From positions 1-46,166 of the forward strand of contig VHCZ01000019.1 in the NCBI GenBank assembly GCA_016871535.1: 46,166 nucleotides of DNA, given 5' to 3'. Below, piece after piece: positions 1 through 46,166 of the stretch (its first letter is position 1; each line of letters starts with the position of its first letter). The notes under the pieces are model-generated. The model was given only the letters and a program-made list of their open reading frames with translations, had not been told where the DNA came from and did not search any database. The position numbers and the translations under genes were made by a program. This stretch comes from Verrucomicrobiota bacterium. GTDB taxonomy: Bacteria; Verrucomicrobiota; Verrucomicrobiia; Limisphaerales; SIBE01.

Positions 1-1
1 T

Positions 2-232
2 GCCCAAAAACGGCTCTGGCACTACACTCGCAAGGAAGGAACGCACAATCGTTACTTCGCCACCCCTGCCGAGTTGTGTGCCAGTCTGTTCACCACTTTG
101 AAGGATATCCAGCGGCACCCGGAAAAATCCAAGGCCTATTGGAGCCATTTCTTTAATTATCGCTATGTAGCTTTATGTATGCGCTTCTGTGTAGCCTCAG
201 CGCCGAGTTGGACCGCGGACCTTGCGGATTAG
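2..232 (+). CDS. IS630-like transposase, C-terminal end (partial)
   Basis: The reading frame is open from the window edge to a TAG at 230-232. The first 50 or so residues contain LWHYTRKEGTHNRYF followed by a short helix-like stretch, which resembles the C-terminal end of IS630/Tc1-type DDE transposases, where a Trp-rich segment and an NRYF-like motif follow the last catalytic acid. The last 25 residues look unrelated and are probably read-through into flanking DNA, so the element's right end may lie near position 170. The catalytic DDE part is outside the window. It is inferred to be a transposase remnant; only family-level recognition by eye supports it. Confidence 0.45.
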   Translation, partial: AQKRLWHYTRKEGTHNRYFATPAELCASLFTTLKDIQRHPEKSKAYWSHFFNYRYVALCMRFCVASAPSWTADLAD

Positions 233-373
233 ACAGTCGTTGAAGAGGCGGGCGAGATGGCCCTTGATTCAGTGTTGGAGGCATCGCCGACCGAAGCGAT
301 AAAGTTCCCTCTTCGGCCTTTGTGCCCATTCGCCACTTCCGCGTTTGCAGGTGGACTTTAACTGCCAACGCTT
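233..373. other. Intergenic gap upstream of the AAA/WD40 gene
   Basis: No gene is seen here. A short inverted repeat (CCGAAG at 286-291 with CTTCGG at about 312-317) could form a hairpin. No convincing -35/-10 pair or Shine-Dalgarno sequence was found in front of the GTG start at 374. Confidence 0.3.
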
Positions 374-3300
374 GTGAGCGCACTCGAAACGGGCTTCTAC
401 GTCACGGGCGGCACTTTGCGCCACGACTCCCCGTCTTATGTCGAGCGCCAGGCGGACAAGGATCTCCTCGACGGTTTGCTCAAAGGGGAATTCTGCTACG
501 TGCTCACGTCGCGCCAGATGGGCAAATCCTCGCTCATGGTGCGCACGGCGACGAAACTGCGCGAAAAGAGAATTCACGTCGTCGCGCTCGATTTGACCGC
601 CATCGGACAGAATCTCACGTCGGAACAGTGGTATGACGGATTGATCCTGAGAATGGGCGGGCAACTCCGGCTCGAAGATGAGTTGGAGGATTTCTGGTAC
701 GACCACCTCCGGCTCAGCCCGGTGCAGCGGTTCTTCAGCGCTCTTCGGGAGGTCGTCTTGCCGCAGACACGCGCCTCCCTCGTGATCTTTGTCGATGAGC
801 TGGATTTCGTGCGCAGTTTGCCGTTTTCCACGGATGAATTCTTCGCCGCGGTTCGGGAGTGTTACAACCGGCGCACCGAGGATGCCGAGTTCAGTCGCCT
901 CACGTTCTGTCTGCTCGGCGTGGCCACGCCGTCGGATCTCATTCGCGACACCCGCACAACGCCTTTCAATATTGGCCGGCGGATCGAATTGACTGACTTC
1001 ACGCCGGCCGAGGCCGAGCCGCTGGCGAGAGGTTTAGCCGGATCGAATGCCGCGCTGGACGCCAGCCAGTCGAAACACCTGCTGGCACGAATTCTCTACT
1101 GCACCGGCGGCCATCCGTATTTGACCCAGCGGCTTTGCCAGGCCGCAGCCGAAGAGAACTCGAAACCGGACGCGCCAACCGCGGCCGCCGATCGCTTCAT
1201 CGATTCCCTTTGTGAAGCGCTTTTCTTCAGCAACCGCGCGCGAGAGCGGGATGACAACTTGATTTTCGTGCGCGAACGGCTTCTCCGCAGCGAGGTGGAT
1301 CGGGCGAGCTTGCTGGACCTCTACCTGAAAGTGCGGCGCGGCAAACTGGTTCCGGACGATGAAACCAATGCGCTCGTCAGCGTCCTCCGGCTGTCCGGCA
1401 TCGTGAAAGCCGAACGCGGCCTGGTGCAGGAACGGAACCGCATCTATCATGAGGTGTTCGACCGCGATTGGGTCCGGGCGCACATGCCGGATGCGGAATT
1501 GCGGCGGCAAGAGGCGGCCTTTCGCCGGGGCGTGCTGCGCACAACAGCGATCGCGGTGGTCGTGGTCGCGGTGATGACTCTGATGGTGGTGACTGCGATG
1601 AAGAATGCCACGGTGGCGCGAAAGGCCCTGGCCCAATCCTATTTTTCCCAGGCTCGCGCCTGGCGCACGACGGGCGTCGCCGGCCAACGGTATGAAAGCC
1701 TGGAAGCGCTGCGACAGGCACGGCGGGATTATCCGGATGAAGCCGCGTTGCGGGACGAAGCGATTGCGTGCCTGGCGTTAACAGATTTGAAGCCGGCCCG
1801 ACTTGGCTCATTCGCTTTGAACCGAACTAAAGTCGTCGCCCTCAGCCCTGACTCAAGGACGGCGGCAGAAGTCGAGGGGGATGAGACCCTCGCCATGCGC
1901 GACGTGAAGACTGGCGACGTCTTGAGTGTTCTTCCGGGCCCGGGCAGGCAAGTTCACCAAGTTCAGTTTAGTCCGGCGGATACAATTCTCGCCGTGGCGG
2001 GCCGGCGTGGCTCCGAGGAGCGCCTGGAGGTTTGGAATTGGCGGGCGAATCGACTCTTATTCACCGCCGCGCACGGAGTTCACGCGCGAGCGATTGATTT
2101 CAGCCCGGACGGCAGCAAGCTGGCCGTGGGGCTGCGCCGCGGGTCGATTCTGGTCTATGCCCTGCCGTCGGGAGCGCTGATTCAGGAGCGGGAACTTCGG
2201 TTGCCATCCCGGTTTCCGCGCGCGCCTCAGGTGATCCGCTTTGATCCGTCGGGGAAGCTGATCGCCGAATCCTGTTTGGACGATCTCAATGTTCAGATCT
2301 GGAACGTGGAGAGCGGCGAATGCGTTGCGAAGTTTTACCATCCCGACCTGGCCTACGATTTGTCGTGGCACCCTCGCGGAGAGTTTCTCGCCGTCGCTTG
2401 CGGTGATTCCTCAGTCTATCTGTGGAAGCCAAACCAACCCGAATCCGCCCGGAAGATCCTGACCGGACATGAGGGCCCCGTAGTGAGCGTGGCCTTCAAC
2501 CGTCGCGGCGGCCTGCTCGCGTCGCTGAGCCAGGACGAAACCGTCAGATTGTGGAACCCCGCGATAGACCGGCACTTGATCCATCGCCTGCCAGGAGAGA
2601 TTCCAGAGCGCCTCTGGTTTGGGCGGGATGACGGGCTTTTGGTCGCCGCGCGCTTCGGTTCGACCAACGCCCAGGTGTGGGAAGTCCTGGGAGAAGAGTA
2701 CCGCGTGTTGCGCGGGTCCAGCGGCCAGGTGGATCATTTCAGAGCGATTGATTTCAGCCCGGATGGCCGGCTCCTTATCGGAGTCACCGGAGAACAAGCT
2801 ACGATTTGGAATGCATCCTCCGGAAGTGAGTTTCCCGCGCTGCAATTGACCAACGCTCAGGTGGGCTTTTTTGCCGGCGACGGCAACGATCTGGTCGTGA
2901 GCACGCAATCGGGGCTATTCGGATTTCCGGTGGGCCGCGCCGTCTCGCATCCGACGTTGGCGATGAATCCTGGCACGCCCCGCAAGTTCGCGCAGATTCC
3001 TGAAGAGCTGGGGACGTTCGTGTTGACGTCGGACCGGAGGACCGCGGCGATCGTTCATCAAGCGGAAGTACTAATCGGACCGTTGGATCACCCGGCAAGT
3101 ATTCGAGAGCTGGAACTCGGCCAGCACTACCAACGGTTGGCGATTCATCCGGACAAGCTCTGGCTGGCCGCCACAACCCGTGAGGCGTGGGCGCTCGATC
3201 TCTGGGATCTCTCGAAAACTCCTGTAATTCGTCCGCAAGCCCCGATTCCAACGAGTGAATTTTTTGCTTTCAGCCCTGATGGAAGGTGGCTGGTGATTTG

Positions 3301-3673
3301 TCGGGACGGTGAATTCCAGTTCTATCGCGTTGGGGACTGGAAGAAGGCGGCGTTTTCCATTTCCCGAAAGACCGGGTCGAGTCATCACGCGCCGATTGCC
3401 TTCACGAAGAACGGCGCCATCGCAGCTCTGGCTTACTCCAGGCACACGATTCAATTGCATCAGTTGCCTCTAGGCGACTCGCTGCAACCGAGACTGCTCG
3501 CGACTCTGGAGAGCCCGGACCGGAGTGCGTTGGAAATACTGGTGTTCAGCCCTGACGACACGCAGTTGGCGGCTGCGACCAAGGACCAGACGGTTCAGGT
3601 GTGGAGTCTGCGTTTGATCCGAGAGGGCCTGGCCGCACTGAATCTGGCGCGCGATTGGCCGGCGTATCCATGA
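374..3673 (+). CDS. AAA-like ATPase domain, transmembrane helix and WD40 propeller protein
   Basis: A 1099-residue protein with a GTG start. Residues 1 to about 370 match the AAA-like (AAA_35) family: the opening TGGTLR and SYVERQAD motifs, a Walker A around residue 45-53 (TSRQMGKSS) and a Walker B around 136-143 (VIFVDELD), followed by a winged-helix-like part ending near [12 protein letters not shown] single hydrophobic helix follows at about 388-407. From about residue 480 to the end there are repeated WD40 blades ([38 protein letters not shown]). Such proteins are membrane-anchored STAND-like sensors or scaffolds in which the propeller probably binds a partner; the ligand is unknown. It stands alone, with no partner gene beside it. 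The start lacks a clear ribosome binding site, which is not unusual in this phylum. Confidence 0.85.
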
Positions 3674-3714
3674 GAATTCGGCATGTGTCAACTCAGTTAC
3701 TGCTTGGTCCGCGG

Positions 3715-3910
3715 GATGGACGACAAAGCTCGTAGCGCAGAGTTGCACTCTGCCCTATCGCAGAATTGTATTCTGCGGGGCGTCTCCCAGTCCGAGCACG
3801 CTGGGACTTGCCGGCGAGCTGCCGATTGGAAATCGGCGATACAGCAGATTGAAAATCTGCGCTGCGGTTCTCCGGTCGATCTGTCGTCAATCCCACGGTC
3901 TGCACAGTAA
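3715..3910 (+). repeat. Four-hairpin intergenic repeat, copy A
   Basis: A 196-bp element made of four short palindromes in a row, with stems gcagag/ctctgc, cagaat/attctg, gccgat/atcggc and gcagat/atctgc. It is present again, inverted and about 97% identical, at 45971-46166, and in shortened form with altered stems at 5829-5973. It carries a spurious open frame starting MDDKARSAEL that is also conserved in the inverted copy only because the DNA is conserved. It lies in the 3674-4195 gap, which otherwise holds the repeat at 4013 and no gene. Confidence 0.9.
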
Positions 3911-4012
3911 GGTGGGGCGAGGCCGGGCGAGGCCCCCGCCGAGCCAATGCCATCGAAGAAAAGCTCCGCGGGAGCGTCGTTCCACCGTCGTTATCATAAC
4001 TGAGGGGACACC

Positions 4013-4120
4013 CACGGCTGATTCAAGAATCTCGCGAAAGGAGCGCGGGCAGCCGGCCCGCCCGCCTCTCTCGAAATCTTCACGCAACCCGCGCGGGCAA
4101 GCTGACCGCGCTCCTTCTTG
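4013..4120 (+). repeat. Palindromic repeat sharing cacggctgattcaagaatct, copy 1
   Basis: The element starts with cacggctgattcaagaatct and forms a long imperfect hairpin (ggagcgcgggcagc near 4040 pairing with gctgaccgcgctcc near 4110). A second copy with an internal deletion is at 8496-8580, where the shared first bases include the stop codon of the ABC permease gene. Here the repeat reaches the first possible start codon (4118) of the next gene, so that upstream start probably lies on repeat DNA. Confidence 0.75.
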
Positions 4121-4195
4121 CATCCTCCGTCAGATTCCCCTACCGTGCGCCCAGAACCACCAAAAGTGCGATTTTCAACCATTGACCTGCCACCC

Positions 4196-5740
4196 ATGCC
4201 GTTGCGCGTTCACCGTCCTTCTCTTGAAAAGGCGATACGACGGGGTTCCCTCGCGTCCCATTTGTTGACTGCGCTCGGCCAGTTCTCGGCACTTCTTCTC
4301 ATCCTGGGCTGCCTCCTCGCCACTTCCGTTCCGCTTCTTGGCGCGGAGGAGCTTTCCAATCACGCCATCACGTTGAATCTCCTGGAGAGCCGGAGAAAAC
4401 AGCAAGTCGCCGCCGCCCAGAAATATCAGGCGTTCCACGGTTTCAAGTTCACCGATCGAATCTCGGAAAGCGGGATCACTTTTGCCGACCAGATCGTGGA
4501 CGACGCTGGCAAAGAATACAAAGCCGCCCATTACGATCATGGAAACGGCCTGGCGGTCGCCGACGTGGATGGCGATGGTATGGTGGACATCTATTTCACG
4601 ACACAATTGGGCGCCAACCAGCTTTGGCGGAACCTGGGAGGCGGCAAATTCCAGGACGTCTCGAAGGAGATGAATCTGCGCGACGGCAGTTGGAGCGGCG
4701 ACGCCACATTTGCCGATCTGAACCAGGACCGATTCCCCGACCTCTACGTGGTGAACATGCAAGGGGACAATCATTACTACGAAAACCAGGGCGACAAAGG
4801 CTTCATCGACAAGACGGCGGCCTATTTCCCGAAGACCCCCTGGGGCGCAATGGGCGTGAAGTTCTTCGACTTCAATCAGGACGGCCTGATGGACGTTTAC
4901 ATCACCGACATGCACTCCGATATGACCAAAGGCCAAACCGTCGAGGCGCTCAATTTTCGGATCGAGATGGAGAAAACCAAGAGCGAGGCCTTCTGCTCCG
5001 TCCAGTGGACCGAGGCCTATCTGCAAGGCTCCACGAACAACATCTTTGGCAACGCCTTCTACCAAAACCTGGGCGGCGGGAAGTTCGCCGAGGTTTCCGA
5101 CCGGCTGGGCGTCGAAACGTACTGGCCTTGGGGCGTGAGCGTCGGCGACTTGAACGCCGATGGCTTCGAGGACATCTTCGTGGCCTCCGGCATGGGCTAT
5201 CCCTTTCGCTATGGCATCAACCCCGTGCTCATGAACGAAGGCGGGAAAGGGTTCTTCGGCAGCGAGTTTTTGGTCGGCGTGGAACCGCGCGGCGACCGGC
5301 GGACGGAGAAACCCTGGTTCACGCTGGACTGCGATGGCGCGGACAAACAGCACCCGGAATGCGCCGGCAAATCTGGCAAGACCGTCATCACCGGCACGTT
5401 GAGCACACGCTCTTCAGCTTTCTTCGACCTCGACAACGACGGCGATCTGGACGTCGTCACCAACGAATTCAACGACCGCCCCCAACTGCTCGTCAGCAAT
5501 CTGACCGAGGCCAAGCGCGTTCGCTCGCTCAAGATCAAGCTCAAGGGCGTCCGATCCAACCGCGACGGATTGGGGGCGACCGTGATCGTCCGCGCCGGCG
5601 GCAAACGGTTGACGCAGTTCCACGACGGGAAATCGGGTTACCTGTCGCAAAGCTCGATGCCGCTCTACTTCGGCCTGGGAGAGGCAACGGGCGTGGAGTC
5701 CGTGGAAGTCTTGTGGCCTTCGGGAAAAAACAGACGGTGA
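4196..5740 (+). CDS. FG-GAP/ASPIC-UnbV (CRTAC1-like) secreted protein, frame broken near C-terminus
   Basis: A hydrophobic leader at about residues 22-45 ending near LLGAEE suggests export. It is followed by FG-GAP/VCBS-type calcium-binding repeats (VADVDGDGMVDIYF, FADLNQDRFPDLYV, FFDFNQDGLMDVYI, VGDLNADGFEDIFV, FFDLDNDGDLDVV) and a C-terminal ASPIC/UnbV domain (RSNRDGLGATVIV, GYLSQSS, LYFGLGEA, VEVLWPSG). Family members are predicted extracellular beta-propeller proteins of unknown role. The frame stops at 5740 just after WPSGK, while the expected ending QTVTKDIPIDRTLIITEPAE is encoded in the -1 frame up to a TGA at 5791-5793. The six-A run at 5725-5730 is where the frame is lost; seven A would restore it. 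An alternative start at 4118 adds 26 residues, mainly from repeat DNA, so 4196 is preferred. Confidence 0.85.
   Translation: MPLRVHRPSLEKAIRRGSLASHLLTALGQFSALLLILGCLLATSVPLLGAEELSNHAITLNLLESRRKQQVAAAQKYQAFHGFKFTDRISESGITFADQIVDDAGKEYKAAHYDHGNGLAVADVDGDGMVDIYFTTQLGANQLWRNLGGGKFQDVSKEMNLRDGSWSGDATFADLNQDRFPDLYVVNMQGDNHYYENQGDKGFIDKTAAYFPKTPWGAMGVKFFDFNQDGLMDVYITDMHSDMTKGQTVEALNFRIEMEKTKSEAFCSVQWTEAYLQGSTNNIFGNAFYQNLGGGKFAEVSDRLGVETYWPWGVSVGDLNADGFEDIFVASGMGYPFRYGINPVLMNEGGKGFFGSEFLVGVEPRGDRRTEKPWFTLDCDGADKQHPECAGKSGKTVITGTLSTRSSAFFDLDNDGDLDVVTNEFNDRPQLLVSNLTEAKRVRSLKIKLKGVRSNRDGLGATVIVRAGGKRLTQFHDGKSGYLSQSSMPLYFGLGEATGVESVEVLWPSGKNRR
5725..5731 (+). other. A AAA AAC slippery heptamer at the frame break
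   Basis: In the zero frame the codons are GGA AAA AAC, a canonical -1 frameshift heptamer. A -1 slip gives exactly the frame that encodes the conserved C-terminal end of the ASPIC domain. A one-base homopolymer indel, natural or from sequencing, explains it equally well. Confidence 0.45.
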
Positions 5741-5828
5741 CAAAGGACATCCCGATAGATCGCACCCTGATCATCACGGAGCCCGCTGAATGAGGCGAGG
5801 AGGACCGCAGGGCAGAATTCTTCGTCTC

Positions 5829-5973
5829 GTAGCGCAGATTTGTAATAATTTGTAATCTGCCGTATCGCGGAATTGCATTCCGCAGGGGCTGGACAAGTTC
5901 CAGGGGCTCTGGAACTCGCCGAAGCGCCGCCGATTGCAAATCGGCGATACGGCAGACTTCAAGTCTGCGCTAC
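5829..5973 (+). repeat. Four-hairpin intergenic repeat, variant copy C
   Basis: It begins GTAGCGCAGA and ends TCTGCGCTAC, so the ends pair with each other. The inner hairpins keep the layout of the 3715 copy but with changed stems: cggaat/attccg instead of cagaat/attctg, and gcagac/gtctgc instead of gcagat/atctgc, that is, compensating pairs. It occupies most of the 5794-6116 gap; no gene is seen there. Confidence 0.8.
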
Positions 5974-6116
5974 CAAGAATTCTGACCGGCGCTCGGCGGC
6001 GACCTGCGGCTGAGAATTATTTTGCGGCGGATGGGCCAGCGCGGATACTTTTCCGCCGTGCACACCGTAACTCATCGCAAGACAGTCGCGCTGTCCGCAA
6101 ACGAAGGAAAATGCTT

Positions 6117-7367
6117 ATGTCCAAATCCAAATTGAATCGACCGCTCTCGCGAAGAGCTTTGCTCCGCGGAATGACGGCTTCCGCCGGCCTCGCCGCTATG
6201 CCATGGGACGCGGACGCCGCAGCGGCGGCCGCCAGCAACGCGCCCATTTCGCCCAAGGACAAAATCAAAGTCACCAAACTCGAAACGCTCTTCGTCAAAC
6301 CGCGCTGGCTGTTCCTGAAGATTCACACGGACGCCGGGATCGTCGGCCTGGGCGAACCGATCCTCGAAGGCCGGGCGAAGACTTGCGCCACAGCGGTGGA
6401 AGAAGTCGCGCCGTATCTCGTCGGAAAAGATCCGCGGCGCGTGGCGCATCATTGGCAGGCGATTTACCGGCACGCGTTTTACCGCGGCGGTCCGATCCTC
6501 ACGAGCGTGCTCAGCGGCATCGACCAGGCGCTCTGGGACATCAAAGGCAAGGCGCTTGGCGTCCCCATCTATGAATTGCTCGGCGGCCCGACGCGCGATC
6601 GCGTCCGCGTCTATGCGCATTCCCGGAGTCCGGAAGACATGAAGCAGAAGGTCAAACAAGGCTTCCGCGCGTTCAAGACCGGGCCCGCCACGCGGCGGCC
6701 GGCGCGAATCGTCGAAACGCCCGCGGCCATCGGTTACGCCGCCGAACGTTTCGCCGCGCTGCGCGAAGCCGGCGGGCCGGACGTGGATATCGGCATCGAT
6801 TTCCATGGCGCGGTTCCGCCCGCGACCGCGAAGCTCTTGATCAAAGCGCTCGAACCGTATCAACCGATGTTCATCGAAGAACCGGTCCAATGTCAGAACG
6901 TCGATGTCATGGCGGAGATCGCGCGCGGCACGCACTTGCCCATCGCCACGGGCGAACGCATTTTCACGAAATGGGGTTTCCGGGAAATCCTGGAGAAAAA
7001 AGCGGCGGTGATTCTGCAGCCGGACCTTTGCCACGCCGGCGGCATTACGGAAGTGCGCTTGATCGCCGGAATGGCGGAAGCCTATTACGCCGCGATCGCG
7101 CCGCACAATCCCCTCGGCCCAATTTCACTCGCGGCGGGAATTCAAATGGCGGCGTCGATTCCAAATTTTCTTTGCCAGGAACAGGTTTCTCTGGGCGACG
7201 GCTACATCAAAAAGCCGTTCAAAGTGGAGAATGGCTACATCCCACTCCCCGACGGCCCCGGCCTCGGCGTCGAGCTGGACGAGAAGGCGCTGGCCGATAA
7301 AATCGATCACGACTGGCGCAACCGCGAGTCCTACGACGCGGATGACGGTTCGGTCGTGGATTGGTAG
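6117..7367 (+). CDS. Galactonate dehydratase-like enolase-superfamily enzyme with Tat signal
   Basis: A 416-residue protein of the mandelate racemase/muconate lactonizing group. It resembles D-galactonate dehydratase along its whole length (RGGPILTSVLSGIDQALWDIKGK, FIEEPV, ILQPDLCHAGGITE, APHNPLGPI, PGLGVELDE). The expected metal and catalytic residues are visible: Asp and His in GIDFHG (about 227-229), Glu in FIEEP (about 253), Glu in TGERIF (about 279) and His in PHNPLGP (about 329). The N-terminus has a twin-arginine motif SRRALLRG and a hydrophobic stretch to about residue 30, so export is predicted. The ATG at 6117 is chosen because AGGA at 6105-6108 is at ideal distance; an ATG at 6111 is possible. 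It is followed 3 bp later by an ABC permease gene, suggesting sugar-acid use. The exact substrate is inferred, not shown. Confidence 0.85.
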   Translation: MSKSKLNRPLSRRALLRGMTASAGLAAMPWDADAAAAAASNAPISPKDKIKVTKLETLFVKPRWLFLKIHTDAGIVGLGEPILEGRAKTCATAVEEVAPYLVGKDPRRVAHHWQAIYRHAFYRGGPILTSVLSGIDQALWDIKGKALGVPIYELLGGPTRDRVRVYAHSRSPEDMKQKVKQGFRAFKTGPATRRPARIVETPAAIGYAAERFAALREAGGPDVDIGIDFHGAVPPATAKLLIKALEPYQPMFIEEPVQCQNVDVMAEIARGTHLPIATGERIFTKWGFREILEKKAAVILQPDLCHAGGITEVRLIAGMAEAYYAAIAPHNPLGPISLAAGIQMAASIPNFLCQEQVSLGDGYIKKPFKVENGYIPLPDGPGLGVELDEKALADKIDHDWRNRESYDADDGSVVDW

Positions 7368-7370
7368 CAA

Positions 7371-8504
7371 ATGACTTCGCCGAGTAGCAGCGCGGCCCGC
7401 TCGGCCCGGCGCGATTTCCAATTCCAGGAAGCAGGCCTTCTGCTAGTGATTCTGCTGCTCGGCGCCTTGCTGACGGTTTTTGGAGGGACGGTCAAGATGC
7501 CGCTTTTCGAGACCGCGCCTGACGGCACGCGGCAGCGCGTCTTTGTAAGCAACCCGAGCGGCGAGCGCGAGCCGGCCATGGTGGAGCGAAACAAATTCCT
7601 CAACCCGCAAAACCTCGCCCAACTCGCCAAGGACACCAGCTTCATCGCCATTATGGCGGTCGGCGCGACTTTCGTGATTATCTCAGGCGGGATCGATCTT
7701 TCCGTGGGCGCGACCTACGCGCTGGCTTCGGTTCTGGGCGCTTTGGTTTTTCAGGTATTCGGTCCAACGGGCTCCCAGGCGTTGGCTTCTGGGTGGATCA
7801 GTGTTCCGCTGGGTTTGCTGGCGTGCGTGGGGTGCGCATCGGTGTGCGGGCTGAGCAACGGCGCAATGATCGTCGCGCTCAAGGTTCATCCGTTCATCAT
7901 TACGCTGGGCACGATGGCGATTTTTCGCGGGATCGCGTTCGTGATTACCCAAGGCCAATCCGTGGGCAGTTTTCCGGCGGCGTTTCGCGATCTGGTGCGC
8001 TGGGAGATTGGCAACGGCCTTAGCCTGATGCCGCTGACGGTGATGGTTTTGATTCTGGTGTTGGGTTGGATTTATTTGTCGAAACTGGCGGCGGGCCGGC
8101 GCGTTTATGCGATTGGCGGCAACGAACTCGCCAGCCGCTTCAGCGGCATTCGCGTCGAGCGGGTGAAACTGAGCGTGTACGTGTATTCGGGCCTGACGGC
8201 GGGAATCGCCGCGCTGCTGTCCATCGGTTACTATGGCGCGGCCACGTCGGGCGACGGCCAGGGCTACGAACTGAATGTGATCGCGGCGGCGGTGGTGGGC
8301 GGCGCGAGCCTGTCTGGCGGGAAAGGCTCGGCGCTGGGCGCGGTGTTGGGGGCGCTGCTGATCCAGATGATCAGCAGCGGCATCGTGATTCTGGGGATCG
8401 ACCAGAATTACAGCCAGATCATCATTGGCGCGGTTGTCATTCTGGCGGTCGTGCTGGACCAGATCAACACCTGGCTGGCCAAGCGGCGGCTGGCGCACGG
8501 CTGA
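7371..8504 (+). CDS. RbsC-type sugar ABC transporter permease
   Basis: A 377-residue, very hydrophobic protein of the branched-chain/ribose permease family (BPD_transp_2). Recognisable parts are the ISGGIDLSVG segment, the NG..I...HPFIITLG stretch, the cytoplasmic loop ALGGN-like YAIGGNELASRFSGI, and the C-terminal AAAVVGGASLSGGKGS. About eight to ten membrane segments are visible; residues about 40-80 after the first helix form an extended polar loop. It starts 3 bp after the galactonate-dehydratase-like gene, so the two are probably cotranscribed. No ATP-binding or substrate-binding subunit lies beside it; these must be encoded elsewhere. The last codons and the stop lie inside a repeat shared with 4013-4120. 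Confidence 0.85.
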   Translation: MTSPSSSAARSARRDFQFQEAGLLLVILLLGALLTVFGGTVKMPLFETAPDGTRQRVFVSNPSGEREPAMVERNKFLNPQNLAQLAKDTSFIAIMAVGATFVIISGGIDLSVGATYALASVLGALVFQVFGPTGSQALASGWISVPLGLLACVGCASVCGLSNGAMIVALKVHPFIITLGTMAIFRGIAFVITQGQSVGSFPAAFRDLVRWEIGNGLSLMPLTVMVLILVLGWIYLSKLAAGRRVYAIGGNELASRFSGIRVERVKLSVYVYSGLTAGIAALLSIGYYGAATSGDGQGYELNVIAAAVVGGASLSGGKGSALGAVLGALLIQMISSGIVILGIDQNYSQIIIGAVVILAVVLDQINTWLAKRRLAHG

Positions 8505-8580
8505 TTCAAGAATCTAGCAGCCTGCCCGCCTTTCTTGAGATCTTCAGACCACGCGGGCAAGCTGCCCGCGCTCCTGCTTG
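8496..8580 (+). repeat. Palindromic repeat sharing cacggctgattcaagaatct, copy 2
   Basis: A shortened copy of the element at 4013-4120. The first bases code for the last residues and stop of the permease. The rest of the gap 8581-9010 holds a diverged hairpin at 8742-8825 and no gene; a small palindrome (TCCATTT...AAATGGA) lies near 8942-8962. Confidence 0.7.
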
Positions 8581-8741
8581 CGGCTGACGAGAGCGGATAC
8601 TCCAGCTCGGCGGGTACCTCGCTCCACCGGCGCGTGACCTGTGGGCGTGGCGATGGTCTAACGAAAGTGAATTTGCACTTGCACCTTCCACACTTTTCAG
8701 TGCCTCCAATCTTTGAACACAGCAATTCCCAGCTTGAATTC

Positions 8742-8825
8742 GGTGGGGCGAGCCTGTCCCAGCGAGCCGCCCCCAACGTGTTCCGAATACGTCGGACACG
8801 GCTCGCCGAGACGGACTCGCCCTAC
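8742..8825 (+). repeat. Diverged member of the 105-bp hairpin family
   Basis: ggtggggcgagcctgtccc pairs imperfectly with the end gagacggactcgccctacc, as in the hairpins at 11254, 28501 and 29164, but the outer catgaacc/ggttcatg arms and the centre differ. Confidence 0.65.
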
Positions 8826-9010
8826 CAAGGAAACGTTCGTAGTCATGGAACCAGTCCTAATGAGGATTGCTGCTTTGAACAAAATTCCACTTACACGCGT
8901 CAGACCGCCCAGGCACTATGACCGACGGATCGTCACTTGGTAGTCCATTTCATCAATAAATGGACCGCTTCGTCTGAAACTATCAACACCCTGGCCGTGT
9001 CATCCCTAAA

Positions 9011-10375
9011 ATGCTGATGCCGAATCCCAAGACCAGAAAACGAAAGCAAGTCATGGCCTTCTCCGCCATCGGTGTGATCGCGGTCTCCGTGGCCGTCACC
9101 ATCTTTATCCGAAAGCGGGAGAAGCCCATCAACGTGCAAACCGACACCGTGGCGCGGCGCAACATCACGGAGTTGGTCGTCGCCAATGGCCGGATTCATC
9201 CGGTCCTCCAGGTGAAAATCAGCCCGGAGGTGAGCGGCGAAATCATCGAGTTGCCGGTCAAGGAAGGGCAGCAAGTGAAGAAAGGCGACTTGCTCTTGCG
9301 CATCAAACCGGATTTCTACGTCGCGAACGTCAACCAGGCGGAAGCCAGCTACCGTTCCTCCGTCGCAGACAAAGGCACGTCCGAGGCGAACCTGGTCAAG
9401 GCCGAGGCCGAGTTCAAGCGGAACGAGGAGTTGTTCGGGCGGAAGCTGATTTCCGAGTCGGTGTTTTTCGACGTGAAAGCCGCTTACGAAATCGCCAAAG
9501 CGTCCCAGCAAAGCGCCACGCACCGCGTTGAAATGTCCAATGCCATGCTCGCGCGCGCCAGGGAAGAGCTGGCCAAAACCACCATCCGCTCTCCGCTCAC
9601 GGGCACGGTCAGCAAGTTGAACTCGGAGTTGGGCGAGCGCGTCGTGGGCACGGCCCAGATGGCCGGCACGGAGGTCATGATCGTCGCGGACCTCAATGAA
9701 ATGGAGGCGCGCGTGGACGTCGGCGAGATCGATGTGCCGCTCATCGCTTACGGACAGAAAGCGCGGCTGGAAGTCGATGCGTTCAAGGACCGCAAGTTCG
9801 GCGGCATTGTCACTGAGATTGCCAACTCCTCCAAAGGCATGGGGCTTCCGGGTATGGGCGGGGGCGGGCAACAGCAAGAAGGCACGCGGTTCGAAGTCAA
9901 AGTTCGCATCCAGGACAAAGAAGTGTTTCGTCCGGGCATGTCCGTGACGGCGGAAATCGAGACACGGTCGCGCACGAACGTGTTGGCCGTGCCGATCCAA
10001 AGTGTCGCGGTGCGGCTGCCGAAAGAATCCAAGAACGGCCCAAATCCCGGCGGGAAAAACGAAAGCAATCCATCGGAGGCGCACGCGGCGACCACGACTT
10101 CTTCAACCACCAATTCGCCGGCAAAACCCGGCGCGAACAAGAAGCCCGGCGAACCGCCTAAACCGATCGAAGTGGTGTTCGCCGTGGACGGCGACCGCGT
10201 CAAGATGGTGCCGGTGAAACTGGGCATCAGCGACGACTCCTACCTGGAAATCACCGAGGGCCTCGTCGAGGGCCGGGAAGTCGTGTCCGGCGGCCACAAA
10301 GCCGTGAGCCGCGAGCTTGAAGACGGGAAGAAAATCAAGAAAGGCGCGCCGGGTGACGACAAGGGGAAGGAGTAG
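9011..10375 (+). CDS. MacA-like periplasmic adaptor (HlyD/RND-ABC efflux family)
   Basis: A 454-residue membrane fusion protein. A short basic N-terminus is followed by one membrane helix (about 16-34). Then come the first beta-barrel strand and lipoyl half-motif ([25 protein letters not shown], about 75-100), a long alpha-hairpin with coiled-coil character, the second lipoyl half ([14 protein letters not shown]) and the beta-barrel domain. A low-complexity Pro/Asn/Thr/Lys linker lies at about residues 345-390 before a last domain ending in a charged tail. It is the first gene of a MacAB-type export operon with the ATPase and two permeases downstream. The substrate is unknown; macrolides, peptides or lipids are possible for the family. 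Confidence 0.85.
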
Positions 10376-10400
10376 AAGTGAGGAAGAACTGCGAAGCAGT

Positions 10401-10502
10401 TGGAGTGTTGGAGTATTGGAGCGCTGGAGTGTTGCAGCCTCTCCATTACTCCATTACTCCATTGCTCCACCACTCCATCACCCCACCACTCCATCACTCC
10501 AC
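10401..10502. repeat. Simple TGGAGT/ACTCCA inverted array between adaptor and ATPase genes
   Basis: Four to five TGGAGYRYT-like units are followed by about eight ACTCCAYYR-like units, so the left half can pair with the right half. It fills the gap between the adaptor stop and the ATPase start and would form a large hairpin in the operon mRNA. Confidence 0.8.
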
Positions 10503-10511
10503 ATCCCGTTC

Positions 10512-11222
10512 GTGAGCCTCATTCACATCGAAAACATTTCCCGGCGTTACCAGATGGGGGAGGAGGTCATTCACGCCTTGCGCGACGTCTCTCTGACCAT
10601 TGAGCGCGGCGAGTATGTCGCGATCATGGGACCGTCCGGGTCGGGAAAATCCACCTTGATGAACCTGCTCGGCTGTCTCGACACGCCGAGTTCTGGCCGG
10701 TACGAGTTGAACGGCGTGAATGTCAGCGAAATGGATGACAATCAGCTCGCCGAGATTCGAAATCGCGAAATCGGATTCGTCTTCCAGACGTTCAACCTCT
10801 TGCCGCGCTCCAATGCGCTGCACAATGTGGAATTGCCGCTCATCTACGCCGGAATTTCCACGGACGAACGGAGACGAGGCGCGCTGGAAGCCCTGAGCCA
10901 GGTCGGTTTATCCGACCGCATTCATCACAAACCGAACGAACTGTCCGGCGGCCAGCGCCAGCGCGTCGCCATCGCCCGCGCCTTGGTGACCAATCCGTCC
11001 ATCATCCTGGCCGACGAGCCGACGGGGAATCTGGACTCCAAAACCGGCGCGGAGATCATGACGCTCTTTGAGGAACTCTCAACCAAGGGCAACACCATCA
11101 TCGTCGTGACCCATGAAGAACAGGTCGCGCAGCACGCGGAGCGCATCATCCGCATCCGGGACGGATTGATTGCGAGCGATGAGAAAGTGGCCAAGGCGTC
11201 GCTCGCGCCTGCTGCATCGTGA
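10512..11222 (+). CDS. MacB/LolD-type ABC transporter ATP-binding protein
   Basis: A 236-residue ATPase with all motifs present: Walker [10 protein letters not shown] (about 39-47), Q-loop FQTFNLLP, signature LSGGQ (about 143), Walker B IILADEP (about 163-169) and H-loop VTHE (about 200). It belongs to the MacB/LolD/FtsE group, which powers FtsX-fold permeases that move substrates from periplasm or membrane rather than pumping across the inner membrane. The GTG at 10512 is chosen as start because it gives the usual family N-terminus ([15 protein letters not shown]); an open frame further upstream overlaps the adaptor gene and reads through repeat DNA. It is separated from its first permease by 595 bp of repeats. 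Confidence 0.88.
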
Positions 11223-11253
11223 AATCGCTGCAAATCAGACCAAGAAGGCTTCG

Positions 11254-11641
11254 CATGAACCAGACGGTAGGGCGAGCCTGTCCCCAGCGAGTCGAGCTGG
11301 ACGTGTTCCACGCACGTCAAGCGGCTCGCCGGGACGGACTCGCCCTACCGGGTTCATGGGGCGAGAGCATGGTAACCAGACCAAGAAGGCTTCGCATGAA
11401 CCAGACGGTAGGGCGAGCCTGTCCCCAGCGAGCCGGTCTGGACGTGTTCCACGCACGTCAAGCGGCTCGCCGGGACGGACTCGCCCTACCGGGTTCATGG
11501 GGCGAGAGCATGGTAACCAGACCAAGGCAGGCTTCGCATGAGCCTGATGGTAGGGCGAGCCTGTCCCCAGCGAGCCGGTCTGGACGTGTTCCACGCACGT
11601 CGAGCAGCTCGCCGGGACGGACTCGCTCTACCGGGTTCATG
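11254..11641 (+). repeat. Three tandem copies of a 105-bp hairpin, period 141-142 bp
   Basis: Units are at 11254-11358, 11395-11499 and 11537-11641. Each begins catgaacc/catgagcc, continues cggtagggcgagcctgtccc, and ends with the complementary ggacggactcgccctaccgggttcatg, with an inner gacgtgttccacgcacgtc palindrome. The 36-bp spacers (agcatggtaaccagaccaag...) are conserved too. Other copies are at 28501 and 29164. The array takes up most of the 11223-11817 gap. Confidence 0.92.
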
Positions 11642-11713
11642 GGCCGAGTGCATGGTTCTGAAACCAAGGAAACTTCCCACGAGCTACCCTGGGTAAAGCC
11701 AACGAGAAGGAAC

Positions 11714-11771
11714 CAACCCCAAAGGGGTTGTGCCTCTCCGATTGGCCAAAGACGCAACCCCGTTGGGGTTG
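11714..11771. repeat. Two short hairpins (aacccc-aaa-ggggtt and caacccc-gtt-ggggttg)
   Basis: Two GC-rich hairpins with three-base loops, 11715-11729 and 11755-11771, lie just upstream of the first permease gene. They share the caacccc/ggggttg arm and look like one repeat unit. They lack a T-run, so a terminator role is not supported. Confidence 0.7.
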
Positions 11772-11817
11772 AGCCCGTGTTCCCCCTATTCCCCAGGTTA
11801 CGTTTCACGTTTTACGC

Positions 11818-13047
11818 ATGCACCTAATCATTGAAACCCTTGAAGGCATGCGCATCGCGCTGGCCGCGATCTGGGCGAACAAACTTCGCTCCGGCCTCGC
11901 CACGCTCGGGATCGTCATCGGCATTGTCACGGTAACGTTGATGGGCACCGCGATCGAGGGGTTGAACCGCTCCTTCCTCAATACCGTTTCGACGATTGGC
12001 GCGGACGTTCTGTACGTCCAGCGCTTCTCCTGGTTCATCGATTCCTGGGAGGAATGGCTCAAGGCGGAGAAGCGGCAGCGCATCACGCTGGCCCAGGTCA
12101 AAGCCGTCGAGAAACACATGCGAATGGCTCAGGCCATCGCCCCCTTTGTGGAAACGCGCCGGCCCGTGAAATACAAAAACCGCCGCTCCGACAGCGTCAC
12201 CGTCATCGGCACGACCGATCAGTTCCTGTTCACCAAGGGCGTTTCGATCATGGACGGACGCTTCCTGACCGCGCCGGAGGCTGAGGGCGGCCGGCCCGTT
12301 TGCGTCCTGGGCGCCACCGCGGCGACGAATTTATTTTTGCTCGAACCGCCGGTCGGAAACCGAATCCGGCTTGGCCAGCAGCTTTTTGAAGTGGTCGGCG
12401 TCATGGAAAAGCAGGGGGATTTCTTCGGCGACTTCAGCGTCGATAACGCCGTGATCATTCCGCTCCAGCAGTTCATTGCGTCGTTCTGGCATTATCCGGA
12501 TTTCACAATTCAGGTGAAGGTGCTGGAAATGGCGCGCCTCGAAGATGCTAGAGAGGAATTGCGCGGAATCATGCGCCGCGTTCGCCGCATCGCGCCTGGA
12601 GCAGAGGACGATTTCTCCATCGACCAGCAAGAAATGTTTCTCAGCATGTTCAAACGCGTCTCGCGCACGATTGCGTCCGTGGGCTTGTTCATCACGGGCC
12701 TGTCGCTGTTCGTGGGCGGGATCGGCATCATGAACATCATGTTCGTTTCCGTGGCCGAGCGCACGCGAGAGATCGGTATTCGCAAGGCCATTGGCGCCAA
12801 ACGCCGCGCGATCCTGACCCAGTTCCTGATCGAGGCGGCCAGCATTTGCGTCCTGGGCGGAATTCTGGCTCTGTCCATCGCTTATCCCGTGACGCTGCTG
12901 CTCAAGAAACACCTGGGCGGCGTCATGTCGCCCACCGTGGTGGGGATCGCGCTCGCCGTGGCCGCTCTGACGGGAATCGTCTCCGGTTTCTTTCCGGCCT
13001 GGCGCGCAGCCCGGCTGAATCCCGTGGATGCGCTCCGGAACGAGTAA
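11818..13047 (+). CDS. MacB-type FtsX-fold ABC permease, first copy
   Basis: A 409-residue permease with the MacB layout: an N-terminal helix (ALAAIWANKLRSGLATLGIVIGIVTV), a large periplasmic domain (about 45-285), and three C-terminal helices of the FtsX domain. The conserved GIGIMNIMFVSVAERTREIGIRKAIGAK segment follows the second helix, and it ends ARLNPVDALRNE, typical of the family. It has no ATPase domain of its own and must work with the upstream ATPase. Its start follows the word ttacgtttcacgttttacg (11799-11817), a repeat also found inside the polymerase gene. It is followed closely by a second permease of the same family. Confidence 0.88.
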   Translation: MHLIIETLEGMRIALAAIWANKLRSGLATLGIVIGIVTVTLMGTAIEGLNRSFLNTVSTIGADVLYVQRFSWFIDSWEEWLKAEKRQRITLAQVKAVEKHMRMAQAIAPFVETRRPVKYKNRRSDSVTVIGTTDQFLFTKGVSIMDGRFLTAPEAEGGRPVCVLGATAATNLFLLEPPVGNRIRLGQQLFEVVGVMEKQGDFFGDFSVDNAVIIPLQQFIASFWHYPDFTIQVKVLEMARLEDAREELRGIMRRVRRIAPGAEDDFSIDQQEMFLSMFKRVSRTIASVGLFITGLSLFVGGIGIMNIMFVSVAERTREIGIRKAIGAKRRAILTQFLIEAASICVLGGILALSIAYPVTLLLKKHLGGVMSPTVVGIALAVAALTGIVSGFFPAWRAARLNPVDALRNE

Positions 13048-13058
13048 CCTTTGCTCCT

Positions 13059-14339
13059 TTGGAATCTGAAATCTCAAATCTGAAATCTCCCTGGGGCGGC
13101 CTGTTCCGCGCGGAACTGAAAGAGAGTTTCTGCATGGCGATGAGCGCCATTGCCGCCCACAAACTGCGCTCCGCCTTGACGCTGCTTGGCGTGCTGGTCG
13201 GTGTTTTCTCAATCATCGTCGTGATGACCGCCATGCGCGTGTTGCAGTCGAACATCGAGGCCGAGTTGAGCCAGCTCGGGAGCAACACATTTCAAATTCG
13301 CAAATGGCCCGGCGCATTCTTCGGCGTGGCCGATTTCGAGAAATACTGGCGGCGCAGAAACATCACGCTCCAGCAAGGCCTGCAAGTTCAGGAACACGCG
13401 ACACTGGCCCTGAACGTTGGGCTGGAAAGTTACTTCTGGGGTGGCGTGGCTCTGTCACGGTTCGACAAAACACCGCCCAGCACGCGTTTGTTGGGCGAAA
13501 CACCGGGCAGCTTTCCGGCGCGAAACTGGACCGTCGCTGAAGGCAGAGCCATCATGGAATCCGACGTTGAGAGCGCGCGCGATGTGTGCGTGTTGGGCGC
13601 CGGGCTGGCCAAAATTCTCTTTCCGTTCGGCTCGGCCGTCGGTGACCGCGTCAAGTTCACCGGCATCAACTACAGCGTCGTCGGCGTCCTGGAATCGCGC
13701 GGCCAGATGCTCGGCGGCGATCAAGATAACTTCGCGGTGATCCCCGTCTCCACGGGCCTGAACCGCTATGGGCGCACCTGGCGAAGCCTGTCAATTCTGG
13801 TCCAGGCGCGCGACCAGGCGAGTTATGACGACACGATCGAGCAGGTCCGGGGCATCTTGCGGGCGGTTCGCAAAGTCGCTCCGGGCAAGGAAGACGACTT
13901 CGAGATTTTCTCCAACGATTCGCTGATCGCGCAATTCAAGCGGTTCACCTTCACCGTGCGATTGGGCGTGACGGTGATCAGCTCCATTGCGCTTCTGGCG
14001 GCGGGCGTCGGCATCATGAACATCATGCTGGTGTCCGTGACCGAGCGCACGCGCGAGATTGGCATCCGCCGCGCGGTTGGCGCTAAAAAGCGGAACATCA
14101 TGAGCCAGTTCATCCTGGAGGCAATCGTGCTCTGCCAGGTCGGCGGGTTGATCGGGGTCGTGTTTGGCATCATCGGCGGCAATGCGGCGGCGTATTTCCT
14201 GGAAGTCACGCCGGTCATCCCGGTGGATTGGATCATTTACGGGTTGCTGATCTGTTTGGTCGTCGGCGTCGTCTTTGGAACTTACCCGGCCGTCAAGGCG
14301 GCGAACCTGGACCCGATCGAGTCGCTGCGGTATGAGTGA
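13059..14339 (+). CDS. MacB-type FtsX-fold ABC permease, second copy
   Basis: About 426 residues, same layout as the preceding permease: N-terminal amphipathic and membrane helix (AAHKLRSALTLLGVLVGVFSIIVV), periplasmic domain, GVGIMNIMLVSVTERTREIGIRRAVGAKKRNI and the ending ANLDPIESLRYE. The two permeases may form a heterodimer on one ATPase, as seen in related operons of Bacteroidota and Verrucomicrobiota; this is inference. The start is uncertain: TTG at 13059 keeps the full cytoplasmic leader but its first residues are coded by a simple gaaatct/caaatct repeat, while the ATG at 13134 would give a very short leader. Confidence 0.83.
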   Translation: MESEISNLKSPWGGLFRAELKESFCMAMSAIAAHKLRSALTLLGVLVGVFSIIVVMTAMRVLQSNIEAELSQLGSNTFQIRKWPGAFFGVADFEKYWRRRNITLQQGLQVQEHATLALNVGLESYFWGGVALSRFDKTPPSTRLLGETPGSFPARNWTVAEGRAIMESDVESARDVCVLGAGLAKILFPFGSAVGDRVKFTGINYSVVGVLESRGQMLGGDQDNFAVIPVSTGLNRYGRTWRSLSILVQARDQASYDDTIEQVRGILRAVRKVAPGKEDDFEIFSNDSLIAQFKRFTFTVRLGVTVISSIALLAAGVGIMNIMLVSVTERTREIGIRRAVGAKKRNIMSQFILEAIVLCQVGGLIGVVFGIIGGNAAAYFLEVTPVIPVDWIIYGLLICLVVGVVFGTYPAVKAANLDPIESLRYE

Positions 14340-14348
14340 ATCGTGATG

Positions 14349-14379
14349 CGTAAAACGTAATTACGCCTTGCGTTTTACG
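14349..14379. terminator. Possible hairpin between convergent genes
   Basis: CGTAAAACG (14349-14357) pairs with CGTTTTACG (14371-14379) in the narrow gap between the second permease and the convergent DUF4202 gene, overlapping the latter's stop. It is A/T-rich and followed by TTCTACGTT repeats, so a bidirectional terminator is only possible, not clear. Confidence 0.35.
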
Positions 14380-14995
14380 TTCTACGTTCTACGTTTCGCG
14401 CCCCAGCCAACGCCCGCTCCAGAAGCGCTTTTTCCTTGGGCCCGAAACTCAGCTTCAACGCCTCTTCCCGCGCTACCTGCGTCATCTTCTTCCACGACTT
14501 CTGTAGAGCGTTGATCATTTTGTCTTCGTCCGTCTTTGCGGCGAGGTCCGCGAGTTGATACTGGAGGAAGATCAGGCAGAGCGCGTCTTCCAAAACGCGG
14601 CTATCTGGATCATTCGGAAAATTCTTTTTCAGGTTCAGGTCCTGAACGCGGGCAATCACCTCGGCCGGATAACCGACCTCGCGCAAAATCTCACCGGCCT
14701 TTTCCGCGTGAAAGGCTTTCAGGTCATTGCGCCATTTCAAATATCCGGCGCGGGTCATCGGATATTGGCTGCGCGGAATCATCCAGCGGCAAAGGTGCTG
14801 GCAGCGCGCCGCCAGACGGAGTTCTTCCGAAGCGCCGGGGCACAGTTTCAAGACCCAATCCGTCAGCCTCTGGGCGTAAATCAACTCTCGGGGCTGAGCG
14901 ACTCCCGCGACCGCTTCCACGTTGGGATCTCTGGCGTTCTCTTCGTCAAAGCGCCGGATCGCGGCTGCGAAACGTTCTGGGGCGTGGTTGATCAA
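14375..14995 (-). CDS. DUF4202 family protein
   Basis: A 206-residue protein that I recognise as DUF4202. It shows RFAAAIRRFDEENARDPN at the N-terminus, then ELIYAQRLTDWV, ELRLAARCQHLCRWMIPRSQYPMTR, the AGYLKWR segment and the LEDALCLIFLQYQ region. The conserved His-rich helix (ARCQHLCRW) and acidic residues hint at an HD-like metal site, but the biochemical role of the family is not established to my knowledge. The TTG start at 14995 directly follows the TGA of the upstream large pseudogene and is preceded by GAGAGGGG at suitable distance, which supports this start. It may once have been translated after that gene. Confidence 0.8.
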   Translation of the reverse strand: MINHAPERFAAAIRRFDEENARDPNVEAVAGVAQPRELIYAQRLTDWVLKLCPGASEELRLAARCQHLCRWMIPRSQYPMTRAGYLKWRNDLKAFHAEKAGEILREVGYPAEVIARVQDLNLKKNFPNDPDSRVLEDALCLIFLQYQLADLAAKTDEDKMINALQKSWKKMTQVAREEALKLSFGPKEKALLERALAGARNVERRT

Positions 14996-17900
14996 TCAGG
15001 GAACCCCTCTCCAGGGTCCGGTCACCGAGTCGGCCTGTTCGAGGGTTCCTTCATACTGGAATTCCAGGGAATCGGTCGATCTCGATTTGATGATGATTCG
15101 CATGGCGCGATAGTAACGAGCCGACACGTCCTTCGGCAAGGGAACGACCTTTGTTCGGGCGCCAGCCTCGCACTCATCCAGAATTCCATTCTTGTTCGCG
15201 TCGCCGATTCCCAGGGAAATCTCATAGCGGTCGGGTATGCCGTTGCGGTTGCAGTCGTCCGGCGGCGGCGGTTCGCATTCATCAGGAATGCCGTTGTGAT
15301 TGCGATCCGCGGTTTTCAAGCTGGCGATTTCGCAACGATCCGGAACGCCGTTGCGGTTGCAATCTTGAACCAAACCGGCGGCGATTTCAGCCGCATTGGA
15401 GATGCCATTGCCGTCGCAGTCACCGGCGGAAGGTAATCCGATCACGAACTCTCGCACGGTCGTGTTCGTTCCGGCGGAGTATTGCGCGAGGATCGCTGCC
15501 CGAAACCCATCCAGAGGCCGGACGTGCAAGCTTTTGAACCTCCCCGCGGCATCGACCGTCGCTTCCGTCGCCGGGAAGCGGGTTGCGCCGAGCGAATCCA
15601 CGAAGGCGTACCACAACGATGTCTGGTCGCCGCCCTCGGTCCAGGCCAGCAGATAAAGCGTCTCTCCCTCCTTGGCCAGCGGCAGAATCTCGCAGTCTGT
15701 GGTGAACGCGTCCCGAACCGGGAACGTCGCGCTCGTCCAATTCTCCGTGCTCGTGTCAAAACGCGAGAAAGCCAGGGAACCGTCCGCGTGTTCCTAGGCC
15801 AGCACCGCGCGGTTGGCGCTGTCGAACCGGACGGACAAAGCGTCTTCGGCGCGATCAGAGATTCGTTTGGGCGCACTCCACGCATTGCCGTTCCAGGAGA
15901 TCGACCGTAGTTCACCGGACTCGTTGGAAACGACCACCAGAGCCGCGCCCGCCGTGTGACCGGCCGTGTCGAACGCCTGGATCGGTTGCGCGGGCAGCAA
16001 TTGGCGCGCGAAGGCTGGCCATGACAGTCATCTGGCCGGTCGCGGGATCGGTGCCAGTGAAGATAAGAAGCGGCCTGGTTTGTTCCGTGAGGTCCAGGGT
16101 GCCGGCTTGATAAAAGCGCTCGATGATATTCGTGGAAACGCCAACAAAGTTTTGCTGGGGAACGCTGGCGGCATTGATGACCGAGTAGGTCACGTTGATC
16201 GGGGCCAACTCGAAGCTGGGCTCCGAGCCTCGGTCGATGACAAAGCGGTGAATATCAAATTGCCATTCCTTTCCTATCTTGCCCGTCCAAAGATTGACGG
16301 CGAGTCGGACGACGGCGCTGAACGCTCCTTCGACTTTGGTGATGAGCGGTCCTTTCCCTAGCAGGTTAATAGTCATCTGAATTCCCTTGTTATCCGGCGC
16401 ATCGGCCGGGGCACCCGCTTGTAAGAGGGCCGTGCCTTCGACGGTTCCACGACCGAGTGAGAGTTCCAAGCCGGAGGCGAGACGCAGGATCGGGATGAAT
16501 TCCACTTTGCCTTCCGAGCTGCCGAGCAGACTCCAACGCTGCGGCGGATCCCCTCGGACCTGAGTGGAGCCGGTCGTCGGCTTTGGGAATCGAGTTTCTG
16601 CTTGCCCCTTGAAGCGGGCGCCGAACAGAACTTCAAAAACGCCCTTGGCCTTCAATGCTCCCGTCGCGTCTCCGGCGACTAACAGCGGACCCACATATGG
16701 AATGAAGCGGAGCACGGGTTTCGCGTTAGCTTTAGCGACCAGTTCTACAGCCCCTGCCGCTTCAACTTGGAAACCGAAACTCGAGATCGTGTTGTTGCCA
16801 AGCCAATTCGAGTCCAGTTCGACGAAGGTGCCAAACTCTATGCTGGCTTCGGGCTTCTTCTTTGGTTTGTCGTCATCGCCGTCATCCCTGAGAATGACGG
16901 GCCGGTATTCCTTGGTCCGTATCTCCACTTTTTCGGGTTTGCCCAGTCCGGGCTTTATCGACAAGATCGCTTTCTTCTCCTTTCCAACGACTTCAAATTC
17001 GGCGGTTGCCTCCTGAAGCTTAAGGCCAAGAAACTTGGGGCCAAGCCTTAACGGGCCAGTTTCTGAAGTTGCCTCACCCAAAGCCAATTCGAGGCCTAGC
17101 TCGTACTTGTAAGTCAGATAGGCGTCGGCTTCCGGAGGAACGTTTGCTGGATCCAGGTCGATCCGCCCGTCGAATTTGGGTGAGAACGTGCCAACCTTCA
17201 AGAAGCCGTCGCCATAATTCAGATGGACGTCGGCACTAAATTTCCCCGCGTTGGCCGCGCCTCCGATCAGTTCCAGAAGGGAGGCAGCCCATTCGGGCAG
17301 GTTCAATCCTTGAAGCGGCTGCTTGTCCGGCGGCAGTTCATAATCTTTCACTGCGACGCCGCCGCTTTCTGTGATGGCGATCAATCTGGGTTTGAAGACG
17401 CCACTGGGCAATTCCCACAAGTTGAGTTTGCCTTCAAACCGGTTTTCGCGCCGCGCCAATTGATGCACCACATAGTGAGGCTTGCCGTCTTTCCGGGCCG
17501 CGATGATTTCTCCCAGCCAGTTCTGGACGCTCACATAGTTGCGAGGGAGTGGCGGATCGTTGGAGTAATCGGCTTTTTGATCCAAGGCATTGACAAAAGC
17601 ATTGGTGAAGGCGCGGCGGTCCACGAGCCAGATTTCCACCACCCGATCAGCCACCTCAAATTTCTCCGGCGGCCCGGCTTTTTCGTTGGCCTGAACGAAC
17701 CCTTCGAGTTCGACAGGAAAAGTGGCTCCGCGCGCCGCGCTTTTCCACGTCATCGTGAGCTGCTCCCGCGCTCCCTCCGGATCGAACCCCTCAGAGTCGC
17801 CACTTTTCAGGACTCCCGGCAGGAAAAGCCCGAACCGGTTCATAGTGAACACATCGATCGTGGGCTCCGGCACGCTCTTCAGGTCGAAGTCCGCTATGAT

Positions 17901-20332
17901 TTCGGTCGCTTGTGGAGTGGGCAGCGGATAGCGCTTGCGCTGCGGCACGAAGCCACGCCGGTTCACGTCGAGGTAAACGGTTTGCGGGGAGACCGACGGA
18001 AACTCATACATCCCGTCCGACTTCGTCACCCGACTATCGATAGGGTTGCCATAGCGATTGCGCAAGACAACGGCGGCGCCTGGAACCGGACCGCCAGGCC
18101 CCGTAATTTTTCCCTTCACCGTGATAATGCGCTCCATGAAAGCCCTGAGCCGGAAGAGCCGCTTCGCATAGTCCACGGATTCGACTTCACCAAAGAGGTG
18201 CTTCCATCCGGTCGCCGTCGATCCTGTGACAACTGGAGTGACGTCACAAGGAATGGAATCGCCGCTCTTCGCCGGCCTGCCTCCGAGCAGGAACGTGGCA
18301 TCAGGGATCTCCAGGCTTGGCTCGGCCATGCTGTAGGCATGAAGCTCCACAGTGTAGGTCCTGGAGCCAACCGGCGCGGCGGTGGGATGGGTGTTATCTG
18401 AGAGACCGCCTTCGTATGCATTAAATTCCTTGGATCCGCTGCCGAGACCTGTAAACCAGCCGTCGCCATGACGTTCCCAAATCGTGTAGGCACCCGAAGG
18501 AATCCCCGCCGAGCTTCGGTCGAAGAGGAAAACCTGATTGGGCAGGCTCTCCATCTGAAAGTACCTTGGGGTCCCTTCCCCAGCGCTGATATAGCGCGGG
18601 TTCTCGCGCCCAAACCACGTCCATCGTCTGACGTTGATTGAGCCCTTCGTGGCCCATTCGGCGATGATATCGAATTGGTTGCCGCAATGCGTGATGCCGG
18701 GGAAAAAATAAGCCGGACTGAGCGGATCGACTCCCGGCACGATCCCGGGAGGCTGTCACGGCGCTACCGTGACGGTTACCGGCTTCGCGGCGTAATCCGG
18801 GTGATTGAGCGCGATCGTGTAAGTCCCCGGCTTGACATTCCGCAAGAGATAGGTCGGCCCCCTCGTGGCGCGGGCGCGTTGCGTCGCCGTGCCGGTTGCA
18901 ACCACTTCGGCGCCGACGGCCTCCAAATGGTTGTAGTGAACCGACTGCGCCGATCCGTCGGCGTTAATGCACAAGACACATACTGCCGATGCACGAATAG
19001 ATCGAGTTGGTACTCGTGTGAAAAATCCAGCCGCACGCCGGCGCCGTGGTGTCCGGGCTCGTAGGTTGAATAGGGGCAAATATCCGGATAGGGCCACGGG
19101 CCGGGATACGGCGCCTGGCCTTCGGTCAGGTCGCCGAATTCGATGTTGTGCCCCGTGTATTCGGTCATGGCCGGAATTTGCACACCGAAGATTCCGGGTG
19201 GCACCAGCGCGGTGTATCCACCGGCGGCATCCGTATCGATCGTCAACGAGTTGTTCGTGCTCGCCAGCAGCTTGATGCTTTTGTGTTCGACAAATGTGAT
19301 CCCTTTCTGCGCGATTAGCCGAAATACGCGGCGATCTTCAGGATCGCAATTCGTACTCTCAGGATCCCCCAGTTCATCGGTCGCCCAGAGCCGTCCTCGG
19401 ACGCGTGCCGGAACCGGTTCGAGGTTGACTCGGATTTGCTCGGTCTTTTCCACCGCCACCTCGGCAAATGTCTCTTTAGGGAAGAATGCCACCTGAAAGG
19501 AACTCGGACCGAAGAGCGGCCCCGACCGTGACGGCAAGTCACTAAGCGTGGTCGCGTGCAAGAGATGGATCCAATATCGGCCAGGCAGCAAGTTCGCGAA
19601 GGTGGCGCTCGCGGTGTGCCCCGCGGCATCGGCCTGCGCTTCCAGATCACGCTCGATTCCTTCCGTATTTGAGTTGCGGATTCCTTGAAGCCGCACGTTG
19701 GCGCCTTTCACCGCGTTCCCAGTCTGGTACGGGGAAGCCACCACGACCTTTACTTTGGTTGGCTTCAACTGCAATTCCAGGGTCTGCGGCTGGAACGTGC
19801 CATTGGCGTTCGGCGAAACGAGGCTGGTCACGGCAGCATAGCCCATTCTTCCCGCTTCGATTTTCCAGCGAATGGGCGCGAGCTTCTCGAATTTGTACGT
19901 GCCGTCTTCGCCAGTGATGATCGACTGCGGGGGCACCAGCGTCACGGTGTCATCGGTGAAATCGACACCGGTCAGTTTGACCGTGATCCCTTTGAGCGGT
20001 CGGTTGGCCTCTTCCTTGACCGGATCATATCCTTTGACCGTGACGCTGAGATCCTGTTTGACAGGACGGAGGAATACCGACCCATAGTGCGATCGGATCA
20101 ACCGAACCTTGCCGCCGACCGTGACGAAACCAGCATTGGGTGGCGGCGTGTAGGAGAGCGGTTCCCAGCCCGTCCGCGTCACATGGAAGGTGTAGAACCC
20201 ATCTTTCATCCCGACCAGGGTCGCATCGCCCACGGCTCCGGCAACGGCCTTGAAAACCCGATCCGGCGGCCCGGTGATATTGCCGTCGGGAATCCAATAT
20301 TCCGCGGTAATTGTGAAAACGCCCGGAAAGAT
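14996..20332 (-). pseudogene. Very large secreted multidomain protein, broken by two stops and two frameshifts
   Basis: Reading the minus strand from 20332, one protein of about 1780 residues can be reconstructed. The first part has carboxypeptidase-regulatory-like beta-sandwich domains (GITVKLTGVDF..., GTYKFEKLAP; GTYTIALNHPDYAAKPVTVTV). The middle holds another such domain (KGKITGPGGPVPGAAVVLRN) and a long beta-rich part. The C-terminus has EF-hand/thrombospondin-3-like repeats (DCNRNGVPDRCE, DRNHNGIPDECE, DCNRNGIPDRYE). Lesions: a frameshift near 18980, an in-frame TGA at 18756-18758, a frameshift near 16015 and an in-frame TAG at 15794-15796. Homologous-looking sequence continues across each. 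The N-terminus is also missing: the frame is cut by TGA at 20333-20335 at the junction with the nirA remnant. It may be real decay or assembly error. Confidence 0.7.
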
Positions 20333-20344
20333 TCACCCACCCGG

Positions 20345-20765
20345 CGATGGCACAAGTAAGCCCGGACCATTTGCTTCGGCGTGATCTGCCCGACCGGGAT
20401 GGCGACTCCGACGTAGTTGAGTCCCCTTTGTCGCTGCGGGAAGACACCAACGTGAGCGTGGAGCGTCGGAACGTCAGAGCGGTCGGAAAGTCAGAGCGTG
20501 CAGCCGTTTCAACGCTCCCAAGCTCCGACGCTCCCACGCTCTGACACAGCCCCGCAGGAGCCTTCAACAACTGGTAACTCAGCACCTTCTCCGTCTCCGC
20601 CAGATACCGATCGAGCGTCCACGATTCGAGCAAGTGTTTCAGCCGCGCTTTCTTGCGGTCGCCGCGATTGCCGTGAGCGATGAACACGCGCACAATCGCG
20701 ACGATGACTTTCAACAGTTCCTCCGGACGGACCAGCACGCCGAGATTCAGAGAAACTGGATTCAA
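20345..20765 (-). pseudogene. Ferredoxin-nitrite reductase (NirA-type) remnant split by a repeat
   Basis: Two adjacent pieces of a sulfite/nitrite reductase hemoprotein are visible. The first (about 20548-20760) encodes SLNLGVLVRPEELLKVIVAI, then HGNRGDRKKARLKHLLE and ETEKVLSYQLLKAPAG, typical of the segment before the second ferredoxin-like half-domain. The second (about 20345-20450, another frame) encodes [20 protein letters not shown] and [12 protein letters not shown], which normally follows within 20-30 residues. A hairpin repeat of about 95 bp lies between them. Both siroheme/4Fe-4S cysteine regions are absent, so the piece cannot be functional. It fits the nitrate-assimilation remnants at 23511-24992. 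Confidence 0.65.
20450..20546. repeat. Hairpin repeat inserted in the nirA remnant
   Basis: Arms gagcgtggagcgtcgga...tcagagcg on the left and cgct..tccgacgctcccacgctctga on the right can pair. It separates two pieces of NirA sequence and puts them in different frames. Confidence 0.6.
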
Positions 20766-21136
20766 AGCGGCGAAGGGCCGGATTCACCCGCCCACGAATC
20801 AGGAATTCCCCGACAAGAAGGTCTGTCGCCTTTTGGACAGAGCGCGCAAAAGGAACGCGTTCCGTCGCCCGGGCGGCTTTTTGGACTGCGGCGGGAAGCG
20901 CAGCGCCACGCCGCTTTGGGTGCTGGATTTGCCGGCGCCCTCAAAAGCGGTGACGCGACTGCGCCTTGCCACCGCAGTCCAAACGGTTCAGGGCCGATGT
21001 GGGCGATCGAGGAAGCTCCAGGGTTGGCTTGAAGGAAGATTCGAATGAACCCGCCGACACAGCGAATCGAACACGCCCAGCCTGTACCGCCGCAGGCTCA
21101 TCCCCCTGCAGCGCCTCCAACAACAAGCGCGCCTGC
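20766..21136. other. Gene-poor stretch with an inverted-repeat element
   Basis: No convincing gene. It contains an inverted-repeat element at about 20879-20993 whose ends are ttggactgcggcgggaag on the left and the complement of cttgccaccgcagtccaa on the right. Short frames here read through repeat DNA only. Confidence 0.5.
20879..20993. repeat. Inverted-repeat element with ttggactgcgg ends
   Basis: About 115 bp with imperfect terminal inverted repeats of about 25 bp and a GC-rich middle (cgccacgccgctttgg...ccctcaaaagcggtgacgcg) that also pairs imperfectly. Confidence 0.65.
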
Positions 21137-21448
21137 TCAATAGCGCGTATTCGTTTGCTTCTTCGGCGGCAGCTCGCGGATGAACGCCCAGGAAACTTCG
21201 GCCGCCTGACCATTGTCATAGCGCACGGTGAAGCCGATCCGGCACTCTTCATCCAGCACTACCTCGACGGGGACAGCCTTGGGCGAGATTCGATTTGATT
21301 TGCGGATCGTCCGTTGCGGCTGAAGGAAGCTCAAACCGTCCTCAAACTCCACGTCGAAAGCGTCTTCCCAGGCGAGGTAGCGGACGCTTTTGATGCGGAC
21401 CATTTTGGCGGTGCCAAAAGGCTTCTTCAGATTCGTCAGCGATTTCAC
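21137..21448 (-). CDS. DUF2442-like small protein
   Basis: A 103-residue protein with a GTG start at 21448. The part VRIKSVRYLAWEDAFDVEFEDGLSF resembles DUF2442 proteins, which open with a short beta-sheet around a LEVEFxDG motif. Its first codon overlaps the stop of the upstream DUF4160 gene (GTGA), so translation is probably coupled. DUF4160/DUF2442 pairs are common and have been suggested to be toxin-antitoxin-like; that role is not shown by this sequence. The C-terminal half (CRIGFTVRYDNGQAAEVSWAF) is less typical. A start at the internal ATG near 21403 is possible. Confidence 0.65.
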   Translation of the reverse strand: MKSLTNLKKPFGTAKMVRIKSVRYLAWEDAFDVEFEDGLSFLQPQRTIRKSNRISPKAVPVEVVLDEECRIGFTVRYDNGQAAEVSWAFIRELPPKKQTNTRY

Positions 21449-21645
21449 AATCGACCTTCGCGTTCAAGTTCGGCAATGATTCGTAACAGCTTTCTGTCAG
21501 GCTGCCAACCTTCCATTCCTTGCCGCGTCTGGAGATTCAACCGGCCGATCAGCTTGCCGTCGGTGGTTTCGACGTGAACATGGCGCGGCTCGTGATCGCC
21601 GATAAACCAGGTGATAATAAAACCGCCACGCCGAACTCGACCCAT
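21445..21645 (-). CDS. DUF4160 family small protein
   Basis: A 66-residue protein with the hallmark of DUF4160: a short beta-strand pair followed by EPRHVHVE, then a Lys/Gly stretch and a C-terminal helix RKLLRIIAELERE. The ATG at 21645 gives the family-typical beginning (MGRVRRGG, then FIITWF); a start at 21669 would add eight residues. It overlaps the DUF2442-like gene downstream by four bases, the usual arrangement for this pair. An inverted-repeat element lies 55 bp upstream (21701-21888). Function is unknown; a toxin-antitoxin role is speculative. Confidence 0.72.
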   Translation of the reverse strand: MGRVRRGGFIITWFIGDHEPRHVHVETTDGKLIGRLNLQTRQGMEGWQPDRKLLRIIAELEREGRL

Positions 21646-21700
21646 ATCGTGTCCATTGTCCGGTGCCACACCAACCGCGTCAATACGGACGCGTCGCGAG

Positions 21701-21889
21701 GGGTGCGATTGAAACTGTCGGTCAACAAAGTCTTCTCCCTCTTTTCCCGAAGGGAGGAGAGGGCTGGGGAGAGGAGGTGCGTTGGCTCGCGTCTCCTGTT
21801 TCCAAGAATCCCCTCTCTCCCCACTCGTTCCTCGCGGGGAGAGAGAGAAGTCAATCGGAGTCGCTGACCGACAGTTTTAATCGCACCCA
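21701..21889. mobile_element. MITE-like element with 24-bp terminal inverted repeats
   Basis: Left end gggtgcgattgaaactgtcggtca (21701-21724) is the reverse complement of 21865-21888 with one mismatch. The 8-mer gtcgcgag directly precedes the left end (21693-21700) and follows the right end after one base (21890-21897), like a target-site duplication. The inside has no gene, only a ctctcccc/ggggagag-type palindrome. Because tcgcga is itself palindromic, the 8-mer could instead be an extension of the inverted repeat. Confidence 0.6.
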
Positions 21890-21908
21890 GTCGCGAGCAA
21901 ATACGGCG

Positions 21909-23330
21909 CTAATAAGTGAACTCCAGTTGCAGCCAGAATTTTTGCATGTCGATCGGCGAGGCAAAGGAAGGAGGCGCCGCGTCTTTGCCGTCGTAAAAGG
22001 CGTACTTCGCCAGCGCGGTCCAATGCTTGCCCAACTTCTTGCTGAGCTGCACGTCGAACTCCTGGCCGAAATCGCCGCCGCCGGTGTCGGCATCGAACTT
22101 GTGATACACGAAGCGCAGCGGCATTTGCCACGGCAGCGTGTATTGCGCGAAGCCGTAAATGTCCTGCAAGCCTGCCGCAGGCGTATTCAGAAACACATCG
22201 GCCCAGCCGTTGAACGCGTGCAACGTCGCCAGCGAGGTCTTGAATCCCTGGCCGTTGTCCGAGCCAAACAATTCGTAGCCGCCGCCGAGCGCAAACTTCT
22301 TTACTGTCGCTCCCAACTCCACGTTCCAATACTCCGCGTCGTAAGCGAGCGGACTCTTGCCGTAATCCGTCTGCCAGGCGAACTCGCCGCGATAAGCCAG
22401 GTTGACGTTTCCTTCGACGGGCGCCGTGCCTGCGAAGTAGCCGCCGTAAGTCGCCGTCGAATTCCCCAGCGAAGCCGGCGCAGAATTCTCCAAATCGAGC
22501 AAATAGGAGTAGCCGACGAAGCGGCCATACTTCCATCCGCTGTATGCGACGTTCATCAGGTGCGAATCGGACTCGAAATCCTGGTTGATGGCCGGCAAGC
22601 CGCTTACGTCGCCGAACACCCGATTCACTTCCCACACGTAGCCGTAGTAAGCCGACAGGTCCTTGACGGGCTTCACCTCCAACGACGCGGCGTCGAAGGT
22701 TTGCATGTTTTGCCGCCAGCCGACGTCGCCCACGAACCGGTGGTTGTCCAACACGATGCGTTGCCGCCCGCCTTTGAGCGTCAGATTCAAATTGGTCGAA
22801 GAATAGCTCAGCCAGGCTTGATTCAATTCCGTGGTTTCGGGATCGGCAATCACGGTTCGGCCCGGCTGGCCGTTGGAACCGGCGGCGTTGTAATTGTCCG
22901 AGTCGATCACGCTCAGCACGTTTTCGCCTTCGAGCATGCCCTGAAATCCGTAGAGCGACCCGGTCGTCAAGCCGAAGCGCGTGCGCAGCGTCAACGCGTC
23001 GGATTCCTTCAAGTCGGCGGCGCCGGGTCCGTCCTGGTCCGCTTGCTCCCAGCGCAAGCGCGAATTGATGGAGAGCTTGCTCTTGCCGATGGCGTCGGGC
23101 AGTTCCGTGCTGAAGAAGCTGTTGAACGTTCCCGTTTCGGCAGGTCTGGCGGACGCGGGAGCTGACGGCTTTGGCTTTGCCGCGGGCGCAGGCGCCGGCG
23201 AGGCGGGCTGGCCAGTGCCAGGCAGCGTGTAGGGTTTCTCCTGGGCAAAGACCGAGGCCGTGATCGCCAGTACCACAGCGCTGCCGCAGGTGAATGGGAA
23301 GTTCTGCTTTGGTCGGATGGTTTTTTTCAT
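21909..23330 (-). CDS. Outer-membrane porin, alginate-export-like family
   Basis: About 473 residues: a signal peptide (MKKTIRPKQNF... AVVLAITASVFA), a Pro/Ala-rich linker (about 30-55) and a beta-barrel. Strands alternate polar and aromatic residues (SINSRLRWEQAD, TLRTRFGLTTG, NLTLKGGRQRIVLDNHRFVG, YYGYVWEVNRVFG), and the protein ends with an aromatic strand (FWLQLEFTY) typical of outer-membrane proteins. The motif GRQRI.LDNHRFVG.VGWRQN is characteristic of the alginate-export porin group. In related genomes such porins sit in nitrate-assimilation clusters, which fits the remnants on both sides; here it is the only intact transport gene of that locus. An alternative start at 23342 would add four residues. 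Confidence 0.8.
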   Translation of the reverse strand: MKKTIRPKQNFPFTCGSAVVLAITASVFAQEKPYTLPGTGQPASPAPAPAAKPKPSAPASARPAETGTFNSFFSTELPDAIGKSKLSINSRLRWEQADQDGPGAADLKESDALTLRTRFGLTTGSLYGFQGMLEGENVLSVIDSDNYNAAGSNGQPGRTVIADPETTELNQAWLSYSSTNLNLTLKGGRQRIVLDNHRFVGDVGWRQNMQTFDAASLEVKPVKDLSAYYGYVWEVNRVFGDVSGLPAINQDFESDSHLMNVAYSGWKYGRFVGYSYLLDLENSAPASLGNSTATYGGYFAGTAPVEGNVNLAYRGEFAWQTDYGKSPLAYDAEYWNVELGATVKKFALGGGYELFGSDNGQGFKTSLATLHAFNGWADVFLNTPAAGLQDIYGFAQYTLPWQMPLRFVYHKFDADTGGGDFGQEFDVQLSKKLGKHWTALAKYAFYDGKDAAPPSFASPIDMQKFWLQLEFTY

Positions 23331-23510
23331 TGTTCTAGACATGAGCTTGGTTTTGACAAAGGCGCCGGACGAAGATTTGACTTGGGTCAACGCTGTTTCA
23401 ATCTCGGTCGTCCGCACCGTGCACTGCGATCCATAAGGGTTTCCGCGGCTTGCGCAAATCTTCCCATTCAACCCATGTAACGATGTAAAGTTGTAACGCT
23501 GTAACGATGG

Positions 23511-24089
23511 TCAACGATCCGCGCCGGCAGGGGCGAACCGGGACGAGCGTGACACGGCGGATTGGCTAAAGGTTCCATCGAGGGCTTCCGCCTTGGGAGG
23601 CCGCCGTTGATTTCCATGGCCCGGTGCCACGCCCGTGCTCGCGGCCGGATCGCGCTTCTTGTCCGCATGCTCCGCAAGGAACGTGATCAGATGCCGGCGG
23701 AGCCGATCATAATCCGGGTGTTCCATGACTTGTTTGCGGTCGCGCGGCCGCGGGAATTTCACTTCCAGGATGTCCCCGACCTGATCCACGGCCAGGTAAA
23801 TGTTTTCGTAAACGTTCAGCCAAGGGAGCAGCGAATAGTTTTGAAAAACAATCCCGCGATCCGGGCCGGGCGCTGTGATCTCCAGATCGTTCAGCGCGAT
23901 CGTTCCGGCGTCCGGCTTGAGCAAATCCGCAATCAACGAGATGAGCGTGGTCTTCCCGGCGCCGGAGTACCCGACGATGACGACGAACTCGCCCTTTTCG
24001 ACCGAGAGGTTGATGTCATGGAGAACGCACATGCTCGATCGGTCTTCTCCGTAGTTCTTACTGACTTCGTTAAGTTCCGGAAATGCCAT
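23511..24089 (-). pseudogene. NrtD-like nitrate ABC transporter ATPase with the middle deleted
   Basis: The N-terminal third is a normal ATPase of the nitrate/sulfonate/taurine group: Walker A GYSGAGKTT (about residues 40-48) and Q-loop FQNYSLLPW (about 82-90), then VYENIYLAVDQV. This runs directly, in frame, into GDILEVKFPRPRDRKQVMEHPDYDRLR, which is the C-terminal end of NrtC/NrtD proteins. Roughly 120 residues carrying the LSGGQ signature, Walker B and H-loop are missing, so ATP hydrolysis is not expected. After the normal end (about LAEHADKK) a tail of about 50 unrelated residues follows, coded by repeat-like DNA. It is followed by remnants of the partner permease. Confidence 0.75.
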
Positions 24090-24100
24090 ACGATGTCAAG

Positions 24101-24280
24101 CCTCACACAAAGGGCGCGAAGAGCGCAAAGGTGGATCGGAGATTCGATGTCGGTTTGATCCGGATTCATTGCCCCTCTTGTCTTCTTGGCATTCTTGGCA
24201 AGCAACACTTGAAAGGAAGCCGACAGGTGAGCAGACTGGAGCCCTTCCTTCTTTGCGTCCTTCGCGTTCTTTGCGTGAGG
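24101..24280. repeat. Inverted-repeat element with cctcacacaaagggcgcgaag ends
   Basis: The left arm (24101-24130) pairs with the right arm (24250-24280, ctttgcgtccttcgcgttctttgcgtgagg) with a few mismatches; the middle has no gene. It lies exactly between the nrtD-like and nrtB-like remnants. Confidence 0.75.
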
Positions 24281-24283
24281 CGT

Positions 24284-24665
24284 TCACCCCGTTCTAAACC
24301 TCCTTTCGACCACGCTCATCAATCGGTCGAGGACGAAGCCCACGATGCCGATGGTGAGAATGCAGAGGATGATCCGCGAATAATTCAGCGCGTTGTACTC
24401 TTGCCAGAGAACGTCTTGGTGAACGCCTTCGAGAGTCCGAGCATGAAGCCGATCGGCGTGCCCACGAGGAGCGCGATGGCGTAGCCTTTAGCCAGGAGAA
24501 TCAGCGAATACCACGTGAAACGCAGGATGCCCTGGTCCATCTCGCCGCGTTTTTCAAAGGGTTTGAGCACGTAGTCCTTGCTCTCCGACCACGTCTTGGC
24601 CGGCGAGGGCAGTTCCTTCGAGATGGTTTTGCTGGTGAGATGCCAGAGGCCGATCTCTTTCGCTC
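24284..24665 (-). pseudogene. NrtB-like nitrate ABC permease remnant with the middle deleted
   Basis: The N-terminal piece encodes KEIGLWHLTSKTISKELPS, then AKTWSESKDYVLKPFE and the first helix LILLAKGYAIALLVGTPIGF followed by MLGLSKAFTKTF. The next bases, in a different frame, encode LWQEYNALNYSRIILCILTI and VGFVLDRLMSVVERRF, the C-terminal end of NrtB-type permeases. Some 120-150 residues with the inner helices and the EAA-like coupling loop are missing, and the join is out of frame at about 24410. A stop at 24284 ends the second piece. No plausible start codon region is left because repeat DNA lies upstream of 24665. Confidence 0.72.
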
Positions 24666-24827
24666 GGCCTCACGAATTAAGAGGACCTCCCAATTCGTGT
24701 TAATTCGTGAAATTCGTGTCGGCTTGATCACGGCCAAGGCTCCGCGGGAGCGTCACCCCACCCAACGCGTCGCTTTGTTTTGGCCAAGCTCAGTTGCCAA
24801 GCAAGAGCTTGAAGACAAGGAAGAGAT
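24666..24827. other. Repeat-like filler between permease and carrier remnants
   Basis: Contains tandem variants of attcgtgttaattcgtgaaattcgtgt (about 24690-24720) and a short ggctccgcgggagcgtc word that also occurs near 3970. No gene is seen. Confidence 0.5.
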
Positions 24828-24992
24828 TCAGTCCGAGCAAACGAAGAATCCGATTTTGTAGAACCGGAGCGGATTTCTTTCCAACAACGGTGCGCCCAGG
24901 AGCGTCCACACCATGAAACTGTAATCGAAGTAGAGAAAAGCCGTGACGAGCGTGGGCCAATGGCCGACGCTCTTCAGATCGGACAGATTCAT
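24828..24992 (-). pseudogene. NarK-type nitrate/nitrite carrier, N-terminal fragment
   Basis: An open frame beginning [20 protein letters not shown] and continuing [14 protein letters not shown] matches the start of NarK/NasA major-facilitator nitrate carriers (first helix with the FLYFD.SFMVW motif). After about 35 residues the sequence becomes unrelated and stops at 24828, so eleven of twelve helices are missing. It starts 96 bp from the divergent LysR-type gene, as expected for a regulated nitrate operon. Confidence 0.55.
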
Positions 24993-25088
24993 CGGGCCGC
25001 CGCTGAGCCGCAGGCATGCCAGAGCGTCCAGGCTGGCACGACGACTGCACGGCAATGTTTGGATGAAACGGATGAAAGGCGTTCATAC

Positions 25089-26021
25089 ATGAACCAACCG
25101 CTCGACAGCCGGCAATTGCGGGCGTTCGTCATTCTGGCCCAGACGGGAAGTTTCACGGACACAGCCAAGAAACTCTTTTTGTCGCAGTCGGCGATCAGCC
25201 ATTCGATCAAATCCCTGGAGGAGGACGTCGGATGTCGCCTTTTAGACAGGATGGGCAAAAAAGTGGTGCTGACCCAGGCCGGGGAACAGTTGTTCCATCA
25301 CGCGGAAAAAATATTGCTGGAGATGGGATCCGCCCGCAGCGCGTTGCAGCACCTCGGCAAGTGGGGCAAGGGCCGGCTGCGCCTGGGCGCGAGCAGCACG
25401 GCGTGCCAGTACATCCTGCCCAGCGTGCTGCGGGAGTTGAAGCAAAGCTTCCCCGAATCCCACATCACGATCGAGCCCGGCGACACGGACGAATGTGTCG
25501 AGCTCCTGCAAAACAACCGCGTGGATCTGGCCGTGGCCCTGGAACCCAAGCAGCGCGCGCTGGTGGAATTCATCCCCCTGTTTACGGACGAAATGGCCTT
25601 TCTCACGGCGCCCTTGCATCCCTGGGCGATGGACCATCACGTGACGCGCGGGGAGATTCCCCGCCAGAATTACGTGCTCTACAACAAGAACAGCTACACG
25701 TTCCGGTTGATCGAAGAATATTTCCGCGAGGAGGAAATGGTGCTGAACACCGTCATCGAGCTGGGCAGCATGGAAGCGATCAAAGAGCTGGTGAAGCTCG
25801 GCCTTGGCATCAGCATTCTCGCGCCGTGGATCGCGCGCCGCGAACTGGAGGAGAAATCGCTGGTCGCGATGCCGCTGGGCCGGCGGAAGCTCAAACGCGA
25901 CTGGGGCGTGCTGCACCGTTGCGGCAAACGCCTGAGCCTGGCGGAGGAAACTTTCGTCGGCCTGTGCCGCTCCGTGACCGCGGAGTTGAGCACGAACCTT
26001 CCTTCCAAGCTGGTGGCCTAG
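25089..26021 (+). CDS. LysR-type transcriptional regulator
   Basis: A complete 310-residue regulator. The N-terminal winged helix-turn-helix is clear (DSRQLRAFVILAQTGSFTDT, then AKKLFLSQSAISHSIKSLE), followed by the linker helix and a two-lobed effector domain (RLRLGASSTACQYILPSVLR, VDLAVALEP, LVKLGLGISILAPW). It is divergent from the narK-like and nrt-like remnants, the classic position for a regulator of that operon, so it probably once controlled nitrate uptake and reduction (compare NtcB of cyanobacteria). It appears intact, possibly because it has other targets or because the loss is recent. The ATG at 25089 gives the normal family length; the open frame upstream of it is part of the intergenic region. 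Confidence 0.87.
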   Translation: MNQPLDSRQLRAFVILAQTGSFTDTAKKLFLSQSAISHSIKSLEEDVGCRLLDRMGKKVVLTQAGEQLFHHAEKILLEMGSARSALQHLGKWGKGRLRLGASSTACQYILPSVLRELKQSFPESHITIEPGDTDECVELLQNNRVDLAVALEPKQRALVEFIPLFTDEMAFLTAPLHPWAMDHHVTRGEIPRQNYVLYNKNSYTFRLIEEYFREEEMVLNTVIELGSMEAIKELVKLGLGISILAPWIARRELEEKSLVAMPLGRRKLKRDWGVLHRCGKRLSLAEETFVGLCRSVTAELSTNLPSKLVA

Positions 26022-26022
26022 A

Positions 26023-26560
26023 TCAGAGAACAATCAACGCCAGGGCCCACAGGCCGGCCAGCAGGAGGCAGCCAAGGATCGTTTGCCAGAGCGGTTCTTC
26101 CGTCCTGGTGGGAGCGTTCCATGATTTCGTGCATTTTCCATTTTGAGTCTTCATACGCCGCCCATTCTGCCATGCAGGGTAGGACAACGGCGGTCCGGCC
26201 CCCAAAATTTTTAAGAGACCCGTTGGGCACGAATCCGCGGCATCCATTGCACGAATTTCATCCCTGCCACATACGCTGGTGATCGTCCAGAGTTCAAACG
26301 TTTTGGAGTCGAGGCCGAAGACTCGCACTTGCAGCACGCCCGCCGCACCAGCCGGAGCGTCGATAGCCCAATCAAACTGCAACCCAAAATCGCTGCTCTC
26401 GCGAAGTGCCAGCGGCTGAGAGAGAATCGCCCGATTGCCTCCTGGTTCCAGGCGTGCGACACGGGTGCCATGGGTTCCTATCGGCAAAACCGGGCGCGGG
26501 CCCCCGATGCTGGCCCTTTTGAAAGACCATGAATTCATAGCTGCACTTGCCAAGCTCCAG
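26023..26560 (-). pseudogene. Remnants of unknown secreted and membrane proteins
   Basis: On the minus strand the part at about 26240-26550 encodes SWSFKRASIGGPRPVLPIGT and LSQPLALRESSDFGLQFDWA, which looks like an extracellular jelly-roll-type protein fragment. The part at about 26023-26125 encodes a membrane helix (EPLWQTILGCLLLAGLWALA). A basic/acidic stretch SKWKMHEIMERSHQDG sits just upstream in another frame, as if a small membrane protein of about 50 residues had a frameshift near 26108. I recognise no family. The joining sequence between the parts has unusual A-rich codons. Confidence is low that any product is made. Confidence 0.35.
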
Positions 26561-26603
26561 ACATTCCTTAAGCTCTCACCATCACCTGAACTCCAGGCCC
26601 ACG

Positions 26604-27362
26604 ATGAAACTGTCATTCGTTCTCCTCGGAATCCTCTCCCTCACTCTGACCGCATTCGCCGCTGAAAACCAACCTCCGCTGCGCGTGTTCATCCGCGCCA
26701 GCGCCAAGACGCACGGCCCGGGCCAGCACGATTACCCGCGCTTCCTCGAACAATGGAAACAATTGCTGAACGAACGCGGCGCGGTCGCGGACGGCGCGCA
26801 GCGCTTTCCTTCCGGCGCCGAACTGGCCAAGTCCGACGTGCTCATTCTCTACGCCGCCGACGGCACCAATATGGCCGCCGAAGAACGCTCACGACTTGAG
26901 ACCTTCTTCAAGCGCGGGGGCGGGCTGGTGGTTTTACACGATGCCATGTGCGGAACGAACACCACCTGGTTCGCCAATCTGGCGGGCGGCGCCAAGCAGC
27001 ACGGCGAGATGAACTGGAAAACCGGCCCCATGAAATTTCATTTCGTGGATCGTTCCCACCCGATCGTTCAGGGCGCGTCGGATTTCGAGATGGACGACGA
27101 AATTTTCTTCCGGCTCCGAACCGCGCCGGAGATGCACGTCCTGGCGACGAGCGACCGGACCCCCGAGGAAACGATTCCCCAACTCTGGGTGATGGAAAAG
27201 ACGTTGCCAGAAGGCCGGCCCTATCGCGCGTTTGTTTCGCTGCAAGGGCATAAATACTCCAACTTCGAGAAGCCGGAATACCGTCGGCTGTTGCTGCGCG
27301 GCATTGCCTGGGCCGGCAAACGCCCGGCGGATTTGTTCACCGGGACGGCGGCAGGCCAATGA
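26604..27362 (+). CDS. ThuA-like domain protein, exported
   Basis: A 252-residue protein with a signal peptide ([20 protein letters not shown]) and one ThuA-like class I glutamine-amidotransferase-fold domain: [94 protein letters not shown] and [14 protein letters not shown]. These proteins are abundant in Verrucomicrobiota and Planctomycetota, often near sugar-use genes; their reaction is not firmly known. The Met at 26604 is chosen because it gives the signal peptide. The stop overlaps the ATG of the following frame by four bases (ATGA). Confidence 0.83.
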
Positions 27363-28471
27363 AAGGAATGAACCGCTGGCTCTGCCCCTTGCGTAAATTC
27401 GGTCGGGCTGCGCTCCTACGCAGCCGGTCTTCCGTCGCTGCGGCGGCGCAGCAGCACCGCCCTACCATCGATGGGTTCATCGTCCGTGGGCACGGCCGGG
27501 AGGCCGTGGACCCCCATGAGCCCGTCTCGCGGACTGCGGCCTTTAGGCCGCTTCAACGCTCGACTCCGGAGAGTGCGCGGAAGCAGCCTGAAGGCTGCGG
27601 TCCGCACGGTTTTCGGTTCGTAGGCCGTCAGAGTCATGGTTCTGGCGCGCGAAGCAGCAGCATCGGAAACACTGCCGCGGGATTCACGCTGATCGAACTG
27701 CTCGTCGTCATCGCGATCATCGCGTTGCTGGCCGGATTGCTCCTCCCGGCTCTGGCCCGCGCCAAAGCTCACGCCCAGGGTGTGATCTGCGGCGGCAACC
27801 TCCGCCAGATGGGGCTATCCTGGCTGATGTACGCCGACGACAACAGCGACCGGATTCCCCCGAACGAGCACGGCGTGCAAGGCACCTGGGTCCGCGGCAG
27901 CCTGGATTACGCCGTGCCCGCGCCGGATAACACCAACGTGCTCCATCTCATGAACAGCCATCTCTGGCCGTATCACGCCAATCTGGGCATCTGGCGTTGT
28001 CCCTCGGACAAAAGCACCTCCCGGCATGGCGGCAAGGATCTCCCGCGCGTCCGTTCCATCTCGATGAACTCGCATCTCAACTCGCGCAGCAATGCGTGGG
28101 ACGACCGGGAGGATTATCCGTTCAAGATCTACCGGAAGATCACCGACATGATCCTTCGCGGGCCTTCGGGGATTTTCGTGCTCGTGGACGAGCGGGAAGA
28201 CCGGATCAACAACGGATACTTCGGAGTGGAGATGTCCGGATTCGAACCGCGCCGGCCGGCCATCTGGAGAATGATCGATTTTCCGGCCAGCTATCACAAC
28301 GGGAGCGGGAACCTCGTTTTTGCGGACGGACACACCGAACGCAAGCGATGGCTGGACAAGCGCACCGTCCCTCCAGTGCACAAAGGCAAGAATCTGGTTC
28401 CCTTCGAATCCGCTCCGTCCAACCCGGACGTGCTCTGGCTCCAGGAACGCGCGACGGAGCCGAAGCGATAA
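27359..28471 (+). CDS. Prepilin-like protein (type II secretion/pseudopilin family), start uncertain
   Basis: The core begins at about residue 105 with the class III prepilin signal [21 protein letters not shown], followed by [13 protein letters not shown] and the [16 protein letters not shown] motif. A C-terminal part with [14 protein letters not shown] and [20 protein letters not shown] is typical of the His-X9-Asp-Gly pseudopilin-like proteins that are numerous in Verrucomicrobiota. The 100 residues before the cleavage site are coded by repeat-like DNA (hairpins ggcacggccgggaggccgtg, gcggcctttaggccgc, gcagcctgaaggctgc), and no ATG lies near the normal start. Either the frame uses the ATG at 27359 and has gained an odd leader, or an unusual start close to 27650 is used. 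The function of this family is not known. Confidence 0.7.
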
Positions 28472-28500
28472 GCGGGTGCTTTGGAACCCTGGAAACTTCC

Positions 28501-28606
28501 CATGAACCAGATGGTAGGGCGAGCCTGTCCCCAGCGAGCCGAGTCGGACGTGTTCCACGCACGTCGAAGCGGCTCGCCGGGACGGACTCGCCCTACCGGG
28601 TTCATG
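28501..28606 (+). repeat. 105-bp hairpin, solo copy
   Basis: Same element as in the 11254 array: catgaacc...ggttcatg arms and the gacgtgttccacgcacgtc centre. The flanking acttcc on the left and ggccgagtgca on the right also recur at other copies, so the true unit is a little longer. No gene is seen between it and 28680. Confidence 0.9.
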
Positions 28607-28681
28607 GGCCGAGTGCAGGTCCGAAAGGAACAGGACACCTCTCAGGAACCGGGTAGGGACGGATTCCACTCCGTCCCGAAT

Positions 28682-29160
28682 CAAACCTTGAGGCAGACCG
28701 CCGCCCAGGAAGAGACGATGGGCCAACGGAGGCTCCTGGCCTTTCCGTTGACCACCTTTCCCTTGAAGAGACGTTGAGCCAGACGCTCCACGGGCTGCGG
28801 CTCGATCCCCAAAACTGCGCCGGCGCGGAATTGGGCACGATGAAATCCGTGCGGGCGAGCCAAACTGTCCGTTCTTCGACCGCCTGGCCCGTCCCCGGTG
28901 AAACGCGCAAATCCGCGCTCGCTATCGACGTTTGCCACGAGCGCGCCAGATCGAGGGGCGCCTCGGCATTCTCAGTTTGCAAGGTCGGTTGTTGAATCAA
29001 TGTGCTGGCGGAGGCCATGTCCAACGGGCCGGTCGTCTGCCAGCGCAGCAGCGCTCCGCTTGATCCCTGCAATTCGGCTGCGGCGTGGTCGAGCCGGGGC
29101 TTTTCCGCCGGGTTAGCGCCACTCCATCGCGTCAGAAGCCGGATCACCGACGTCAGGACT
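28682..29160 (-). pseudogene. Unknown protein, C-terminal remnant with a frameshift
   Basis: From 29160 the minus strand encodes SGANPAEKPRLDHAAAEL, LLRWQTTGPLDMASAST, SWQTSIASADLRVSPGTG and ERTVWLARTDFIVPNSAP. Near 28825 the sensible frame shifts to one that encodes LGIEPQPVERLAQRLFKGKV and ends at 28681-28683. The N-terminal side is cut by the hairpin repeat at 29164. The regular amino-acid composition suggests a real gene once existed. I recognise no family. Confidence 0.35.
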
Positions 29161-29163
29161 TCC

Positions 29164-29268
29164 CATGAACCAGACGGTAGGGCGAGCCTGTCCCCAGCGA
29201 GCCGAGTCGGACGTGTTCCACGCACGTCGAGTGGCTCGCCGGGACGGACTCGCCCTACCGGGTTCATG
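29164..29268 (+). repeat. 105-bp hairpin, solo copy
   Basis: Near-identical to the 28501 copy (same gccgagtcggacgtgttcc centre). It directly abuts the remnant gene ending at 29160. Confidence 0.9.
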
Positions 29269-29319
29269 GACCGTATGCATGGCGCCGTCGCCAAGAGCGC
29301 TTGCCATAAGCGGTAGATG

Positions 29320-29430
29320 GGCCGCGAGGCCTTGGAGTGCGCCAGTCCTCGGGCCCTTTCCATTCGTCGCACCGGGCCAAAAGCGGCAGAGGGCCGCCGC
29401 ACTCCAAAACGCTGGCGCGTGAAAGTTAGC
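29320..29430. repeat. Inverted repeat with ccttggagtgcgccag ends
   Basis: ccttggagtgcgccag near 29331 pairs imperfectly with the gccgcactccaaaacgctggcg near 29395; it includes a cgggcccttt/aaagcgg inner stretch. The rest of 29269-29578 shows no gene. Confidence 0.5.
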
Positions 29431-29578
29431 GCTCCCGGCAAAACCGTTCTCACGATGGCATTTTATGCCCTGAATCGGCACCATTAGGAAGTTGCGATTT
29501 GCATGAGCTCGGCCCGCTCCCGATCGAGCCACCATTTTCCTTCTGAACTTCAAGGCCACCGCATAGACTGGCTGACAG

Positions 29579-30574
29579 ATGCTGCCCCGCGTTCTGATTA
29601 CCGCTGTCACTCCACCGGACCACCTAGCACCTTTGGAAGGGCTCGCAGAGATCGTGATGGGGCCAAGCGACGGTTCGCTGGTACCCCGCTCAACCATCTT
29701 GCAACGCGCCTCCGAGTGGGTTGGGATTATCAATCACGGCGATGTGATCGTGGACGAGGCTTTGCTCGCGGCCGCGCCCCGGCTGAAGATCGTGGCCAAC
29801 ATGGCCGCGGGCTTCAACAACCTCCATCTCGAAGCGATGGCGCGCCACGGCGTCTGGGCGACGAACGCTCCCGATCCCTTCGTGGAAACTACCGCCGACA
29901 CCACGATCGGGCTGCTGCTGGCGGTGGCGCGGCGAATTTGCGAGGGGCACCAGTACGTTCAGTCAGGCCAATGGGCCAAAGATGGCTTCAATCCCGTGCG
30001 TTGGGACGGTCTGCGCCTGCACAGCAGTGTGCTGGGAATCATCGGTTATGGCCGGATTGGCCGCGCGGTGGCGCGCCGCGCGGAAGCCTTCGGGATGAAG
30101 ATTCTCATGCACGCGCCGCGCCGCCGTGGTGAGCCGAATTTTTGCGAACTGGATGAACTGCTGGCTCGCGCGGAAGTAGTCAGCCTGCACGTCCCATTGA
30201 CGGAACAGACCCGTCACTTGCTCAACGCCGACAATTTGCCGCGGATGAAACCCGGCGCGATCCTCCTTAATGTGTCGCGCGGTCCCGTGATCGAAGAAGC
30301 GGCTTTGTGTCGCGCCGTGGCCAGCGGGCTTCTCGGTGGCGCCGGTCTGGACGTGATGGAATTCGAGCCGAAGGCGCCGGCAGAGCTCCTGGGACGGAGC
30401 AATGTCGTGCTGACTCCCCACCTGGGCGGATCGTCCGTAGAAGGCCGGCGCGAGGCTCGCTTGCTGTGCGCCCGCGACGTGGCGCTCGTGCTCTCGGGCC
30501 AGGAACCAGAGCGGGCGTTGAATCGGCCTGATTCTCATATCGCTCGAAAGCGGGTCGAGCCGCGGGACTCTTGA
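29579..30574 (+). CDS. D-2-hydroxyacid dehydrogenase (glycerate/glyoxylate reductase-like)
   Basis: A 331-residue NAD(P)-dependent dehydrogenase. Visible motifs: the N-terminal substrate domain with VANMAAGFNNLHLEAMARHG, the Rossmann GYGRIG (about 157-162), the catalytic Arg in LNVSRGPVI (about 233), the conserved GLDVMEFEP with the catalytic acid, and the catalytic His in TPHLGG (about 281). The nearest known types are glyoxylate/hydroxypyruvate reductases, which interconvert glycerate, glyoxylate or hydroxypyruvate. There is no signal peptide, so it should be cytoplasmic. An MFS carrier gene follows in the same direction about 190 bp later, suggesting uptake and oxidation or reduction of a small organic acid; the substrate is inference. 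The last 15 or so residues are unlike the family. Confidence 0.85.
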   Translation: MLPRVLITAVTPPDHLAPLEGLAEIVMGPSDGSLVPRSTILQRASEWVGIINHGDVIVDEALLAAAPRLKIVANMAAGFNNLHLEAMARHGVWATNAPDPFVETTADTTIGLLLAVARRICEGHQYVQSGQWAKDGFNPVRWDGLRLHSSVLGIIGYGRIGRAVARRAEAFGMKILMHAPRRRGEPNFCELDELLARAEVVSLHVPLTEQTRHLLNADNLPRMKPGAILLNVSRGPVIEEAALCRAVASGLLGGAGLDVMEFEPKAPAELLGRSNVVLTPHLGGSSVEGRREARLLCARDVALVLSGQEPERALNRPDSHIARKRVEPRDS

Positions 30575-30587
30575 AATTCAAAATCCG

Positions 30588-30738
30588 AAATCCGAAACAA
30601 ATCGAAATGAGCAAAGGTTGAAACTCGAAACGGAAGCCGCCTGCAATGCCTCATTAACTGAGGGGATACAGCCGCCTGTGCCTCGGTTTTGGCATTGTCC
30701 TTTTCCGTAATCGGAATTTGTTTCGGATTTCGGATTCT
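30588..30738. repeat. Inverted repeat with aaatccgaaatccgaaac ends
   Basis: aaatccgaaatccgaaacaaat at about 30588-30602 is the reverse complement of atttgtttcggatttcggatt at about 30716-30737. The interior contains aactgaggggata, similar to aactgaggggaca near 3999. It fills the gap before the MFS gene, whose earlier possible start (30689) would lie inside it. Confidence 0.7.
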
Positions 30739-30760
30739 CGCGCGCTCTGTGCCCGCAAAA

Positions 30761-32071
30761 ATGAAGGCGACAACCAATCTGGATTCCGCATCGGTCGGAT
30801 CGCAAACGCGTCCGACGCGCGTGCGTTACCGGGTCGTCGGGTTGACGGTGCTGCTGGCCATGGTCACGTATCTGGACCGTGTCTGCATCTCGAAGCTGGC
30901 GCCGGAGATTATGCGCGATCTGGGGTTGTCCATGATTCAGATGAGTTATGTGTTCAGCGCTTTCGCGCTGGCTTACGCGCTCTTCGAAATCCCGACCGCA
31001 TGGTGGGCGGACCGCTTTGGCACTCGCGCAGTGTTGACCCGCATTGTCGTCTGGTGGTCCGCGTTCACGATCGCGACGGCGGGCGCGTTCAACTATGGCA
31101 CGATGTTGGTGACGCGTTTCCTGTTTGGCGCAGGTGAAGCTGGCGCGTGGCCGTGCGTGGCGCGGACTTTCTCGCGGTGGATCCCGCGCAGCGAGCGCGG
31201 AACGATCCAGGGGATTTTCTTTGCCGGCGCGCATCTCGCGGGCGGAGTGACGCCGCTCGTGGTCGTGGCGCTGATGCCTTACATGCATTGGCGGATGATC
31301 TTTGTCTTGTTCGGGGCGCTCGGCTTCGTCTGGGCCGCGGCCTGGTATGTCTGGTTCCGCGACGATCCCTCGCAGCACAAGGCCGTGAACGGAGCGGAAC
31401 TCGAACGCATCACCGCCGAACGGCCTGCCGATGCGACGCACGAGGTCGGTTGGGAATATTGGCGGCGGCTTTTCCGCAACCGCAACGTGATCGCGCTTTG
31501 CATCATGTACGTCCCGAACAGCTCGATGTTCTACTTCTGCATCACGTGGCTGCCGACCTACTTGAAAGAACGGCACGGTTTCGACGCTGCGCTGCTCGGA
31601 TTCCTGTCCGGACTGCCTTTGCTCTTGAGCGTGGTGAGCGATCTATTCGGAGGCGTGGTGACCGACCGCGTGGCGGCGCGATACGGATTGCGCGCGGGGC
31701 GCTGCCTGGTAGGCGGCGTGGCGTATGTCATTGCGGCGGTTTCTTTGATCGTCGCCGCGGCCTCTCCGGTTCCTGTCCTCGCGGCAGTGCTCATCTCGGT
31801 CGCCACGGCAGCGTGTATGTTTACGCTGGGGGCGGCGTGGGGCACGTGCATCGAAGTCGGCCGCGACCACGCGGGCGTCGTCAGCGCCGCGATGAACACA
31901 GCGGGACAACTCGGCAGTCTGATTTGTCCGCTGGTGGTCGGTTACGCGGTGCAGTGGTTTGAGAGTTGGAACTTGCCGCTTTACCTCATGGGATTGCTCT
32001 TTCTCATCGGCACGTTCTGCTGGCTGATCATTGATCCGCGAGAGCCAGTCTTTGCCGAAAAGGCGGAATGA
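30761..32071 (+). CDS. MFS carrier, anion:cation symporter-like (sugar acid/organic anion) family
   Basis: A 436-residue carrier with about twelve membrane helices. The MFS signature loop [12 protein letters not shown] follows helix 2; the first helix motif [10 protein letters not shown] and the segment [20 protein letters not shown] with PRSERG are typical of the anion:cation symporter group (glucarate, hexuronate, galactonate or tartrate carriers). The second half repeats the pattern ([22 protein letters not shown]). It is likely an inner-membrane proton-driven carrier for a sugar acid, in keeping with the neighbouring hydroxyacid dehydrogenase and the galactonate-dehydratase-like enzyme upstream in the window. 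The ATG at 30761 is chosen because the earlier start at 30689 falls in repeat DNA. Its end overlaps the next frame by about 40 bases. Confidence 0.87.
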
Positions 32072-33089
32072 ACAAGTTTTCGCGGGCTTGCTCGCGGGAG
32101 TTTTGCTGTGGGGCGGTTACTGTGCCTACCGCGCCCACACGAATCTGGTGACGCTCAGGGTGCGCAACATGGACGTCCGTTGGGTGATCTCCAAACTCGA
32201 ATGGCAGACCTGGGAGCGGATCGTCGTGAACAAGAACGTCCATGGATCCGTCACGCTGAACGTGCGCAACGTTCCGCTCGAAGAAGTCCTCAATATCATC
32301 GGCCTCCAGACCAGCGCGCGTTGGACGGCTTTGTATCCGATTTACTCGACGCGGAGATCGGCGCGCACGTTCGAGAAAGTGGTTCAAGGAGACCTTTCTC
32401 CGGCGGGGACCGGCTGGCTCAATCTTCAGAAGACTCCGCTTTGGCAGTTGGGTGGCATGACCGGGTTCGCGAACCTTTTGCGCGCGGAGAACAAGCTCGT
32501 TTCCGCGCAGATTCAGGACAAAGACCTGGACTTCGCGGTGCTCGCGCTCTCGCGTTTCTCGCGGGCGCAAGTGGTTGCGGAGGACGGCACGAAAGGGACG
32601 ATCAATTTGAAACTCGAACAAGTGCCATTCAGAATGGCCGTGGCTCGAGTTGCCAAACAGGTCCGTCGCAAATGGGACGAATTCTACACGATCCAGCCGC
32701 TTCAGAGCGTGGCCGTGGTCCGGCAGGAAGCCCCAGGCGGAGAAGACAAGGCCACGCAAGCCCAACCGGCACCTTCCATTCCGGCGGAATTCGTCTGCGA
32801 ACCGGCCACCAAGTCGCCTGAACAGGCGTTGGAGGCTTTCCTCGCCACAATGTCTCCCGAAGAACGGCAGAAAACTCAGGAGCAGATCGCAACTCTGGCC
32901 CAGATCAATTCGTTGCCGCCCGCCGAGCGCCAGCAACGGATGCAGGAAATGGTCTCCCAAGCCAAGCAAGCGTCGCAGCAGGACACGATGCAACGCATTC
33001 AGAATCGGCTGAAGAACGGAACGGTTGAGCAGCGCGTGGCGCGCGACCGTCGCCAGCTTGAGAAGGACCGGCGCGGCGAAAAGCCATGA
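32031..33089 (+). CDS. STN-domain-like exported protein of unknown function
   Basis: About 352 residues. A hydrophobic N-terminal helix ([18 protein letters not shown]) precedes a short secretin/TonB-N-terminal-like fold ([17 protein letters not shown], then [20 protein letters not shown]). A second similar half ([20 protein letters not shown]) follows at about residue 195. The last 110 residues are Gln/Glu/Lys-rich with coiled-coil character and no recognised domain. The frame overlaps the MFS gene; the TTG at 32031 or 32052 would be the start. An ATG at 32068 (ATGAACAAG) is one frame off, which suggests that a one-base slip has hidden the original start. Its stop overlaps the next prepilin-like gene (ATGA), so the two form a unit. 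Confidence 0.65.
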
Positions 33090-33631
33090 TCCCACGCTCA
33101 TCCAGACGGCGATCCGGGGTGGCGTTCACGTTGATCGAACTCCTCGTCGTCATCGGGATCATCGGCATCTTGATGGGGCTGTTGATGCCGGCCTTGAGCC
33201 GCGCGAAAGGCAAAGCGCTGGACACAAAATGCATCGGCAACCTCCGGTAACTGGGCATCGCGCTGACAATCTACGCGGAGGATTACGGCGGGAAATTGCC
33301 CTTTGCCGAACGCCGCCCGACGACTCCGATCGAGCCGACGAATGTGTTGCCGCGAATCGTGGACGTGCTCTCCAATAATCTGGGCGGTGTGCTGGCGGTT
33401 TTTCGTTGCCCCAAGGACCGGGACGGCTGGTTTGAAAAGGAAGGTTCAAGCTACGAATGGAACTATGCCGCCAATGGCAAGCCCATTGTCCTGCCGGGCG
33501 TGATATCAGGCATCGAAATGACGGCGGAGAAAGCGCGATTGATGTACGATTACGAGAACTTCCATCCGGGCGGCACGAACGGGACGAAGAACGTTCTTTA
33601 CGGCGACGGCCACGTCGCGCCGATCCGGTGA
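33086..33631 (+). pseudogene. Prepilin-like protein gene with in-frame TAA
   Basis: The frame starts with the prepilin signal [20 protein letters not shown], followed by [20 protein letters not shown] and NLR, then TAA at 33248-33250. The same frame continues with LGIALTIYAEDYGGKLPF, EWNYAANGKP, YDYENFHPGGTNGTKNVLYG and DGHVAPIR, the rest of a short pseudopilin-like protein. Relatives have Gln at the stop (NLRQLGIAL), so a single CAA-to-TAA change explains it. It starts within the stop codon of the STN-domain gene. Without suppression only 54 residues, the helix alone, would be made. Confidence 0.75.
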
Positions 33632-33843
33632 GCCATGAGCGTTCCGGGGGCAGTGTAGGGGTGCCATACTCCAAACCGATACGGCCCGCTGAGTTTGACA
33701 GATCTCGGTTTTGGGGGTGATTCTTTGCGGCACAGGGAAAGGGAAGATCGCCATGTACGAAATCGGCTTTTCAACAGCCGCACTTGTCGTCCGAGAAAAT
33801 CCTCGATTTACTTTTAGCCGTCTAAACGTAAAGTGTGCCTGCC

Positions 33844-34977
33844 ATGATTGCTCGCCCGCTCTGGATGGAACGGCTCGTGTTGGCGTGGAAGCAGGCCTCC
33901 GTCGTCTGGCTCACCGGACCGCGGCGCGTGGGCAAAACGGTGTTGGCGCAAAGCATCCCGGACTCGGAATTCCTCAACTGTGATCTGCCCAGCGTGGCGG
34001 AACGTTTGCGGGATCCGGAGAGTTTCTACCGGGCGGTCCGAAAGCCGGTCGTGATCTTCGACGAGGTGCATCAGCTTCCTGACCCAAGCCGGTTGTTGAA
34101 GATTGGCGCTGACGAATTTCCCCGGTTGAGAATCCTGGCCACTGGTTCTTCCACGCTCGCGGCCACGCAAAAGTTCCGAGACAGTCTGACAGGCCGCAAG
34201 CGAATGGTACAGCTCGTGCCGGTGCTGCATGAAGAGTTGATGGCGTTCGGGGTGGCGGACACACGCGAGCGGTTGCTGCGCGGAGGATTGCCGCCTGCGT
34301 TACTGTCGGAGGAACGGAATGCCGAATTCTATGCCGAGTGGCAAGATTCCTACTTCGCGCGGGATGTTCAGGAGCTGTTCCGGCTGGAGAAGCGGGCTGG
34401 ATTTCTGCGCGTGTTGGAATTGCTCTTACGCCAAAGCGGCGGGATGCTGGACGTGACGAAGCTCGCGGCCGAAAGCCAGATCAGCCGGCCGACGGTGACG
34501 TACTGGCTGGAGGTTTATCAAATCACTCACGTTGCGCACCTGGTGCGTCCGTTCTCAGCCGGCGGGCGGCGCGAGATCGTCGCGCAGCCAAAAGTGTTTG
34601 GCTTCGACACCGGGTTAGTGTGCCACGCGCGGGGGTGGGATCAATTGCGGTCGGAGGATTGCGGTGCTCTCTGGGAGCATCTCGTGCTGGACTCTCTCAT
34701 TGCCGCGGGCGTGCCAAAGATTCACTTCTGGCGCGACAAACAACAGCGCGAAGTGGATTTCGTTGTGCCGCGTGGACGCGATGCCATCGACGTGATCGAG
34801 TGCAAGTGGCAGCCGGAGGCGTTCGAGACGCGCGGCTTGGCAGTGTTTCGGGAACACTATCCCAAGGGGAGGAACTTCGTGGTCAGCCCACGGAGTGGTC
34901 CTGGGTATGAACGAGTTCAGGCCGGGCTGAAGATTTCGGTCGTCTCGCCTTCAGAATTGCGGCGGGCGCTGGTTTGA
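33844..34977 (+). CDS. AAA-family ATPase with DUF4143 domain
   Basis: A 377-residue protein of the AAA_14/DUF4143 group. The ATPase part has Walker A GPRRVGKT (about 25-32), Walker B VVIFDEVHQL (about 68-77) and a sensor-like ILATGSS. A winged helix follows (GMLDVTKLAAESQISRPTVT, YWLEVYQ), then the DUF4143 C-terminal domain with the nuclease-like D/ExK pattern REVDFVVP...VIECKW (about 302-322). Such proteins are widespread, scattered single genes; many are thought to be DNA-related and some to be linked to mobile elements or toxin-antitoxin regions, but their role is not settled. The ATG at 33844 is preferred to a GTG nine bases earlier. It has no operon partner here. Confidence 0.85.
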   Translation: MIARPLWMERLVLAWKQASVVWLTGPRRVGKTVLAQSIPDSEFLNCDLPSVAERLRDPESFYRAVRKPVVIFDEVHQLPDPSRLLKIGADEFPRLRILATGSSTLAATQKFRDSLTGRKRMVQLVPVLHEELMAFGVADTRERLLRGGLPPALLSEERNAEFYAEWQDSYFARDVQELFRLEKRAGFLRVLELLLRQSGGMLDVTKLAAESQISRPTVTYWLEVYQITHVAHLVRPFSAGGRREIVAQPKVFGFDTGLVCHARGWDQLRSEDCGALWEHLVLDSLIAAGVPKIHFWRDKQQREVDFVVPRGRDAIDVIECKWQPEAFETRGLAVFREHYPKGRNFVVSPRSGPGYERVQAGLKISVVSPSELRRALV

Positions 34978-35113
34978 CGCGGCGAGGATAGGCTCATTCC
35001 CTCAAATTCCAGGCTTGAGTCCTGGGGCCAATGAAGCATTATCCAGGGTGAGATGCAATTCGTGGATCAGAGCGTGGACGTTGCATAGAACTCACTCCGA
35101 AACTCCCGGGATT

Positions 35114-36742
35114 ATGAAACTTATGAAGAGGATCGCCCTGGCCTGGACCACCGTCTTTGTGTCGCTCCAGGCGCTCGGCCAAGGCACAGTCATTTTGAAC
35201 AACCGATTGCCCGGCACATTCGACGCCCGGGTCGTCCTTGCGGACGGCACCGGCGCGGGTGCCGGATGGTCCGCCCAGCTTTACGTGCAGAAGGCGGGAG
35301 CGTGGCAAGCGGCTCCGCCGCCCACAACCTTCCAAACTGGCCCCGCGAGCGGCTACGTGAATTCAATCACCGTTTCCGTTCCCGGTGTTCCCGGTGGCGC
35401 CCAGGCCACGTTGCTCATCCGCGCCTACAACGGCGCGACTTTTGAAACCTCGGCGCTGCGGCTCGAATCCAATCCGTTCACGGTCGTGTTGGGGGGCGGG
35501 CTTCTCCCGCCGCCCAATCTCGTCGGCCTGAGCAAATTCACCGAGGTCAGCGCGCGTGACGCGCCGGCATTCGTCACGGCGATGTTGCCGAGCGGCGGTT
35601 ACGCGCCCGGCGCCACGCTGATCGTCACCTTGAAAGCTTCACCCAGCGCCGGAACCAGTGTCTATGCAATCGAGGATCGGCCCCCCGCGAACTGGGCCGT
35701 GAGCAAAGTGAGCGACGAAGGCAAGTTTGATGCGAACACGGGGAAGGTGAAGTTCGGGCCGTTCTTCGACGGCAATCCGCGGACTTTGACCTACACCGTG
35801 ACGCCGCCCCCGCGCGAGACGGGTGAAAAAGAGTTTGCCGGCAGCGCGTCCGCCGACGGCGTGAGCGCCCCGATCGGTGGAGACCGGAAAATCGAGTTGA
35901 TCAAACTCCATCCGGCCGACAACAGCCCGCCGGATTCCCGAATCACCATCAACGAAGCGACCGCGTACGGCGCGGCGTGGCGGAAAGGCGCGACGTGGGT
36001 CAGCGGGCCGAATCCCATCCCGATCGATTACGTCACGCGAGCCGGAACGCTGTGGAAGAATGGAGAAACTTACGCGATCAATCCGAAGGTGAGCGGCCCG
36101 CCGCTTTGGTGGGTGAATACGACGAGCGGGAACTTGAGAGGCCTCGGGCTCCAGAACTACGTCTCGCGCATTGCCAGGCCGGATACGGCCACGAGTACTG
36201 CGCCGTCGCGGTTCGTGCCTGGGGAGAACTTCAAAGTGCAATTGTCTGTGAAACCGATGCCTGGGGTTTCCGTTTACGCCGTGGAGGATCGTGTTCCACC
36301 GGGAGTCCGCGTCACGGCGATCAGCGGCGCCGGAGAATTCGATTCGGTTAACCGCCGGGTCAAGTGGGGGCCGTTCTTCGATAGCAACCCGCGGGAGATG
36401 AGTTATGAGATTGCCACGGATCCAGGAACGCCAGACGTGTTGACGCTGGGTGGAGTCGTGTCGTTCGACGGCGTGAACCTTCCGACCGCCGGACCACGGC
36501 AATCCCACGCCACCAGCCGGCTGGGAATTTTGCCGCGTCTGCCAGGCGGCGAATTCCAGATCAGTGTGAACGGACGGCAATACGAGAAGTACCACATTGA
36601 GGTTTCGACCAATCTTGAAGATTGGCAGCCGCTGACGACTGCCCTGAACCAGAACGGCATCGTGGTGTTTGCGGATCCGGAAGCAGGACGCGCCCTACTG
36701 CGCTTTTATCGCGCGGTCGGGCATGGCTCTGATCCGCAGTGA
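35114..36742 (+). CDS. Exported modular surface protein with duplicated VKWGPFFD-type modules and dockerin-like segment
   Basis: About 542 residues with a signal peptide (MKRIALAWTTVFVSLQALGQ). After an N-terminal beta-rich part (about 22-165) there are two copies of a module of about 90 residues: SVYAIEDRPPANWAVSKVSD with KFGPFFDGNPRTLTYTVTPP, and SVYAVEDRVPPGVRVTAISG with KWGPFFDSNPREMSYEI. Between them lies HPADNSPPDSRITINEATAY, which resembles a dockerin/EF-hand calcium loop, and a PLWWVN-ending stretch. The C-terminus is the common Verrucomicrobiota ending with VSTNLEDWQPL and RFYRAV. The next gene, which is broken, carries the same two modules in the same order, so they arose by duplication. 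I know no function; a role in surface binding is a guess. Confidence 0.75.
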   Translation: MKLMKRIALAWTTVFVSLQALGQGTVILNNRLPGTFDARVVLADGTGAGAGWSAQLYVQKAGAWQAAPPPTTFQTGPASGYVNSITVSVPGVPGGAQATLLIRAYNGATFETSALRLESNPFTVVLGGGLLPPPNLVGLSKFTEVSARDAPAFVTAMLPSGGYAPGATLIVTLKASPSAGTSVYAIEDRPPANWAVSKVSDEGKFDANTGKVKFGPFFDGNPRTLTYTVTPPPRETGEKEFAGSASADGVSAPIGGDRKIELIKLHPADNSPPDSRITINEATAYGAAWRKGATWVSGPNPIPIDYVTRAGTLWKNGETYAINPKVSGPPLWWVNTTSGNLRGLGLQNYVSRIARPDTATSTAPSRFVPGENFKVQLSVKPMPGVSVYAVEDRVPPGVRVTAISGAGEFDSVNRRVKWGPFFDSNPREMSYEIATDPGTPDVLTLGGVVSFDGVNLPTAGPRQSHATSRLGILPRLPGGEFQISVNGRQYEKYHIEVSTNLEDWQPLTTALNQNGIVVFADPEAGRALLRFYRAVGHGSDPQ

Positions 36743-36769
36743 GGCCGCAGCGTCTTACTCACCCTGATT

Positions 36770-39347
36770 ATGCAAACTCTGAATCGAACCCATTTCTTTT
36801 GCTTTGGTCTCGCTCTTCTCGCCGCGTACGGCTTTGCCGCCAACGTACGCGGAGCCGGGTTATCGAACGTGGCGCGGCCCACCATCACGCGGCAACCAGC
36901 CGGCCAAACGGTCCTGGAAGGAACCAACGTCACGTTCATCGTGACCGCCTCCGGGACGCAGCCGATCCGGTATCAATGGCGCTACAACGGGAACAACATC
37001 ACCGGCGCGACCAGCGCCAGTTACTCGATCAGCCGTGTGCAATCCAGTCAGACGGGCAATTACAGCGTCGTGGTGAGCAACGCGGGCAGGTCTGTGACCA
37101 GCCAAAATGCGTCGCTGACGGTGCTGCAGCCGGTGGCTTTCAGGGTGGTCCAGAGTTTTGGGGGGCGCGGCACAGCCAACGGGCTTTTTGAGTATCCGCA
37201 AGGCATGGGCCTGGCGGGCAATGGCGAATTGCACGTCGTTGATGATACGAACCGGCGCGTCCAGGTTTTTGACCGCGAGACCTGCGCGTACAAGCGCCAG
37301 TACGCGGATGGGCTTTACTACCCCAACGACGTGGCGATTGACAGGGCGGGAAACGCGTACGTTTCGGAGTACGGGGCCAGCATTTACGCCTACGCCGCGG
37401 ACGGGAAAGCGGTGCGCAATTTCTCGACCGAACCTTCCGGTGCGAGGCCGTTCCCTGGCGGCATCTCCATTGATCCCACCAGCGGGAACCTGGTCGTGGC
37501 GGGCGCGCCGACCGAGACTTGACGAATCTCGGTGTGGACCCCCGAGGGCAAGTTGGTGCGCGCCTGGCCGGCGCCCCAGGCGTACGACGTGTGGGTTTCG
37601 GCGTCCGGAGAGATCTTTGCCGTCGGCTGGACGAAAGTCTTGCGCTACGACTCGTCTGGAAGGCTGCTGGGAGAATTCACCGTGCGGGGCGACGGAGCGA
37701 TGGCGATCACCGGCGACAACCGCGGCGTCCTGTTCGTCACGTACTTGTACTCCAACCAGGTGGATGCTTACCGGCAAACGGGGTTCCTGCTCGGCTCTTA
37801 CATTTTGCCTTCGGGCGCGACACCGACGCAGCCGCTTTCGGGGCACACCTTTGCGGTAGCTTACAGCGATAGCGGACATCTTTTCGTCACCGACCGAGTG
37901 AACCACAGGGTTTTGAAGCTCGCGGTGGAGAATCCCGCGCGACCGGTGATTGTCAAACAACCACAAAGCCAGACGCTCGTCATTGGTTCGACAATTACTC
38001 TGAGCGTCGAGGCGACGGGCACGCCGCCGCTGACCTTTCAATGGCGGAAAAATGGCGCCGTGATCTCCGGGGCTACGAGCACAACGCTAACGTTGAACAA
38101 TGCCACGGCTGCGACGGAGGGCGGCTACACCGTGGTGGTTTCCAACAGTCTGGGCTCGGTTACGAGTGAATTGGCCATCGTCTCGCTCCCCGCTGTCTTC
38201 GTCGAACGGCAGCTTCCTTCCACTTATTCCGCCGGCACGAAGCTGAGTGTGACACTGCAGGCCTCGCCGCCCGCGGGCGCCAGTGTTTATGCGGTTGAAG
38301 ATCGCCCGCCGGCCAACTGGGTGGTGAGCCAAATCAGCGACGGCGGCGCTTACGACGCGAATAACAAAAACGTGAAGTGGGGTCCCTATTTCGACGCGAA
38401 TCCACGAACCCTGACCTATGTGGTCACACCGCCGTTCGGAGAGACGGGCGCAAAGGAGTTTACCGGGATGGCTTCGGTCAATGGCGTCGGCAGCGCCATT
38501 GGAAGCGATCGCGTCATCCAGCTCGCCAGTTTACACCCGGCCGACACCAACCCGGCGGACAGCCGGATCACACTCGACGAAAGTGACGGCCTACGGCTCG
38601 GCCTGGCGGAAAGGTTCGCCCTGGCCGACTCCGCCGAGTCCGATCTCGATAGATTACGTCACCCGATGCGCCGCGCTTTGGAAAGACGGTGAAAGTTACA
38701 TTTTGGATCCAAAGATCCCCGCCCCGCCGCTCTGGTGGGTTAACCCACCCGCCGCACGACCGTTGGGCCTTATGGGCGCGGTCGATAAGGCCCCAGGGCT
38801 TTCGGCGGGCAGCGTCTTGCCGCCGGCGTTCGTGGCCGGCGAGGTCTTCAAGGTTCGGCTGGCGATCCGCACCACGCCGGATGTTTCCGTGTATGCGGTC
38901 CAGGATCAGATTCCAGCCGGTTGGACAGCGCAGAATCCCAGCGACGGCGGAGCGATCGATGCGGTCAACAGTCAGGTGAAATGGGGCCCCTTCTTTGACA
39001 ACACGGCTCGTGAATTGACTTACGAAGTCGTGCCCAGCTCGAAGCCGGAGAAAACCGTCGCCTTTGCCGGGGTCGCCTCTTTCGACGGCAACATCCTTCC
39101 CATCACCGGGCAAAGGGAAACCCGCGCTTCAAGCCGGCTGGGGTCGAAGGGAGCCGGAGTCTCCGGCGGCCAGTTCCGATTCAATCTGACGGGCAGTCCG
39201 GGCGAAAGTTACGTCATCGAGGCCTCGACGGACTTGCTGAACTGGACGCGGGTCGGGGAGGTGAAGTTCGTGGACGGGGTCGCCACGTTCAGCGACCCGG
39301 CGGCCGTCAGCATTCGCGGGCGTTTTTACCGCGCCATCGCGCCATAA
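36770..39347 (+). pseudogene. Ig-like/NHL-propeller surface protein, broken by TGA and a frameshift
   Basis: A signal peptide (QTLNRTHFFCFGLALLAAYG) is followed by an Ig-like domain (PTITRQPAGQTVLEGTNVTF, YQWRYNGNNITGA), then an NHL-type propeller (GMGLAGNGELHVVDDTNRRV, PNDVAIDRAGNAYVSEYG). At 37520-37522 an in-frame TGA interrupts PTET/RISVWTPEGKL. The same frame continues through the propeller, a second Ig-like domain and the first VKWGPYFD module to about 38580, where the frame shifts by one base (DSRITLDE then VTAYGSAWRKG). The rest (second module and RFYRAIAP ending at 39347) matches the neighbouring gene 35114-36742. The full product would be about 858 residues. Two independent lesions suggest decay or sequence error. 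Confidence 0.75.
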
Positions 39348-39353
39348 CGCGAC

Positions 39354-40400
39354 TCAATAGCGCCGCTGTTTGTCCACCACGTTGCGCAGAGGCCGGCCTG
39401 TCAGGAAGCGTTCGATGTTCTCGCGATAAAGCTGCAGCCGGCGCTCTTGCAGATGATCCGAGTTCGTCGCGTTGTGCGGCGTGATGGTGACGTTCGGCAT
39501 CGACCACAGCGGATGATTGCCCGGCAGCGGTTCCGGATCGGTCACGTCCAGGCCCGCCGCACGAACTTTGCCGGACTTCAAAGCCGCCGTGAGCGCTTCG
39601 GTATCGAGGACTTCCCCGCGCGAAACGTTGATGATGTAAACGCCGTCCTTCATCAGCCCAAACTCACTGGAGCCAAGGACACGCTTCGATTCCGGCGTCA
39701 GCGGCGTGCAACTGATGACCACGTCGGCCTGCGGCAAAAGCTTGTGCAGTTCGTCCGGCTTGCGGACTTCCTCGACGGCGCGCATGAAGGGAATGTCTTT
39801 CGGATCGACCGCCAGGACGCGCATGCCAAACGCAAAACAGCGCTCCGCCACTTGCGTGCCGATGCCGCCCAGGCCGATGATGAGGACGGTCTTGCCGCGC
39901 AGCTCGATTTGCGGGAGACGGTTGCCGCGTTGAAAGCCGACCTTCGTCATTTGCTCGTTGTGAAACTTGAGATCGCGCGTGTGATTCAGCAACAACGCCA
40001 GGGCATGATCGGCAATCTCCGGCCCCATAATGATCTTCGCGTTCGTGAGCAGGACCTGGCTGTCTCGGACCGCCTGCTCGGCCAGGGTGGTCTCAACACC
40101 GGCACTGTGGGTTTGAATCCACTTCAGTTTCTTGCCAGCCGCGACGATTTGAGGGGCGGGGTTGTTTGCTCCGAAGCCAACGATCGCGTCGGCGTCAGCG
40201 ACCTTGGCGAGCAAATCTTGCGACGTGCTGAAGGGGACCAGATCCAGATTGGAATGGCGCTCGGTGAGCGATTGGAGGTCGTTCAGGTTGCCCGCCGGGA
40301 CGAGCACTTTGACCTTCTGAGCAAGAGCGGATGGCGCTGCCAGAAGCAACGCGGCGGCAAAGACAAAAACGAATGCAGGAAGATTAGGTCTCCGGGTCAT
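39354..40400 (-). CDS. D-2-hydroxyacid dehydrogenase with signal peptide
   Basis: A 348-residue protein of the D-isomer 2-hydroxyacid dehydrogenase family. The Rossmann motif IIGLGGIG (about 172), the catalytic Arg in INVSRGEV, the LDVTDPEPLP segment and the catalytic His in ITPHNAT are all present, so it looks active. Unlike usual members it begins with a clear Sec-type signal peptide (PAFVFVFAAALLLAAPSALA), predicting export of an NAD-dependent enzyme. Exported oxidoreductases of this kind occur in this phylum but their cofactor supply is unexplained. The ATG at 40400 is chosen because it gives the signal peptide directly. It lies 78 bp downstream of the polymerase gene in the same direction and may share its transcript. 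Confidence 0.85.
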   Translation of the reverse strand: MTRRPNLPAFVFVFAAALLLAAPSALAQKVKVLVPAGNLNDLQSLTERHSNLDLVPFSTSQDLLAKVADADAIVGFGANNPAPQIVAAGKKLKWIQTHSAGVETTLAEQAVRDSQVLLTNAKIIMGPEIADHALALLLNHTRDLKFHNEQMTKVGFQRGNRLPQIELRGKTVLIIGLGGIGTQVAERCFAFGMRVLAVDPKDIPFMRAVEEVRKPDELHKLLPQADVVISCTPLTPESKRVLGSSEFGLMKDGVYIINVSRGEVLDTEALTAALKSGKVRAAGLDVTDPEPLPGNHPLWSMPNVTITPHNATNSDHLQERRLQLYRENIERFLTGRPLRNVVDKQRRY

Positions 40401-40478
40401 GATAGCCCCGTGCGTAGTCCTATCAGCGCCGGGCGTCAAGCGGATTTGCGCCAGGATGGAGAATTCCTCTGGACGCAT

Positions 40479-43400
40479 TCACTGCTCATCCTGCTTCGTC
40501 CTCGGTTTGCCCGCCCGCAGCACGCGCAGGGAGAAGCCCTGGCCGTTCTCGAACGGCTCGACCTTCGCTTCGATCTCCAGCACCGGATACCGGACCGTCG
40601 CCAGGCCGTAGCTCTTGTATGTTTGCGCGAAGAGCTCGGTTTCGACCATCCCGGTCCAGTCTGCCAGCGTGAGGAATTTCATCGGCTCGCCGGTGGTCTG
40701 GTGATGGACGCGCTGTTCGACCACGAGGCCGCATGTCGTGATAGTCTGGCCGGCAAATTCGCCGAGGCGGTTCACCGGGCAATAAGTGTCCCACGCCACG
40801 TCGTCGAACAATTCGAGCGGATGCCCGCTGACGGCAAACCCGAACAACTCGGTCTCCCCGATCAGGCGTTCCCGGCGAGACGGTTCGTGAAGAAAGTCTG
40901 CCGGAAGAACGCGGAAGGCCGGAGGCAAACCCGCCGTTTCACCGAAGTTTAATTCCGCATTCCGCATTCCGCGCTCCGCATTCTTGACGAGGTATTGGGC
41001 TTGCCAGAATTGGCGGGTGCGCGTCTCGCCGAACTCGTCGAAAGCGCCGGCGCGAATCATCGCTTCCAATTCCTCGCCGGACGGCTCGACGCGGCGGAAA
41101 AAATTGTCCATCGAAGCGAACGGCCCTTGCTGGCGCGCCGCGAGCAAGTTCTCCGCAGTGCGGGCGGTGAGGCCTTTCATGCGCGTTAGCGGCACGCGGA
41201 TAAACAAGGCAGAGGGTGGAAGGCAGAAGGAAGAAACGGCTTCCTTCTGGCGCCTCTCGGTTTTTAAGCACTGGGCCGAATGGGCGCTCTCTTCCCCCTC
41301 ACCCCGGCCCTCTCCCTTGGGGAGAGGGAGGAATGATGCCCGGCGTTGGTCAGGAAGGGAGGCTTCGGGTTGTCCCACGACGGCGACAACGCTCCCCTCT
41401 CCTTGGGGAGAGGGACAGGGTGCGGGGAAAGGAAGCGAACTTCGACCCGGCGCATTGGATTCGCCAAGCACGCTAAACTCCGGTCCGGGTGCGTTCACCG
41501 ACGGCGGCTGCAATTTCAAGCCGAGCCGATGGCATTCGAGCACGTAAACGACCGGATCGTAAAATCCTTTGCCGTTGCTCAGCACCGCCGCCATGAACTC
41601 GGCGGGGAAATAACGTTTGAGCCACGCGGATTCATACGCCTCGACGCCGTACGCCGTGCTGTGCGCTTTGCAGAACGCGTAGCCCGCGAATCCCGTCACC
41701 AGATCCCACACTTCAGCCGTCTTCGCCAATGTGTGGCCACGGGCGCGCGCCGATGCGAAAAATTCCCCGCGAATTTCTTCGATGACGCGGCGTTTCTGTT
41801 TGTTGAGGGCGCGGCGCAACACATCGGCGCGGCCCGGCTCCAGGCCCGCGAAGGCTTCGCAGATTTGCAGGATGTGCTCCTCATAAATCACCAACCCGTA
41901 CGTGCTCCGCAAGCAAGTTTCCAGCGACGAATGCGGATAGGTCACGGGTTCCATCCCTTGATAACGCCGGGTGAACGCCAGCTTCTTGCCTTCGTTCGCC
42001 GCCCCGGGCCGGATGACGCTCACGATGGCGATCAAACCGTCGATCTCGCGAACATTGCACATGCGCGAAAGGCTCGTCATCGCGGGGGACTCGATATGGT
42101 GCACCGCGCGCGCGTGGCCGCTGGCGATCATGTCCCACACTTCCGGGTCTTGCCACGGTTCGGGGTTTGTTTGAAACATGGGTGGCACGGGCGACTCGCC
42201 CGTTCCAGTCGGCGACCCGCCGACCGGAATTCGATGCGCCGTCCGGACAAGACTGGCGTCAGAATTGGCAAACGCACTCGCCCTTCCGTCCGGCGAGTCG
42301 CCGGACGGCACAGGCGGGTCGCCTGTGCTACCCAGCAGCAACTGGCCGCTGGCCTTGTCGCGCGCCACGCAATGCTCCAGATCGATTTCGATGCCGCGCT
42401 CGCCGAGCATCGCCTTCACGTCGCGCATCGCCGCCAGGCCGCCTTGCGCCAGGATGTCCATCTTCACGAGGCCGACGGCTTCGACGGCCTCCATATCGAA
42501 ATGCGTCGTGGGGCAGCCCTTGTTCGAAATGAACGTCGGTGTCAACTCGTGCATCGGCTGACGCGAGAGCACCAGGCCGCACGGGTGCATCTTCGGATAA
42601 CGCGGCACGCCGTCGAGGAACTCGGCCATTTGCAGCGCCGTTTTGTAGGGCTCTTCATCGAGCGGCAACTCGCGGTTTTCCGGGCTGGCGCGCAGCATCT
42701 CGACCAATCCTTCACCGCCGCTCGGAGCCGGTTCGTCCGGCACCCAGCCGCCGCCGAAACTCCACGGGAAATGCTCGGTGAACTTCCGCACTTCGCGTTC
42801 CGCGACGCCGAGCACTTTGGCCACTTCCGCAAACGCGCTCCGGGCTTGGAACGTCGAGAATCCGCCGACCACAGCGCAATGTTCGGGGCCGTATTTCTCG
42901 AAGATCAGTTGGACCACGTCGTCCTTGAAGTCGTGCGCGAAATCGATGTCGATGTCGGGCAACTTGTGCAGGGCCATCCGTTCCTTGTTGAGGAAGCGGC
43001 GGAAATAAAGGTCGAACCGAATCGGACAGACGCTGCTGATCCCGAGGCAATAGCAGACGAGCGAATCCGCCGCCGAGCCGCGGGTGATCCAGTCGATGCC
43101 GCGCCGCCGGCATTCCTGGAGAAAATCCCAGGTGATCAGGAAATATTCTTCGTAACCGACTTCCGTGATGATGTTCAGTTCCGTCTCAATTTGAGACTTG
43201 AGATTGGCGATTGGTGATTGGCGATTGGCAATTGGCGTATGAAGGAAGCGTGATTCGTGATTCGTAAAACGTGAAACGTAATGCGCCCCACCTGACACCT
43301 GACACCTGGCCTCTGACCCCTCTTCGGTAACGTGGCCGTAGCGTTCCTGAAGTCCGCGATGAACGAGTTGCCGCAAAAACTCGCTCGGAGACGAGCCGTC

Positions 43401-44303
43401 CGGCGCGGTGAACGCGGGGAATTGCGGCTTTCCGAACGGGAACTCGAAGTTGCAGCGCTCGGCGATTTCGAGCGTGTGCCGCATCCAGTCGGGATGCTCC
43501 CGGCAACCGGCGGCCATCTCGCTCGGCGCGCGGAAATGCAGCCGCCCTCCCAGACGCTTCTCCGGATGTGCTTCCCGCAAGAACGTCAGCGTGCGGATGC
43601 TTTGCACGATGTCGTATTTCTGGCGGTCTTCGGGCGTGGCATAATGAACCGCAGGCGCCGCGACGGCCGGGAAATCCGCCGGCATCTCCCGCGCGGTGAC
43701 GAGACGATAGAAGCGCCCCGGAAACAACTCCGCCAACTGGACGTCCTCCCCGACCGCAACCAGTCCTTCGAGCAACGCAGCATGATACCGCAAGAACGTG
43801 GAAGGAATGGAAGCCCGTTGCCGCCCGGCCACGCTGCCTTCTTCACTCTGTCTTTCATTCGACGCCGCACGCGTCCTGCGGACACCCTCTCCGCTCTGGT
43901 ATCTGCTTAGCGGAGCGCGGCCGTCCTCGGCCGCAGCAACGTTTGCACGTTCTTGCGCGTCGGTCTCGTCGTTGCCGTTAGCGATGTCTGGCGCTGCTGC
44001 GCCCGGGGACGGGCGCGCTCCGTCGTCGGCCTTTTTCGAAAGCAACCGGCAAAGGTTGTGATAGCCGCGCGCGGACTCGACGTAGAGGAGCAGCGGTTTG
44101 CCTTCGACGCGCAATTCCGCGCCCAGGATTGGCTTTACACCCGCGTCCTTCGCCGCCGACACGAACTCAACCGCGCCGTGCAGATTCCCGATGTCCGTGA
44201 GCGCCACAGCAGGCAGGCCGTGCCGTTTTGCCAGCTCGACGATCGCCGTCGGCGAAAGGGCGGAGTCAAGAAATGAATAATGGCTGTGCGCGCGGAGGGG
44301 AAT
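40479..44303 (-). CDS. dnaE: DNA polymerase III alpha subunit-like (DnaE2/ImuC-like size and ending), with five in-frame repeat-like inserts
   Basis: The PHP domain starts with RAHSHYSFLDSALSP and ALTDIGNLHGAVEFVSAAKD. The polymerase core has the catalytic PDIDIDF motif followed by EKYGPEHCAVVGGFSTFQAR, the VIRPGAANEGKK and YEEHILQICEAFAG region, FAGYAFCKAHSTAYG, a helix-hairpin-helix (RMKGLTARTAENLLAAR) and a C-terminal OB-fold (PMKFLTLADWTGMVETELF). No tau-binding tail follows, as in error-prone DnaE2 proteins. Without inserts it would have about 1040 residues; here it has about 1275. Five blocks of repeat-like DNA lie in frame at 40935-40985, 41205-41475, 42178-42345, 43196-43325 and 43800-44035, all between conserved segments. 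No ATG, GTG or TTG precedes the PHP motif; the ATT at 44303 or a CTG upstream is needed, while the first GTG (44207) would cut the PHP domain. Confidence 0.85.
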   Translation of the reverse strand: MPLRAHSHYSFLDSALSPTAIVELAKRHGLPAVALTDIGNLHGAVEFVSAAKDAGVKPILGAELRVEGKPLLLYVESARGYHNLCRLLSKKADDGARPSPGAAAPDIANGNDETDAQERANVAAAEDGRAPLSRYQSGEGVRRTRAASNERQSEEGSVAGRQRASIPSTFLRYHAALLEGLVAVGEDVQLAELFPGRFYRLVTAREMPADFPAVAAPAVHYATPEDRQKYDIVQSIRTLTFLREAHPEKRLGGRLHFRAPSEMAAGCREHPDWMRHTLEIAERCNFEFPFGKPQFPAFTAPDGSSPSEFLRQLVHRGLQERYGHVTEEGSEARCQVSGGAHYVSRFTNHESRFLHTPIANRQSPIANLKSQIETELNIITEVGYEEYFLITWDFLQECRRRGIDWITRGSAADSLVCYCLGISSVCPIRFDLYFRRFLNKERMALHKLPDIDIDFAHDFKDDVVQLIFEKYGPEHCAVVGGFSTFQARSAFAEVAKVLGVAEREVRKFTEHFPWSFGGGWVPDEPAPSGGEGLVEMLRASPENRELPLDEEPYKTALQMAEFLDGVPRYPKMHPCGLVLSRQPMHELTPTFISNKGCPTTHFDMEAVEAVGLVKMDILAQGGLAAMRDVKAMLGERGIEIDLEHCVARDKASGQLLLGSTGDPPVPSGDSPDGRASAFANSDASLVRTAHRIPVGGSPTGTGESPVPPMFQTNPEPWQDPEVWDMIASGHARAVHHIESPAMTSLSRMCNVREIDGLIAIVSVIRPGAANEGKKLAFTRRYQGMEPVTYPHSSLETCLRSTYGLVIYEEHILQICEAFAGLEPGRADVLRRALNKQKRRVIEEIRGEFFASARARGHTLAKTAEVWDLVTGFAGYAFCKAHSTAYGVEAYESAWLKRYFPAEFMAAVLSNGKGFYDPVVYVLECHRLGLKLQPPSVNAPGPEFSVLGESNAPGRSSLPFPAPCPSPQGEGSVVAVVGQPEASLPDQRRASFLPLPKGEGRGEGEESAHSAQCLKTERRQKEAVSSFCLPPSALFIRVPLTRMKGLTARTAENLLAARQQGPFASMDNFFRRVEPSGEELEAMIRAGAFDEFGETRTRQFWQAQYLVKNAERGMRNAELNFGETAGLPPAFRVLPADFLHEPSRRERLIGETELFGFAVSGHPLELFDDVAWDTYCPVNRLGEFAGQTITTCGLVVEQRVHHQTTGEPMKFLTLADWTGMVETELFAQTYKSYGLATVRYPVLEIEAKVEPFENGQGFSLRVLRAGKPRTKQDEQ
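40935..40985. repeat. Repeat-like insert 1 in dnaE (gcattccgcattccgcg words)
   Basis: Tandem attccgc words encode KNAERGMRNAEL in the minus-strand protein, between the conserved RQFWQAQYLV and the following linker. Such tandem words are typical of intergenic DNA in this window. Confidence 0.6.
41205..41475. repeat. Repeat-like insert 2 in dnaE (ctctccc/ggggaga hairpins)
   Basis: Contains ccctctcccttggggagaggg and cccctctccttggggagaggg hairpins and a ggaaggcagaaggaagaa word. It encodes about 85 low-complexity residues (PSPQGEG, LPLPKGEGRGEG, SFCLPPSAL) between PPSVNAPGPEFSVLG and VPLTRMKGL, where related polymerases have a short loop. Confidence 0.75.
42178..42345. repeat. Repeat-like insert 3 in dnaE: four hairpins with three-base loops
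   Basis: Perfect hairpins: cgggcg-act-cgcccg (42188-42202), gtcggcg-acc-cgccgac (42208-42224), ccgtccggcg-agt-cgccggacgg (42286-42308) and gcacaggcg-ggt-cgcctgtgc (42308-42328). Stems differ but loops have one pattern. It encodes the peptide words TGDPPVPSGDSPDG and VGGSPTGTGESPVPP just before the PEVWDMIASG motif. Confidence 0.85.
43196..43325. repeat. Repeat-like insert 4 in dnaE (gattggc, gacacct and cgtaaaacg words)
   Basis: Tandem gattggcgattggtgattgg, then gtgattcgtgattcg, then cgtaaaacgtgaaacgtaa (43263-43281), then tandem cacctgacacctg. The 19-mer ttacgtttcacgttttacg occurs identically upstream of the first MacB permease (11799-11817). It encodes about 40 residues before ETELNIITEVGYEEYF. 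Confidence 0.85.
43800..44035. repeat. Repeat-like insert 5 in dnaE (PHP-domain loop)
   Basis: About 78 residues of Ala/Arg/Glu-rich sequence, with words such as gcggagcgcggccgtcctcg and gggcgcgctccgtcg, lie between YHNLCRLLSKK and LRYHAALLEGLVAV, where relatives have a short loop. Confidence 0.6.
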
Positions 44304-44514
44304 GCAGCAGCCGACGCGAGAGGCGGATTTTAGTCTAATATTCAGTTTAAGAGAGTTAGGAGATCAGTGAAATTTTGCGCGGCCTGAGAAAACTCGCAAG
44401 GATCAACACCGAGGCGATTTCACACCGCGACGAGTCGCCGGGAAGAAAGACCAGAAAAATCAAAGCGAGAATTGCTGGCCGAGCAGCGTTGTGGCTTAAT
44501 CCCCGCAACCACTT
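44304..44514. other. Divergent region between dnaE and ceramidase genes
   Basis: AT-richer than its surroundings around 44328-44355 (ttttagtctaatattcagtttaagag), so promoters for both genes are likely here. No specific -35/-10 pair can be named with confidence. Confidence 0.35.
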
Positions 44515-45915
44515 ATGAAATCATCCGCCTTCCGGGCCACTATCATTGGATTGCTTTTCTCGGAGTGCCTGGCCGCCTCCGCTAGCGAACTGCGCGTGGG
44601 CGCCGCCGCCGTCAACATCACGCCGCCGGTCGGGATCGGCATGGCGGGTTATTATTTCGAGCGCGGCGCGCAGGGCACGAACGACGATCTGTTCGCCAAG
44701 GCCATCGTCCTTGAGCAAGGGGACGTGCGAGCCGCCCTCGTCGGCCTGGACTTGATCTCGACGACGCGATCGATGGTCGAAGCCGCCCGCCGCGAAATCG
44801 AGCAAACGACGGCGTTGCGCGGCGACCGCGTCATGATCAGCGCCACGCACGCGCACACGGGTCCGGTGCTGGCCCGGCGCAGCACGCGGGAATCTTCGCA
44901 GGGCGGCGACACCGATCTTTCGCAACGCTATTCGGACGAGCTGCCCCGGCGCATTGCGGAAAGCGTGCGCCTGGCCGCGTCGCGATTGCAGCCGGCGCGC
45001 GCCGCGGTCGCGACGGGCCGCGAAGAACACCTCAGTTTCAATCGCCGCTTTTTCATGAGCGACGGCACCGTGGGCTGGAATCCAGGCAAGCTGAATCCGA
45101 AGATCGTCCGGCCCGCCGGCCCCATCGATCCTGACGTGGGCGTCGTCTTGCTCGAAGCGCCCCGCGAGAAATTTCCGGCGGAACCGCTCGCCACTTACGT
45201 GAACTTTGCCATGCATCCCGACACAGTCGGCGGCGAATATTTCTCAGCCGATTATCCCGGCACGCTGTCGCGAATCCTGGCCGCCTACAAAGGCGCGGCC
45301 ATGCTGACGCTTTTCGCCAACGGCACTTGCGGGAACATCAACCATATCGACGTCCAATGGGCCGGTGCGCAGAAAGGGCCTCAGGAAGCGCATCGTATCG
45401 GGACCGTTCTGGCGGCGGCGGTTTTTCAAGCTTACAAACAATTGCAGCCCGTGAAGGAGAGGCCGTTGCGCGCGCAAAGCGAAATCGTCAAGCTGCCCCT
45501 GCCGGAGATCAAACCGGAAGACGTCGAGAAGGCCCGCGCCACCGTCAAACGCTATAGCATGAAAGACAATTCCGGTTTCATGGAAAAGGTCCAAGCCTTC
45601 AAAGCGCTCGACGTGGCCGCGCGGGAAGGCAAACCGCTGGAGGTCGAGGTGCAGGCGATTGCGCTCGGCGACGATCTGGCCTGGGTGAGTTTGCCGGGGG
45701 AAATTTTCGTCGAGCTTGGATTGGCGATCAAGCAGGCGTCGCCCTTCCGTTACACGATGATCGCGGAGCTGGCGAACGGATCGATTGGCTACATCCCGAA
45801 CCGCGAAGCCTATCCCCAAGGCAATTACGAAGTCGTCAGCGCCCGCTGCGCGGCTGGTTCGGGTGAAATGCTGGTCGATGCGGCGCTGAGATTGCTGAAC
45901 GCGTTGAAGCGGTGA
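44515..45915 (+). CDS. Neutral/alkaline non-lysosomal ceramidase-like protein (N-terminal domain type)
   Basis: A 466-residue protein with a signal peptide (ATIIGLLFSECLAASASE). It matches the N-terminal catalytic domain of neutral ceramidases: LRVGAAAVNITPPVGIGMAG, VMISATHAHTGP with the zinc-binding His residues (about 110-116), FAMHPDTVGG with a further His, the ANGTCGNINHID active-site-like segment (about 268), and a Glu/Tyr-bearing GEIFVELGL near the end. Neutral ceramidases hydrolyse the amide bond of ceramides; full-length bacterial enzymes have 650 or more residues with an extra C-terminal domain that is absent here. Short forms are common in Verrucomicrobiota and Planctomycetota and their substrate is not established. 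Export to periplasm or outside is predicted. It stands alone, divergent from dnaE. Confidence 0.85.
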   Translation: MKSSAFRATIIGLLFSECLAASASELRVGAAAVNITPPVGIGMAGYYFERGAQGTNDDLFAKAIVLEQGDVRAALVGLDLISTTRSMVEAARREIEQTTALRGDRVMISATHAHTGPVLARRSTRESSQGGDTDLSQRYSDELPRRIAESVRLAASRLQPARAAVATGREEHLSFNRRFFMSDGTVGWNPGKLNPKIVRPAGPIDPDVGVVLLEAPREKFPAEPLATYVNFAMHPDTVGGEYFSADYPGTLSRILAAYKGAAMLTLFANGTCGNINHIDVQWAGAQKGPQEAHRIGTVLAAAVFQAYKQLQPVKERPLRAQSEIVKLPLPEIKPEDVEKARATVKRYSMKDNSGFMEKVQAFKALDVAAREGKPLEVEVQAIALGDDLAWVSLPGEIFVELGLAIKQASPFRYTMIAELANGSIGYIPNREAYPQGNYEVVSARCAAGSGEMLVDAALRLLNALKR

Positions 45916-45970
45916 AGAGTTACGTCGTTACAACGTTAAATCGTTAATCGTTAAATCGGTTAAATGCGAG

Positions 45971-46166
45971 TTACTGTGCAGACCGTGGGATTGACGACAG
46001 ATCGACCGGAGAACCGTAGCGCAGATTTTCAATCTGCGGTATCGCCGATTTCCAATCGGCAGGGCGCCGGCAAGTCCCAGCGTGCTCGGACTGGGAGACG
46101 CCCCGCAGAATACAATTCTGCGATACGGCAGAGTGCAACTCTGCGCTACGAGCTTTGTCGTCCATC
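45971..46166 (-). repeat. Four-hairpin intergenic repeat, copy B (inverted)
   Basis: The reverse complement of 3715-3910 with about five differences in 196 bp. It runs to the window edge and may continue. Between 45916 and 45970 there are ttaaatcgttaatcgttaaatcg tandem words and no gene. Confidence 0.92.

Follow-up and report, generated by a model that had tools for sequence, protein, structure and literature searches.

The four-hairpin repeats in the window, by which we mean the whole analysed stretch of 46,166 nucleotides from a draft genome of the Limisphaerales, are very probably copies of a GTAG-tagged REP dimer of the REPIN/RAYT kind, which is apparently an orphan in its present genus, has been kept paired as a DNA hairpin through copying and is now carried as cargo by MITEs. 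We read the repeat as mobile DNA and not as a new RNA gene, since a matching transposase, a Y1 gene with REPs on both sides, was found in four relatives and since one copy in the window lies inside a small transposon with terminal inverted repeats. On these two grounds the contrast drawn in the original prediction, that the hairpins resemble a structured RNA or a protein-binding array more than a decayed transposon, is not supported.

Architecture of the repeat

The REP dimer core of copy 1 covers 134 bp on the forward strand (3732-3865) and runs from GTAG to CTGC, a changed form of CTAC. Its left half (3732-3778, forward strand) consists of GTAG, hairpin 1, a CTATCG linker and hairpin 2, and its right half (3819-3865, reverse strand) is arranged in inverted orientation as hairpin 3, a CGATA linker and hairpin 4. 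The core of copy 2 (5829-5973, forward strand) keeps all four hairpins in the same order, as had been proposed, so that both copies read as GTAG-hairpin-TATCG-hairpin, a spacer and the mirror image ending in CTAC. The copy that had been placed at 3715 is real, but that start falls within a larger element at 3700-3907. The 47-nt unit, GTAGCGCAGANTTNNANTCTGCNGTATCGCNGANTTNNANTCNGC, has GTAG outermost and is paired in inverted orientation, with the unpaired GTAG adjoining the palindromic body as in other GTAG-tagged REPs.

The replacement of the middle spacer was also borne out. The spacer of copy 1 (3779-3818, forward strand) contains, on direct reading, the inverted repeat TCCCAG/CTGGGA, and the different spacer of copy 2 has an inverted repeat of its own, GTTCCAG/CTGGAAC. 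The predicted paired changes of CAGAAT/ATTCTG to CGGAAT/ATTCCG in hairpin 2 and of GCAGAT/ATCTGC to GCAGAC/GTCTGC in hairpin 4 are both present, and hairpin 1 shows a further paired change from G-C to T-A along with a 10-nt duplication in the loop of copy 2, while the stem of hairpin 3 is the same in the two copies. When folded as single-stranded DNA, the two cores reached z-scores of -4.9 and -8.8 against dinucleotide shuffles, and the predicted minimum fold is a long hairpin enclosing local hairpins, not four free ones.

None of the ends of types A-D described below was recognised around the core of copy 2, and a search for its empty site resolved none. A short inverted repeat brackets this core (CAGAATTCTT at 5813-5822 and AAGAATTCTG at 5975-5984, spanning 5813-5984 on the forward strand). 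A third copy, on the reverse strand, is a family A element (45974-46166) with its REP core at 46016-46149, and the contig terminates at 46166 within this copy (46016-46166).

We rejected a long hairpin with co-evolving arms, because the two arms of one copy resemble each other less than arms taken from different copies do. Arm likeness within a copy was 0.788 versus 0.838 after shuffling for 40 dimers of the own genome, and 0.778 versus 0.791 for 74 dimers of other genomes. No dimer was identical at all three variable pairs, neither among the 40 nor among the 74, for which 3.1 identical dimers were expected from the pooled arms. Descent from an asymmetric founder accounts for part of this unlikeness, and the pattern argues against selection for one long hairpin.

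Abundance and genomic context

The repeat is abundant in its own genome, a draft of 6.67 Mb in 460 contigs with a completeness of 96.84. A search with the first 30 nt of the unit, allowing at most two mismatches, returned 193 and 211 half-units (404), and the reversed pattern returned none. A sample of 40 stretches of 20 kb (800 kb), picked independently of the repeat, contained 59 half-units and 27 raw half-pairs, with no matches to the reversed sequence. The dimers are head-to-head and of nearly fixed length, 132-135 bp in 98 of 104 distinct paired elements.

Beyond this genome, the unit was present in 17 of the 58 genomes searched (the own genome and 57 relatives), with 159 and 386 matches in two other genomes of the genus, 189 in one genome from another genus of the family and 0-90 in the remaining genomes. 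Among the matches listed, which cover at least 120 stretches of named genomes, all are Verrucomicrobia by title, with the names Pedosphaera, Limisphaerales, "subdivision 3" and one Akkermansia.

The genomic context was surveyed for 20 dimers from the sample and the window with a simple in-house gene caller, sub-hits being discarded by hand; copy 2 of the window is absent from the survey because of its insertion. Fourteen dimers are located between co-directional genes and three between divergent genes, two are at contig ends and one is within a called ORF. Thus, 19 of the 20 lie outside called genes if the two at contig ends are counted, and the repeat combines the high copy number, dispersal and mostly intergenic location of GTAG-tagged REPs.

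Covariation and the maintenance of pairing

Half-units for the covariation analysis were gathered by the letters GTAGC and GTATC and filtered loosely by requiring 4 or more of the 7 pairs of hairpin 1, a threshold that 29 of 574 raw matches do not reach; hairpin 2 was left unfiltered. When the 1081 column pairs are ranked by covariation in 324 distinct halves, the first five (11-17, 34-40, 31-43, 33-41 and 10-18) are all stem pairs, and the identical five lead when the 206 halves from other genomes are taken alone. For the 123 halves of the own genome, stem pairs take the first three ranks but not the fourth. A diverged subset of 80 halves differing in at least five places, out of 92 so chosen, had 92.7% paired cells versus 79.1% after shuffling and 20-46% in slid controls, a covariation score of 0.356 versus 0.112 after shuffling, and two-sided changes at 12 of 14 stem pairs. 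The covariation test that accompanied the original prediction was therefore passed, and both sets support its claim that pairing is kept while the sequence varies.

The covariation result does not specifically indicate RNA. Of 4536 stem cells, 4269 are Watson-Crick pairs, 60 are G-T, 46 are A-C and 161 are other mismatches, so that there is no marked G-U excess. We consider it very unlikely that the hairpins are selected in transcripts, be it as a stabiliser of mRNA ends, an attenuator or a small RNA. The strong covariation of the stems speaks for such a role, as does the mostly intergenic location with 14 of 20 dimers between co-directional genes. Against it stand the near symmetry of the element, the similar numbers of G-T and A-C cells, the RAYT partner in relatives, the lack of any match to an Rfam family in the window at gathering scores, and the observation that none of the 17 dimers with both neighbours known is placed between convergent genes, where about two would be expected. 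The one-sided stem changes in recent copies, described next, weigh against an RNA as well.

Recent copies change in another manner than lineages do. The comparison drew on 54 equal-length family A copies that were located through their ends, with two polymorphic sites excluded. Their stems had 25 changes in 3024 sites, as against 69 in 4104 for the remaining core, so that stems change half as often as other core sites (Fisher p 0.0016), although copies from one burst are not independent and the lower rate in stems could reflect the mutation rate. All 25 stem changes are one-sided and none is two-sided, from which it follows that inserted copies lose pairing freely and that there is no sign of each copy being maintained at its site. 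Lineages, unlike inserted copies, show compensated stem changes. The original prediction had left two options, that the hairpins are themselves under selection or are exchanged as modules; the recent copies give no sign of the first as maintenance of individual copies, and the second is supported by the chimeras described below and by the occurrence of one core between several kinds of ends. On the simplest reading, selection or templated correction would keep the stems paired while the element is being copied as DNA.

Paired changes can also be produced by quasipalindrome correction, that is, by template switching inside hairpins, which would need no selection. The shift of pair states by transversion with few mismatched intermediates is in line with this process, as is the lower frequency of changes in stems than elsewhere in the core, but the 25 stem changes in recent family A copies are without exception uncorrected one-sided mismatches, and we regard template switching without selection as an improbable source of the pattern.

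As a separate observation, eight family A elements (L085, L284, L285, L302, L303, L366, L368 and L378) are exactly 23 bp shorter, which corresponds to one step of a hairpin plus linker.

A RAYT-type transposase in relatives

Y1 transposase genes with the REP on both sides, the flanking halves being scored at no more than three mismatches, were identified in four relatives (G003:C13, G013:C176, G024:C16 and G034:C87). The four group together as a single clade (support 89/89) when 26 Y1 rows are placed in a tree, and because Y1 genes of a single clade are flanked by the REP, we assign the repeat to the REPIN/RAYT kind, in which a cognate RAYT has its own REP on either side. Dimers of the 134-bp length both precede and follow the gene in G003, and in G003 and G024 alike the Y1 stop codon falls within the GTAG of the REP downstream. 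The other 22 Y1 rows had no REP half with fewer than seven mismatches within 900 bp, and one of them, G002:C412, had a half with seven.

The cognate clade was not found in the three genomes of the window's genus (G000, G001 and G002), all of which are drafts and one of which (G001) is 67% complete. In the draft of the own genome (G000), 13 Y1 loci yielded no cognate RAYT and none of 6 matches from the clade search belongs to it, and present movement by a RAYT is therefore not shown there. Likewise, no cognate RAYT match was obtained in G025 and G016, which have the repeat and are 89% and 57% complete. The REP thus looks orphaned in the window's genus.

One Y1 gene of the own genome, at C165, belongs to a sister clade of seven rows (support 100/99), in which it accounts for two rows. 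Its ORF shares 55% identity with the cognate RAYT found in G003 and, on direct reading, the gene is flanked by a different GTAG dimer of similar build, GTAGAGCAGGCTTTCCAGCCTGC... It is conceivable, though we lean against it, that REP dimers in the own genome are still moved in trans, either by this sister-clade RAYT or by a cognate gene that is missing from the draft. The identity of the two proteins and the different two-hairpin dimer beside the gene are consistent with the former and the fragmentation into 460 contigs at a completeness of 96.84 with the latter; the lack of any REP1 half within 900 bp of the C165 gene is a point against movement by that gene. The third GTAG two-hairpin dimer (GTAGAGCAGGCTTTCCAGCCTGC..., L435 at G000:C165) was also seen to flank a broken RAYT copy.

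Family A, a TA-flanked MITE

Copy 1 lies inside a MITE-like element of 208 bp (3700-3907, forward strand) with imperfect inverted ends of about 26 bp, CTGCTTGGTCCGCGGGATGGACGACA and TGTCGTCAATCCCACGGTCTGCACAG. With the flanking TA on each side (3698-3699 and 3908-3909), the insertion extends over 3698-3909 on the forward strand. Family A elements with both ends called number 54; 40 of them measure exactly 208 bp and 49 have TA on both sides. Empty sites were searched for by joining the flanks of these 49 elements with one TA and asking, across all DNA analysed, for matches that span the junction by at least 10 nt per side. Such matches were obtained for 11 of the 49; five of them (L061, L065, L264, L294 and L299) are ungapped at 90% identity or more and represent other copies of the target repeats over 41-56 nt, and the others are weaker. 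The terminal inverted repeats insert together with the interior, and the TA duplication is accompanied by empty sites, as in TA-type MITEs. For copy 1 itself, a site in G002 matches up to the right edge but over only 6 nt on the left.

The family has expanded in the own genome. We counted 96 right ends with a 23-nt end pattern at no more than two mismatches (control 0), and a 17-nt pattern at no more than one mismatch gave 194 ends in the own genome versus 0-4 in each of 19 relatives. Out of 95 distinct right ends, one of which stops at a contig end, 94 are readable and 92 of these have the REP core beside them; L362, one of the two exceptions, has a core with small deletions. An element that lacks the core has these same first 20 bp at its ends, of which the genome holds 39. 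The TA flanks, the empty sites, the ends and the sharing of these ends with a core-less element together indicate that family A is moved by a transposase acting on the outer ends and that the dimer is cargo.

Short elements with terminal inverted repeats, no gene and TA on either flank, which occur as bursts of near-identical copies, are known as TA-duplicating MITEs of the IS630/Tc1-mariner type. Family A resembles them in all of these features, and differs in carrying a REP dimer and in that its transposase was not found. No autonomous partner was seen in the stretches examined. We discarded a DDE_3 gene as the transposase, because the single match had no family A ends at up to seven mismatches, and likewise a pair of facing ends about 1.8 kb apart, which encloses an ORF that, on our reading, may encode an aldo/keto reductase.

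Some related elements were seen along the way. In the core-less MITE (L393, L400 and others), the facing ends are about 265-270 bp apart with no REP core between them. An element at L384:1894-2125 is bounded by related ends, TACTGAGAGGACCGC ... GGACTGCACAGTGA, and contains CCCTCTCC/GGAGAGGG in its interior. Next to copy 1 in the window (3908-4020) lies an interspersed repeat, AAGGTGGGGCGAGGC ... CCACCGTCGTT ... ACTGAGGGG, and several family A elements are inserted into copies of this repeat.

Other ends and chimeric elements

The same core was found between other kinds of ends. Ends C (RGTGCATCCACAAGTT) are associated with a 9-bp target duplication: in four core-bearing elements, 9, 9, 8 and 8 of the 9 target letters match, and 0.1% of control pairs reach 8 or more. 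For ends B (GTATSTGTTTAGCG), with a target duplication of about 8 bp, 10 of 29 listed pairs adjoin a GTAG hairpin core by reading, and at least 7 of 8 target letters match in six of these 10 (control 0.9%). The core in four of the six is the REP core of the window, and the remaining two have other GTAG cores. Ends B and D are also found away from the window's core: of 17 matches to ends B in the sample, 4 were near it, with 9 matches in the reversed control, and for ends D the numbers were 2 of 18 and 4. We did not retain ends D as a separate class, since only one of three duplications was convincing, nor the scoring of all inverted flanks as one class, by which 9 of 41 non-A elements were above the 95% control.

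Another GTAG-tagged REP family, GTAGGGACGGATTCCACTCCGTCCC, is present in the window at 28653-28680, with 63 raw matches in the sample and the window and none in the reversed control; one copy lies within ends B and has an 8-bp duplication (L014:466-660).

Six chimeras (L070, L249, L364, L367, L375 and L379) join a family A end to other ends or spacers through the core. They rest on a draft assembly and might be artefacts of its fragmentation, given that some of the 460 contigs, including that of the window, end within copies; the six have different partners, and we think an artefactual origin unlikely. We tentatively suggest, with the matter nearly in balance, that the orphaned REP has changed its vehicle: its own transposase would be lost from the genus, and the dimer would persist as an exchangeable hairpin cargo of several unrelated MITEs with TA, 8-bp and 9-bp duplications, one of which, that with ends B, carries different GTAG cores. 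A heterodimer rule, seen in the lack of dimers identical at all three variable pairs, would hold the two arms apart in sequence while every hairpin remains paired. If true, this would imply a modular economy of hairpin cassettes among the non-autonomous DNA of the Limisphaerales, in which selection favours short hairpins and opposes long palindromes.

Comparison with known systems and implications

An earlier survey described GTAG-tagged REPs in head-to-head dimers, with the verrucomicrobium O. terrae among the hosts (Di Nocera et al., 2013; PMC3733652). As portrayed in the available portions of that survey, they share with the repeat studied here the unpaired GTAG, the stem-loop body and stem subfamilies with complementary changes, as well as GTAG-outward dimers, many of them heterodimers, an intergenic location, high copy numbers and REP-flanked RAYT genes (REPtrons). 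The present unit differs from those portrayed there in consisting of two hairpins joined by TATCG and, unlike for the REPtrons, no cognate RAYT was found in the window's genus; the comparison with the O. terrae families is one of descriptions, not of sequences. The same survey reports REP dimers of A. variabilis and H. neapolitanus that are embedded in long palindromes (PMC3733652). The central position of a dimer within inverted flanks is similar, whereas one core is found here in at least three kinds of ends that differ in the length of their duplications, and the family A element moves in one piece and has empty sites.

The inverted pair of GTAG-tagged REPs and the flanked RAYT gene in relatives also agree with REPIN and TnpA-REP systems, as far as these are outlined in the parts available of two papers (PMC3116915, PMC8266576). 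In the latter, TnpA-REP binds and cuts single-stranded GTAG hairpins and E. coli REPs need a bulge; the two-hairpin unit with perfect stems is unlike these E. coli REPs (PMC8266576). Our literature searches for REP dimers nested in MITEs or with target site duplications, and for repetitive palindromic elements of Pedosphaera, returned nothing relevant, and a search for REPIN/RAYT systems in Verrucomicrobia returned PMC3733652 alone. What is known is thus the GTAG REP dimer with its RAYT, and what is new is a two-hairpin unit that is apparently orphaned in a genus and carried by several MITE families.

A plausible course of events is that the cognate RAYT would recognise the hairpins as single-stranded DNA, a behaviour published for other REPs, and that they may also matter as cruciforms. 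Copies with intact hairpins would seed new copies, and inserted copies would decay freely. In the window's genus, where the REP seems orphaned, the recent burst of family A was probably the work of a transposase that duplicates TA and acted in trans on the outer inverted repeats.

Our findings trace an RNA-like covariation signal to mobile DNA with a transposase partner, which is a warning for the discovery of RNAs by covariation only. Within the order, some genomes hold the RAYT and others have hundreds of copies but no RAYT that was found, and near-identical recent copies are available as well. Such material allows us to ask whether a transposase, templated repair or a host function keeps the hairpins of REPs, and how REP dimers turn into the cargo of MITEs.
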